DNA from: Plicaturopsis crispa FD-325 SS-3
Lineage: Eukaryota > Basidiomycota > Agaricomycetes > Amylocorticiales > Amylocorticiaceae
Assembly: GCA_000827205.1 (NCBI GenBank)
Contig: KN832561.1
Span: 877,446-941,445, forward strand
DNA: 64,000 bases
Direction: 5' to 3'
Part shown: positions 1 to 64,000 of the stretch, piece after piece
How positions within the stretch are numbered: the stretch's first letter is position 1
How the letters are laid out: each line of letters starts with the position of its first letter
Notes under the pieces: generated by a model
Seen by the model: the letters and a program-made list of their open reading frames with translations, nothing else
Told to the model about the DNA's origin: nothing
Database searches by the model: none
Translations under genes and position numbers: made by a program

Positions 1-438
1 GTGCTCGGCCAGGGGGTCCAGCTCCTACAGGGCCTCTTCAGCCGTGAGCTCGAGCTCGAGCTTGAAGCGCGTGCGACCGCTGCGAAGAGCTCGGGCAGCA
101 AGGGCTCGGGCATCGGTGGTGACATCGCCAGCTCCGTCGCCGGTGGTGCTGCGAACGCGGCCGTCACCCAGGGCATCGAAGCCATCAAGGGCCTTTTCGC
201 CCGTGAGCTCGAGGCGCGCGCAGCGGCCGCAGCAAAGAGCTCTGGCAGCAAGGGCTCTGGCATCGGTGGCGACATCGCTGGCTCCGTCGCAGGTGGCGCC
301 GCGAACGCAGCCGTTACTCAAGGCATCCAGGCCATCGAGGGCCTCTTCAGCCGCGAATTCGCCGGGTATGTTCCACTCATCTCATCTTCTATTCAACTTA
401 CTGACCATTCTTTCTGCAGCCTTAACGAACTTGACTAA
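1..438 (+). CDS. C-terminal part of a Gly/Ala-rich internal-repeat protein (5' partial)
   Basis: The reading frame is open from base 1 to 365. A 54-nt intron (366-419, GT...CTGCAG) follows, and a short last exon (420-438) adds LNELD and a stop. The protein contains two full units and the start of a third of about 50 residues. Each unit has an LFSRELEAR/LFARELEAR segment, a Ser-Gly-Lys run (SSGSKGSGIGG), then a small-residue stretch (DIAGSVAGGAANAAVTQGI). The Gly/Ala spacing resembles a glycine zipper, which in other proteins packs helices or inserts in membranes; that is only an analogy here. The upstream part, including any signal peptide, is outside the window. I do not recognise the family. 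The DNA repeats are nearly identical, which suggests recent internal duplication. Confidence 0.6.
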   Translation: MLGQGVQLLQGLFSRELELELEARATAAKSSGSKGSGIGGDIASSVAGGAANAAVTQGIEAIKGLFARELEARAAAAAKSSGSKGSGIGGDIAGSVAGGAANAAVTQGIQAIEGLFSREFAGYVPLISSSIQLTDHSFCSLNELD

Positions 439-639
439 ACGATTATCGGAAGGATTTAATTTGGGTTTTTATTACTATCATTCGGGCTTTGGACTGCATT
501 GTTAGGGACTTGGGACACGGGCCCAGGATGACTTGTAGACTCACGAAGGAGCTTTGATCATGTACTCTGGTCTTGGCTTCATCGGAATGGCATCATCCCT
601 TGATTTCTCGATATATTTTCTGTGTGTTCCCTTGAGGCT

Positions 640-840
640 CCTCGAAGACGCTTTCGTCGCGGATTCTGGAATCTGGCCTAAGGCCTTGTGTTCGTAAGTA
701 ACCAGACACTAACCAGACGCGTTTTCGCCGCGCAAGTGGGGATCGTACATTGGGCTATATTACTTTTTCATTATGATTATGAAGGGAAAGTCCCCGAAGG
801 ATTCGAGGAACCTTTTCTTATAATTTGTAGTGCGAACGGC
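640..840 (+). repeat. Dispersed repeat, copy 1
   Basis: This stretch matches 4805-4980 in the same orientation with small indels. Shared blocks include GGAATCTGG, CTAAGG, GTGTTCGTAAGTAA, CAGACGCGTTTT, GCGCAAGTGGGG, GTACATTG and ATGAAGGGAAAG, in the same order. No terminal inverted repeats or coding capacity are visible. It could be a short non-autonomous element or a piece of promoter DNA copied by segmental duplication. Confidence 0.7.
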
Positions 841-1535
841 TGGATTGTCTCTGGATCATAAATATTCTTGCAGTACAACATTCCTAGTACCTGCACTTCG
901 GACCTGCTTTCCCGCTCGCACATAGGCATGTCGTACTTGTGCGAAACCGCGTAACTCACGACGCACGACCACCTTTCCACGCTGTGGCACGTACGCTAGT
1001 GTTGCGGTGTGTCGCACGCATCCGACGTAGACGCGAGTATCCCTCCCTCCTCCGATGCGGGCATGCTCATGGACGGGCGAAGATGTCTCCACAGGGCAGC
1101 GTGTTTCCACAGGTTGGAGTTGGCGGCGTCGGGCGTGGGGAGGCAAAGGCACGATCAGCCGTCGCAGGCGCCGATGCAGAGTGAGGACGGCTGGCGCTAC
1201 GGGGACGGGCACAGGGCACACTGTGGGGCCGTAGCCGTAAGATAGGACACGATGTTATGTCGCCGTCAACATCTATCAAGTCATTCGAAGCGGACGCGCG
1301 AAGACACGTCGATCGAATCCAAACACGTCGGCCGAACGAGGACAGGGAGCGGTGGCGCGAGGATGTATACCGAGAGGGTGTCAGCGGCGTGCAAACCCGC
1401 GAATCGTCGCGTACATTGTCGTCATGGTGCACCGCGCATACACCTTCGTGCACCGTGCCCACACCTTCATGACGCGCCCGCGTGGACAGGGAAGAAGGTA
1501 CGGGGACAGGCGACACATTTGGTAGCATGTGCGAG

Positions 1536-1945
1536 CGACGCATCTGTCAGCAGTGACGGGATGCGTTTGCGAGCAGGGATAGGCGATGCGTCTGCGAGAA
1601 GGGACGGGCGATGCATCTACCAGCAGCCAGGACAGCCGGCACGTTGTGCGAGCAGGGGCGAGGGCATGCGTTTGCGAGCAAGGACCGTCGATGTATGTGC
1701 GAGCAGGGACCGTCGATGTGTGTGCGAGCAACGACAGGAGATGCGTCTGCCAGGAGAGACCGGGTATGTGTCCGTGAGCAGAAATGGGGATGCGTCCGCG
1801 AGTAGGAACGGGAGATGCGTCTGCAAGCGACTAGGGCGTCTGGCAGGCACGGACGGGCGTGTCTGCTAGCAACTGACCCACTTGGCAGAGACGGAGGCAT
1901 CTGCGGCCAGCGACGGACGCGTTTGCAAGCAACGACGGACAGCGC
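1536..1945. repeat. Degenerate minisatellite, about 25-bp unit
   Basis: About a dozen imperfect units follow the consensus GATGCGTCTGCGAGCAGGGA plus roughly five variable bases. Several consecutive units are spaced exactly 25 bp apart (for example from 1560, 1585 and 1666 onward). Some units are interrupted by longer inserts, as at 1610-1665 and after 1830. The unit length is not a multiple of three, so the open frames across it are not evidence for a repeat protein. Confidence 0.75.
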
Positions 1946-3004
1946 ATTTGGGCCGTCTCTGCGAGCACGTACGCAGGAATTTCGGGGTAGGCTGGCATTT
2001 CGGGCCCGTAGACTAGCTTTGTGGACCCGCACGCGGTAGCCGTGAGTTCGCGGGCTCTACACGGACAAAGAAACCCCGGTGGCGAAAGCCATAACAAGCA
2101 TGGAGGGTCGTAGTAGTAGGCATGATGGGTCGTCGGAGCAATCACGGTGAGCCGAAGTAGCAGGCATACCGTTGAGCCGCAGTCTATACGTCAGAGTGAG
2201 ACCGCACATTTTGAAGCGCGGTTACGCACTGGGGAGGATGCAGGATGCAGGTGAGTGAAATGTACACGTCCGCGTGTGCATAGGCACTCACCCGTAGCAT
2301 GCAGTCGCGTCATCGTGCACGAGCCCAAGTATTATTTCGAGTTTTGTTCATCGTGACGACCGTGTCCCGCGCACGCATGCCCCCGAGTTTTACGCAGGTA
2401 TTTTTGTTGCGCGGACGCGTCTAGATGTGCAGTGCAGAAATTTGCGCGGTTGGATGTGTCTGAACGAGACGCAGCGGGCGGTGGTGAGAGACAAAGGCAT
2501 CGGCACCTGTAGGTGTCGAGCACGGGCAGGCGTCGAGGGCCTTCGAAAACGTGAAATTGATCGGAGGGTACGTATCCGATGTCAATGGCATCCGGGATGA
2601 GTACCGGGGCATGAACCCATGGGCTGCAAGATGACGGTCGAGCGTAGCGGTGAGGGGGTGAGACTTGTACAGGTTGTAGGCGAGGACACGACGGTACACA
2701 CAGGCGAAGCATTGATATACGGACGCATCGCCTCTGCGTGCCCACCGACGCTTTTCGGCCTTTGAGGCTGACGTGCGACAGAACGCGGAGTAGATGGTCG
2801 GTCGTCAGCGCGTAGCTCCTTATCATCGTGCAATGTCGAGTGCATCCATCTCCTCGCGCCTCGTCGTCTTCATCGTCCCCGTCATTTCTTGTCTGCATTT
2901 CGAGTGCGCGAGACACAAAAGCATGCACGGGGGAGTAGGGAGCATTGTGTGCTGCGAAATACACCAATACACTGCGTGCGGGTGATCTGTCGGTACGGTG
3001 CGTG

Positions 3005-3185
3005 GAGGGACGACACGTATGAATGAAACGTCTGGGATGGATGAGCGACGGGACGGCGCGTCTGGGAGAAATGGGCGTATTTGGGAGGAACGGGCTCATT
3101 TGAGAGAACGGGCGGATCTGGTGGGGAAGTAAGTATCTGGTGGAGACGGTCGGATCTGGTAAGGGCAAGTGAGACTTGAGTGAGA
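3005..3185. repeat. Degenerate short tandem repeat, about 18-22-bp unit
   Basis: Imperfect repeats of the type CGGATCTGGTGGGGA / CGTATTTGGGAGGAACGGG occur head to tail with variable spacing. They lie just before the 3' end of the kinase gene. The repeat is less regular than the 25-bp minisatellite upstream and is called on visual periodicity only. Confidence 0.5.
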
Positions 3186-3302
3186 CTGACGGATTGTCGA
3201 CGCTTCTGGCGCCCGGTACGCTGAGTCCGCGGTAAGATTCGTCCGTTCGCATGTAGTATCCGTAGACGGCCACTGCACGGTACTGCCCTCGCGTTACACG
3301 TA

Positions 3303-4731
3303 TCATATCCGCATCGAAAACCAGGGATGTGCCATGACTTCGCGCATCCTGATTCTCTCCTCGGGGCGATACTTCAGCATCTTCCCCAAAAGATCCCCCA
3401 AAAGCTCAACTTCTTCCTCTCGCATCTTGACACCGGACCGCTCGATCATTGGGCCGTCACCCCCAGACGTCGGAGGATCGTCAGCCGTGCCGATAGAGCG
3501 CCACTCCTCTCGAATGGAGGTTCTGGTAGCCGGAAGAAGAACGCCAGCCCTCGCGGCTTCCTGCGCGCTCTTCGGCTCCCCATCCTCCTTGAACCACACA
3601 GCCCGATCCTTAAATTGATTCCACCAACGGTTCGGCAGCCGTCCTAGCACCTCGACTGTCCGCTTGAGAACAGTCGAATCGCCTGAAAAGTGGGAGCCAA
3701 AGAGCGGGAAGCCTGCGCGCATCTCAAAGATCGCGCAGCCTAGCGCCCACACATCCGCTTCGAGCCCCGCACGTCCCTCGAAGCGTGTCTCTGGAGAATA
3801 ATAATGCAACACAGTGGCAGGCTGATAGTTGGGAGGGGGAGAAGCGATGGAGTACGACTGGCCGAAGTCGGTGAGAATGACGCTCTCTTGAAGGAGCGAT
3901 GCGTTCGTCCAATCGGAATCGTCGATGGGTTCCACGAGCGCTGCCGGTACGCCAGGACGAGCTTGTCCGTCGACCCTTTTCATAGCGCTCCTCGGCCGGC
4001 CGAAAGTGGCGTACAGTTCGTCATCTGACCATTGATGAACTTGCGGCGAAAGGGAGAACAATATATTTGACGTGGTCAGATCTGGATGTCATCATCAGTC
4101 ATTAAGAGAAGCTTAGACCAAAAGTTTAGCTCTTACCTCCGTGCACCACACCTATGCGGTGCATATGATAGAGTGCTGTCGCAACCTGCTTGGCTACTTT
4201 GCGTGCCAAGTCCGCACGCAACCGCCGACTACCCTCGGTTCGGCCTGGACAGTCTGACATGGCAGCAATATTCGGACCAGCAAGAGGAGAGACAAGGAAT
4301 AGATGAGAACCATTGGGACCTTGTACGAAGAGATGATCGTCGACGGTTTGTATGCAGACAGAAGGAGGAAGAGATGCTTTGAGCATGTTCGGGATAAGCT
4401 GAGCGGGCATATTGTTCGTGCGGTCGGACGAAGCGTCAGCACGCATGGCTTTAAGAGCAACGAGCCTTCCCGCTCCTTGGCGGTCGCGTGCAAGCCACAC
4501 AGTAGACGAGCCTCCGTAGCCTAGTTTGTGTACCACTCTGTAACGCCCCTGGGAGAAACAGTCGCCGATAGCGATGGGGTGGAAACCGCCAGGCCGATAG
4601 TCCTGGAAGCTTTCGACGTTCTGCGATCCAAAGCCAAACGGAACCGACATCGTCGTGGAAGTGCGATTCAGGGTTCGAGAGATAGGGCGTACTGAAGGCT
4701 GTAGTGACCTCACGAGTTGGATGGTCGACAT
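3303..4731 (-). CDS. SRPK-like serine/threonine protein kinase
   Basis: Two exons, complement(3303-4081, 4137-4731), separated by a 55-nt intron, encode 457 residues. The order is a short basic N-terminus, then DYRPGGFHP, which is typical of SR-protein kinases, then a glycine loop LGYGGSSTVWLA. The ATP-binding lysine is K94 in VALK. The catalytic loop HGDLTTSNIL spans the splice site and gives D199 and N204. DFG is at 270-272, followed by YYSPE as the APE-type motif. All residues needed for catalysis are present. SR-protein kinases phosphorylate RS-domain splicing factors, and fungi carry many SRPK-like paralogs with unknown substrates. The first ATG was chosen; a second Met at residue 28 is possible. 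It is divergent from NUP133, with about 400 bp between them. Confidence 0.85.
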
Positions 4732-4804
4732 GAGCAGTGAAGAGAGGTGGTGGTAGGGAGCGAACTACTTAAACCATGCGTCTTCCAAGTGTGGCTGAAA
4801 GGCG

Positions 4805-4980
4805 AGAACGCGCCTTCCCCGTATTTCCTCGCGGTATGGAATCTGGTCTAAGGCTTTGCAAGTCTGGTGTTCGTAAGTAATCAGACGCGTTTTTCGCTGC
4901 GCAAGTGGGGTAGTACATTGAGGATATTATTTTCATTAGCATCTCTGATGAAGGGAAAGCCTTTCTTACATTTTGTAGGC
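4805..4980 (+). repeat. Dispersed repeat, copy 2, inside a divergent promoter
   Basis: This is the second copy of the repeat at 640-840, in the same orientation, with the same ordered blocks (GGAATCTGG, GTGTTCGTAAGTAA, CAGACGCGTTTT, GCGCAAGTGGGG, ATGAAGGGAAAG, TTTTGTAG). It lies in the 397-bp gap between the start codons of the kinase (minus strand) and NUP133 (plus strand). It therefore probably contributes sequence to one or both promoters or 5' leaders. Confidence 0.7.
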
Positions 4981-5128
4981 CAATTTCGAGTTTGAGTAGT
5001 ACTTTCGTCGAACTTGACAACTTTGTTCTTTAACTGCTTGCCCCACGTGCGCGTACCCGCGATTGTCGACTTTGCGGAGGACTTATACCTTCCAACGTAC
5101 AACGCCTAACGGCAAAACAAGAACGACG

Positions 5129-8100
5129 ATGTCGAACTTTTCTCCCATGGCATCGCCAGCACCACGCCGTACGACGCGTAGGACACCGCGTCCGCCAGCA
5201 AACTCGCCGCCCGCCGCACACGCTAGGCGCACTACCGCACGGGGACCTAATTCGCGTCTGGCTACACCAAACAGAGCGGGACCATATGGCAGCGATGCGG
5301 GCATGGATGTGGATGAGCATACAGGAGGAATGGGCCGAGGCGAGACGCTGTTCGCAAAATCGGAGGAGATGACTGTGGCATTCTACGCACATCTGCCCGT
5401 CGAGGTCAAGCAGGTGTTGAAAAACGCAGGTGCGCTTGCCTACCTTCTCTTCACCTGAGCATCAGCACTCAAAATCATACCTTTACAAGACTTTTACGGG
5501 GACGATTATACAGGCGCGATAGATACGCTCACAGGGTTCGCCCTGGTCGCGTCTTCGCAAACATGCTTTGTCTGGCAACACGCCCAGGCCAGTCATTGCG
5601 TCCCTACGACTTTCTGCGAAGACTGAATGCGACGCACAGGCACTAAAAGGAACCCCGACATGTTATATCTTTGCTTGTCCGCGCGCGTCCTCGACCTACC
5701 AAACGGCGCCACACCATGCCCTTGTACCGTACGGCGCGGCAGGACGGGAACCTGGGCTGATACTCATCAGCCTGGAGGGCGAGGTCCGCTTTTGGGACAG
5801 CATTGGGATTGGTCTAGCAGGCGGGGACCATTATGTGTCAAGCTGGCTTGGTCTTTCTACAGGAGATAGCGAAACCGTAACTAATCTCACTCGAGCAAAC
5901 GTACGCCTGCTCTTTGTCTGCTCAGTGGATTCGGGTCGCTTACGAGTGAACTGGTCCAGCCGCAAACCTTTGTAGCAACGACTTCGACCGGCCGCATCTT
6001 CCGACTCACGCTCACTTCGTCGGGAGGAAAACATCACCTCGCCACGCATATTTTTGCGCGTCCTGCGGCCGGCCTATCTCTTTCGCGGCTTATCCCTTCC
6101 CTCTTCGCCGCCGCACCTCTTGAACCGGAAAGCGGGAACATAAACGCGGTTGCCCTTGGAGCGGAACAGGCTGGTGCGGGACGGGAGATATGGGCGCTGG
6201 TAGAAACGCGTGTCCAGCGGTGGAATATGTCCGATGAAGGGTGGGAGGAATTGGGCGTTGACGAGGAACTAGCAGACCTGGTGAGGCCCGCATTGCGTGC
6301 GGTGTTCACCAACGCGTCGAAAGACGACCGGACACTCGATTTGGAACTCCTTGATCTCGCCATTGACAGGTGCGTGACTCCTATTGTACGCCTTTATGCA
6401 GCTCACCGTCATAATCTAGTGGTGGGGTATTGATCATATTGGTCTCTTATGCGGGCATCGAAGAGGAAGATGGGATGGATATCGGTGCTGCACATCCCCG
6501 GCGAATATACGCACTCGTCAAAGTCACATGTACATTTGACACATTCGCCGTTGCGGATGTTGTTGGCGTACCGTATCAAAGTGTACGTGCATTTGCCCTG
6601 CAGCGTACTTCTCAATTAATGAACCTTTGTCTTAGACCTCAAGCTCAGGTGCTCCTATGCACCCACGAATACAGCTCATCTCTGGCGGGGAGCTCGTGTC
6701 CATTCAGTTCGGTGACGCTGTAGCACTGTGTGCACGTGGTACGTACTTTTATGTGTTCTCTGCGATGAAAGTTTCGAGACGCGATCTCATCTGCACAGAT
6801 TCCAAGTACGCGGACCGTGTAGAGTTGAAGAGCGCAACCGATCGCACACTGGGCGTTGGCGTTGCGGAAGAAGGGGCATTGCTTGTTCTGACTGCTGCGA
6901 CTATGATGCGCGTGTTAGTCGACACCGACAAAATCAAATCCTTCGACCCGGAGTGCGTCATCTATCTCTGTGTTGGCATCGTCACCTGCCTCAAAGTCTG
7001 CTAAACTAATCTTGTGGGGGTTGTAGAACAGGCCGTGCCAACTTGATCAAGTCGACCATGACACAGGCCATTCTATACGGATCTTACTCAGAGGTACGAG
7101 AGCCCATCGCGCACAACAATTCGGTATATTGACGTCGTCCAGAATCCACTGCATTTCAGTTTCCCTCCAGAAGTAGACGAGGAGAGTTTGATGCGCGGAG
7201 CTGAGCAACTAAGCAGTGCCGTCCTCGAGTCGGACGGAGAAGTCGTGAAACCAAACCACGACCTTGGTGCACAACTCACCGGACGGAAGGAGCGCCTGAG
7301 TTGGCTCATTCGATTTATCAATGATAATGCCGTCCTGACCAAGGTATGCCGGATCTTGTGTCTGCTTGCGAGCGCCTTGTCAGAAGTTTCAACGTGATTT
7401 GTAGATGTCGCAAAGTAGCCGGCAGCGCCTCGCTACCGACGCCGAGAAACTGTATGCATCGCACCAACTCTGGCTTCAGTACAACGACTTTCTTGCGTAT
7501 GTTCCTGTCTTCGCACCACAAGCCCTTGAATTAACTGACCCATTCATCTAGTACCAGTAGCGCACAAGGTGTCCTGACAGAGGCGATACGCGAGCACATG
7601 ATGGCCTGTGGCGAGGGCCACCATGAGGATGTTGTCCGTGCTTTCTTCCGGCTTAAGGTTGCAGATATCGGCCACCTCCTCATACGTGTCGGCGATGTCA
7701 CCCGGAGAGCGGCAGAAGGTCATGGATGGAACGCAACAGAGGTGCTTTCCGAAGCAAACCGCATCGTCCTTGTGAGCGACTATGGCTCTTTCGTAGATAT
7801 GACAGTTGCTGACAATATGGGATGCGTCTAGACGGTATTCAAGTCTGCTCTCGACTACCGGGAGTATAACCTGCGCGTGTACGGCATCGCGCTCCCGATG
7901 CTTCGACCATGGACGAGCACGGCTGCGGTTGTCGATCTCATCCTCGGGCTATTCAACAGTGCTACCAAGCTCGCAGAAACGGGTGGCGCAGCACGGGGTC
8001 CAGGAGAACAGCTACCAGACCTCGCTGAGATTATGTTTGCGTGTATTCATGAGAGGCTGGCCTGGCTCAAAAGGTATGTTATAGTTCTCATCCTTGGCGT

Positions 8101-9782
8101 TTTTGCGCATACTCATGGCGATGTGCTCTCTAGTGCTGCAGCGGCCGACGAGTCTACAACCGAGCGGGAGTACGTGGAGCTAAATGAGCGATTTGGACAA
8201 CTTCGTCCTGAAGTCTTGGACACCCTAAGTGAGTAATCCAGACTTTCGTATCTACAATGACTTGAAATGCCTTCTCGCGTTTAGGAAGGGGTGGGTTTGG
8301 GGAGCAAGCCTTTGTTCTTGCTGAGAGGTACCGCGATTTCCGAAGTCTAGCTTCCCTGTGCCATAAGGACACCGTTTTCCCTCCCTACGAAAACCCGAAT
8401 GTAGCACGGATACAGTCGTACGTCGACAAATTCAAGGAGGACTTCACTACAGAGCTCTATCGGTGGTACATTGAACATGGTTCGTATGGCGAAATCTTGA
8501 AGTGATCCGTGCTCATTTGTTTCCTAGGGGAGCTAAGGACGATGTTCGCTCAGGAGGATGCATACGGCGAGTATATGGACAAGTTTTTCGACCAGCATCC
8601 ACATCCTTCCATCTCGTGGATACACGATCTTGGCAAAGGCCGACACGGTGCTGCTTCAGAGACCCTTCTGATACAAGCGCAAGGAGCTAAGGACCTAGCT
8701 TCTAAACATGTATGTGCTTACCCTGTATCTCAGAAACTTACGCCTGACCAGGTGTACCGACGCGTCGCAGTTGATGCTTAGTATCGGCAAACTAGCCAAC
8801 CTTGCCCAGCTCCACGAAACCGAAGCTTCTGTCGACCAGTCAGTCTTGGACGGTAAGTCTGCGTTTGTGCTCACCTTTCTGTTTCCTACAACTGAACCAT
8901 ACGTAGCATTTCATGACGACCTTGACTTCGTCAGCGTGCATCACGTACTGCTGGAGGAACTGAAAGCACCTCTCTCGTCCGTACGCGGGAAACAGTCTCT
9001 AGACTCACAGGTCGACATTATTGCCAAGGCTAAGGCCAAAAGACTCTTGCAACACAAGGAGCTTCTAAATGTAATCAGAAACTCGCGACTTTAGTAGTGT
9101 CAGCAGCACTGACGATTCGATCCTTTTAGGTGTTCAAAAATCTCGTCCGCGACTTGCTGCAAGGCAAAGTATTATCTATCGAGGACACTGCAGACGTCTT
9201 ATCGTTGAAAGACAACACTGATAATGTCGATGATTATGTGACCGCTCTGCATCTTATCGCCCGCGAACAAGTGCGCCCTTCCCGCTTACAGTGACAAAAA
9301 CGCAGCACTGACAGTACAACGCACAGTATCTTCCAGCGGCCAGGAAACTGTCCGCCTTCCGGGCGGTGTGGCGGCGGATATACAGTCACGACGAGTGAGT
9401 CACTTAGCCCGAAAGTAGCATACAAACAGACAGCAGTACCTGACGGCACGATTCCCTTAGCTGGTTTCAAATACGCCAGACGTCCGGCATCAGCGATGCT
9501 GAACTCATTGACCGATTCAAAAACACGGCACTATATGCCGCCATTCTCGCTGTAGCCCCTCAGCGGCCTCAGCCTGACGGATACGACCAAAACCCAGATC
9601 AGGCGCTCTTGATACCATCGGCAGAGGAGATTTCCTCACGTTGGCCCGGGATGGCTCCGGAGCAGGTAGATCTACTCGCGTTGGACTACAGCGCAGAAAG
9701 CGACAATGTAGAGCGCTTGGCGCTGGACGATGTCTACGATCGTGTCAGGGAACTAGCTCTCCAAGATGTTGTGTGGGGTTGA
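5129..9782 (+). CDS. NUP133: Nucleoporin NUP133
   Basis: This is a gene of more than a dozen short exons. The ATG at 5129 opens a Pro/Thr/Arg-rich disordered N-terminus. The Nup133/Nup155-like beta-propeller follows (HLPVEVKQVLKNADFYGDD, ALVASSQTCFVWQHAQ, TPTCYIFACP, ISLEGEVRFWDSIG). The rest is helical solenoid, ending in the typical Nup133 C-terminus with YVTALHLIARE, RAVWRRIYSHDDW, RFKNTALY, RWPGMAPEQVDLL and VYDRVRELALQDVVWG just before the TGA at 9780. In other fungi this protein is part of the Y-shaped Nup84/Nup107-160 scaffold of the nuclear pore. Exon edges between the anchors are approximate; the intron near 5590-5650 has two plausible splice choices. The 3' end converges on a methyltransferase gene with a 68-bp gap. 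Confidence 0.88.
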
Positions 9783-9850
9783 AAATGATGTCCTGGTTGA
9801 GCAGGCAATCTTTGATGTGTTGTACATACTTACATGAAATAAACGACCAG

Positions 9851-10910
9851 CTACTTCCTCCTAGCGACGACCGCTAGGGTGTAATACGGATACTCGAATT
9901 CGCCCTTTGATTCATCGATCCACTCCTTGCCTTCGCCTTTCTCGACAATCGCGCGTACCTCTTTGACTAGTTCAGCCTTCTTGTCTTCAGGTAATTGGGT
10001 GATGTAGCTCTTGCTCAGCATGCGCTGAAGAACGATATCGGTGGATCCGACCAGGGGGTAGTTCCACACCTTCTCTTCAGGCGGCGCGAAAAGCTGATTA
10101 TAGGTCGGCGTGTCAAAGCTGGCCCGCCAGAGTCCTCGGTGGAATTGTGGCACGCCGTTCTCGTGCGCCTCGTAAAGACTGCGGATCTGCGCGACCCAAG
10201 AGGCGCCATTCCTAGAACGAAGGTTAATTCTGTGCGAGAGGTTGAAATGCATGGAAGAAAATCGAGGACATACCTGTCCTCCAGGTTCCATATATAAACG
10301 ACGATCCCGTCCGGCTTTAGGATACGCGCGAACTCAGCTGTGGCGGCATCGTAATTTGGGTGGCACCAGTGGAATGCCTGAAATGCGTGCGTCAATTGAA
10401 GGGTACGGCCACACGGAGGTGCACGGCAGCGCATACTTGGGCAATGATGACAAGATCTGCCCAACCGTCCTCGACACCGGTGTGATCGAATGTGCCGTCG
10501 CTAGCGGTGGCGCGATCGTCTTTCGTAGACTTGGTAAACACATCCCGCATACCCTCACTGGGCTCTATGGCCTTGATCTGGTGAACTGCCGACGACCAGT
10601 CCGGGTGCGCAAGTAGAGCACGCGTGAATATTCCTGTTCCCGCGCCGAGTCTCGAAGCCTTTTTGAGCGTACTGTTACTTGGAAGTGTATGGCATGGTAA
10701 CTTACTCAGCGATATTCAAGGGCGGCTTTCCACGTACGACCTCGCGAATAAAGGATAAAGAAGATGGTGGGTACGAGGGTCGGGCTCTACTTCCATGTTG
10801 AGGTCTCGTAGTAAGTATACTTTGGCGAAACCACCAACTTGCCTGTCGTAGAGCTCGTTGGTACCGGTTCCAAATCCGGTTCTCGCAGTGTCATGAACGG
10901 CGGTGGCCAT
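9851..10910 (-). CDS. Class I SAM-dependent methyltransferase
   Basis: Four exons on the minus strand. The N-terminus runs MATAVHDTARTGFGTG and ELYDR-ARPSYPP. Motif I is ELGAGTGIFTRALL, which binds S-adenosylmethionine. Motif IV region is DLVIIAQAFHWCHP, followed by FARILKPDGIVVYIWNLEDR. The C-terminus ends AVVARRK. This matches the methyltransferase-11-type proteins of fungi, close to the Crg1/UbiE-like group; the substrate cannot be read from sequence. The first intron appears to use a GC donor (GACAG|GCAAGT), because no GT site nearby restores the frame. The first in-frame ATG (10910) was taken. It converges on NUP133 and is divergent from the sphingoid-base kinase. Confidence 0.8.
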
Positions 10911-11445
10911 ATTGTGCAACTAGTGGAGTCAGAGAGAATGATGGTTCACGGACTCAGCTCCCCTTTTATAGCCTGGATGTCGACGTCTCATATGGCCACA
11001 GGCTGCAATAGCAATATATGGCGTCGTATGATGTGTACATATGCGGCCGAACCGTCCGATTGCATCGATATCGCTTGCTCAAAATAACGTCTCTCGAGTC
11101 ACAAAACGATCCCCAGATGTCTGCAAAGATTTTATCAGCTCCGAATACGCAGATGCAATGGAATAACGGAGGCGACTCACCTGTGGGCCAGTAAAACACA
11201 AGCAATTCGCGGACTGCGCAGAAGTAAAAGTGAATAGCCCCTATCATTGTCAAGGAGTTTTGGCTCGGGACTCGGGAGCCTCGGAGTCCTTGCCTGGTGC
11301 TCTTGCTTTGGACTGGTCGCCGTCTCGCGTGTTTCTTCAGGAAGTCCTCCTGCGACCACCGCCGACAACTCTGGGCAGTCTGGCGCTATTATCTCCAGCA
11401 AGTCTCTCAGGCGCAGAAACCGAGAATCGAGGCCAGGATCGAGGA
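10911..11445. other. Divergent intergenic region
   Basis: About 535 bp between the start codons of the methyltransferase and the sphingoid-base kinase. It probably holds both promoters. No clear TATA box, repeat or RNA gene was seen. Open frames on the plus strand from 11230 continue into the kinase gene but show no conserved sequence upstream of its ATG. Confidence 0.5.
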
Positions 11446-13441
11446 ATGACGGTAGAGGAGCAGACGCTTACCCTCCAGTCCGGTGGAAAGCGTGTGTCGT
11501 TCACGCTCACGGGCACGAGCTTGGTTGTCAAACACGTCGACAGCGGTGAGTTTCCTGCCATGAGAACGATTAGAAGCAGTGACCTGAAGAAACGTACCCC
11601 AGGCAAAGGCAGCCTTGATGTTTTGCATCGGCAAGTTATTCGCGCGTCTTTCACCGATGGTCGCGTACAGGTGTACTACGTAGCTCGGAAGAAAGCAAAA
11701 GAGCTCCTGTCGCTGGTCAAGATCGAAGGGTCACCTATAAGCACAGAAGAACACGCCACGGAAACATGGGTGGACGCGGTAAACGACGCTGCCTACGCAG
11801 GTAACGTCCCAGGTCATTTCTACCACTTCATCCTCCATTCAATGGTTCTGGATTGAGGCCTTAAGCAGAACAAGCGTTTGAAAGTCCTCGTCAACCCATA
11901 CAGTGGCCATGTAAGCTGTCGCGATGTCTGCGGTCGCACCGCTCTGGTTGCTAATAATTGGCGAACAGGGCAAGGCGGTCTCAATATATGCCAAGAAGGT
12001 TGAACCCGTCTTCACAGCAGCTGGGTGCACCCTCGATGTAATTGGTTTGTACATTCTATTCAACACGCCTAGTATATAGCTCAAACGGAGATTATGGATC
12101 GGCAGAAACGACCCACGTCAACCATGCGCTCGAAATTGCAAGAGATCTCAGTCTTCATTACGACGCGGTTGTGCCCATGTCAGGAGACGGCACAATCCAC
12201 GAAATAATCAATGGTTTTGCGCAACACAAAGAGCCCATGAAGGCCTTTGCCACCCCCATTGCACCTATACCGACAGGCTCCGGGAACGGGCTAGCATTAA
12301 ATGTCTTGGGCTTACAAGTACGCAGTATCTTTCATTTCACATGGAGTATCCATGAATTGCTGACGAATATAACAGGATGCGGCTGACGTTGTGTCTGCAG
12401 CTCTCAATGTACTGAAAGGTTGGTGGCTCGGGTCTCTTGTCAGGGCCGAAATTTGATTGCGTCCCATTCTAGGCCGACCAATGTCAGCGGATCTCTTCTC
12501 TGTGACGCAGAAGGAGAAACGAACATTCTCGTTCATGTCGCAGGCGCTCGGGCTCATGGCTGACCTGGATGTCGGCACTGATAACCTGCGCTGGATGGGA
12601 CCTATTCGCTTTACAGTGGGCTTCCTTCGCGGTGGCAAGTCTCTCCATTGGTGTACCGCTGTCGCTGATGTCAACGCTGATTATCTCATTAGTTGTTCAG
12701 ATGCGACCATGTCCTATTGAGCTCTCGATAAAAGTTGCAGAGGACGACAAAATGAAGATGGCGAAAGCTCTTCAGTCCCGGCACGAGCGGAGCCTTGAAG
12801 CTGAACAGGAGATACCCAAGCCTGATAATCCTTCGACATCCCTACCGGCACTCAAATACACGGCGCAAGATACCGACGGGTGGATAACTTTTGACAAGCC
12901 ACTTCTTTGGGTATATGCAGGGAAGGGTCCCTACGTTGCTCGGTGCGATTTGGTCAAAACAGGTTCAGGTCTTTCATGGTGACTGACGCGAATAAATTCG
13001 CAGCGATGTTATGGCTTTCCCTGTTTCACTTCCGAACGATGGCTTTATCGACCTCGTAGCCCAGGAAATTGTGAGTTTCGTATACCCTCCGGTGTATAGT
13101 GTATAGTATCTCATAGTTTACACCAGGCTCCCCGCACTGAAGTTGTCACAGCCATGGGTGAAGCCGCCACCGGCCAAGCCTACTGGATGAAAACCGTACG
13201 CATTAGTTCTTTTGTGTTTCGTGGAAGGATATCTTAAAGTCCTGTCATGCAGGCACATTACTACAAGGCACACGCCTACCGCGTCAAACCTCTTTCCAAG
13301 AAGGGTCACTTTGCGGTAGATGGAGAGGCGTTTCCGTTCGAGGAATTTCAAGTCGAGGTTCATCAGAGTCTCGCAACATTGCTAAGCCCGTACGGGTATT
13401 ATGCGGCGGAATTTGCGCTGCCAAGGAAGAGCGTGGATTAA
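11446..13441 (+). CDS. LCB4: Sphingosine (long-chain base) kinase
   Basis: This is a multi-exon gene starting MTVEEQTLTLQSGGKR. The diacylglycerol-kinase catalytic fold is clear: KRLKVLVNPYSGHGKA at its start, the nucleotide-binding motif PMSGDGTIHEIINGF and the glycine motif PTGSGNGLA. Downstream come SQALGLMADLDVGTDNLRWMG, which contains sphingosine-kinase features, and the C-terminal KKGHFAVDGEAFPFEEFQVEVH. It phosphorylates sphingoid long-chain bases to their 1-phosphates, which act in signalling and membrane lipid turnover. The intron before the catalytic domain ends at an unusual TTGAG acceptor near 11855, which is the only choice that keeps the frame. The LCB4 symbol indicates family; a split between LCB4 and LCB5 cannot be made. 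Confidence 0.85.
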
Positions 13442-13641
13442 CGGACCATTTTATATAGGCTATGGACATGCAATCATTGTTTTTCTTGGTTTTTTATATG
13501 TTAGCAGTGTACCTGTAAGCCAGCGCGGCGCTGCTAACATAGTGCACTGGACGTTGTCTCGACTCACAAGTCCCGATTTCCGACGCGTCTTTCTACTTCT
13601 TCCACGTGATCATGTAATAAACGGGCGGAGTTTGAAACACG

Positions 13642-13735
13642 GTATATAGGCAAACGAGTGCGCGCGTTTCCGCCATTTCCCTCCTGTCTTTCCCCCACCA
13701 CCAACCTCGCCACTCCACCACCCTCTGTCTACTTA
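13642..13735 (+). promoter_or_regulatory. Histone H2B promoter: TATA box and pyrimidine tract
   Basis: A TATATAGG box starts near 13643, about 160 bp before the H2B ATG. A strongly C/T-rich stretch (about 13670-13735) follows, ending just before a likely 5'-UTR intron (GTGCGTATC...AACTAG, about 13741-13792). TATA plus CT-rich initiator DNA is typical of highly expressed fungal genes. Confidence 0.5.
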
Positions 13736-13804
13736 GTGAGGTGCGTATCGCATTGATATTGCTTGAAGGCTTTGTCTGACACTCGAACTAGTCCTCAGTC
13801 ACCA

Positions 13805-14470
13805 ATGGCACCCAAAGTCAGCTCTTTCACTCTTCAAGTCAGGACGCGTATTGACAAAGACTTGCTGTCTATCTAGCCTGCTTCCACCGCGTCCAAGGCT
13901 CCTGCCTCTCAGGCTGCGAAGGCGCCGGCCTCCTCCGCTGGTGCCAAGGCTGCGAAGAAAACTGCAGCCAAGTCCGCCGCGCCTGCAGATGGCGAGAAGA
14001 AGAAGCGTCGCAAGACGCGCAAGGAGACATACAGCTCGTACATCTACAAAGGTTCGTCGACTTGAGCTTCGTGCTTGTGGGCCGTCGCTAACGGTGATGT
14101 CGGCGCATAGTCTTGAAGCAAGTACACCCAGACACGGGTATCTCTAACAAAGCAATGGCTATTCTCAACTCCTTCGTCAACGACATTTTCGAGCGTATCG
14201 CTAGCGAGGCGTCAAGTAAGTCATCTCTTAGAAACGTCCATGATCCATCATCTCACCCATCGCGTCTCGCAGAGCTCGCTGCTTACTCGAAGAAGTCTAC
14301 CATCTCATCGCGGGAGATACAAACTAGTGTTCGTTTGATCTTACCCGGAGAACTCGCCAAGCATGCTATCTCGGAGGGAACGAAGTCGGTCACCAGTACG
14401 TCGTGTCGACGTGCTATTTTGTCTACAAGTACTCACGCACACCACAGAGTTCTCTGCCGGTGCCAAGTAG
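13805..14470 (+). CDS. HTB1: Histone H2B
   Basis: Five exons (13805-13816, 13877-14051, 14111-14215, 14273-14395, 14448-14470) give 145 residues. The first coding exon holds only four codons (MAPK). The N-terminal tail is Lys/Ala-rich and ends in [18 protein letters not shown]. The histone fold follows with [45 protein letters not shown] and [15 protein letters not shown], and the protein ends KFSAGAK. It pairs with H2A in the nucleosome. The conserved C-terminal lysine region that carries H2B ubiquitination in yeast is present. No H2A gene was seen next to it, unlike the divergent H2A-H2B pair of many fungi. Confidence 0.97.
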
Positions 14471-14949
14471 TACACATGTTGTATGCCGTCGTTGTGCCAT
14501 ATTTTTATTGTAATGCCATCTCATATTCATCTATATTTGCTTCTCATATATTCAATCGCGTTTTCCTGAGCAACGGAGCTTTGTGGTTTGACAATGAGAT
14601 TGTTGTTCATGTCAACGGTTTGAAGTCAGCACACCTCCGTCGTCACTTCAGTGGTACGTTTGTCATGTAACTTTAAGTACTTGGTCCACTGTGGCCACGA
14701 CAAGCTTAAGATATTTCGCTACTCGCGAGATTTATCGTAGTCAGCGGTCGACGCGTAGTATCTATCACCTTCACGCTAGCACCGAACCTTTGTGCCTCCT
14801 GTAGAATGCATAGCTGGATGGCATTGGTGTGACAGATTAACAGGTAGCATGGTACGTGACGATGATCTATGTCTTACAATGGGGGGTTATAATCCAGGAA
14901 AGAGAGTGCAAAATGCAAGATAATAGTAAGTGAGTAAATATGAGTCCCC
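14471..14949. other. Convergent 3' region between H2B and STE11
   Basis: About 480 bp between two convergent stop codons. It is A/T-richer than the flanking genes and presumably holds both 3' untranslated regions. No gene, repeat or RNA structure was recognised. Confidence 0.5.
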
Positions 14950-17900
14950 TCACGCAGCAGCCTCAACGGCAACGACTGGCGCTGCCTTCGAGGCGCTGGC
15001 CTTGGGGAACGTAGCTTTCTTAGTAACGATCCATGGGTGGAGAAGCAGCTCCCCCGCTGAGGGGCGAGCCTCGTGGTCCAAGTCAAACGTCCGTGCTAGG
15101 AAGTCCTGCGCGTCGGCAGAGATGTCTGAGGGTATGGTGGGCTTAGCGGAAGACACTCCGATCTGAGAAAAAGGTCAGCAATGTGTGCATATCGAGTGGG
15201 ACGCGTGGAATATACCTTGAATATGGCCTGCATCTGAGTGAGCTGGGCCCACGGGTGCTCGCCGGTGAGCATCTCTACGACCAAGCATCCCACACTCCAG
15301 ATGTCCGCCTTCTTCGTATGAGCAGTCTGTTTCACGACCTCCGGGGCCATCCAGAACACAGAGCCTTGCAAGGAAGGCCGGTGCATGCGCTTTCCACCGA
15401 GCAAATCTAATACACACTTTAATTCGACCCGCATTAAGGTCTAGGAATTTACGCTTACTGTCTTCCACTTTCTTCGAGATACCAAAGTCAGAGATCTTGA
15501 TGCCTCCCTTGTTATCGACAAGGATGTTCGCCCCTTTGATGTCACGATGTATAATGTCGCGTTCGTGCAGGTAGTTCAGCCCTTGAAGAATCTGCCGGAC
15601 GAAATTCTTGACCAACGGCTCCTCAAACGATCCGTAGTTACGTAGGAGGGCAGTGACCGAGCCTCCTGGAACGTATTCGAGGAAAATGTTGAGGTAGTCG
15701 TCTTCCAAGGAGGAGTCTGAGGGTAGAAGAATGAGTAACGCCGCACACGGAATAACGCGTATACTGACAGAGGTATTGCACAATATTCTCGTGCTGCAAG
15801 TCCTTCAAGAGCTCGATCTCTCTTTCGAGGGCGCTCAGCATGCTCTGCTTCCGGCCTTCGTCGCCAGTCCCTGTGGGAAGTTCGACTTGTTTGACGGCCA
15901 TAAGAAGTCCGTTGGCTGCGCCCATGCCCAGGTAGACCTTGCCAAATGACCCGGCACCGATGAGAGCGCCTTTGATCCATTTAGTCTCTGTACGGTCAAG
16001 GTCAGTAAGGAGGAAGGATCGAATTGTCTGTTTTGCACGTGCCTCCAGAAGACATCGCCTTCCCTGTCTCATCCCCGTCTTCTTCGACTTGCTCTTCCTC
16101 GTCCTCATCTTCGTCAGCATAATCAGACTCATCCTCCTCCGCACTCTGAGGCACATCTTCATCCTCGGCCGCCTTCTGCTCAGCCTTGTGTTCATCCTCA
16201 GACCCGACCTCTGTCCACGACTCCTCTGTATCAGATGAAATCCCGTCGAGTGCAGTGCTCTGCCTCCGACTCTCGACTTCGGCCGTTATCTCATCTACCG
16301 TCATCAGGCTGGCGGTCTCCGACCGATCACGTTTGCTGCGCAACTCAGTCATGTAGGACATCCTCCGGGACGCCGTGGAGAACGTCCTTGACACTGGCCG
16401 CGATGACGGGGTCGTGTAGTCCTCCATACCCTCGGTGAGCGATTCGGTGGGGAACTGCACAGGCGGCAGGAGCTGTGGAGGCCTGTTGTCGGACGGCGTC
16501 TCGCCTTCCTCGATGTCGACAGACTGACCATCCTCAGTTGACAGCGATACTCTGGGCGGCGGCTCGTTGGACGATTGACCATTGGCGGGCGGCAGCTTCT
16601 CAGGCACGGGCGGTGGAGGGGAAGATATAGATGTTCGGGTGGGTGAGACCGAGGTTCTCCGCTGCGAGCCAGCCGTGCTACTGCTAAATCGTGATGGTGG
16701 GTTCCAGGACGCACTGCTATCCCGTCTCCCGAACCCGGAAACATTACTATCTCGCCGTGTCATACCGGACGCGTTACTGTCCCTGCGCCCACCACCATAT
16801 GTGCTCAAGCGTACCGGCCGGAGCATACTATTGCGGGCCGTCCGTTCGAGAACCTTCTTCTCCGTGAATGGGAAATACTCTGCGAGATGGTTGGTGATCA
16901 GCTCGCTAGGCGGGCGCTGGCCGAAGAAATTGCGCAGTCTCGAGGGCTTTTTGCCAGACTGCGCAGGACTCTTTCCGGGAGACGCTTCCGCAGAGGGCAG
17001 AGCAGGCGATGTCGGGGAGTTCAAAGCCTTCTCGGGATCCGGCACCCCCAGCCCACTGAGTATGCTAATCGTGCTCGCGCGCTTTGTGCTCTTCTGCATC
17101 TGCGCGTCTGTGAACCGTTTGAGATATGATGGCGAGAAGCTGCCGTCATGGTCGTCGTCACCCGTCGGAGGTCTGAGCCCTCCATTTGATGGTGTGCTGG
17201 TCGTCGGGCTGTCGCCGCCAGGGTAGTCGTCACCAAGCAATTTAGCGATTTTCGACCGTTTAGCTTTGCTTCTGCGCAATGTCAATCCGTGCTCCCGGAC
17301 AGGATTTTCTGGAGGGGCGTGACATATCGCCAAGAGCTCTGCTTCAGAAAGAGGCGACTCTGTAGCTGCCATGAGTACGAGGAAAACAGTCGAGGAAACA
17401 GGGTAAACATACCCAGGCCCTCCCCATTGCCCCAATCGAGGTAGACGCCCCATCCATCGACAGTGAGACCACCATCCTCGGTCTCTACATACGCCATGCT
17501 ACCCTCCGCCCTTGCCTTGCCGAACTTTTTCAAGACCTTTTCAAGCACCTCGATACCGCCAGCGCAATCCGCTACATTGATTTTACGGGAATGGCCTTCT
17601 TCAGGAAGCACGAATTTCACGAGCATACCGCGCAGAACATCAAGTGACGGAGCTGCGGTATGTGATGATGCAGGCGATCCTTTGAACGGACCCCTGCCCA
17701 CGGAGAAAGGCGTAGGCGGGGAGTTCGTCCCTGCCGTGCTAGTGCTATGTTGGGACATGAACGACTCGGCGATGGGGGATAAGTCCGCCGCCGGACCAGC
17801 TCGCGGTTGTAGGCCAGACGGCTGGGACACGGCATATGGGTGGCTGCTGTTGGTAGTAGAAGGGCGCGGAGGGAGTTTGTGCACGCTGCTCGAAGCGTTG

Positions 17901-19102
17901 GGCGAGTTTACGCCCAGCGATACATTGCGCGCATGGGCACCGGGATTGGGCGACCGCGTGGTAGTGCGGCTATTGGCTGACCCGGGCTGCGGTGGCAGAG
18001 GTGATGTCGAGCGGGCGTTGGGCTTTCCGCCCGCGTTTCCAGGACGAGGATCTGCGGGGAGGCCATACCCTGTCCAGTTGCTCTGGGAGTTCGCGGTGCC
18101 TGGTGTCAGCATTCCACCCATTTGGGGCGCAGGGGGAAGCGGTTGGCTCGCATATGAAGGGACATCTGTTTGTGTGGGCGTTCGTCGTCCACTCGGTGGC
18201 GTATTGAGGTACTGGAGGGGGCGGTTAGCGGCAGTGCGCCCAGGAGGTGGAGGAGGCGGTTGGCCACGAGGCGCGGGGGGAAGGGGCGGGAGGTTTGCTC
18301 GAGCGGCTGAATTTGCGGTAGGGGTATGGATACTCGATGCTGAGCCGTTGATGGATGACGAGCTGTTGAGGGAAGATGAGCTTTGGACTGGATGGGGTAA
18401 CGGCCGGACATTATTTTGTCTGCTCGAGTTGGAGTTGGCGGACTCGGGAAGTCCGGGTTCGCGAACAAGCCGCGGGAGGTCACCGCGGCCGCTCTGGTGA
18501 TTTAATTGGAGCGGGGCGGGTCGTCCACTCCGCGAAGCTAGCCTTGTAGTAGGAGATATTGCCGACTCAGGCTCGGATGACTTCTGCTCGTCCGTGTATT
18601 CGCCATTCACCACGACCCGCGGACGACGGGACGTAGACGTTGGGGTCGACACAGGTTTCGGGGGCGGGGGCGCGGCACATTTCTGCCGCAGCGTCTTGAC
18701 GGCGTTTACGATGCGAAGACGGTCTCCGATACTTGCAACACCCATCTCCTTCAGAGTGACTTGATCTAACTCGAGGAGAATGTCGCCCCTGATGTCGTTG
18801 TCCTTGAATGTGGTTGCATGATTTCCACATTTAATATCGCTGAGCCAACGCGAGACGTGGGCGTCAGACCATGTTCCTATGAACTCTTTGTACGGCACGC
18901 CGGCGGGTGGCTCGAGGAAACCACCTGGCTGATTGGAGGTGGTCGGTGTCGGCGGGAACACATTGTTCTGACCGCGCACGGATAAATTGACGATCGTTCT
19001 GGGGGGTAGAGTGCCGATCGGAGATGAGGGGGATGACGGAGATGAGGATTTCGACGAGGATGTGTCGAGAGCATTCAAGTTGCTGCTGCTAGCCATGGCC
19101 AT
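14950..19102 (-). CDS. STE11: MAP kinase kinase kinase STE11 (SAM, Ras-binding-like and kinase domains)
   Basis: A large minus-strand gene of roughly 1,200 codons. A SAM domain lies near residues 75-145 ([34 protein letters not shown]). A long Pro/Ser-rich linker follows. Next is a ubiquitin-fold Ras-binding-like segment ([26 protein letters not shown]-type helix, [10 protein letters not shown]). A second Ser-rich, then Glu/Asp-rich linker precedes the C-terminal kinase domain. The kinase has [34 protein letters not shown] and MAPEVVKQ, so it is catalytically complete. This architecture is that of Ste11/Byr2, the MAPKKK of the pheromone and osmotic-stress cascades, where the SAM domain binds Ste50-type adaptors. 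Exon edges were not all resolved. The long plus-strand ORF at 17463-18500 is an antisense shadow. Confidence 0.92.
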
Positions 19103-20847
19103 ATCCTACCGCGGATTTAGTGCAGTACAATACCCCGTGGCCGCCCGATGAATATGTCCTCCTGTTGAGGCGCGTAGGCGGGATCTACGTTAGCGACTTT
19201 GTGTGGTATGTACCGACGCGCGTTTACAATAGGTCGCCGTTATGTGGACGTTAGGGGGAAATGGGTAGCCCGAGGTGTATTCCGAGGCGTGCTCGATTGC
19301 GGGTAACCAGGAAACAAGATTGAGAACCAGACGCGCCACGGTAGTCCTGTCTACTTGTGCGAGAGATGGAGGTATAATGTCTGCGCCAGCCGGCGACTTG
19401 TAAAGATCCCAGAGTTAGCACTTGGGCACGCTGCCGAGCGCCGTGCGCGTCGTTGTTCCAGGTAGGATATGTAGCACAGCGACCAAGAAAGTGGTGGTAG
19501 AGGAGAAAGAAACAACGGGCGCTGTTGTCTTTGCTTTTCTTGCGAAACGTTGCTTTCGTTGGACGCCAAAGGACAAGCCTTCCCGGGTCAGATAACGTAA
19601 GCGTGTACAGCCGATCTCCGAAAATCCCTTGCGATTGGCTGCGATTCGTGCTTGCTCTTTACTGAACGCCTGGCGAATGGCTACGACGTTATGTCGCGCG
19701 CAGATTTTGCTGTAAGGTATGGATATATTCACGAATGACCTTCGAGGGACATTCACCGCTCACCTAGAAATCGAGTCCAGCGGGCGCATCCTAGCGCAAA
19801 GTAATGCATGAAAGGGCATCTACGGGCGTCGGGCGCACCGATGGTAGCATCAAGTAGCATATGTGCACGGGCGATATCGGTGCCGGTCGCTCAACGGTCG
19901 CTCATCGACCAGATGGTATTAGAAAGGATCACAAGTAAGTACCGCTCATCATTGTTCTTGATCATCGATGATATCCATTCAGTGGGTGTGTCACTTCTGG
20001 TGCAGTGTGGATCGCTGGTTGCTACTGACACCAAGTGATCACCAGGTAATCACCGAACGTGCCATACATACTTACAGTACTTATTGTTACGGATTTAAGC
20101 CGATCGTCCGCCAACGAACTGCGTGATTTAAGACGTTCACAGAGACGAGCCGTCAAATGCGCGCAGCAGCCAGCGCCAGCCATCGATGGCCTGATGGGCA
20201 ACCGATCGGCGGCACCGGTTCGACTCGTCATGCGCGTCGGCCGATAAGATCGTAATGACGCTTCTTCGCGATACTGAACGCTTTCGCTTATCCGCCGGCC
20301 TGTACTTAGCACAGCCGGGCAACGTGCGATGCTCAATGGCATTGCATGCCCGTTATTCAGCTTCCTGGTTACTATTGTTTGCCTCCACTTCTGCTCCGCA
20401 CTTTTAGCTGATTCACCAAATCCCATCTTTCAACTCGCAACGCTCGAGGATTGTAAGCCCAGTGTCGAGCTCTGTGACTCGTAAGTCCCGCGGATAATTG
20501 TGGCTGATGATTTCTGCTTTCTAGACGTTCTGATACGATCTACTAATGTCGTCCAAACAACCTTATCTATGACGACTTCAGGCTGAAGGCCGATAACACA
20601 AGATGCACAGTTTTTACAGTTTACGGTAAGCATTTTCACTCTCCAGCTGTTCGAAGTTGACCGTTCAAACTCGTTAGAATTGCCTGATTTTTTGTCTGAT
20701 GTGACTAGGCTGTACAGGAGTGACACTCCACAGCCGATTTAGCGGCGTTCGCCGCTACAAGCTGTACGTTCTGACTTCCTCCCTCTTTCTCCTCTCATAC
20801 TTACCTGCGACAGCGTCACAGAACCCCACTGCTTACCACTGAGACAC
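19103..20847. other. Long intergenic region upstream of STE11
   Basis: About 1.7 kb with no recognisable gene. The only sizeable open frames (for example about 113 codons on the minus strand near 19415-19756) lack homology signals and plausible splicing. Short palindromic or repeated words occur near 19890-20060 but form no clear element. It likely holds the STE11 promoter and that of the next plus-strand gene. Confidence 0.5.
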
Positions 20848-22416
20848 ATGTCTAATAGGCCTAAAAAGGGAACGGCACCACTGCCGCCACTCGACCGGTC
20901 GAGCATCAAGAGTGTACAGCAGTACATCCAGCAGTACAAGAAATCACGGCAAGACCGCAAGGAGACCCTTGGTGGTGAAGGTACGTCAGAATCGCACCAA
21001 ACGTGAAGTCTATGCCATCGCTTACGCAGAGTTAAGGATATCTTGAACATCTCCAGATAATGCTGCAAGCTCTGCAAGCAGAAAAAGGTAGAACACAATC
21101 CGAAGTGGATTCTCAGAATCTGACTACATTTATACCTCTCTTTCAGATACTCAACGAACTGTAGTTCCTCCCGAAAACACCGGAGAATCGGGAAATTCAG
21201 GTAAGCAGCATCATCTCTGTCGTAAAATCTTACTCTGCTAAGCACCACGAAAATCCTACAGGCAGTCGCAACCCAGAGGAGATGGATATCGACACCGAGC
21301 ACGATGATGGTGTAGACCCCTTGACAGACGATCGTGAGTGTCAATTGCGACTGAAGATGACAAGGCGGCTGATCGGTCTTTCATAGGCAACGACATCGAG
21401 CGATTCCTTGATGGACTCGGACTGACCCAGGTCAATAGGTTCTTGACCGCCTTTAGCAAAAATGGTGGCCAGTACGGTAACCCCGGCCCAAACGACGCCG
21501 AACTCCTCGCGACGTGGACTCGCATCCAGACGACGGCGCGGAAATTCAGCAACAGTCAGGAGGGAGTTCCATTCAGCAGCGTATCCTGGCCCCTCCCGAA
21601 TTCTCCAACAGCCGTGCAAAGGCCAGACATCGAGGCCACATACCGTTGGTTCTCGCACTGCCTGCAACCAGCGGAAGAGCTAGACGATGGGGCACCGGAA
21701 ACTAGCGGACGCAAAAGTACGTACCATGGCCATACAAACAGTACAGTTGCGGCTACTTACGGTATAGCATGTGCAGAAAAAGACGTGATCGCTACCATCT
21801 ACGACTACGAGACTCGTAAAATGACCAACGTGACACGAGCAATGGTTCTAGAGGCCCGCATGAATCCTGCCGCCTGGCCTGGGTTTATCGAGGGAGGTGT
21901 CGAAACGGCAAAGGTCGTTTTCAACAACAGGGTACGTCGTGAGTTGTTCAGTATGGAACGCGAAGCAAACTTCACCTCTCTATCTAGTCTAGCAATGCGA
22001 AATGCCTCACATGCACCCTCTCGGGTCGAGGCACCTCGGCACCAAAGAGCGGAAAGACGGAACGCGGTGAAGGCCCCGGCTTCCTGACGTGCAAATGCCC
22101 AGAGTCTACAGCTCTTACGGAGCTGTGGATGGTGAAGGCTACTGCTGCAAACGCAGGCACCGCCGCACTTCTCAATTCCCAGAAAATCAAAGATGTCAAG
22201 TTCAATCCGGTGAACCTGAGAGTCGTCGAGGCCGCTATCTCTTTGGTCTCAGGATTGACACCGGAGACGCTGTTCCGACCTGAGGAGTCGCGCCTCAAGA
22301 CGACTATTCAGTGGGCGTTGGCCCGCCTTGCTAGCCATCATGTGTCTGACCCGTCGGAGAAGAAGAAGATTGATGATGTGCGGCGACTTTTCGAGGAGAC
22401 TGCAATGCGTGGGTAA
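20848..22416 (+). CDS. Hypothetical protein with a small Cys cluster
   Basis: About seven exons with good splice signals. The start MSNRPKKGTAPLPPLDRSS is followed by a basic Gln-rich helix (VQQYIQQYKKSRQDRKE), an acidic patch (EEMDIDTEHDD) and a conserved-looking globular stretch (NDIERFLDGLGLTQVNRFL, WTRIQTTARKF). The last exon has four cysteines in CLTC...TCKC spacing, which could bind zinc, then a helical C-terminus (LKTTIQWALARLASHHV). I do not recognise the family. It lies 276 bp upstream of the RTC4-like gene in the same orientation, so the two could be functionally linked or, less likely, be parts of one gene. Confidence 0.6.
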
Positions 22417-22692
22417 TAGGCTCACAGTGGCGGACTCGGATGCACGTCGAATGGTAGAGTTCGGAGGCATATTGTAGCGTATGGAAGCTTGTTTTTCTCT
22501 TGTATTAAATGGTACATTTATCTCACTTTTAACGAGGCCCCAAGACGGCTGATTCATGACCTGAGGTTGCAGCCTGCCAGTGAGTGGTCGATATCTGATG
22601 GATTCGAGATTGAGGCCTTGGCCTGATAAGGCGACGCGAACACTCTTGCTCGCTCACACACCTGTGTATCTTGACTATTGTTGGCTGTATTC

Positions 22693-23966
22693 ATGGCTAG
22701 CTGGGAGGATGGCCCGTACAACACTGCACGACGAAATAATTATCGAAAGAAAAAGAGAAACTCGCAATTTCCACCACTCCCCCCTTTATCTGAGCCAGCC
22801 TCGTACGCCGCCAGTACTGACCACGATGTTTCGACAACTGGAAGGTCAGCGGGAGAGACGAAATTCTCCGTCGAGGAGCATGACCTTGATCTGGGAGAGG
22901 AGGATGAGGACATAATGAGTAGGCGGCATGAAATCTAAGTTTTTTTGGCATACACACTCACCCTGCAATACTAATTCGCTTAGGCCCTTCCGTCAACCCC
23001 TCGACGCTCTGCCCATTCTGCGATAGACCGCTCCCCGAAGCACCTACGACGGAGCTTCTTGAACTTATTCGTGTTGCACGAGGGCAGTCGTACCCTGATG
23101 TTCGTCCAACGAATCCCCTCGGACGTAGGGCACCAATGCTCCTGTTCTCCGCAGTTTGTCACCGGCATGATTTCGAAACACGGTTACTGCCTCGGGGGAA
23201 GAAGGAAGGCTGGCCGGAAAAGATTGACTGGGGGAGGATGAAATCCAGAATTATCAAGATGCACGCACCATTATTGGAATTGCTCGCAGACCCGGGGACA
23301 CCACTCGACGAGATTGTCGAAGGGGAAACTGACAGTAATGGAGATGCAGAAGGCTCGTCTGCAGAGGACAGGGACGAGGACGAAGGACTCGGCAACAGCA
23401 AAGGTCCCCGAGACCGATGTGTGTTCTGGAGGGATGTGAAGAAGCAAATAATGCAGCAAGGAAGTCGCGCTGTCACAGGGGCAATGGGTCAGTTGTCGTT
23501 GTTTTCGAACATACAACCCGGCTAGTAAGATCTCTTACTACTTTATCTCGCATCCTGGAAAATAAAACTGACATGCTTCTTTGGACCGTTCAGTTATGGG
23601 GAACGCGGGGCGACAATCATCTACCAGATGCTGGTCAATCTGTTTCCACCAACATCTATGAATCCTGAACTCACCAGGCCGCTCACACCTGCCGACTTCG
23701 TCCGCCTGGTTTTGACCCCCGAAGTTGCACTGAACCTTATCATGGAAGATATGGGATGCGGGAGACGGACAGCATTGAAAACACTTCGAGACAGCTCGGT
23801 GTATGGTGTCGCAATGTTTCCCGAGATTGACGGTGATGACGACGACGATGTTGGTCAGGCGATTGTGAAGGAGCGAGCGCGTAAGCGGAGGCAAGAACTA
23901 GCGGATGAGGACCAGGGCAGCATAGACAAGGACGAGCCAGTGAAGAGCAAGCAGCGAGTACAGTAG
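22693..23966 (+). CDS. RTC4-like domain protein
   Basis: Three exons. The ATG at 22693 begins MASWEDGPYNTARRNNYRKK, a basic disordered region. The first intron joins at AT...SVNPSTLCPFCDRPLPEAP, a conserved CPFC-type knuckle at the head of the domain. The domain core includes LLFSAVCHRHDFETRLLP, IDWGRMKSRI, YYGERGATIIYQMLVNLFP, PLTPADFVRLVLTPEVALN, LIMEDMG and LRDSSVYGVAMFP. This matches the RTC4-like domain named after yeast 'restriction of telomere capping 4'. The yeast function is known only genetically, and agaricomycetes carry expanded families whose roles are unknown. The C-terminus is Asp- and Lys/Arg-rich, consistent with a nuclear protein. It is the last clear gene before the repeat-rich island. 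Confidence 0.8.
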
Positions 23967-24249
23967 ACAAAGTAGAAATAAAGGGTTGGGTGTGCTGAGC
24001 AGTGAGCGTTAAGCGTTGAGCTTGGACGAAGTCTACTTGATAAGATAAGATGACTGCGTGAGAGAACGACTTAGAACGACAAGATTTTGACGACTGCCCT
24101 CGTACTTACCATGATCAGGCTGTTGCAAACTCCCTACCTTGCTCGTGTGCACTTTCTGTGTGCCTCTTCCCTCCTCGCGCGCTCGTATCGCACCTTCTGC
24201 CTTTGCGTGCTCCAGGCGTAGGCGCGTCCCTTCTCCTAATATTCATACA

Positions 24250-24942
24250 ATGTTCGCACTTCCTAACATTGCCCCGCAGGTCTTGAGCAGCAGGATCGTG
24301 CGCTCTCTCGCGAGCCATGGAGGCTGCATCATATCTGCCGGCGTGCACAACCTGGCTGCCGCTGTGGGACTCCAGACGCTCGCCGTGCAGGCCATCAGGG
24401 AAAGGTGTAAATTGTGAGGCTTGCGTCGGCTGACACAGCCAACAACAATGATGCTGCGCAGGTTGCGATCGCGAGCGCCAGTGTGTGCTGGAGGTACGTC
24501 AAGCTCTATGGTTCATTTATGTCATCTATGAGACGCTAAGAATTGATATCTAGACTAGTCAATATTCCCAGACTTGATGGTTTGTAGGTATTCGCGTGAC
24601 ACCGACGGCGTCGCGCCGTTTCATGGGGGCGACAACAGCAAGACCGACGTCACCGCCAACAACAGTAATACCGTCGACGCTGACAGCAAGAATACTGTCG
24701 ACGCTAATGACAAGACTACATCCGCAAAACTCGTCCATCCTCACATGCGCAGGAGCACGAGTGGACGGCGACTATATTGGTTAGCAGCGGACCGTTGCTT
24801 TCACTTCTTGCCTTATTTTCTGCGCTTTTTTGCTTCCGTTTTTGGTGCCGTTGAGGTGCGCTTGCTCGACGGCATTTGTCCGTCTATCTTATCATCTGCT
24901 TCACTGATGTTTCCTTTTCACAGTTCTTTGGCTGAAGTGTAA
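24250..24942 (+). CDS. Possible small hypothetical gene
   Basis: An ATG at 24250 opens MFALPNIAPQVLSSRIV, a weakly hydrophobic stretch. Frame-consistent splices can join it to SNNNDAAQVAIASAS and then to YSRDTDGVAPFHGGDN plus an Asn/Asp/Thr repeat segment, ending at 24942. The second splice uses good sites, but the first intron would be only about 32 nt, shorter than the others in this window. No family is recognised. It may be a decayed gene at the edge of the repeat island or no gene at all. Confidence 0.25.
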
Positions 24943-25229
24943 AATGTTGGCACCTCAGTCCGGATGTCTGTGTTTGACATCCTTGTTTGAGGTGTATAAT
25001 TTCTACGGTGCGCGCAAAGTGTAGCTTTAGCACAATCAATATCTGATGTGTTTTTCTTACAGTTCCGCGTCAGACTGTCAGGCGTGCACTTCTGATACCC
25101 AAAACTCGAAGTGCGCGTTTCTTACTCTTGAATTAATGATGCGCGATACTGACTTTTGCGTCTGGAGTGTTGATATTTTACAGTCTGCGTCAAGCTGCGC
25201 GGGCTTGACAATTCGCATTGATCCGTATT

Positions 25230-26490
25230 GGTGTCCACTATTTACAGTTCCTGCCAAGTGTAGCGGTGTGACACTTAGATCTCGGGTGTAAGACCTACAC
25301 ACTTGACACTGATGCAAGGGAATCACACTTCGTGCGGCCATGCTATAATCTGACAGTAAGCACATTGTATTGTATTCTTTTGACTGTATTCTCACTGATG
25401 CTCAACTCTGACAGCCTTTCTTCACCAAGTCGTGCAAACTTACAGGCTGGTGAGTACAGTGGCGGTCTCCGAGTCTGTACGGCGTCTGCTCCGCTTTCGT
25501 CAAATAATAACAGCACGTTCGCCGCGTTTACAAGTTTTTTTGAAATATATATTGGACCGTTTCCTTTTGAACTGAAGCATTCCTTTGGCTTACGATGGCA
25601 AGAAACATGCGCAAAAAAGAGACCAGCTCGATCGACTTTAAACCTGCATTGATCGGAATCGGAACTTCGCTCAGCGTCGTCGTCCTCCGTGGTCTCTCAT
25701 CTTTTAACCCTAGTGCTCCGCATACGCAAACCACGATCATCTTACCATTCGCGTGAAGTGCCGCGCGATCGATTTGACAGTGGGCACATCCAGGACGCCG
25801 CCCAGGCCCGGGCCGCAGGGCATCCATTGGCTAACGTGCACATGGATTGCGAGACTCACGACGCAATCCTCGTAGTATGGATGGGGAGGGATCTTGGATG
25901 TAATCCTGAGATAGGTAAGTACTGCACCTGCATAATACGTGGGCATTCCGTAGAGAGTCGCACGGAGCTCGCTAGAAACAGCCAACGCGGTGTCGAAAAC
26001 CCTGCAGGCTCATGCGGGCGTATTCGACGCAGTGTGGTATTGTGACACGGCGGGCTCTTGTGTTGTCTACCGAGAACTTACCGACACTTCTCCAGGGATG
26101 AGTGCAGCTATCCGAGCATGAATGGTGGCCTTCAATCGGCGTCGATCTTGCTGTCCCGTCTGGCGTCAGAGTGCTCCGCTCCGCGACGACACTGTTTTGC
26201 ACCCAATCACCGCACCCAAGTTCAGTACTCGTCGCACATGCTATGGACCGCGACAACGTGCAAGCCGCCAAGGAAGCCGCCTCCTTCAGCGCCCGCCCGT
26301 TCAGCGACGACGCGGACCCATGGTCGCACCGCACTCACTCCGCCTATGGCCACGGCGGGTACCATGACACTGCGTATATAAACGACCACCGGCGGCCCGC
26401 GGGACCAGCCGTACACGGACACGAGCCGCGGGAAGCACGCAAACTGGCTCGTCGAGTGCGACTGCGCACAGACTAGGTAAGAGGCCTTGA
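25230..26490 (+). repeat. Tandem segmental duplication, copy A
   Basis: Matches copy B (26990-28885) in the same order and orientation. Shared blocks include CTGATGC..CAACTCTGACAG, TCTGTACGGCGTCT/TCTATACGGCGTCT, GTAAGAAACATGC-type starts, GCGTGAAGTGCCGCGCGAT and GCACTCACTCCGCCTATGG. Open frames inside include MARNMRKKETSSIDFKPAL with a hydrophobic helix, SGHIQDAAQARAAGHPLANV and a His/Tyr/Gly-rich C-terminal piece (HSAYGHGGYHDTAY). The copies keep different stretches open, which looks like a duplicated gene that has decayed in both. Function unknown. Confidence 0.65.
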
Positions 26491-26989
26491 AAAACTCGAG
26501 GTGAGTGGTTCTTACTCTCAAATTGATGATAATACTGATTATCTCGCAAACCCTCCGCCGTCTCCGGCCGACGAGACAGGCAGTGTCGACGAAAGGAACA
26601 ACAGCGGCAGGCCGATGACCGGGACTGCGAGCCAGGTCACAAACCTCATCACGAGCATCAAGACCCCACAATCCACGACCAGCAAGGCAAAGGGCGAGGT
26701 TCCCTTGCCCCTTCCCGGCGTATTTCCCGCCGCCTGGAGCCCCGCAACGCAGCGTGCATCCTCGCCGAACAACGGAAGGCACGCTGACTATGCCAACAAT
26801 GTGCACTTCGAGCGCGGCTTCTCGCCCATGATCGCATACAGTAGGTGACCGCTTTCTGACTGCACAGTTGCTTACAGGTTCGTTCTCCTTGCTTGCCATC
26901 CAATCGGTATGTGTAGGTGCGCATACCGTCCCTCGTCCACTCTGCGCCGTCATTCTATCTCACTGACTTCTCACATATCTGGACTGATG

Positions 26990-28885
26990 TTCATCACTTA
27001 CAGTTGCTGCAAAGTGTTTTGATTTGACACTTCAATCTCGAGTGTCAAACTTATGCGCTCGACAGTGATGCAAGAAAATTACACTTGTCGTGACGGTGTT
27101 AGGATCTGACGGTAGGTTGTTACCTTGTACTGTTTTGACGGTATCCTTGCTGATGCACAACTCTGACAGGAACTCTCAAGTCGTGCAATTTACTGATTGA
27201 GAGGCGACGGTCGCTGCACGCCGACGTCTCTATACGGCGTCTTTGCCCATGCCCATCTCCTCCCCTCCAAAATTATCGCGTGTAATCACGGCAGCTTCGC
27301 CGTGTTCAATATTACTTTATTGTATTCATCTTAATATTTCCTTGCATGCTGGCGCATACCTTGAGCTTACAATGGTAAGAAACATGCATGAAAAATGCGA
27401 CGGCGCCAACGAGCATAAGCCTGCAGTAAACTCCATTTGTCGGAATCGGGACTTTGCCGACTTTGCGTTGAGCGCAAGTTCAGCCAGTCGATTATTACTG
27501 AGTTACTCTCCTCTGAGGCCTGACGTCTATCTCTTCGTCAATCTTACCATCCGCGTGAAGTGCCGCGCGATTTAGATGACAGCGGGCCCGCTTCTATACA
27601 GGGCGCTGCACAGACCAGAGACCGCGGGGCTTTATCGTGCCAGACAGGTCCCCTGGTCTGCCAATGTGCACACGGGTTACGAGACTTGCGACACGCAATT
27701 CTTGCAGTACGTATGGGACGGAATCGTGGATTTCGTTTCGATATAGGTGAGTATTGCGCCGGCTATGATACTTGGACAAGCCAGGATGGGGAGTCGTGCC
27801 AAGCTCGCCAGACGCAGCCTACGCGACTTCGAGAAACCTGCAGGTCCATGCCTGGACCGCGGGCGTACTCGAAGCAGCGTAGGCTTGTGACGCGGCGAGC
27901 TCTTGCGCTCTCTACCGCGGACTGACCGATGTTTTCACCAGTATCTATGCCACTCGCGGACAGTACTGGCATGCCCAAGTCTCTGCGCAGTTTTGCGTCG
28001 GGCCTGGCGCTGTCAGTCGTCGTGTCTGCAAAGGCAGATGTCTCCCTGGACAGGCGCGCACGAGGTCAGCCATGCCTCGCGCTCGTCGCAGCCCAGCACG
28101 TCGTCTCACGGAGCCCCATGCGGGTGTGGAAGACGCGGGTCCTCCATCGTCTCCCTCCCTCTTTCCTAGCCCTCCCGACGCGCCATTTCTGCTATCCCTG
28201 CATTGCCGCGGGGAATACCGGTGGCGCTCCGACCTGCGTCCTTTCCGCCCACCCAGGTGTGTCCCGACTAGCTGCTATCCCGATCACAAGTCGCAATCTT
28301 CTCACAGAAGTCGACAAAATGCGGCCTTGTGTGCCCCACTGCCTCCTCGCGTACGCAGAGCGTTTTGGCGTCGATCGCGCCAACTTGAATATGACTACAA
28401 GAGCTGTCCCACCCAGCACAACGAGCACAACCCCGAGCACAAAGCGGCTTTCAGCACAGGTATACCTGCGGAGCGGAGGAGTCGCTGTGTGCAGTGTATG
28501 TGTCATTTCCCAACTGCCTATTCCTCATAGCTTACACGATATTTACGCACACAGGTCTCTTCAAAGCAAAGGCGCCGTCACAGGCACACTCACTGTAAAC
28601 GGCCCCATTCGCCTCGCCATCGTGCTCCTCACTGTCGCCAGACACCAGCGCCGCATGCAAGTGTTTTACCGCAACGTTGTGCAAGCCGCCGAGGAAGCTG
28701 CTGTCTCTAGTACCCACCCCTTCAACGACAACGCGGACCCGTAATCGCACCGCACTCACTCCGCCTATGGCCACGGCGGTTACCAGGACACCGCGTTACG
28801 CGAACGATCACCAGCCGTACACGGACACGAGCCACGGGAAGCACGCGAGCTGGCTCGTCGAGTGCGAATGCGCACGTACATGGGA
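26990..28885 (+). repeat. Tandem segmental duplication, copy B
   Basis: Second copy of the segment at 25230-26490. It is about 600 bp longer, mainly because of extra sequence between about 28010 and 28600 that has no counterpart in copy A. A 271-codon frame (27929-28744) runs through the extra sequence and into the shared QAAEEAA / NDNADP block, then stops where copy A stays open. The shared HGKHASWLVECECART stretch is in a different frame from the block before it, so the reading frame has slipped since duplication. Divergence between copies is considerable, implying an old event. Confidence 0.6.
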
Positions 28886-29395
28886 GGAAGCCCGCAATCT
28901 ATTGCAGAAACATAACACGACGTTCGCACAGTCATGAGACTGACTCGGATGGGCTCGTGTCTGACCGCTACATTTTCAGATTCTCCCCGCACGCCCACCG
29001 CATTCCACACCGTTACGGGGTCAGGATTTCGTCGGGCACCGCTGCCATTTCAGCCCTACTGGGTATAGGTTTTTTCTTGCAGAGCTGAAGCTTTTTATTT
29101 GCCAAAGATTAAGAGAAATCTACTTGTAGGATGAACTAGCATGTATGTCTTCTGGAAATATTCAATGTGTGTTTGCGTGCAGTTGACGAGCTCAGGGCAC
29201 GGAGACGCACGGCGGCACTGTACGGTGTCAGTCATCAGCGCGATTTGACCGGGAGAGCGCTGGATGTCACTTTTGACGCCCAAGGGCAGTTTGGCTGTGT
29301 TTTGTTGGATTCCTCGCCACTTATTTAAATTGTGCATGCAAAAGGTTTCGAAACGTCCCGTTTTTTACCCCCACCTACGCGCCCGCAAGTCTACG

Positions 29396-30440
29396 GTATG
29401 TCCCACACCCAGCCCACTTTCCTCTCTCCTGAGTCGCTCCCGCCACTGCACACTCGCTCGGTCAGGTGGACTCAGCCTCTGGGCGTAGCCATGCCCGTAG
29501 CCCCGAGTACCTTGATCGCCGTGTGTGGAGCTCGGGAGCCGTTCAACGCGTTCGACGCGTCTTTTCCTCGCAATTTCTGCACATATGTTATGGAAACGCG
29601 GTACTAACATTATCCTAAACCAGGACCACTATCAAGGACTACTTGTGTACGCGCTTCCGCGCATCCTGAATCTTCGCGACCACCTGTGTGCCCATAGTAC
29701 AATCCCTACGGTACGTCCCAGATCCATCCCACTCTTCCTCGCACGCCGTCCTCGCGACCGCACACTGGTTTGGTTGAGTGAAAGCGGCCTCGGGGCGTAG
29801 CCATGCCCGTAGCCTCAATCAACTTCATCGCCGTGTGTCGAGCTTGGGCGACGCGTTCTACGCGTTTTTTTTCTCTTGTGCGGGGAGCAAAGCGCTAACA
29901 CTACCTCCTGAACCAGGCTCGTCTGTGAGGCCACGCGCGTACGCGACGCAGGGAGAACGGATCGCAGGGTTAGGGTTACCCCGACTACGGTAAGCCCTAC
30001 AGCCTTGTTTCACCAGTTCACCACGGCTGCACAACCTCGACTAAGTGAAACATGCCTCTGGGCGTAGCCATGCCCGTAGCACCGCGTAGCTTAGTCGACG
30101 TGAGCGCTGTTGTTTGGCGCGCTTTTCAACGCGTTTTTCTATTCCGCTTTTTGCCTATACATCACGTAGGCTCATGACTAACATTCTATCTTGAATCAGA
30201 ATCAGCAAAACTTACGAAAGGGTGCGGAACGGCGTGCGACGGTGGACCGTGCCCCAGTAACAGGCAAGTCTACCGTCTCATCTCTTGAGTTGCCCGCGTC
30301 CTTCCTTTTGCTGCTGGGCGAGCGCGTACTCAGGGCTTAGCCAAGCCCGCGACGTGCGCCTTACCTACCATGGAGGCTCCGGCGTTTTCATTCGCGTCGT
30401 CAGGTTTTTTCAACAAAGTTACTGACTGCCATCGTCACAG
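29396..30440 (+). repeat. Four-copy tandem array of intron-like repeats
   Basis: Four head-to-tail units share the core GGGCGTAGCCATGCCCGTAG at 29481, 29793 and 30060, with a diverged form at 30333. Spacing is 312, 267 and 273 bp. Each unit begins with a donor-like site (ACG|GTATGT, ACG|GTACGT, ACG|GTAAGC, CAG|GCAAGT). Each ends about 180-230 bp later with a branch-like CTAAC and a CAG acceptor-like site (near 29623, 29917, 30199, 30440). Between them are 60-90-bp exon-like stretches with no shared protein frame. One spacer contains a short TTAGGGTTA word. The array ends 66 bp before the dioxygenase ATG. Confidence 0.7.
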
Positions 30441-30506
30441 ACCTTTTGTATGCTTGATGCACCACCGTCCTACTAGTATACGGAAAAACACGAGACAGAC
30501 ATCGTC

Positions 30507-32098
30507 ATGAAGGTGCGCCCTACCTAGATTCGAGCATCCATCGTTGGTGCATGCTCACTTTACATGCCAACAGACGCGCTCCGGGGCGCGATATCAGATG
30601 CGCGAAGACTTCGACGTCTTGCGCACAAACCGTTTGATTGCCCCACTGCTTGCCGCCGCATTTGCCACTGAAGAAGCCCGTCATATCACGGGGGAGGAGG
30701 ACTGCGAAGGCCACGACATCGAGACGGTTCTGGACAATCACCATACCCATCCACGCTCGCCAAGTCCAACTCCGCATACCTCGGTCACAGCATCTGACCA
30801 TGCATCCGGAAATTATGCCACACTCTCCAGGCGACGTCGCCGGGCAAAAGCCGCTGGCAAGCTTCCACGGACAACATATCCAGCACCTCGTTCGAGTCTT
30901 CTCAACAAGCGTGCGGCACCGGATTCCTTGGAAACAAATCTCAGCACCACAGAGCTTCCAGCGGCACGAGGCGGGTATCTTGGAAAGCGCTTGGATAGTG
31001 GTACGAGAGCTGCCGAGGTCGACGAGCTGTGTGCACAGGGGTTTGTTTACGAGGAATGGGATGGCCTGTAAGTGTCAATTGTCTAATGATGGCCTCACAT
31101 ACTTATGTCGCACATCGCTTCCAGCACTCCACGTGTTCTTCTCGACGATGAAGGCAGAATATTTGCTGTTCTAGTTGGGCAGCCCAAGGATCCCCGGTGG
31201 GCAGGAGAGTGCCAAGCTGCCGCCAATTTGATGGAGATTACACAAAAGCAATGCCGTCTGAGTAAAAAGCAGAAGGTTCATCGACGTGGAAATTTTTCCT
31301 GCCTGTCTGTGGGTGTATCGCACGGCGGGGGGCAAAAGGTATGTCTCAGCTTCTCGCTACTTTTCTCTGAACCTCACGCATGTTCTTTACACCAGGCGCC
31401 GGGAAATCTTCGCCACAACAAGACCAACAAGAAGCAGCTCGATATTCTGCTCGCTTCTCCTTCCATACGTCGCATAGCTGGATTTGGCTCAAGTACGTGC
31501 ATCCTTGTCCTTGATTCAACCTTATTAATCTGTATATACAGGTGTCTTTGCACATTACTTCCCCAAGCTGTACGCAAATTACGCACAAACCCTCGAGGCC
31601 CTCTTCGAGCACCACCCTCGCCTTCACCGCATTTTTCGCAATAGCATCTTCCCAGCGTGCACCTTCAACCTGGGCCCCGATACGGTCTGCCTTCGCCATA
31701 CCGACCACGGCAACAAGGCGAATGGCATCTGTCATATACACGCCCTCGGCAACTACAATCCAAAGACCGGCGGACACATCATCCTATACACCATAAAACG
31801 TATTATCGAATTTCCTCCCGCCTCCTCAATCCTCATCCCGTCGGCCACCGTCGAACACGGCAACATTCCCGTGCAGCCCCACGAGAAAAGGTTCTCATTC
31901 ACGCAATACGCCGCCGGGGGACTTTTTCGGTGGGTGCGATACGGGTTCCGCACGGCGGATGCACTCGAGGAATCACACGACGATGAGCTGAAGGCGGCAG
32001 TTAGGCGAGAGTTGGACACCAACTGGCAACGGGCCTTGGGTCTTTACTCTAAGGTAGATGATCTGCCAGCTGACCGTGCTCAAGTATTCGGTAACTAG
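30507..32098 (+). CDS. TET/JBP-family 2OG-Fe(II) dioxygenase (putative DNA base oxidase)
   Basis: Five exons (30507-30512, 30574-31067, 31125-31338, 31396-31492, 31542-32098) give 455 residues with no break. The first coding exon is just ATG-AAG. After a basic, low-complexity N-terminal third comes the fungal-type oxygenase core: APGNLRHNKTNKKQLDILL, RIAGFGSSVFAHYFPKLY, FRNSIFPACTFNLGP, then the iron ligands H323-x-D325 (LRHTDHGN) and H376 (VEHGN). R387 (EKRFSFTQY) is the likely 2-oxoglutarate-binding arginine. AAGGLFRWVRYGF closes the domain. TET/JBP enzymes oxidise 5-methylcytosine or thymine in DNA; basidiomycete families are expanded and often lie near transposons. Family membership is my recognition of the pattern, not a search result. 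Substrate and activity are inferred. It converges with the recombinase gene downstream. Confidence 0.75.
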
Positions 32099-32621
32099 AT
32101 GTACAGCTAGGAATTTGCTAGTATATTGTCGGGGCCAGGAACTCCTTACTTATTTTACTTTCGCATAATACATCTTGTTTCTTTTCCTCGCAGTTAAATG
32201 CATTGTGTAGCTGACAGCAACACCGGTGTGACCTGAAGAGACATCGGGAAAAAATAGCTGCGCATCGATGTGGTATATAGGCCGATAGTAGGATGAGTCG
32301 GAAGGCAGACAAGACTTGATGCAAGATAATGGAACAGGTCCTGAGATAAATTTTTCTTAAAGTTTTGCCTAAATTTATGGGACTATGGAGCATATTCACC
32401 GTAGCGGGCCAACATATTTGCTGTGAATTTAGTAACTCTCGCTGGTGGGGGGTGAGCGCAAAAATTCATACACCGTTAAGTTGGACACGGGGATTTTGAC
32501 ACTTCAATGACCAAAATGTGCGCAGCCTTAGGAGTCGCGCGCATAATGAATCATGCCCCAAGTTGCGCGTTCAAGGTCCCATACCATAGTAATAACATCC
32601 AAGCATACAAAACTACATATA
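32099..32621. other. Convergent 3' region between dioxygenase and recombinase genes
   Basis: About 520 A/T-rich bases between the two stop codons. It should hold both 3' untranslated regions. No terminal repeat, hairpin or further gene was recognised, so if the two genes belong to one element this is its interior and not its end. Confidence 0.5.
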
Positions 32622-34880
32622 CTAGTTCCTGCGATAGCCCCGCGCCTGCCTCCCCTTTGTATCACCCCGACGCTTGCGAGCCTCGCGTACCGCCTTCACC
32701 AACTTTGTATAGCTTCGACGTAGCCCAGGGTACTCCTTCTCAAACACTGTGAAATCGGAATGACAACAAACCTCGAATTCCTCGCAGACAGCCTTGATCA
32801 TGCTGAATTTCTGCGCCTCCGAGACATAGTCCGCAGGCGAAAACGTTGCATGCCACGATTTCAGCGGCACGGTAAGACCCTTGTCCACATCGCCGAAATT
32901 CCAATACCTAAGGGCATCGTCGAGGCTTTTCGTCGTTGGTATGCGGGGGACGCGAGGCTCCGGAGGAGTCGGAGAGCTATGGCGGTGATAACTTGGGGTA
33001 GGAGATGAAGGGCAGTGTTCGTGCCACATCTCGAGGTCGAATGCATCTTGATACAATATGGTCGGTGCTGCTCTCGGAGGACTGGAGACAGCTGCAGCCG
33101 GAGCGTTCCGCAAATCTACGCTCGCAGATGAGGACAGCCATACACAGATCATGCTGACGGTAAATACTCACGTTCTGCATTTGGCATAATGCCGCATTGC
33201 TCTACACGGGCAATCGTTTCCTCCAGTTGACGAAGAATCACGTCTTTGAAAGCAGCGAGATCAGCCTTCAAAATCACCGCGGAGGGGTCTTGTACGCCCA
33301 TGAACGTCTCGTGTCGATCGGAAGCGCGATCAGCCATTAGGATGTCACCAAAGCCTTCCTCGTAAGCCATCAGCTCATCTAGCAAGTAACGCATAATTGT
33401 ATCAATCTGTTAACAGGATGATTAGCAGGACACTCAGTCGAGGATAGCGTATCTCAATGGCACTCACACGTTCATTTGACGACCACCCGCCCCACCATTT
33501 CACCGCCTTCAGACTCCATTTTCGAGCGGCCCACATGAATCGATACTGTGCCCCGCCGCGCCGGAAACAGTGCGTTGTGAATTTCCCGTTCCGACCGTTC
33601 ATCACGCCCGAGCGTTGGATGATGTCGTCCATAAGGTTTTCGAAACCTGATCGACTTGTTGCTTCGCCGAATTTGAGCTGGCCGGTCGACGCGACGGCAG
33701 GAAAGATGTAGTCGTGATCTGCGAGTGGACGCTGTAAGAGTAACTGAAGATGGTCAAGCCACTGTCCCAAATGCAGATTGCAGTCGATTTCCGGGTGTTC
33801 GCGGTCGGGAGGGATCCAGTAGTGTTGAGCTAGCAGAAATTTAGTTAACATGCGGTTGGGATTAATTTGACACACCACGTACATTTGTTAGGGTCTTTGT
33901 TGGTCTTGCGGAAGCCGAGCCTGATATCGGTATACTCGCACCCTGTCAAGCTGACCTGATTTCTCCTCACGTCCTTATGCTGTAGATTGATGAGCTCATC
34001 GTTGCTGTAAATTCAATCCTGGTATTAGAAATGCACTTTTAGATGAAGTAAATGCCGTACCGCGTCCACAGACAGAAGGCAGTTGTTGCGAACGCCTTGA
34101 AGTACAGCCGCTTTGTCAACGGCATCTCCGACACACATTGGGGGCTGTCGAGATAGTCCATGATGACCTTGAGATCTTGCGGAAGCATCGGAAGGGCCTG
34201 AGTCGTAGTCGAAGTGCGGTTGTCTCGATTCTTGAGAGACTCGTAATACGCCTTGTATTTACCCTCGAAAACTGGGATTCCTTCCCATTTCTTGGTGTAC
34301 TCGTTGTAGCGCCAGTAATCACCCTGACAGCCATGCACCCTGTCGTCAAATTGAATTAATTAGCATGACATCTATACTCTGTAAGAATCACTGCGTACCT
34401 CTCGAAATAATCCTTGAACGCAGAGCGTAAGCCTTCTGCTGTTCGATACGAGTGTCCTTGGTGATCACATTTCAAGGCAGTCAGTAGTCGCAAGACGGTG
34501 GGTGTATGCTCGCCAATGATGTCCAGTGCATCTGCGAATGCGCTGCGCTCCTCCGACGCCGTGCCTTCGTCATCCGCCACCTGGTCCCTGCCCTCCTCGA
34601 CCCATCCCTTAAGCCACTTTTTCCCAGCCTTCACGTAGTTGGCATATGCTTGTGTGGTGCTGGACGCCTTGTACCACTGGTCCGTGGTGACACGGCTGTG
34701 ATCGAGCAAGCTCGAGGCCGAAGGGTCGTCCTCGTGCTCTGGAGCCGAAGTGGGGGCAGATTTCTTGCGAGGCGACTTACGAGGCGAAGTAGATGCCTTG
34801 GGTGCCGTCGCCTGAGGACGCGTGGACGCGGTTTTCTTCTTTGTCGGTGATTTCTTTGCGCGAGGCGGGGAGGGTGCCAT
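32622..34880 (-). CDS. Crypton-type tyrosine recombinase with GCR1_C-like DNA-binding tail
   Basis: Six exons, complement(32622-33115, 33172-33406, 33468-33829, 33883-34004, 34061-34339, 34399-34880), give 657 residues with no break. The N-terminus is Lys/Pro/Ser-rich (KKSPTKKK, SPRKSPRKK). A SAM-like core-binding region follows (QAYANYVKAGKKWLKGW). The catalytic domain shows R254 in WTRNDELINLQ, the H381-x-x-R384 pair in THCFRRGGAQ, the WWGGW motif at 406-410 and the candidate nucleophile Y422 in IDTIMRYLLDE. Residues about 545-655 (SLDDALRYWNFGDVDKGL, FEKEYPGLRRSYTKLVK) resemble the GCR1_C domain found in Crypton transposases. The ATG at 34880 was chosen; the frame stays open upstream to 35123. 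The gene looks active or recently active. Confidence 0.82.
32622..34880 (-). mobile_element. Crypton-like DNA transposon core (boundaries unknown)
   Basis: The recombinase has the domain pair typical of Cryptons, DNA transposons that move by tyrosine-recombinase chemistry without terminal inverted repeats. Cryptons leave only very short direct repeats, so the ends cannot be fixed from one copy. The listed span covers only the coding part. The whole element may reach about 35.2 kb on the right and could extend left to include the dioxygenase and the repeat arrays. A domesticated recombinase gene is the alternative. Confidence 0.5.
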
Positions 34881-36124
34881 GTTTTTGAAAGGGACGCGGA
34901 CGCGGACAGACTCAAGACAAAGCGTAGATTGCGGGCGGTGGACACAGGCCGTGCGCGACCTACGCTTGATCATGAGCGCGGTCGAAATGTCAACGCATAC
35001 GAGTTTACAACGAAATGTAAGAAACAAGCAGGAAGATAAGATCGAAAGCAAGCGTGAGAATCGCAGCAGTTCACCGGACGCGCGCGTTGATGAACGTCTT
35101 AAATCTAACAGTTCGGGTCTCACTAAATTACATTCAAGTAGGGCCTACATACTTATAGAACCCAGTAAGTATAGACAGGGCCGGTCAATGTACTTATCCC
35201 GCGAAAAGGACGTACTTTGCGCATACACTGACAGTTCCACGGTGGCGACCAGTCGCCTGCGCATGCCGGTGCATGCCGGTGCCGTGAACTTGTAATCGGC
35301 CGCGAACTGTCAACACGCCGGAGATCGACTAGCGACACATCCGGGGGCGACGTGGCACTTCTAGTTTTTCATCACGCCCTCCCTTATCGTGTCTTATCGC
35401 AACGCGGTCTTCAGGACGGTGGCACCTATTCCCGAACACGAAACTTCGTGTCGTTGAAGTTGACCAGGGAATATATTGCTCTTGTCGCGACATTTTACCA
35501 TGCAAAGGTCATGCGCTGCTGTTGACCGGTGCTGGTCCAGATGCCGTGTACTATGTACGCACGTCCTTGTTCCTTCCTTGTTCCCGTTCCACCGGGGTCG
35601 GGCGTTTCTGCACGGACCCGGGACCAAGCATGGAGCCGATCTCGGCAAAGTTGTTATGAATATCGCTGAAGTTGAAATCGCAGAAAGTAATCATGCTAAG
35701 CTGCACAAAAATCGTCGCGGTGGGCTCGAAATACGCGTAGAAAACGCTGCTGGCAGTAGATGCAGGTCTCCGGAGGTCTTTGCTAGGGTATTTTCTAGTT
35801 CAAGTCAAGTTGAAGGGACGCAAATGAGGGGTGTACCTGAATTCTCACGCGGTGATAGGTCGTAGATAATTAATCCCCTGCCTAGACCAGTGCCATTGCA
35901 CGAGGCAACCAACGCGCCGGCGACGGTTTCTTGGTCAACGTTACAGTCGTTCCTTTTCTCTTTACTTCCATCTTCCTCGTCTGTATTTCTTCGACTTCCC
36001 CCTTACCCCCTGCTAATACGGGTTGTTCGGTGGTAAAGTATTTCTTTCGTTTTTCGTTCACCATCCCTCGCTATTCGCATCCAACACCTTTCCCGCTCGA
36101 GTGCGCCCGCTTTCGCACCTCGCA
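34881..36124. other. Divergent region between recombinase and glucan synthase
   Basis: About 1.24 kb separating two divergently transcribed genes. The left part is likely the recombinase promoter. A short perfect inverted repeat lies at 35149-35172. The last 190 bases (about 35935-36120) are pyrimidine-rich and probably form the glucan synthase promoter or 5' leader. Open frames here show no conserved features. Confidence 0.5.
35149..35172. repeat. Short perfect inverted repeat upstream of the recombinase
   Basis: ATACTTA at 35149-35155 is mirrored by TAAGTAT at 35166-35172, with a 10-bp spacer. It sits about 270 bp upstream of the recombinase start codon. The layout (two 7-bp arms, short centre) resembles a recombinase core site, but such short palindromes also arise by chance. 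Confidence 0.3.
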
Positions 36125-39100
36125 ATGCGGTTTTTCGCTGCCCCCGCCGTGCTTGGTCTCCTCGCCAGCCTCGTCAGCGCATCTCCGTACCGCGATGACC
36201 TGACCGCCTACAACTTGAATGTGAACAAAAACGCGCAGTCTCCGTTGGAGTACGCATCGACTCGTTCAAACACCACATACACCCCGTCGCCAGCGAACTG
36301 GCGCGAGATCCCATTCTATACCGTCCTTTTGGACAAATACGCGGACGGTGACCCGGCCAACAATGACTACTTCGGCACCATGTATGAGGTCGACTGGCGG
36401 GAAACCCAATTACGGTTCGGTGGAGATTTGAAGGGATTGACGGCACGCCTCGACTACATCCAGGGCATGGGTGTTAAAGGCATCTATATCTCCGGTACCC
36501 CGTTTCTGAACATGCTGTGGCAGGCCGACAGTACGTTTCCACTCTGTGTTGTGTTCAAGTCGCGTCGTTTCTAACATTTATCAGGTTATTCGCCAATCGA
36601 TTTCACCGTCCTCGACCCCCATTGGGGCACCATTCAGGACTGGGTGGATTTCATTGACACCCTCCATGCCCGCGGGATGTACTTTATGGCTGATTTCACC
36701 GTCGGGACGATGGGAGATCTTGTCGGTTTCGAGGGGTGAGCTATAATAAAATCGACTGCCACGAATGCGCTGACACGCTATTTTAGATACCTCAATGTTT
36801 CTACGCCGTTCGATCTAAACGAGCACAATGGCGTGTGGAAGCACCCGGACTACATGCCTTGGAATTTCACCGAATACGCCGACTTCCAGGTAATCATATT
36901 CTAGCCTATGTTTCATCTCGAGCTTACATGTCTCCGAAGATTATCAACACCCGGAATGAATCGTGTCAAATGCCGGTATTCTGGCAGGATGACGGTACCG
37001 TCGTGAACATCACTGCGAACGGCTGTCTCGAGTCCGATTTCGATCAGTACGGTGACATGGAGGCCTTCGGTGTGCATCCGGATTGGGAGCGTCAGCTGTC
37101 GAAATTCGCTTCCGTCCAGGATCGCCTGAGGGAGTGGAAGCCGGAGGTCATGGAGAAGTTGCAAGTTTTCGTCTGCATGGTGATCAAGGCTCTCGACATC
37201 GACGCCATTCGTATCGACAAGTCGACGCAAGTTACGGTAGATGCCCTCACGCAGTGGTCTACCAGTGCGCGGTCTTGTGCCAAGGCTCTCGGCAAAGACA
37301 ATTTCTACATCACCGGTGAAATTACCGGTGGTAACACTTTCGCGTCGATCTACCTGTGAGTTGTTTTCATTACGCGCAGCCTTTACTTGTTCTTACCGCT
37401 ATCGTCGGTCAGCGGCCGTGGACGTACCCCTACGAGCCTGCCCCCCAGTTTCCTGGATGCTGCGAATTTGACTTCCAAGGACAATCAGTACTTCCTCCGC
37501 GACGCGCCTATGAATGGACTGGACGGCGCCGCGTTCCACTACTCGACGTACCGTGCTCTTACCCGCTTCCTGGGTATGGACGGCAACCTCGATGTTGCGG
37601 ACGATGTGGACAGCAATTTTGTCACCGCGTGGAATGAGATGTTTGTGGACAACGATTTCCTGAACGCCGAGACTGGTCTTGTCGACCCGCGTCATATGTT
37701 CGGGACGAGCAATTTCGATCTGTTCCGTTGGCCGAGCTTGCAGAATGGCACTCAGCGAAGCATACTAGCCACGTTCATTACGTCTTTGTTAATGCCAGGT
37801 GTTCCTCTGGTAAGTGTCCAGCGTCCCATACACACACAACTCTCAGGCTTACATTTGCTCTAGATTTATTACGGGGAGGAGCAAAACTTCTACTTGTACG
37901 ATACTGGCGCTTCAAATTATCTCTACGGGTGAGTATCAGTTAGCCCGAGAGCATACACCGGTAGCTAACGCGCATTTTAGCCGTCAAGCCATGATCAGTA
38001 ATAAGGCATGGCAGCGACACGGCTGCTACCGCCTGGGCTCAGACCAGTATTTCAACTTGCCCATTGACAAGGCCGCAATTGGATGCCAAGATGACTGGAA
38101 TTCGCTGGACCACTTCGATCCCACGGCCGACTCCAGACGCATCATGGCCCAATTCTTCCATCTGCGCTCCGTCTACGCCTCCCTCCAGGATGGATTCAAT
38201 CTTGTTCAACGTGGGAACTGGACTTACCAGATCCAACGGCCTGGTTCTAACCACACAGCGACGGAGATGGGCCTGTGGTCTGCTTCGCGGTCGGCTATCC
38301 CCAATGCCCAGACGCTGAACGGCACACATACCGGCCAAGTATGGCTGCTGTACACCAACGAAAACTCGACAAAGACATACACTTTCGATTGTTCGAGCAC
38401 ATCATGGATATCGTCCCCGTATATGTCGGGACAGACCGTGCGGAATCTGTTCGCCCCGTACGAGACGTACGACCTCAAGGATTCGAAGTCGTCTTTCTAC
38501 GTCAACGGCACCGCACCGTGGCAGGGCTGTCTGCCGTCCATCACGATGGAGGGCTTCGGTTTCAAAGCGCTCGTTTTGTCCACGGACTGGGTTGCTGCGC
38601 CGCCGGCTTTGACGAAATTCCTTCCTGGCCACGACGCGCGCATAAACGTCGAGTCTGGCTCCGCGAATGCGACCTCCGTGGACATCACCTTCGAGTTCAA
38701 CCAGGAGATGAGCTGTACGAGCGTCACGAACAGCCTGTCGTTCAACATGTCGTCTTCGGGCAAAGGCGGGAGTCCTTCGGTCAACGCGAACAGCGTCAAG
38801 TGTCAGGCAGTGAGCAATCCCGACCCGGCACGCATCTCCGGGGGTGACACCTCTGCCTGGTCCTGGTCCGGCACTATCGACAACGTCGCGGACGGAGTTT
38901 TGACGATCACTTTGAAGAACCCAACGAGCAACGACGGGACGGCTTCGACTGGAGTAAGTCTGCTCTTCATGCCTCACGTCACAATTTTACTTATTGCAAT
39001 GACTACAGAGCACGGATAACCTTATGGTTCGCAAAGGATCCGCACAAAATGTCATGGTTTTCCCTGAGGCGGACTATGATAACGATGCGTTCGGCTATTC

Positions 39101-42100
39101 GAATGGCCAGTACACCTTCACGCACAAGGCTTTCGGCGCGGACATGTTCCGTTACTCGTGGAACTTTGGCCAGAACTGGACAACTTGGAAGAACTGGGAG
39201 GATGTGACAACAATCGACTCGAACGTCTTTGACGATAGTGCGTTGTTCTGGACGGGTCAACACATAATGGTGCAATGTAGGCATATTTCCGTCTCAAATA
39301 AACTGGTGCTAATCAGACATGTAGACTGGAGTCAAGCTACCCTGGCAGCCACTGTTGTCGTCCATGCCGACCGCGGTTACGGCCAAATGCGTCGTGTACC
39401 TCAGCTCCTTGCTCGTGGACCTTTCAACAGCTGGGGTTTTGACCAGGGTGTTAGCGCTCAAATGGAACATACAGGCGACAGCAGATGGGAACTGGAAATC
39501 ATGGCGAACTGGCCGACCTATGTCCAGTTGAACGTTTGGGGCTACGATGACTATTACTACGGAGACTCAGACGGTGACCAAGTGCTGGACCGTCTTCCTC
39601 CCAACACAAATGCCCCCAACTACCTGAACATGTCTGCGCCACCACACCCGCATCTTGCCTGGACGCTCGTTGTTGACGACGCTCAGATGACATGGTCGCT
39701 GGAACCGCGCGGAGAGTCCGTCGTAGGCGCCATCATGTTTGCCCTCCTCCTCTCCATTCCCCTCATCACTGGTTCGCTCGCCGTCGTCCTCTTCATGTGG
39801 TCGTTCTACGGAATCAAGCACAATCAATACGGTGTCAAGGCGGCGAAAGACCATAGTAAATACTTCCCCATCATCGGTTCCTTCGGCAACAAGTCCACGG
39901 CCGACCTGAAGGATGGCTCCGTACACATGTCCGAAAAACTCTTTGGCGGCCATAAGCACAACACAGACATTATCGGTTGGCCCGAGGACAAGAACAAGCG
40001 TCGCATGGTTTTGATCGCCACTCTCGAATACGAAATCATCGATTGGAAGCTCAAGGTGAAGATCGGAGGTCTTGGTGTCATGTCGAGTCTTATGGGTAAA
40101 GCCATGACGGACGTCGATCTCATTTGGGTGGTCCCCAAGGTCAAGGACATCGATTACCCGCAAGGCGAACCTGCTGAGCCCATCGAGGTCATCATCTTCG
40201 GCGAGCCGTATCTCATCGAAGTGGAAACACACGTCCTTGACAACATCACCTACGTTATCCTCGACAGTCCTGTCTTCCGCGCGCAGACTAAAGCCGATCC
40301 TTACCCCGCTCGCATGGACGATCTCAGCTCTGCCATCTTCTACTCGACATGGAATCAAGCCATTGCCGCGACCATCCGCCGGTATCCCGTCATCGATATC
40401 TACCACGTTAACGATTACCACGGCGCTCTGGCTCCGATATACTTGCTCCCGAAGGTTCTACCGGTCTGCCTCTCCCTCCATAACGCAGAATTCCAAGGTC
40501 TATGGCCCCTGCGTACGAAGGAAGAAATGAAGGAGGTCTGTTCGGCGTTCAACATCAGCAAGGAGAACTGCACGAAATACGTTCAATTCGGTAACACGTT
40601 CAATTTGCTGCACGCCGCCGCTTCTTTCATTAGTGTGCACCAAAAGAGTATTGGTGTTGCCGGTGTCTCCGACAAATACGGCAAACGCAGTTGGGCTCGC
40701 TACCCCGCTCTCTGGACACTCAAGCACGTCGACTCTTTGCCCAATCCCGACCCCAGTGATATCGCGGCTCTTGACGAGACGCCCATGGTCTCCAAGGATG
40801 TTATGGTCGACGAGGCTGCTGAGGCAGAGCGTCCCGGACACAAGCGTCAGGCACAGGAGTGGGCTGGTATCAAACAGGACCCCAACTCTGACTTGTTCGT
40901 GTTCGTCGGTCGCTGGTCGAAGCAAAAGGGTGTGGATCTCATTGCCGATGTTATGCCTTCACTGTAAGTCCCGTGCAGTCTGTTCAGTGTTGTATACTAA
41001 TCGTCATCTCGTATAGTTTGGAAAAACGTCCTTCCATCCAGTTAATCGCTGTCGGTCCCGTCATCGATTTGTACGGTCGTTTCGCTGCCGAAAAGTTGGC
41101 TCGTCTCATGGAGTTGTATCCCGATCGCGTTTTCTCGAAACCTGAGTTTACAGCTTTACCCCCTTACCTCTTTAGTGGTGCTGACTTCGCGCTGATCCCG
41201 TCGCGTGACGAGCCCTTCGGTTTGGTGGCTGTAGAGTTCGGTAGAAAGGGTGCTCTTGGTGTCGGTAGTCGTCTTGGAGGTCTCGGGTTGATGCCTGGTT
41301 GGGTATGTCCTCAGAGTTTTCCCACTTGTCCCATGCTGACGACCCTTGTAGTGGTATCCTGTGGAATCTAGCGCCACAGCACACATGCTGTCGCAACTAA
41401 CTAAAACCATCAAGATGGCGCTGAAGTCCACCGAGGAAGAGCGAGCAATTTTGCGTGCCCGCTCTGCCGTACAGCGTTTCCCCGTGGTCGAATGGCGTCA
41501 ACGTATGGAAGACTTCCACAAGCGCAGTATCAACACTAGCCGTGGTGTTGCGGGTGCGAATGCATGGCGTGAATCGGATTGTGACGGCGGGGGTGTGCGA
41601 CCAATCGCCGAGACCGACGACTGGGATCCTGTAACGCAGTCTTATCCTCAACAACCCGACTGGGACAGTCGTAGCATCAACGAAAGCCCCAGAATGTCGT
41701 CGGTCGTACCTAACTCCCCCGGAACCCCAGGCCAATGGAGTGCCTCACTCACACCTACGGGCGATTATCTGTCGGCCCCTGGTCAAGCTCATCGCAATGT
41801 TTCTAGTGAATCGGTCGCCTCGGACGACGGGACAGACTACTTTTCTCGTGGTAAACAGGAAACACGTCCAGGTTACACCGATTTCCTCGAAAGAGCAAAC
41901 CGCACGATTGCCAAGGACCAAAAACATGCCCCGGATCCCTTCTTGGAAGCTCCTACACGTCCATTCGGTGCTCACTCTCGTATATCATCGGTTGAATCCA
42001 TATCATCTATCGTCGACGAAAAGGCCAATTCACCTTTGAACAAGGCCATTGCTTCTGTGCGTACCATCGTTTTTAATCCAAAGCTTGACATGTTTCTGAT

Positions 42101-44213
42101 GCTGTATGGTGTCTACAGTTCACTGACGCTGATGGCGGTGTTGCTCAAGAATTCGTGCAAAAGTTGCAACAGCTTAATGCTGAGAACTCCAAGCACGAGC
42201 TGTCAATCGAAAAGTACCTAGTCAAAAGCGAGGAAGCATTCTTCGACAAGGTCCGAAAGGATAAGCTCGATAGTGCCGCTAGTATTCGTTCTTCCCAGAG
42301 AGACTCCATGTGGGGTGCCCCGTCTCCGTCTTTGTACGACCATTCTCGTCCGAGCTGTAAGCCTTCTGCCCCTCGTATAGCTTCCTGCGCTAATCTGAAT
42401 TCTTTCTCCAAGCACCTGGCACTCAATCATACGCCCCAAGTTCGACTGATCCGTTCCACTCTGATTACACCGGTCCTATGAACCATGAGCCGAAGGACAT
42501 TGTGGTCATGACAAGACTACAAATCGCAATGTCTCGGGAAATCGGTGGCTGGCCGTTGTACACGATCGTCATTGCTCTTGGACAGGTCAGCACTACTCAT
42601 GTCCATGGCTCCCCTTCAGATTGCTAACGTTTGTGTTTTAGATGCTGTCCGCGACAAGTTTCCAGATCACGCTTCTCTCTGGTCAGAACTGGCAGGACGA
42701 TCTTCAACTATATGTACTAGGTGGCGTTTTCCTTGCCGCGTCGGCGGTGTGGTACCCCATGTTCAGGTTGAAACCCTCTGTGTACTGTCTCTCGCTCCCC
42801 TGGATCTTCTTCGGCCTCGCATTCTTCCTCATCGGTCTTCCTTCCGTTACCGATGCTCTGCACCCTGTTCATAAAAGTCTTTCGAGTGCAGCGACATGGT
42901 CGTATGCTGTGGCATCCGCTGCTGCATTCATCTTCTTTGGGTTGAATTTCGGAGAGGAGGCTGTGGGTACTTTCACGGCTCTATTTCTTCTGTCCGCTGA
43001 CGATATTGTATCAGGGTGCTTCAACCGAGGTCTGGACACTGCGTGCCTGTGTGGTGCAAGGCTCACAACAAGTCTGGGTCGCCGCCCTTTGGTACTGGGG
43101 CAATTCACTGAACGCTGCGAAATCCGACTATGTTCCCCCTTGGTGGATTGTGCTCATTCTGTGGCCCATGGCGGCGACCAGCTTGCTTTTTGCGTACTTG
43201 ATGCTTTACGGCCTGCCCGGTAAATCTACCCTTTTTTCCTGCATAGCATATCACGGCGCTGACCATTCTTATAGAATATTACAGGCAAACGCCGCCGAAG
43301 GTCCCCAACTTTTTGCGAACGCTATTCCGCCGTAAACTCGTGTTATGGTTCCTCGCATCCGAGTTACTGCGTGACTATTGGCTGAGCGGGGTAGGTCTCT
43401 TGTTCGCTCATTCCTACCATGTCTAATCTATCTATACAGCCTTACGGTCGCAACTGGAGTTTCCTTTGGAACGTACCTATTCCCAAATGGCAGATTCTCA
43501 TCCTAGTCATTGTATTCTTCGTCGGTGTTTGGGCTCTCATGTTAGGAATCCTGACGCACTTCAGCAAAACGCACACATGGCTACTTCCTGTCTTCGCCGT
43601 TGGTCTTGGAGCGCCCCGATGGTGTCAGGTAAGGCCATACTCACCCCTGTACCTCTGTCTTATTATCACGGCTGATCATGATATTCCAGATGTTGTGGGG
43701 TACTTCCTCGTTAGCTCTGTACATTCCTTGGGCAGGTGGTGCTGGGCACTACTTGGGTATCTCGCTGTGGCTCTGGCTAGGTGTCCTGGACGCCATCCAA
43801 GGTGTCGGGCTCGGCATGATTCTCCTCCAGACACTCTCGCGTCTCCACGTCTGTGCGACGCTCGCGTTTTCTCAAATCATCGGCTCGGTATGCGTGATGA
43901 TTGCACGAGCGACCGCTCCCAATCGCATAGGGCCCGAGAGCGTGTTCCCCGATGCGGCGAAGTGGGACTTCTCCGAGGGACTATCAGGTAGGCTTTTCGC
44001 GACCCTTTACTCTAGCCAGCAGCTGAATGCTTCCTCGTCTTTTCAGGGAGTCCCATGGCGTCCGCGCCATTTTGGATAGCTCTCATGTGCCAGCTGATCA
44101 TTGTGGTCGGTTACTTCTGGTTCTACCGCAAGGAACAACTATGTGCGTCTTTTCATTCCTTGCGACATCGTGTCCTGTGCACTAACAATCTTCCATTTAC
44201 AGCACGACCGTAA
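36125..44213 (+). CDS. AGS1: Cell-wall alpha-1,3-glucan synthase
   Basis: A very long gene with around twenty exons and roughly 2,300 codons, the normal size of the family. A signal peptide ([20 protein letters not shown]) leads into an extracellular GH13 amylase-like domain with the catalytic Asp in [11 protein letters not shown] and Glu in TGEITGG. A transmembrane helix near 39727-39820 ([19 protein letters not shown]) precedes the cytosolic GT5 glycogen-synthase-like domain ([20 protein letters not shown]-type, [26 protein letters not shown]). A Ser-rich linker follows, then a C-terminal block of many membrane helices from about 42530 onward, ending [13 protein letters not shown]. The enzyme makes alpha-1,3-glucan at the plasma membrane: the GT5 part polymerises and the GH13 part probably remodels chains outside. 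The last 11 bases of coding sequence lie in a tiny exon. Confidence 0.95.
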
Positions 44214-44632
44214 ACCTTCATTTTGTCATGGACTTATAGGACATTGTTTGCATACGGACTTTATTCTGCATTGTGTCGCTTTCTTAGACTGGGATTTCTT
44301 GGGTTGGATGGACTTGTTTAGTAATAGAAACGGTGATATCTCTTGACTGTGCACTCTTTACATGACGCTCTCTAGATACGGCTACCATATCACCGATACG
44401 TATCCAACTGTTGGTACATAGTATAATTGCATGCATACTTATTCCTATAAGTAACTCCGTTGCGTTGAGGCGCGTTTGCAGCTGGTTCGAGGATTGTGTG
44501 CGCGATGTCACTGCATTTCTACTGTCGGCGACGGGAGGCAAGCGCTCCATGCACAGATTCATTCTTGTACATACTATGATATTGATAACAAAAGCCTCGA
44601 CGACCGCATGGGACTGTTTTCAAGCTTCAGCT
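44214..44632. other. Convergent 3' region between AGS1 and TRM1
   Basis: About 420 bp between two convergent stop codons. Open frames are short and show no conserved sequence. Nothing else was recognised. Confidence 0.5.
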
Positions 44633-47031
44633 TCACTCCTCTTCCTCGCGTTTTCTTTTGCTAGAGTCCGGCCTTGACCCAGGTCCCCAATGCGATGTTG
44701 GGTTTTGCTGATACCGGACCAATTTCACCTTGGCAGATGGCGTTACGGATTGGGGATGGCGCTTGAAGTTGGCTTCCGATCTAGTGGCGAGAATCAGCGA
44801 GTTGAGGTGCCTACATGTGTAGAAAGAAAGCTTACTTTGGCTCTTTGGCGAGAAGGATCCTAGCGGGAGAGTGCTCGCTTATGTTCTCCATCTTGACGGG
44901 GTGCGACTTGACCCAGGACCGGAAGACGTCGTGGACGTCTGCGCGCGTGGCTGTTGTCTTAAGCGATCCGGGACAGGCATGAGAGCGCGAGACTTGGTGG
45001 CCGGCGTGCAACAAAGCGGACCTATACCAAAGATGAGGCTGTACTGCATGCTAGGAGGCGAATAGAGACGCACGCTACATCCTCTAGTGGTGGGCAGGTG
45101 CAATGGAAGAATCCTGCTATCTTCCCAGGTGTGAAGAAGAATGGCGTGTGCAATTCCTACACAAAATGTGAGAATAGTGGAATTAAACATGCTATCTTCG
45201 AGGCTTACCTCTGACGCTACAGTCAACATTCCTTTCATCCGTGTCGACGTCCCGTACTTGTCCTCGTTGGTTTCGAGATGCTCAAGGACTTTGCCTACGA
45301 AGTCACTGTCGTGTATCGGCCCTGACCACATGGGGCCCGCAAACTAAGGCACAAATTCTGCGTCAGCGAGATCGAGCTCGGCATATACGTGCGAATTGGG
45401 GACGTACGTGGAGAGTAGAGTTGCACTCTGGACACTGCTCTGGGACTGGAGGACCCGACTGCGTCTTGAATAGATAGTTGACGTTGCCAGACTTCTCGTG
45501 GACCTTCTCCGTCATTTTCCCGAGAGGGTGCCCGTAGAAGGACTGGCAGCCGGTGCAAATGTAGTACACCGAAGTTTTACTTTTTAAAGGATCACAGCTT
45601 AGCACCGTTCCAAAAGTCATAGATAAAGGACCTGCTCACTTTGCGGTCTTCTTAACCTCGATGGGTGCAGACTTTATACGCACGAAGATGCGGACATAAA
45701 AATCTATGGAGAGGGATAGAAGAGGCTCGATATATCTACCATACCGGGATGCCGATGTTGATATCGTATTCAGAACGAGTCGCAGAGCCTGCTCTAGATG
45801 TGAGAAGCAATAACAAAAAAATGGCTGGGAGACGTACGGCTTCATGGCAGTATTCTGACTTGACAGGTATGCCGCCGTAGTTCGAGTAACTGGTGACCAA
45901 TAAGGATAGGGCGAGCGAAGAAGGCCTTGCGCACGTACCATTTTTCTGGGTAGTTAGTTGTTGCTAGTACCGATAGGTCCGTACAGGTGACACAAAGAAG
46001 GCCTATAGTATCAAAGAGAGCATCATATTAGCAGTGTACAAGCAAGCAATATGCCGTCGAACACACCGCCATCGTTGATACACTGCACTGACGCGTCAAT
46101 AAATGGTGCAGCAGTTCCGTAAGGATCCAGGTCGACGACATCCACTCGGCTCTTCTCAGCTCGATGGTTGTACATTAACGCACTACATACCGCCCGTTAT
46201 TACACGGCCAAAGTTGTCAACTGAGAGCACTCACCAAGCATCGCCTTCATTGATCTGAACCTTGCTAGTCACCGACGGCTTTTTGCCTCCGTCGCCCTCA
46301 AGGCTGGATTCTGCTGGTTCAGACGATGTTCCAAGTCCATTGATCTCAATGTTTCTTTTCATAGCTTCGACCGCAGCAGGTGAGAGATCGTTCGCAATAA
46401 CGTGCCTGGTCAATGTCAGACACGGACTTTCAAGCACAGGAGATGGATGTGTGCTGACTTGACATGCGGTATTTCTTTTGCATAACGAATGGAGCGAAGA
46501 CCGGTCGCAGAAAGCGCTTCCAGCAAAACAAATTTATTTCGTCGATACTGACGGTTGTCGCCGCACATAAGACAATGGCTGGTGGTGGATACAATACGAC
46601 CCACTGTACCTCTCTTAGTTTCGGAGGAGATGCCTCGGAGGCAGGGTCTTTGACATCATCGGTCGGCGCTTCTGAAGACTCTTCAGTCAATTGCTCAGAC
46701 ATAGCAGGAGCACCAGAGTTCACTGAGCATATAAAAGAATGAGCGCAGGTAGAGACAAAGGCATAGAGGGGTGCTTACACTTTGTACGCTTCTTGCCCGA
46801 GCGTTCAGGATTTTTGGCTTTACGCTCCTGGGCCTGCCTCCATTTCTCCTCCTTCAGCCGATCGGTCTCTTCGCTCCAAACTCTAATACACGCGACACTT
46901 GTGTCCCTGTTGAATTCCTGGACAGGGTTCAAGAAGGCATCGTTGCCAGACGCGGGTAGCAGGATATGGGAGTCGTTTTCGGTATGGAGAGTATAGCCGG
47001 CTGGTACAGTGATGCCGTTGTCGGTCGCCAT
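44633..47031 (-). CDS. TRM1: tRNA (guanine-26 N2,N2)-dimethyltransferase TRM1
   Basis: A multi-exon minus-strand gene. The N-terminus contains [20 protein letters not shown], the conserved opening of Trm1. A Lys/Glu-rich insert follows. The SAM-binding part reads [18 protein letters not shown] and [17 protein letters not shown]. The catalytic motif is [18 protein letters not shown], followed by [17 protein letters not shown]-terminal CTGC...CPEC pair fits a zinc knuckle. The tail is basic ([10 protein letters not shown]), which may target the nucleus. Trm1 puts two methyl groups on G26 of many cytosolic and mitochondrial tRNAs. The start is 282 bp from that of TAF13 on the other strand, so the two probably share a promoter region. 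Confidence 0.92.
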
Positions 47032-47313
47032 ATTTCTCAGAGTAAGATGCTGCCGCCGTAGATTATATACAAGGCGCTGGGGCCTAAAGGCAGCAGAAAC
47101 ACGAGAGAGAATTTTGAACGCTTGTAGCGAGCGAAAGCAACAAGCAGAGTTTTGAGAGTGAAATTATGGAGAGGCTAGAGCAATGTTAGATACCAGAGAC
47201 ATCGCATTCCCACGGTCTCGAGCGCGTCCGAGTCCTCCTCCCTCCTCCGCATTTCTTGAACTTTTGCTCAAGACTTTCATCTGTAAACTAGCAATCTCTA
47301 CAAGTTTATTTTC

Positions 47314-48193
47314 ATGGCCTATCAATACGTACCACCCGGGAGCCAGCAGCAGCAACAACCACAGCAGCAGCAACCCACGCCATCCCCATATCCGTACGCG
47401 TACCATCCCCAAACACCGGGAGCGTACGGCCACCCACAAGCCGCAGGCGTTTACGGTCACCCACAGACGCCTGGAGCATACGGAGCATACACGACTGCTG
47501 TATCTGGATACGGGGCATGGCCTTACCCATATACCTATGTCCCCCAACAGCAACAACAACCGTATACACCGCGGCCCGTGCCCTCGAAGCCCCATACGCC
47601 TGCACCAGTCGCCGCGACACCTGCGCCTGCACCCACTCCTGTCCCGCAGCAGCAGCAGCCAGCGATGCAGACGCGCTTCAGCGCGTACAATCCGGCGCAG
47701 ACAAGGGAGACTGTCGCCGCTGCGGGTACAGGAGGCGCCACAGGGCGCGGGCGGAAACAGGCCAATTTCAAAGGGCTTTTTAACAGGGAATGTGAGTAGC
47801 TCGATCGTAGTCACCGCATTTCTGGATAAATGCTTTTACTTCTGCAGTAAAGAGCCTAATGTATGGTTTTGGCGATGACCGGAATCCGGCGAACGACACG
47901 GTCAACGTTATGGAGGAGATACTGGTCGAATTTATCACGGATGTGGTATGCAGTTCTTGTGGGTGTAATGATTTCGGGTTGGTCGCTGATTCTTTTTCTA
48001 GTGCTCGACCGCTGGTGCCTCGACCAGGAAAAACAGATTGTCGGTAGATGACCTACGGCGAGCACTCTCACGGCCTGCAGATGCCAAAAAGCTAGCCAGA
48101 ATGGAGGAGCTTCTGTTCATGCAAGAAGACATCAAGCGCGCTCGGGCACAGTTCCTAGAAGAGGAGGATATCAACCACACGAAAGAGTTCTAG
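47314..48193 (+). CDS. TAF13: TFIID subunit TAF13
   Basis: Three exons (47314-47791, 47848-47945, 48002-48193) encode 255 residues. The first 150 residues are Gln/Pro/Tyr-rich and partly repetitive (YGHPQTPGAYG-type units), then a basic Gly-rich link (GRGRKQANFKGLF). The histone fold begins LKSLMYGFGDDRNPANDTV and continues VMEEILVEFITDVC, LSVDDLRRALSRPADAKKL, ending QFLEEEDINHTKEF. This is TAF13, which pairs with TAF11 in TFIID to support RNA polymerase II initiation. The Gln-rich N-terminal extension is absent from the short yeast and animal forms. Confidence 0.93.
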
Positions 48194-48579
48194 GTTGCGT
48201 TCGCACTGGCTCGCACATGTATCATCATTGGACAGTAACGGTTCCTCTTCCATACATACGTATACCACGTAGATTAATATTAGCATAGTAATACCAACAC
48301 GACTTCGCCATGTTAATGCGCCGACATAGGGCAGACCAATCGAAGACAGCAGTAGAGTTTTGTCTCAGGGTGTCTGTTCCCTCAGGCGGTGGTAAGTCGA
48401 TTCCTAACTCGTCCGAGAAGGTCTGCACAGCCGTACTGTGTACTACAAGGGTACTGTGTACTACAAGGGATCAGACGATATAATTCAGCGAAGGATGAGT
48501 GTGAAATGACATACCTGATATATGTTCGACAGCGGTTTTAGTGAATCCCAGAAAGGACTTTGGTACACAGAGGGGCCAT
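48194..48579. other. Convergent 3' region between TAF13 and the RRM gene
   Basis: About 390 bp of A/T-rich sequence between convergent stop codons, with one short direct repeat (GTACTGTGTACTACAAGG twice near 48434-48470). Nothing else was recognised. Confidence 0.5.
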
Positions 48580-49241
48580 CTACTCTTCCATAGCCTCATC
48601 CTCATCCGCATCTGGCTTTTCCGTGGAACGTCCTTGTACGCCTTATGGTATAGGTCCTTTTAGCGCGACAGGAGGAAAAGAATGGCGAAGGGAAACGCAC
48701 CTCCACTTTCGGCCAGTGGCTTAGCATTCTGCTGCAGCCATTCTTCCGACTCCCAAACTGTTCCAGAAAAACGGTCAGCGCCCTCGTTTCTAGGCAGCAG
48801 CATTTTTTGTGCACGTACTGGCGCGGTTACCACCAACTTGACTGGGACCCTTCATGGGCCTTGCCAAATTCACTTTTATGACACGGCCCCGTAGCTCATT
48901 CAGGTCCATATTGTCGATCGCATCTTGGGCGTCTCCGGAGGACGAATATGTGACGAAAGCGAACCCTCGGTGCTTGCCCTCTGAGAAGAGTAAGCAGCCC
49001 AACACGCTCATGAGAGGACAAGACGCATACCTGCTTGCTGCGTTGTGTTCGTTGCAGCCGAGGGTAACTGCACCTCTATTATATCACCTATACAGTTGTG
49101 TTTAGCATGAGTGTTCTCACTCGTGTAAACGGCGGCGGGCTCACCAAATGTCGAGAAACTCTCGTATATGATACTTTCGTCTACTTCTTCACTGATACCA
49201 CCAACAAACACGGTCTTTTTCGCCTTGCTCCCTTCCTCCAT
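48580..49241 (-). CDS. RRM protein related to the N-terminal half of cyclophilin E (PPIE)
   Basis: About five exons give roughly 140 residues. One RRM fills most of the protein: RNP2 is VFVGGI, then [18 protein letters not shown]1 is HRGFAFV, then [25 protein letters not shown]. The short tail [11 protein letters not shown] matches the linker that follows the RRM in animal PPIE, and the protein then ends in an acidic EDEAMEE. There is no cyclophilin domain. PPIE is a spliceosome-associated RNA-binding isomerase; this protein would keep only the RNA-binding part. Two in-frame tiny exons near 48990 and 49100 make exact edges uncertain. Confidence 0.85.
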
Positions 49242-50144
49242 CGTTCAGATAAACGGAAAGCTCGGTGCGCGTGGCCCAAATGTGCTCGAGCACGCGTACG
49301 GTCGACGTCAGAAGCAAGAGGTGCACGAAATGAAACGTCCGTGCACGCGCGTGAACCCTTCACGCCGTTTCCTCAAACAGTGCACCGACTCCCAACCACT
49401 ACAAAAAAATCGTGTGTACCTCGACACCTCTTTTGGACCATTTCACGGCTAATTCACGTATAGCACCATCCTGTCGGCACAGAAGCTACAGGCATGCGCT
49501 CATATACAGCTAGCAGCAGAGCTACCGGGTCCTCGCGTTGTTCACGCGGACTACCTATATCCTAGCGAACTTTCGTGGCGGCCGTCCAGATCGGCGCCAA
49601 TCCCATCTCTGGCAGGTGCGACTTTGCGGTCCTAGCCAGCACTAGGTATATGCCTGAGAATTATCATCCTCGGGGAGCTTCGAGTGCGTGCTGGAGGCAG
49701 CCCTGCAGAGCACTTGCCAGCATCTGTTGACCTGTTCAGGCAGTCATCTCGCTACGGTGATCATCCCGGCTGCTCAGAGCTGCTCGTAGCAAGCGGGGTC
49801 ATTGATATCAGCCCAGATCTTGCTCGTCAAATCGCCGTCGATGCTATTAAAAAGGACCTACGGGTCTCACAGTGCAAACCACACCGATGCCAGATTGTCA
49901 TCGTGCTGTATGTGGCATTCCCCACCGCCCCGAATTTGCCGTCTAAACCTGTCTAATCCACGGTCTTTCCGGGTTAATTTCCAAGATACTACCGTACTTA
50001 GGCTACGTGGCTCCAGACGTGCCATCAAGGATAAGGACATCAGTACCGCTCACGGAGGTTTTTTCTCTTCCGCTGTCCTTAATTACAGGACAAGTAGCTA
50101 TGATCCGCTAAATTCTTCTCCCCCTGCGCTCACTGAAATAGCCC
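49242..50144. other. Divergent intergenic region
   Basis: About 900 bp between the RRM gene and the kinase-like gene. A 90-codon plus-strand frame at 49684-49956 has no recognised motif or supporting splice structure and was not called. No repeats or RNA genes seen. Confidence 0.45.
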
Positions 50145-51343
50145 ATGTCAGGTCAATACGAGTCCGATAGCGACTCGGAAGCGTCATCGTCCTCTTGCAC
50201 ATCGATCGACGACGATGAGGTGAATGGCCGTGCCACACCATGCTGGGCTACTTGCCGCAATATTCTGCATGCCCGGGGATACGCACTGGACACTTGCCGG
50301 GACGTGAAGGAGTTCTACCATCGACATTGGAGTGACCAAGAGCGCGCGCTCGAAGCATCCAGAGCGACTTCCGGATACTACCGTGCTTGCAGCAGTCACG
50401 ATGATAATGCGTTATGCAAAGACGCTGGACTAGTAGGCCCAATGATACTCTTCCAACTGAAAACGCGCTAATTTTACGCAGCCAGACACTCTATTTAGAG
50501 GATCGAGGATACAGGACGGGATGAGGGTTGTGATCAAAGCCGTTCGTCTTCGCAGTCGAGAGCTTGACGTCGTCCGTTTCCTCTCGACACCTCCCATACG
50601 ACATGAGCCCATGAACCACTGCATACGTGGGTCACATTTAACGACCTCCCGGACTACAAACGGAGATATCTAATTTCTCCGCTCTTCAGCCGTCCTGGAT
50701 GTGATAGAAATCCCTGAGGATGATCTCGGAATCATCGTAATGGAGGAATGGTCGGCGCCACTGATGGCAGACACACCCTGCTGCATGCGGCTCTTTCTTG
50801 GGTGCCTACAACAAATCATAGAGGTCTGTCCTCTTTACCGTCAGGTCACTCAGAACTCAATCTCGGACACAACAGCATATCGCGTTCATGCATCAAAACA
50901 TGATTGCACATCTTGACTTATCGCTGGTCAATATTTTGACTGATGGTCAGGGTCATTATGCCACAATCGACTATGAACTGAGTCGCAGGTTTCATGATGC
51001 TCTGGATCCCCGAATACATGGTGGCCGCAGTACGGAAATGCCACCAGAATTTGAGCGGGGAGAATGCTGTGATCCTTTCAAGGTAGATATATGGACGCTT
51101 GCAGTCCTGATCCTTCGTGTCATGAAGGTACAAATATCTGACTACTTCAAAACCTTCCTTGATTCTAACTATCCTGTCATCTAGTTACAAGGGCTTTGCC
51201 TCCCGGAGCTGATACGTCTAACGGGGCCCATGCTCGCTGAGGATGCTAAAACCCGTCCAACCGCTGCGCAGGTCTTGGATGCCTTCAACCGTATCGTCTC
51301 GACGATGCCCAACCTGGAGTCATGCAACAAAACTACGCCGTGA
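50145..51343 (+). CDS. Atypical agaricomycete protein kinase-like protein
   Basis: About five exons and some 330 codons. The N-terminus is Ser/Asp-rich (YESDSDSEASSSS). The kinase fold is reduced but readable: VVIKAVRLR holds the ATP-site lysine, IIVMEEWSAPL is the hinge, HQNMIAHLDLSLVNIL is the catalytic loop (HLD instead of HRD, with Asp and Asn kept), ATIDYELSRRF takes the place of DFG (Asp kept, DYE) and MPPEFERG stands for APE. No typical glycine loop is visible. This resembles the small kinase-like proteins that are abundant in mushroom-forming fungi (the FunK1-like group). Activity is possible because Lys, Asp, Asn and Asp are all present, but it could be a pseudokinase. Confidence 0.75.
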
Positions 51344-51514
51344 CGCATCTACGCAGCAACTTCACCTGCCACACTCGACTTCGCTATGCCCCTTCTGCGC
51401 AACACCAGATACTCCATACCACAATATCATTATTTCTCAGGTCTCAATTCTCAGCTAGGATATACATATGCACGATTATGATAGATACAAGTAATAGTAA
51501 TACAGATATGTCGC

Positions 51515-52811
51515 CTACGATGGATCCCCGACGTGACCGTCTTGTGAGGTATCCATCGCAGTTTGTTCTTCCAGCTTCCGTCGTTTCCGCTGCAAGTAGC
51601 GCTCCTTCGCGCTCTGCACGTCGTCCTGGGTATTGCGCTTCGCGATGATCCTCTGCCGTGCCTCATGATCCAGCCTCTCCTTCTCTGCTGCGAGCCGCTC
51701 CTGTTCTTGTACCATCTGCTGCTGAATTTCCCTCGCCCTCCGCTCATTTATCTCTTTCCGGCTCGCAGCAGTACCCACGGCCCGGTGAACTTGGACCTCC
51801 TCGGAGGGCTCAGTCTTGGACTTCGATGACGATCCCACACCCAGCCGTCGGGTATTCGGGGCGGACAGATTTAGGCCAGCCGAAAGTAACTCGCGTTTAT
51901 CCACGATCTGGTTATCGTCATTAAGCTCGACTTCCTTTCCCTGTTCCTTGGCGATTCGTGCAAGTTCCAGGTCAGATTTCGGGGCAAGGTCGGGTGGTTT
52001 AGTTATAGTGAGATTTGGCATCGGACCTTGTGGACCAATTGTAACCTTCGGCTGTGATGTCGATGCCGCAGCCGCAACGGCCTCTTCGTGTTTCTTTTCC
52101 GACTCGTCGAGGAGTTTCTTGTAGAAATGGGCCATTCCCGTCGACGCGCCGCCTTTCTTTTGCCTTTCCGCCGCTGAGAGGTTGAGTCCGTGAATGGGCC
52201 TATCCAGATGGAATTACGCTGCAACGTACCTTCCCTGGCCTTTTCCTCCGCCTCAGCTTTCCGAACCTCAGCCATTTGGTCCTTGTAAGCTTGAGTCACG
52301 AAGGCATCCTTGTCCGCGAACTCATCCCCTTCGGCCTCCCGTTCTCGTTGAATCATCTTCTCCTCCGCACGTATATAATCCAGTCGCCGTGTTGCTGCCG
52401 AGTTCAGCAGAGCACCTATATGCTTGGGCTACAAAACAACAAATGCATGGTGAGTTTGAATGCATGAAGATCATACAGCACGCATACCTTGCGTTCCTTC
52501 GCGTCTATCTCTTTCGCCTCCTTCTGCCGCAGCTTAGACTCCTGCATCTTGTCCCACACCTCATCGTACTCATAGACGGTCTGATCCACCTTCTTTTCCT
52601 CCTCCATCCGCTTCTTCATCGCCTTTGACATTACGGCATTCTGAGCAACCAGTTTCTTGTTTGCCCCCGCCGCCTTGAGGTCAGTGGAAGTAGGTGCAGC
52701 GTCAACGGGCTCATCGTCGTCAAGAGAAGAGAATACAGCAGATTTCTTGAGCGGCGGAGCTGTACCAACCGCCTTTGTGTTATTCTTTGGCAAAGCAAAG
52801 GAGAGTTTCAT
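51515..52811 (-). CDS. Nuclear speckle splicing regulator NSRP1 homolog (DUF2040)
   Basis: Minus-strand gene of about four exons and 390-400 codons. It begins MKLSFALPKNNTKAVG and FSSLDDDEP, continues through a long charged helix (VYEYDEVWDKMQESKLRQ, KPKHIGALLNSAATRRLDY, EEKMIQREREAEGDEFADK, FVTQAYKDQM), and ends in a second Arg/Glu-rich coiled coil (EIQQQMVQEQERLAAEKERL). The middle part is Pro/Ser-rich. This is the NSRP1/CCDC55 family, which binds RNA and affects alternative splicing in animals; the fungal role is unproven. Its start is only 151 bp from that of MTR3 on the other strand, so a shared promoter is likely. Confidence 0.85.
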
Positions 52812-52962
52812 GGTTTGACCCAGTAGTGAGCGAAAGCAGCTTGCCAGAATAATTCTGAAGCGCGTCAAGAAGGCCACGTGGAGTGTGGCGGAGACTCGGC
52901 GCGGGGCCTTTACACGCTCTACCATAACCTGCATACTATTTTTTCTGGGGCGTCCTACAGCG

Positions 52963-54023
52963 ATGCAAAGCAACTTCGACAGGCGACGCATAAACGGGCC
53001 AGAGGAGAGCTCACCTCCAATTTATCGACTTGAAGAAGAGAATGAAGCGCGTTGGAAACCAGGAAAATCGCGCAGTGGTCGGGCACCTGCAGATATACGA
53101 CCTATATGTGCGGTTAAAGCCAATCCATCATGTTCTTCGTTGACCTTCGTATCGCTCTGGTACTATAGTCCTACAGCCAGGGTTAATAAACCAGGCGAAT
53201 GGATCTGCTTACATTGAAACTGAGCGGACGAAAATTGCTTGCGCAGTGTACGTTGTACCACAATTCTGTACGCGAATTCGCTAACACTCGCGTCGTTTTC
53301 TCCGTAGGTATGGACCCAGACAGTCCAAAAACACGGCATACAGCGAGAAAGGCCGATTAAATGTTGAAGTGAAATTCACCCCATTCTCATGCAATCGAAG
53401 ACGAGCACCCATGCGGGTACGTTTTTTCGTCGCGCCGCCAAGTGTATCGTGTCCTAACGCGCGCATTTTGAAAGGACGCGGAAGATAGATCCATTGGAAT
53501 GGCGATACATCAAGCCCTCGTGTCCTCCGTACAGCTGGAGTTACTGCCCAAGTCTACGATTGATGTCTTCGTAACGATTATTGAAACCGACGGTCTAGAA
53601 GGCTGCATGGCCGCTGGCTCAATTGCTGCTAGCACTGCGTTGGCAGATGCTGGTATCGAAATGATAGGGCTGGTCATGGCATGCGCCGCGGTGAGGAGCC
53701 TCGGTTCTCCGCAGAATAATCCAGCTGACCATTCTTTAGTCCGTCGTTGGTACAGAGATATGGTTAGATCCTACAGAAGAAGAGGCCCGTGCGTCTACAG
53801 GGAGCTTGGTCCTTGCTTGCATGCCGGCCTTGGGAACCGTGACAAGTGTCTGGCAGTCAGGACAAATGAGACCCGAGGAGGCTATTCAGGTAAGTTTTGG
53901 TATACCGCTACGGTATGATTGACTAATCTATTCCCTCAGTGCATGGAGCAATGTCAAGAACGGTGTACGGACGTCCATTCTATAGTCGCGCAAGCCCTTT
54001 TGGAAAGCGGCCCAGCGCCTTGA
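52963..54023 (+). CDS. MTR3: Exosome core subunit MTR3 (RNase PH-like)
   Basis: About six exons. Frame-consistent splicing gives FDRRRINGPEESSPPIYR, GRAPADIRPIC, then QANGSAYIETERTKIACAVYGPRQSKN, GRLNVEVKFTPFSCNRRR, DRSIGMAIHQALVSSV, TIDVFVTIIETDGLEGC and ASTALADAGIEMIGLVMAC. The end reads GSLVLACMPALGTVTSVWQS and ALLESGPAP. This order is that of the RNase PH fold in Mtr3/EXOSC6, one of six subunits of the catalytically inert exosome ring that feeds RNA to Rrp44. The ATG at 52963 follows the divergent NSRP1 start by 151 bp. The frame that runs on past the first donor is an intron read-through. Confidence 0.88.
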
Positions 54024-54440
54024 CCATCTTCGCCATGAATGATCGCAAGTGTATTATGTTCGCCTTTGAATGAGTGAGTGTTAACGGTGACTCCTGCACA
54101 ATCTCCAAATCACTCCCCTTGTTGAGTACCGTTGACACATCCCCCAAGTACTGGCTCGTCTATTCTCTTGTATTTGTATGCTCAGACCGCGTTCTCAACA
54201 TATTTAAGTTCTCAATATTCTAACATCCATCGGTGTGGACTATAATTTCGAGGTCCACGCTGGATCCATACAAGTAAACACGTACAAATGCTGCTTCGAC
54301 GCGATCGAGCGCCGTGTCGCTGCACCGTACCCTACCGTACCGTCCTGCACCTACCGTACGACATTTCACGACATCCTGCACAATTTCTGTTATAGCTTGC
54401 TAACGTCTGGACCGGCACGTCTTGCAAAACCTCGTTTTCT
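54024..54440. other. Promoter region of the permease gene
   Basis: About 415 bp between the MTR3 stop and the permease ATG. A short imperfect repeat of CTACCGTAC type lies near 54325-54360. No further feature recognised. Confidence 0.45.
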
Positions 54441-56977
54441 ATGACCGTCTCATCGCCGGAAGGGTCCTATGTCGCTCTCAAATCACCAGGTGCACGCGAG
54501 CGCATATCCTCTCCTACTCCGTCATTGCACCTTTCGCATGGATCGGAGGACTCGTTACGCGCCCTGGAGCTCGCGGACGGCCCGATGACAGCAGAGTCGT
54601 CCAGGACCCCTCGCAGCCGTGCCTATTCCGTCTCCTTTGACTTCCAGCGAGATCTACTGCCGCTAAGTGCAAGCTTGAGCGAGCCGGATAACATGCACGG
54701 GGAAGGTGGAGAGAAGAATATAAATTTGGTGAATGGTGAGTAGCTATATGTCTACGTGCACTGGCGACTGGGTTGTAAACGGAGGCAGGAAGGTATCGCA
54801 CTTGTGGTGGGACTACAGGTGAATCAAGTTCGTGTGGACAAGTTGGGTTGCTGACCATCCTTCATAACGTGCTAGATTGGTTCTGGAATATTGTAAGGCC
54901 TACATGTGTTGGCATAGCGGAAACGGCTCACCTGACGCGTCCAGCTCATCTCCGGGCGTAGTCGTCGCGAACACAAATAGCGTCGGCGCCAGCCTCATAG
55001 TGTGGCTCGTGTCCGGTCTTCTGGGGTGGACGGGTGCCAGCAGTTTCGCCGAACTGGGGTCCGCCATACCACTGAATGGTGGTGCGCAGGCATATCTTGC
55101 CTATTCGTATGGACCGCTGGTCTCGTATCTATTCGCCTGGACCGCAATATCAGCGCTAAAGCCAGGTAAACACTATTTGGCTCTCATCGCCTATATAGAG
55201 CGGCAATTTGATTATTTCTTTGATCGAAAGGTGGAAACGCGGTGATCAGCCTCATCTTTGCAGAGTACTCGAACCGTATATTCTTTCACAGCACTCGCGC
55301 AGAGGTATCGCCGGATGACATCCCCCAATGGGCCATCAAACTTACTGCTGTTGGAGCAGTCGTGGTGGTGTCTACTTTGTGCGTCGCGTCGCGCAATTTA
55401 GGCACCCGCGCAGCAGTCGTTTTCACGACCGTAAAGGTGACAGCTCATGCGATTCTCCTGAAAGGCTTGTACTCAATTGAGACTTCTAGATTGTCGCCTT
55501 AGTATGTACTTTGTACATTTTGACAGCGGCGTAATTGAGCATGCCACTAGATATCTATCACGATCCTGGGTCTTGTGCAACTAGCGCGTGGAAAGGCGTC
55601 CACATCTCTTCGGGAACCGTTGTTCCAGGATTCGAGCATGAGCCCGTCCGCATACTCACTCGCACTTTATTCCGGCCTATGGGCATTTGACGGGTGGGAT
55701 CAAGCCAACTACGTTGGCGGCGAAATCAAGAACCCGGAAAAGAACATCCCCAGAGCCATCCATTCGAGCATGGTTATTGTGATCGTGAGTTGCTTTTCCC
55801 TTTCCCCAGCTCTTGGAGATACTTACCGGCGAGCTGTCAGATACTCTTTCTTCTGGCTAATCTATCATATTTTGTTGTCTTGGACAAGGTCTGTCCCCCC
55901 ATTGATTGCGATGGATAGGTTTGTTAACGATTTCCAATAACTTAAGGCTACGGTAGGACTCTCTAATACCGTCGCAATGGACTTTGGCCGTGCTCTTTTT
56001 GGGCCAGCTGGCGGAACCATATTCGCATTCATGGTCGCCTTCTCCTGTTTTGGAGCACTCAACGGTGAGTCTCGTGTTCACCTATATCCTCAAGATACCT
56101 AAATCGTATCTGCGCTAGGGTCATTCTTCACATCCTCCCGGCTCATATACGCCGCCGGCCGTGAACGCTATCTTCCTGCTATGTTCGGGCGCCTACACTC
56201 CACGCGGAAGACACCTCTGAACGCGACCCTCCTGCAAGCTGCATTAACGATCATGTTCATCGTGATTGGCGGTGGTTTCCGATCCCTTATCAATTTCTCT
56301 GTGGTTGCTTCTTGGGCTTTCTATTTTCTGACGGTGTGTTCGTTTGCCTCATGTATGGTATGGTACGCTGACGGTGACGGTGCCGCTTCGCAGGTATTAG
56401 GGTTGATAATTTTGCGCATTAAAGAACCGTTATTAGAAAGGTGAGTGGCTGCCATTCCGTTATGGTTGGGTATCTTACAGAGAGTATTTAGACCGTACAA
56501 GACTTGGATAATAACACCATTAACATTTTGTGGCGTGAGTGTTGTACCTCTGCCCAGTCAATCTCATATTTACACGGTTCTCGATAGGTGGCACTGTTCT
56601 TACTGTGCATGCCTATCATCGCTGCACCTCTCGAAGCGATAGCCGTGCTGGGTGAGTCCGCAGGTTCACCCATACCTATGACGACGCCTCACACAGGACT
56701 CAAACAGGCTTTGTCCTCGCCGGAATTCCTGTGTACTATTTCACCAACCGGAATGAAAGTACAGAACTGCCGCGCTTCCTCGGTACGCTAATCCCCATTT
56801 CCCTCTCGGCCTCCGTTGTCTCATCAGAGCGCCTTTATATATCCAGGATTCTTCGCGACCGCTTGGGCCAAGCTGCGCGGGCGTCCTGCCGCTGGCAGCG
56901 GTTGGGAGGCCGTCGCCACCGAAGGCGACGAGGGCGTCGAGATGATCGAAGGACGGGGCCACGCGCCCATACGGTGA
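54441..56977 (+). CDS. LAT-type amino-acid permease (APC superfamily)
   Basis: A gene of about ten exons. A cytosolic Ser/Pro-rich N-terminus (MTVSSPEGSYVALKSPG) leads to the first transmembrane helix with GIALVVGLQIGSGIFSSPG, whose GSGIF is the substrate-site bend of the APC fold. Later helices include SLIVWLVSGLLGWTGASSFAE, FAWTAISALKPGSSAIISL, YSGLWAFDGWDQANYVGGE, ILFLLANLSYFVVLDK and FMVAFSCFGALNGSFF. The C-terminus ends EGRGHAPIR. The pattern fits the LAT/y+LAT branch (large neutral or cationic amino acids) more than yeast general permeases. The specific substrate cannot be told. All twelve helices seem present and the frame is intact when spliced. Confidence 0.85.
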
Positions 56978-57356
56978 TAGTATCTCTCGTCGCATGTATC
57001 GATGGACTCATATGGAGCAACTGTCGACTTTGTACAGCACCTTGCAGCCACCGCAGACGATTTTAGACGACGAGATATCAACGGAATCAGTCCGTGTAAA
57101 TGCCTCTGGCTCGGTTGCCCGGGAGACTGTTCTCTGTTCTCCTGCGTTTTGCTTCCGCAACTTCCATCGCCAACACTTCCGGGATCTCTCCGTTGTACCT
57201 GGCAGCAGATGCCGCTTACTTACTTGCCAGGACTGTACAGTGTAAGCAGCCTGAAGCTTTCGAAAGCAACGGTATCGGGCTGCCTGTGGCGACCGGCGTA
57301 CCCAGGGTGATTATCAAGCGCGGAAACAGCCGGACTTTTTATACATGAGCACGCCA

Positions 57357-57364
57357 TATATAAA
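57357..57364 (+). promoter_or_regulatory. TATA box of ATX1
   Basis: TATATAAA lies about 170 bp upstream of the ATX1 start codon and is followed by a C/T-rich leader. The interval 56978-57534 otherwise holds only the permease 3' region and this promoter; sequence resembling the leader recurs upstream of the broken ATX1 copy near 58420-58560. Confidence 0.5.
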
Positions 57365-57534
57365 GCGCTCAGGCCCGTGCACAGCGTAGCTCACCAATAC
57401 ACCTCTTGCTCGCTGCCTCGTTCACTTTGCTATCACACTTCCAGGTTCGTAGAGTCGTTGGTTTACAGTGATATCTAGCTGAGTTGTGCACCCCAGATTC
57501 CCTTCATAGAACTCCCATTTGATCTATAAACGCA

Positions 57535-57978
57535 ATGGTGAGTGTCTGAGTAATCACTTACGATGTCTACGCCGAAATTGAATGAGGTCCACAGGCTGAG
57601 CACCAGTACAAATTCGACGTCAAGGTACTGCCTGACGGATACTGGGATAGCGCGCGTAACTGACAAGACACACTGATTGTAGATGACCTGCGGTGGCTGC
57701 TCCGGCGCCGTCGACCGCGTCCTGAAGAAGACCGAGGGTGAGTGATCCGATACCAGTTGTCGTGTGTGGCTTACTGATATCTGTTACAGGTGTTACCTCG
57801 TACGACATCAGCCTCGAGAAGCAGGAGGTTCTGGTCAACGGCACCATCGCATACGATGACCTGCTCGCAAAGATCAAGAAGACGGGCAAGGAGGTGCGCA
57901 ATGTCCCATCGTGCATCTTGTTCTTCGCTGATATCTGCGTCGGTCGTACAGGTCCGCTCGGGTCAAACCCTGGCTTGA
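57535..57978 (+). CDS. ATX1: Copper chaperone ATX1
   Basis: Five exons (57535-57537, 57595-57624, 57683-57737, 57790-57893, 57952-57978) encode 72 residues, the usual size. The first coding exon is only the ATG, directly followed by GTGAGT. The protein reads MAEHQYKFDVKMTCGGCSG, with the copper-binding MTCGGC at residues 12-17 (C14 and C17). It continues AVDRVLKKTEGVTSYDISLE, QEVLVNGTIAYDDL and the lysine-rich C-terminal helix IKKTGKEV. ATX1 carries Cu(I) in the cytosol to the Golgi P-type ATPase Ccc2, which loads multicopper oxidases such as Fet3. A broken copy lies 1 kb downstream. A ferric reductase follows. Confidence 0.95.
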
Positions 57979-58567
57979 TTGCGGGGAAGAAGATCTGGCT
58001 TCAGGTTGTACAGTTATTGTAATCATACCCTACGGATGAATATACTTCAGGTTCAGAAGGAGGGGCATGCGCGCCGAACTTCAGCGTCGAGCATCAAGCA
58101 CAGGGTACCAATACGTACTGTGAGTATGTGACCTGTATACTAAACTCTAGCGGTACTCAGTACGTTTGCGAATGAGCGAGCCTGGGGACGGCGACTACGT
58201 GGAAGTAGACACGCGCGATGACTTCCTCAAGTTCAACGACTCAAATCTGTTTCTGCGCCTCCCTCGGTGTTCTCATTTTGTCCAACTTGTCAAGCACTGA
58301 ATCGATGCCGCCACGGAAAGGAACGAAATCCACCAAAGGATCGCAACAAATACTCTCACAGGTTTCTTTTCATCGTCCCTAGCAGCGGAAAGCAAAGGCA
58401 CGTCCAAAAAGCTCACCAATACCGTGACACCTCTTGTTAGCTGCCTTTGCTGCCACCTTTGCTTTCAAACGTTCAGGTATGTCGAGTCGCTGGTCTGCAG
58501 CGGTATCTCCTTGATATACGCACTCCAGATTTCCTCTATACTCTATCTCCCATCTTCATTCAAAGGA
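57979..58567. other. Duplicated leader region upstream of the ATX1 pseudogene
   Basis: About 590 bp. The right part (about 58420-58567) resembles the ATX1 leader at 57395-57534, including GCTCACCAATAC and ACACCTCTTG, so the duplication covered the promoter-proximal region as well as the gene. The left part shows nothing recognisable. Confidence 0.55.
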
Positions 58568-59010
58568 ATAGTGAGTGTGTGAGTGATCATTTGGAATATC
58601 TTCGCCGACAAAAAACTGAACGGTGTCCACAGGCTGAGCGCCAGTACAAATTCGCCGTCAAGGTGCTGTTTGACGGACGACAGAGCGCTCAACTGACGAG
58701 GCATGCATGCTGTGACGTAGATGACCTGTGGTGGAGGCTCTCGCTTGGCTCTGGCGCAGTCGACCGCATCCTGAAGAAGACCGAGGATGAGTGATACGAT
58801 AACAGGCGTCCCGTATGTGGCTTGCTGCTATCTGTGGCAGGTGTTACTTCCTACGATACTGGCCCCTGCCTCGAGAAGCAGGAGGTTCTGGTTAACGGCA
58901 CTATCGAGAAGACGGCAAGGAGGTGCGCCAAATTTCAGCATCCATTTTGTTCTTTGCTCATATATGTGCCCCTACTACAGGTCCGCTCCGGCGAAACCAT
59001 GTCTTGGTCG
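58568..59010 (+). pseudogene. Broken tandem copy of ATX1
   Basis: The stretch is collinear with the exons and introns of ATX1 about 1,033 bp upstream. It keeps GCTGAGCGCCAGTACAAATT, ATGACCTGTGGTGG, CTGAAGAAGACCGAGG, GAGAAGCAGGAGGTTCTGGT and the last-exon GTCCGCTC. The start codon has become ATA, the second copper-binding cysteine is lost in the MTCGGC region, about 11 bases are inserted in exon 3, and some 20-30 bases are missing from exon 4. It cannot encode a chaperone. Confidence 0.85.
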
Positions 59011-59621
59011 CGATGCAAAGGATCTATATATTGTACATAGTCTGTACTGTGCACAGACGTTGGTGTAATTATATGTCCCCTATAGCTACGAATTCAATTG
59101 AGGACTCGGGATTTGGGAACCGTTGAGGTTCAACATATCGTGAACACATTGTGTGCTCTGCAAATGCTTCCCTGTCAGTCCCTACACCGGGCCTATAGGT
59201 CCCTACACTCCAATTTGGCATTGCACAGGCCATATAGTGCCCCGACAGAATGGAGACTTTTCTCATCTCGGATGCCGATCAATCTCGTGGATGCCAGCCT
59301 ACTTTGGAGCTTTTCGTCTTGCCATCGACGATCGTTGACTCGAGGACAGTTTCTCCGGACAGTCTCTACAGATAGGTTCTACAGCGAGCAGACGACCTCT
59401 TGACGACGTACCACCAAGTACGGGAAATATTTCTCAAGGTCAAGAGAGCGGTCGAGTCCAGTCTCGGCTGCCGACACTCGGTAGAACCCTCGAATTCTCC
59501 CCCTCAGCGTGCGCAGTCTCCTTTTGACCAAGGTCGTTTCCTTTTGCTATGAAGCTTTGAAGTCTTCGTTGTCAACACCTAGCGCTCTCGCGACCCCGAT
59601 ACCTGCAGCTCTGCGCAAATC
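59011..59621. other. Promoter region of the ferric reductase
   Basis: About 610 bp between the ATX1 pseudogene and the reductase ATG. Short open frames lack conserved features. No obvious iron-factor (GATA-type) cluster was evident by eye. Confidence 0.4.
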
Positions 59622-62600
59622 ATGTCCGCGTCGACGCCATCCGCGACAGCGCTGCCAGCAAATCCCACCACCCCAGTCTACTCGGACGACGTCGAATGGA
59701 TCACCGCATACCTCACCATACACATGATGAGCGACCCCAGCAGGCGCTACACCTACCTCTTGTGGGTCGTCGTCGCCCTCGTCTTCCTCGCATTCGGCCT
59801 GCTGCACTGGACCGGCTCGAGGGGCGGCTACTTCGGGGCGTACTGGACAAAGTGGGCCCTGCGACGGCGGTCCTGGGGCAAGAAGCGCAACATGGGTATG
59901 AAAAAAGGAGGTGAGGGTCACAGCCAGCCCATCTATTTCCCTTCCAACGCGCAACTGCTCGCCCTCGGCGTCCTTTTGATATTCCCCCTCGCCCTCTCCT
60001 GCGTGGGCCCCGACTACATCGCGCCAAACCTCAAGCTATGGGAGTTCTACGGCCCCAATGCCACCACGACCACGACCACGACGACCGCTCGGCGCGCTTA
60101 CGACACGTCCGTGTGGACGCAGTACCAGCCGCAGTACACTATCGCCAAGGCCTGGTGGACCGCCGGCTCGCGCACTGGCCTCATCGCCTTCGCTCTCTTC
60201 CCCATGTGCATCCTCTTCGCGCTCAAGGCGCCCCCCTTCGCCGTGTTCGCCATCCCCTTCATGATCCAGCTCCACTTCGACAAGCTCGCGTGGCTCCACC
60301 GCTGGTCCGGCCGCCTCATCTGGCTCCTCTCCGCCGCCCACGTCGCGCTCTGGAGCGTCCAGCTCGCGCGCGAGACGAGGCCCGCGACAGGCCAGATCGT
60401 CTACACGTACGCCTGGAAGTACGAGAAGTTCATATACGGGTGGATCGTGAGCACCGTCCCTTTTTCTTCGTATGCCTTTCTGAACTTAGGGACAGGCGTT
60501 TGGCCTGCTCACGCTCCTCATGGTGTTCTCAATACTCCCCCTGCGGCGCAGCTACTACGAGACCTTCTACTTCCTGCACGTGCTCCTCGTCCCGTCGACG
60601 CTATTTATGGCCGCGCTGCACCATCCGCCCGTGTGGTGGTGGTGCTGGGCTGCGCTCGGCTTGTGGGCCGGCGAGCGGCTTTGGCGCGCGACCTGGTGGC
60701 TGCACACTAACGGGTTCTTCGGTGGGATCGTGCCTTCCGCCCCGATCCTGCGCGAGGACAAGATCAGAGCGCCTCAACGACCGCAAGGTAGAAACACGAA
60801 AGGGGAAAACTGGGAGTTGAACACGTCAAGTGGACTGCATCAAGAATCCTTGTCATCACAAGCCACATTGATAGACTCGCCTGCTTTCCCTCTCCCTAAA
60901 CCTGGACCATATGCAATAACACCTTTCCCGCCGCATATCAGATCTCCTTTGAGCCCTGGCACGGGCAGTCACTCGCCATATTCCCCACACAATGTACCCC
61001 CGCCCCGAGCATGGTCGCCTCAGCACACCAGCTTCCCTTCGACTTCCTCAAGCCAAGGCCTTCTATCTCCCACCGCAGACGATTTAGTTCTACCACCGCC
61101 AGGATATGTGCATGCGGAGCTCCTGTCTGGACGCTCCGTGCGCTTACGCTTCATCACGCCTGGCTTTCTTTCCTGGGCGCCTGGCCAGCATTTTCTCATC
61201 AGCATTCCGTCGGTGTCGAAAGTCACGTCCCATCCGTTCACTGTCGCGTCCGTGTGCGATGAACAGGCGCCCAACGACGCAGGGCGCGAGCTCGAGTTTA
61301 TCGTCCGCGCTAAGCAGGGCTGGACGAAGGATCTTTGGGACAAGATCATTACGCTCACCGCACACGGCCAGAGCACTGTACCAGGAGAGAAGCCCCCGAA
61401 AGGCACTGTCATGCCGTCCCATGGCGTCTTGATGAGGATGTACGTCGACGGGCCCTTTGGAAGTGCTGTACGGGCGCGGTGGGGGAATTATTCCACTATG
61501 GTGATCATTGCCGGGGGCTCAGGTGTGAGTTTCGGCCTGTCGGTGCTGCAGTATATGTGCATGTGCCTTGCTGGGCGGGATGGAAAGTTTCTAGGAGGAC
61601 GTCCAGGCGGGTGGGGCAAGAAGGGGTTCTTAACCAATCGCATACGCTTTGTATGGATTGTGCGCGAATTCAGTGAGTGTGCCATCAACCATCGCTAGCC
61701 GTCATTACCTGGGTGTATCTGACGCCGGCACATTTTTAGGTCATATCCAGTGGTGCGCGTCGATTCTGCGGCGATGCATGGCCCTGATTCCACCCCCGGG
61801 GCTCGAAATCAATATATTCGTGACCAACTTCAAACCATTGAAACCACCCCCGAGACGCGGACGATCTCCGCCGCCTGTCCGCCTGTCCGACATCGTCCAA
61901 GACGATCACCTTGCCCCACCCCAACCAGGTTTCGCATCGAGTAGCCGGCGACACTCACGGTCGAGTTCCATAGATTCTATGGAGAGTCGCGACGATTCCG
62001 CCGGTGATGTTGACTCGTTGGTCGACCTGAGCTACTATACTGGCCACTATGGAGAGGACGAGGAGGCAGGCGATCTAGGCGCGGCACGCCAGAACAGTCT
62101 TCTGGATCTTACTAACTTTGACGGTGACGACGATACGTCACTACCTGGAGAGGATGCGCTGAACCTCACAGTCCGAAAGGCCGGCAAGTTAAGGCGCGCA
62201 AAGACGAAGAGAGCGGAGCGGGCTGCGAAGCATGGAGCGGATGCGCACACTGCGCTCTTGCAAAACCACGGCGGTGGTCCGTCTCGAGGCAATGGACCTC
62301 AACATATCTCGGGGAAGCCTTTGGTCGATGCACCGTCCCCGCTATCCTCACGACATCATCGCCAGCAGTCTTCCGTAGTCGAAGTTGACCTAGGCAACCC
62401 ACTGACACCCGCAACCCCCTCGGCTCAAGACAAGCCTTGGCACATGCAGTACCCCCCGCGCTCACCGTTATCACCCATGGAGACACCACGATCACCCTTA
62501 GAGGGTTTGCAATCGCCTATATCGCCATTTGCATCTGCAGATCCCTCCGCGGACGGCTTCCGCTCCCCATCTGTGTTGTCGCATGCGAAATCAGACGCAT

Positions 62601-62971
62601 CGAGCATCCGGGAGCTCATACCGCAAGTCGGTACAGGTGCGCACGGCGAGCGGGTGCAGCTGGACCTGGATGAGCGGGAGCTACGAGACATCCACATTGT
62701 TGCGGAGCATGCGCGGCCAGGGCGGCCCAGGTTGGAGAAGATTCTCTACGACGAGGTACAGGCATCGCGAGGGGAGACCGTCGTCACATGTAAGCTCCTG
62801 GGTGTTTCTGCGTTGCATCCGTTTACTGACCCGTGGTCTGTAGGTTGTGGCCCGACGTCACTGAACGCTCTCGTGCGGAAAGCTATCTCTGCCCAGATTG
62901 ACCCGGCACGGCTACGGCGGGGAGACCCGCGAGGATCTATCGCTCTTGTTTCGGAGGAGTTCGAGTACTAA
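59622..62971 (+). CDS. Ferric/cupric reductase, membrane flavocytochrome (FRE family)
   Basis: Four or so exons, about 1,065 codons. The N-terminus carries several transmembrane helices (LLWVVVALVFLAFGLLHW, LLALGVLLIFPLALSCV). The ferric-reductase heme domain shows spaced histidines in LAWLHRWSGRLIWLLSAAH and YFLHVLLVPSTLFMAALHH. The FAD-binding part has PGQHFLISIP and HPFTVASV. The NADPH part has IIAGGSGVSFGLSVLQ and ends CCGPTSLNALVRKAI. Together these move electrons from NADPH through FAD and two hemes to metal ions outside the cell. Two long Ser/Pro-rich inserts (about 60780-61080 and 61840-62690) make it some 300 residues longer than yeast Fre proteins. The frame is intact. It lies 2 kb from ATX1. 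Confidence 0.9.
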
Positions 62972-63316
62972 TTTCATGCATTTCAAGCTATCTACTTACC
63001 CTGCTCTTGCATTGACATTCATGTCGTATACCTTTGACGGACCAGGCACGAAAGGACATTCACTCATTTAGACACGTTAGAGTACTACATCTTGTGTATC
63101 ATTCATTCTAATCATGTATAATAATACCTGTCCATGTCCATGATTTCAAGTACTAGTGCGCGCTCAAACTTATCAAGAGTTCGTGCTACGGTGGGGGTAC
63201 CAAGGTTGTTTTAGCAGTCTGAGGTTGTCTTATCAGTACAGCCGTACATAGGCCAGGAAACATTGTAATGTAAACATCGGACGGAAGGAGATGCATATGG
63301 TTAGGGCAGTATACTT
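62972..63316. other. Convergent 3' region
   Basis: About 345 A/T-rich bases between the ferric reductase stop and the stop of the DUF4211 gene on the other strand. Nothing further recognised. Confidence 0.5.
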
Positions 63317-64000
63317 TCAGTCCATGTCGTTGTCTCCTCTCTTAGACATCATATCCAAATTTCTCGCTTGGTTCATCATCGACTTGACATTCTGCCACTC
63401 GAAGTCGATGATACCACGCTGGTCAAGCCAGTCCATGTACCCATCGGCGTCGTCGGGATCCTTCGGTGGCTGCACGCCGTTGACAAACGCAACTCGGACG
63501 TACGTGCGCCCGGAGTCGTTGCCTCGAGCCTGCGCAATTTGCTGTGCCAGGGCAGTGTAGAGGTTGTACTGTGCGTACGGATGAGAGTCAGTTTCGCACA
63601 CACACGGGGAAAAGGTGATAGTGCATACCTCCCAATGCATGAATTTATGGAAAGTCTGAGTGCGGACGGCACAGAAACGACCGAGGTGGAACTCTTTTGT
63701 CGTTGTGTCCTTTTCATCGCTGTCTTCAGAGTCGGACGCGTCGGGCTCGTCGAGTGGCTATGCATAGAACATGTAAATCCTTGTCCAGTAGATTGACGGG
63801 GTAGAGGTCCGCTGCCCCCCGCTCACCTCGTAAGTCAGATGGTCATACGGTCTCCCACTTACGCGTCCGAGGCGCGTGGATACACGTCCGCCGAGATGGC
63901 ACGCATCGCAAGCGGGCACTGCAGCATCCATTGTGAACACCTCTAATTCCGGGTACGTCTCCAACGGCTTCTTGAACTCCGGCCGCCACACTGAAGACAC
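63317..64000 (-). CDS. DUF4211 domain protein, C-terminal part (5' partial)
   Basis: Three exons on the minus strand; the gene continues beyond the right edge. The visible protein includes WRPEFKKPLETYPELEV, a Cys pair in VPACDACHLGGRVSTRLG, then PYDHLTYE, an acidic stretch (DASDSEDSDEKD), FHLGRFCAVRTQTFHKFMHWE and YNLYTALAQQIAQARG. It ends in MDWLDQRGIIDFEW and KRGDNDMD. This pattern matches the fungal DUF4211 family, whose members are nuclear-type proteins of unknown function. The C-x-x-C and Cys/His positions suggest metal binding. The stop is at 63317-63319. Confidence 0.75.

Follow-up and report, generated by a model that had tools for sequence, protein, structure and literature searches.

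Starship elements carry their recombinase at one end, from which it reads inward. These elements of the Pezizomycotina combine a tyrosine recombinase with cargo genes, and their ends are described as bearing direct repeats and sometimes inverted repeats (PMC12134995), while Starships of 42–606 kb have also been claimed in a basidiomycete, Tremella fuciformis (PMC13066641). CryptonF elements likewise use a tyrosine recombinase; a circular intermediate has been put forward for them and short direct repeats are described, and Cryptons are described as free of inverted repeats (PMC3212892). The 2OG-Fe(II) dioxygenases of the TET/JBP type form a third point of comparison. They are linked to 11 lineages of fungal transposon (KDZ, Plavaka, EnSpm, Helitron and others), all of DDE or HUH type, and have passed between transposon superfamilies (PMC12730594). 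The original prediction that known pairings involve KDZ was thus too narrow, and the main text of that 2025 paper uses neither "Crypton" nor "recombinase" (PMC12730594).

Here we describe a locus in which a 2OG-Fe(II) dioxygenase is likewise linked to a transposon-like unit, but one with a tyrosine recombinase in place of a DDE or HUH enzyme. It lies within a 64,000-nucleotide stretch of basidiomycete DNA (the window), and we consider it probable that positions 20078–35151 are a copy of a cargo-carrying mobile element moved by its own tyrosine recombinase.

Extent and gene content of the element

The unit spans 15,074 bp in the window (20078–35151; assigned to the minus strand after the recombinase at its right end), and a second copy of 16,482 bp was found in unrelated surroundings on a different contig of this genome (G000:C13:9522-26003). 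Similarity between the copies breaks off sharply at both the left and right edges, beyond which the flanks are unrelated, and in a genome search the end probes match just these two copies. A recent jump is unsupported, because there are just two copies and both are diverged. The borders first proposed (24250..35200, 11 kb) were therefore wrong, as was the use of an RTC4-like gene as the left core-gene border, since that gene lies inside the duplicated unit; the empty site predicted earlier, which was to join the RTC4-like gene to AGS1, is accordingly given an incorrect left partner. The left neighbour outside the element has a SAM domain (E 1.2e-14), and its match to the Byr2 Ras-binding domain falls slightly short of the cut-off (26.6 vs 27 bits). 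The gene on the right contains a Glyco_transf_5 domain (E 8.7e-16), and we follow the earlier reading in calling it AGS1. The right flank is single-copy, and no empty site was seen in this genome. A further RTC4-like gene (C10:580109) was considered as the mark of a third element and rejected: the gene is longer, neither the recombinase nor gene A has a match there, and the end motif is absent.

Gene models were made by hand from genomic sequence alone, and exons of the second copy were mapped from the window models. Gene A (20848–22413, plus strand; 433 codons in six exons) is assigned to no family, gave no Pfam match with a query protein one residue short, and is present solely in the two element copies. 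It is followed by the RTC4-like gene (22693–23966, plus strand; 379 aa, three exons; PF14474, E 7.5e-25) and the dioxygenase gene (30507–32098, plus strand; 455 aa, five exons; H323, D325, H376 and R387), which together with gene A make up the cargo beside the recombinase gene (32622–34880, minus strand; 657 aa, six exons). The prediction of an intact dioxygenase, and of an intact tyrosine recombinase transcribed inward from the right edge, holds in these hand-made models. Both copies keep all four reading frames open, and dN is lower than dS in each gene: dS/dN is 0.061/0.015 for gene A (Fisher p for dN below dS 8.3e-5), 1.317/0.193 for the RTC4-like gene (1.5e-42), 0.230/0.020 for the dioxygenase (1.4e-25) and 0.088/0.007 for the recombinase (2.8e-16). 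The copies are mosaics, because dS spans 0.06 to 1.3 across the genes. Never finding the two genes side by side elsewhere had been named as grounds for refutation, but the recombinase and dioxygenase genes adjoin in both copies.

The middle of the element (24100–30500, no strand assigned) consists of an old direct duplication and degenerate repeats and holds no recognised gene; its five open reading frames of at least 130 aa gave no Pfam match at E<=0.1. Duplication families D2–D7, D9 and D11 comprise segments of 30–147 nt that are 70–87% identical and have a start-to-start spacing of 1.39–2.42 kb. The large tandem duplication reported earlier is thus real as an old direct duplication, but it is dispersed and not cleanly tandem. 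A repeat array had also been described, and we find three degenerate units of ~100 nt each upstream of the dioxygenase (29441–30120, plus strand), the second and third sharing 77% and 61% identity with the first at spacings of 312 and 267 nt. Tandem Repeats Finder reports one short array only.

The dioxygenase and its relatives

The H, D and H of the HxD...H motif are present in all 14 rows of the dioxygenase family alignment, and the R in 90% or more. The element enzyme has HxD where the PE type has HxE, and carries N and C at the positions of CcTET Gly331 and Asp337. A genome search with Tet_JBP (PF12851) gave six matches, five of them above cut-off, and the element dioxygenase is not among them; at E<=10 it matches neither Tet_JBP nor the general 2OG-Fe(II) family 2OG-FeII_Oxy_3. 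At the same threshold, 6 of the 14 family members match Tet_JBP (best 6.1e-4). When the family profile was compared with five host Tet_JBP proteins, a match was obtained with a probability of 60 (E 8.7e-5; reversed control 0.2), falling to a probability of 21 (E 0.0011) without the two most divergent rows. (Alignment A1 excludes the C2:452252 paralog, a near-duplicate of C3, and a weak C7 match; alignment A3 excludes the weak sixth Tet_JBP match, C3:782608.) No relative of the family was confirmed among viral contigs. Judged by these comparisons, the element dioxygenase is outside the canonical Tet_JBP family and distantly similar to it. The earlier term "DNA dioxygenase" is no more than plausible, and we infer that DNA is the substrate.

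The main alternative for this gene is that it encodes an ordinary host-derived oxygenase, taken up as cargo, that does not act on DNA. Scores against 2OG-FeII_Oxy_3 are as good as those against Tet_JBP among family members (5 of 14 at E<=10, best 2.7e-4), and of six chance-level PDB matches to the family profile (E 0.1–1) the sole 2OG-Fe(II) enzyme is a PKHD-type hydroxylase (E 1). The closest relatives of the element enzyme in this genome adjoin KDZ transposase genes. When 13 paralog loci were read downstream by eye, four led into a CxC2 KDZ-associated domain (Pfam) and a fifth into a similar exon that Pfam does not match, where a KDZ neighbour is likely; at the other eight, reading by eye alone revealed no KDZ-like neighbour downstream. 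Against an ordinary oxygenase, the element dioxygenase groups with the KDZ-linked enzymes on one side of a branch, both in a first tree that includes the long-branched rows C2:5523 and C9:1247142 (85/93) and in a second that excludes them (96/94), and dN/dS between the copies is 0.09. We regard an ordinary oxygenase as a substantial possibility, though on balance a doubtful one.

The recombinase and the element ends

The recombinase ATG (34880) lies 271 bp inside the right end at 35151, so that the gene comes first at that end and reads inward, in a Starship-like layout. The catalytic pattern R-K-HxxR-W-Y was located in the protein (R254, K287 or K290, H381, R384, W406/W407 and Y422), where the superfamily pattern is R-K-HxxR-H/W-Y, and these residues presumably have their usual catalytic roles; HxxR-W-Y is common to the recombinase and two other host proteins. 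Assignment to this class rests on motifs because there was no significant Pfam or PDB match: Phage_integrase (PF00589) scored E 0.083 and 13.1 bits, below its cut-off of 27.1, and the one PDB match (E 1.4) is at chance level. No relative of the recombinase exon was confirmed among viral contigs. DUF3435 (PF11917) gave no match for the recombinase in Pfam and none in the genome at E<=1, a search in which 14 control genomes were equally silent and which alone is no proof of absence. GCR1_C was not matched in the recombinase by Pfam, and its three matches in the genome all fall outside the element. Identification of the recombinase C-terminus as GCR1_C was rejected after profile comparison with the three host GCR1_C proteins (probability 0.1, with few sequences). 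With neither GCR1_C nor DUF3435 found in the element, the family names "Crypton-type" and "Starship" used previously are unsupported.

A 25-bp motif with 22 fixed positions occurs in inverted orientation just inside the two ends, at 20115–20139 (plus strand; 37 bp inside the left end) and 35091–35115 (minus strand; 36 bp inside the right end). Allowing up to three mismatches, it has four matches in the 33.2-Mb genome, two per copy (control 0 and 0). Within it lies an exact 15-bp inverted repeat at offsets 47 and 46 in both copies, which was reached in 0 of 1000 shuffles per copy. Together with the second copy and the sharp ends, this end-specific motif supports the prediction that recombinase and dioxygenase are paired in a single mobile unit. 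At the boundaries themselves, 7-bp direct repeats at 20078–20084 and 35150–35156 (both plus strand, an exact match) are tentative candidates for the left and right cores; the second copy has just a 5-bp exact direct repeat in a different register. A 10-bp repeat at the window junctions, TACATACTTA, was rejected as a target duplication, having no counterpart in the second copy. No Helitron-type ends were seen on inspection by eye.

Inverted repeats are commoner in DDE elements. Their presence here, set against Cryptons described without them (PMC3212892), would fit a unit that is mobile but moved in trans by some other enzyme, with the recombinase as passenger cargo. This is unlikely, given that the gene products and middle open reading frames scanned included no other recognised transposase, that complementarity between the outermost bases of the ends extends over two positions only, and that dN is lower in the recombinase than in the other three genes. 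Alternatively, the locus might be a segmental (e.g. subtelomeric) duplication that contains a recombinase gene by chance and never moved as a unit. The number and divergence of the copies are compatible with this, and 9.5 kb separates the second from its contig end, but no doubled TTAGGG or CCCTAA occurs in the first 3 kb of that contig, the window copy is situated 0.9 Mb inside a 1.75-Mb contig, and the inverted motifs lie at matching distances from the two edges and were found there only; we rate such a duplication as quite improbable. That the locus is what remains of a YR retrotransposon (DIRS or Ngaro) has very little to recommend it: Ngaro elements are known in Agaricomycotina (PMC3783388), but no reverse transcriptase or RNase H appeared among the gene products and middle open reading frames scanned, and no long repeats were found between the ends.

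A probable Starship-like carrier of a KDZ-type dioxygenase

On the sequence evidence, the locus is best read as a recombinase element that carries cargo in the manner of a Starship, lies outside both known sequence families and bears a KDZ-type 2OG-Fe(II) dioxygenase. Its layout recalls that of a small Starship, and by our sequence tests it is neither Starship nor CryptonF: it differs from Starships in having no DUF3435 match, in its small size (15 kb) and in its basidiomycete host, and from CryptonF in having no GCR1_C found, in its 25-bp subterminal inverted motif and in its three extra genes. We infer that the element has moved. In such an element, the recombinase would bind the subterminal inverted motifs and cut close to the ends, releasing a circle that could then insert where a short core matches. 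Coming from a clade carried by KDZ transposons in this genome, the dioxygenase would oxidise a methylated base (5-methylcytosine in DNA is the likeliest) and so might keep the element expressible or mobile, perhaps through escape from silencing. The RTC4-like protein and gene A may be cargo or helpers.

More tentatively, the element could represent a new basidiomycete lineage of cargo-carrying tyrosine-recombinase elements whose base-oxidising enzyme is held in common with KDZ transposons, a single anti-silencing module serving unrelated chemistries (DDE and tyrosine recombinase) while other cargo is exchanged from one element to another. An enzyme of this kind on a recombinase element would suggest that mobile DNA profits from losing DNA methylation regardless of the chemistry by which it is cut, and the Starship-like cargo carriers would gain a compact member from beyond the Ascomycota. 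Because a single genome holds two copies whose genes are open and whose ends are defined, excision, insertion and local methylation can be tested directly.

Extent, flanks and ends of the element

A 1-kb probe from the island was searched against the host genome (33.2 Mb in 49 contigs, with the window belonging to the 1.75 Mb contig C8) and returned a second match on contig C13. Aligning the window with the first 50 kb of C13 paired positions 20078–35151 with the minus strand of C13, from 26003 to 9522, the middle being interrupted by gaps; the edges of similarity are sharp at both ends and no similarity between the flanks was found beyond either edge. Because the similarity is bounded in this way and probes from the left and right ends match only these two places in the genome, we define a unit of 15,074 bp in the window and 16,482 bp on C13. 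The original prediction, a recombinase element with dioxygenase cargo, began at 24250 and has to be extended, as the alignment to the second copy places the true start 4.2 kb further left. The old duplication and repeats described at the same time are present in the middle of the element, where none of the five ORFs scanned (≥130 aa) contains a Pfam domain.

On the left, the window copy is neighboured by a SAM domain gene with a Byr2 Ras-binding match just under the Pfam cut-off, and on the right by a gene with a Glyco_transf_5 match in a flank that is single-copy in the genome. The gene beside the second copy has an ABC_tran match above the cut-off and a TMD0_ABC match below it, which together suggest an ABC transporter. 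As far as the ORFs show, both copies are inserted between genes. Two direct duplications lie outside the element, at window positions 57399–57849 and 58427–58906 (75% identical) and at 67–201 and 216–352 (84% identical).

When the outermost 150 bp of the left and right ends are compared, exact inverted repeats reach at most 15 bp, a length attained in 0 of 1000 shuffles per copy. In each copy this longest repeat is at offsets 47 and 46, inside a 25-bp motif (22 fixed positions; offsets 37 and 36). Allowing three mismatches or fewer, the motif has four occurrences in the genome, one at each of the element ends and in inverted orientation; the right-hand motif of the second copy has one mismatch. 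A reversed control of the pattern gave no occurrences on either strand of the whole genome. Short direct repeats of 7 bp (window copy) and 5 bp (second copy) differ in register, and the crossover core is therefore not fixed.

The recombinase and known element classes

The recombinase gene (window 32622–34880) starts at 34880, runs inward and encodes 657 amino acids in six exons. Motif location identified R254, K287/K290, an HxxR at 381–384, W406/W407 and Y422, which we take to be the catalytic residues. The sole Pfam match is to Phage_integrase (E = 0.083), and a genome search recovered the two element copies together with two weak relatives on C6 (E = 1.8e-5) and C28 (E = 6.8e-5), which have the HxxR-W-Y part in common with the element protein. 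Both relatives contain a THSFRRGGCQ motif (extracted loci L060:3913–4041 and L061:3974–4150), and the C28 relative has a Plavaka transposase (E = 3.3e-18) a few kb away.

With a recombinase at one end and cargo behind it, the element works like a small Starship, but it differs in having no DUF3435 match in Pfam and genome family searches (the controls of the genome search were also silent), and this class was dropped on that basis. CryptonF was likewise dropped, as GCR1_C was not found in the element by Pfam, genome search or profile comparison. The host is taken to be a basidiomycete from the original prediction and its gene families, and Starships have been claimed in another basidiomycete, Tremella fuciformis (PMC13066641). 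For TET/JBP genes, PMC12730594 describes 11 transposon lineages, and the words 'Crypton', 'recombinase' and 'Starship' are absent from its main text. No recombinase element with a TET/JBP-type enzyme appeared among the literature matches listed, from a search that most subscription papers fall outside.

The dioxygenase and its link to KDZ transposons

The dioxygenase (window 30507–32098; 455 aa) ends 523 bp from the 3' end of the recombinase, tail to tail, and belongs to a family with at least 14 further loci in the genome. Fourteen proteins were aligned, from both copies of the element and from 12 paralogs (C2:452252 and the C7 member were left out); across them the H, D, H triad is invariant and the R is present in 90% or more. 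Tet_JBP matches were found at six other places in the genome, five of them above the cut-off, and none in the element or at dioxygenase-family loci. The five host Tet_JBP proteins have an H-x-D; counting from the H, position +5 is G or S and position +11 is D, as described for CcTET and its AG type in PMC12730594. In the dioxygenase family, N and C are invariant at these two positions (14/14 rows). Profile matches at E ≤ 10 are all weak (Tet_JBP for 6 and 2OG-FeII_Oxy_3 for 5 of the 14 members), and the window enzyme matches neither at this threshold. A profile–profile comparison, in which the five host Tet_JBP proteins were the sole 2OG-Fe(II) family compared, put the triad in register over 115 aligned columns (probability 60, E = 8.7e-5; the reversed control gave 0.2), falling to a probability of 21 (E = 0.0011) when the two most divergent rows were removed. 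On these results we regard a distant relationship to TET/JBP enzymes only as plausible.

The genomic setting is more telling than the profile matches. Thirteen paralog loci were inspected by eye, on the downstream side only and to about 1.5 kb, with a Pfam scan of the five KDZ-like loci and the remaining eight judged by eye alone. A CxC2 domain, described by Pfam as 'associated with KDZ transposases', was confirmed downstream on the same strand in 4 of the 13 (E = 2e-40 or better), and a fifth locus, on C24, has a similar exon that by itself has no Pfam match. The KDZ-type genes lie directly downstream of dioxygenase relatives at C5:1154096, C9:1221137, C10:1261115, C26:29589 and C24:89004 of the host genome; besides its canonical Tet_JBP genes, the genome thus has a second 2OG-Fe(II) family linked to KDZ. 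No KDZ neighbour was noticed at paralog loci L016, L020, L023 and L024, of which three or four have downstream ORFs that resemble each other, with a KESHRAACAKYYLK-like start, nor at the C3 and C2 pair (L025 and L026), which have a different downstream ORF in common.

The element dioxygenase is 49–52% identical to the five KDZ-linked enzymes and 22–46% identical to the other seven aligned, and the tree separates it and those five from the rest with support of 96/94 without two long rows and 85/93 with them. A 2014 paper reportedly tied TET/JBP to KDZ. Since TET/JBP dioxygenases are known to be carried by KDZ transposons (PMC12730594) and the element enzyme groups in this way, the dioxygenase appears to be common to the element and KDZ transposons through sharing, in either direction.

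Selection, mosaicism and a proposed mechanism

All four genes are open across both copies, with no stops and no frame-breaking gaps, and each of the three gaps in the RTC4 alignment is a multiple of three. With second-copy exons taken from window gene models mapped over, which limits these figures, dS and dN are 0.061 and 0.015 for gene A (Fisher p for dN < dS, 8.3e-5), 1.317 and 0.193 for RTC4 (1.5e-42), 0.230 and 0.020 for the dioxygenase (1.4e-25), and 0.088 and 0.007 for the recombinase (2.8e-16). At synonymous sites, RTC4 has diverged about 15 times as much as the recombinase (p = 3e-53). Near 22.33 kb, nucleotide identity between copies drops from 99% to 65%; both end parts are well matched and much of the middle is not. 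Within window 22330–29250 identity changes abruptly and the RTC4-like dS is very high. This mosaicism reflects either cargo exchange between element lineages or gene conversion keeping the ends alike.

The RTC4-like protein (window 22693–23966; 379 aa) matches PF14474 at 7.5e-25. The genome search gave it a single clear paralog, on C10 (48–52% identical), and a weak one on C3. The distant C3 gene (1130074–1130829; locus L068) adjoins an ORF that looks like a transposase but gave nothing in Pfam at E ≤ 0.01. The search found gene A (window 20848–22413; 433 codons) nowhere in the genome outside the two copies of the element, and Pfam gave no match for it.

From this anatomy, the recombinase would most likely bind the subterminal motifs and excise the unit as a circle, which would then be inserted at a short core between genes. 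Gene A, which is conserved as the ends are, may have a helper role, and our guess is that the RTC4-like protein is variable cargo. Judging from its family, setting and selection, the dioxygenase would remove or alter a silencing mark on the element.
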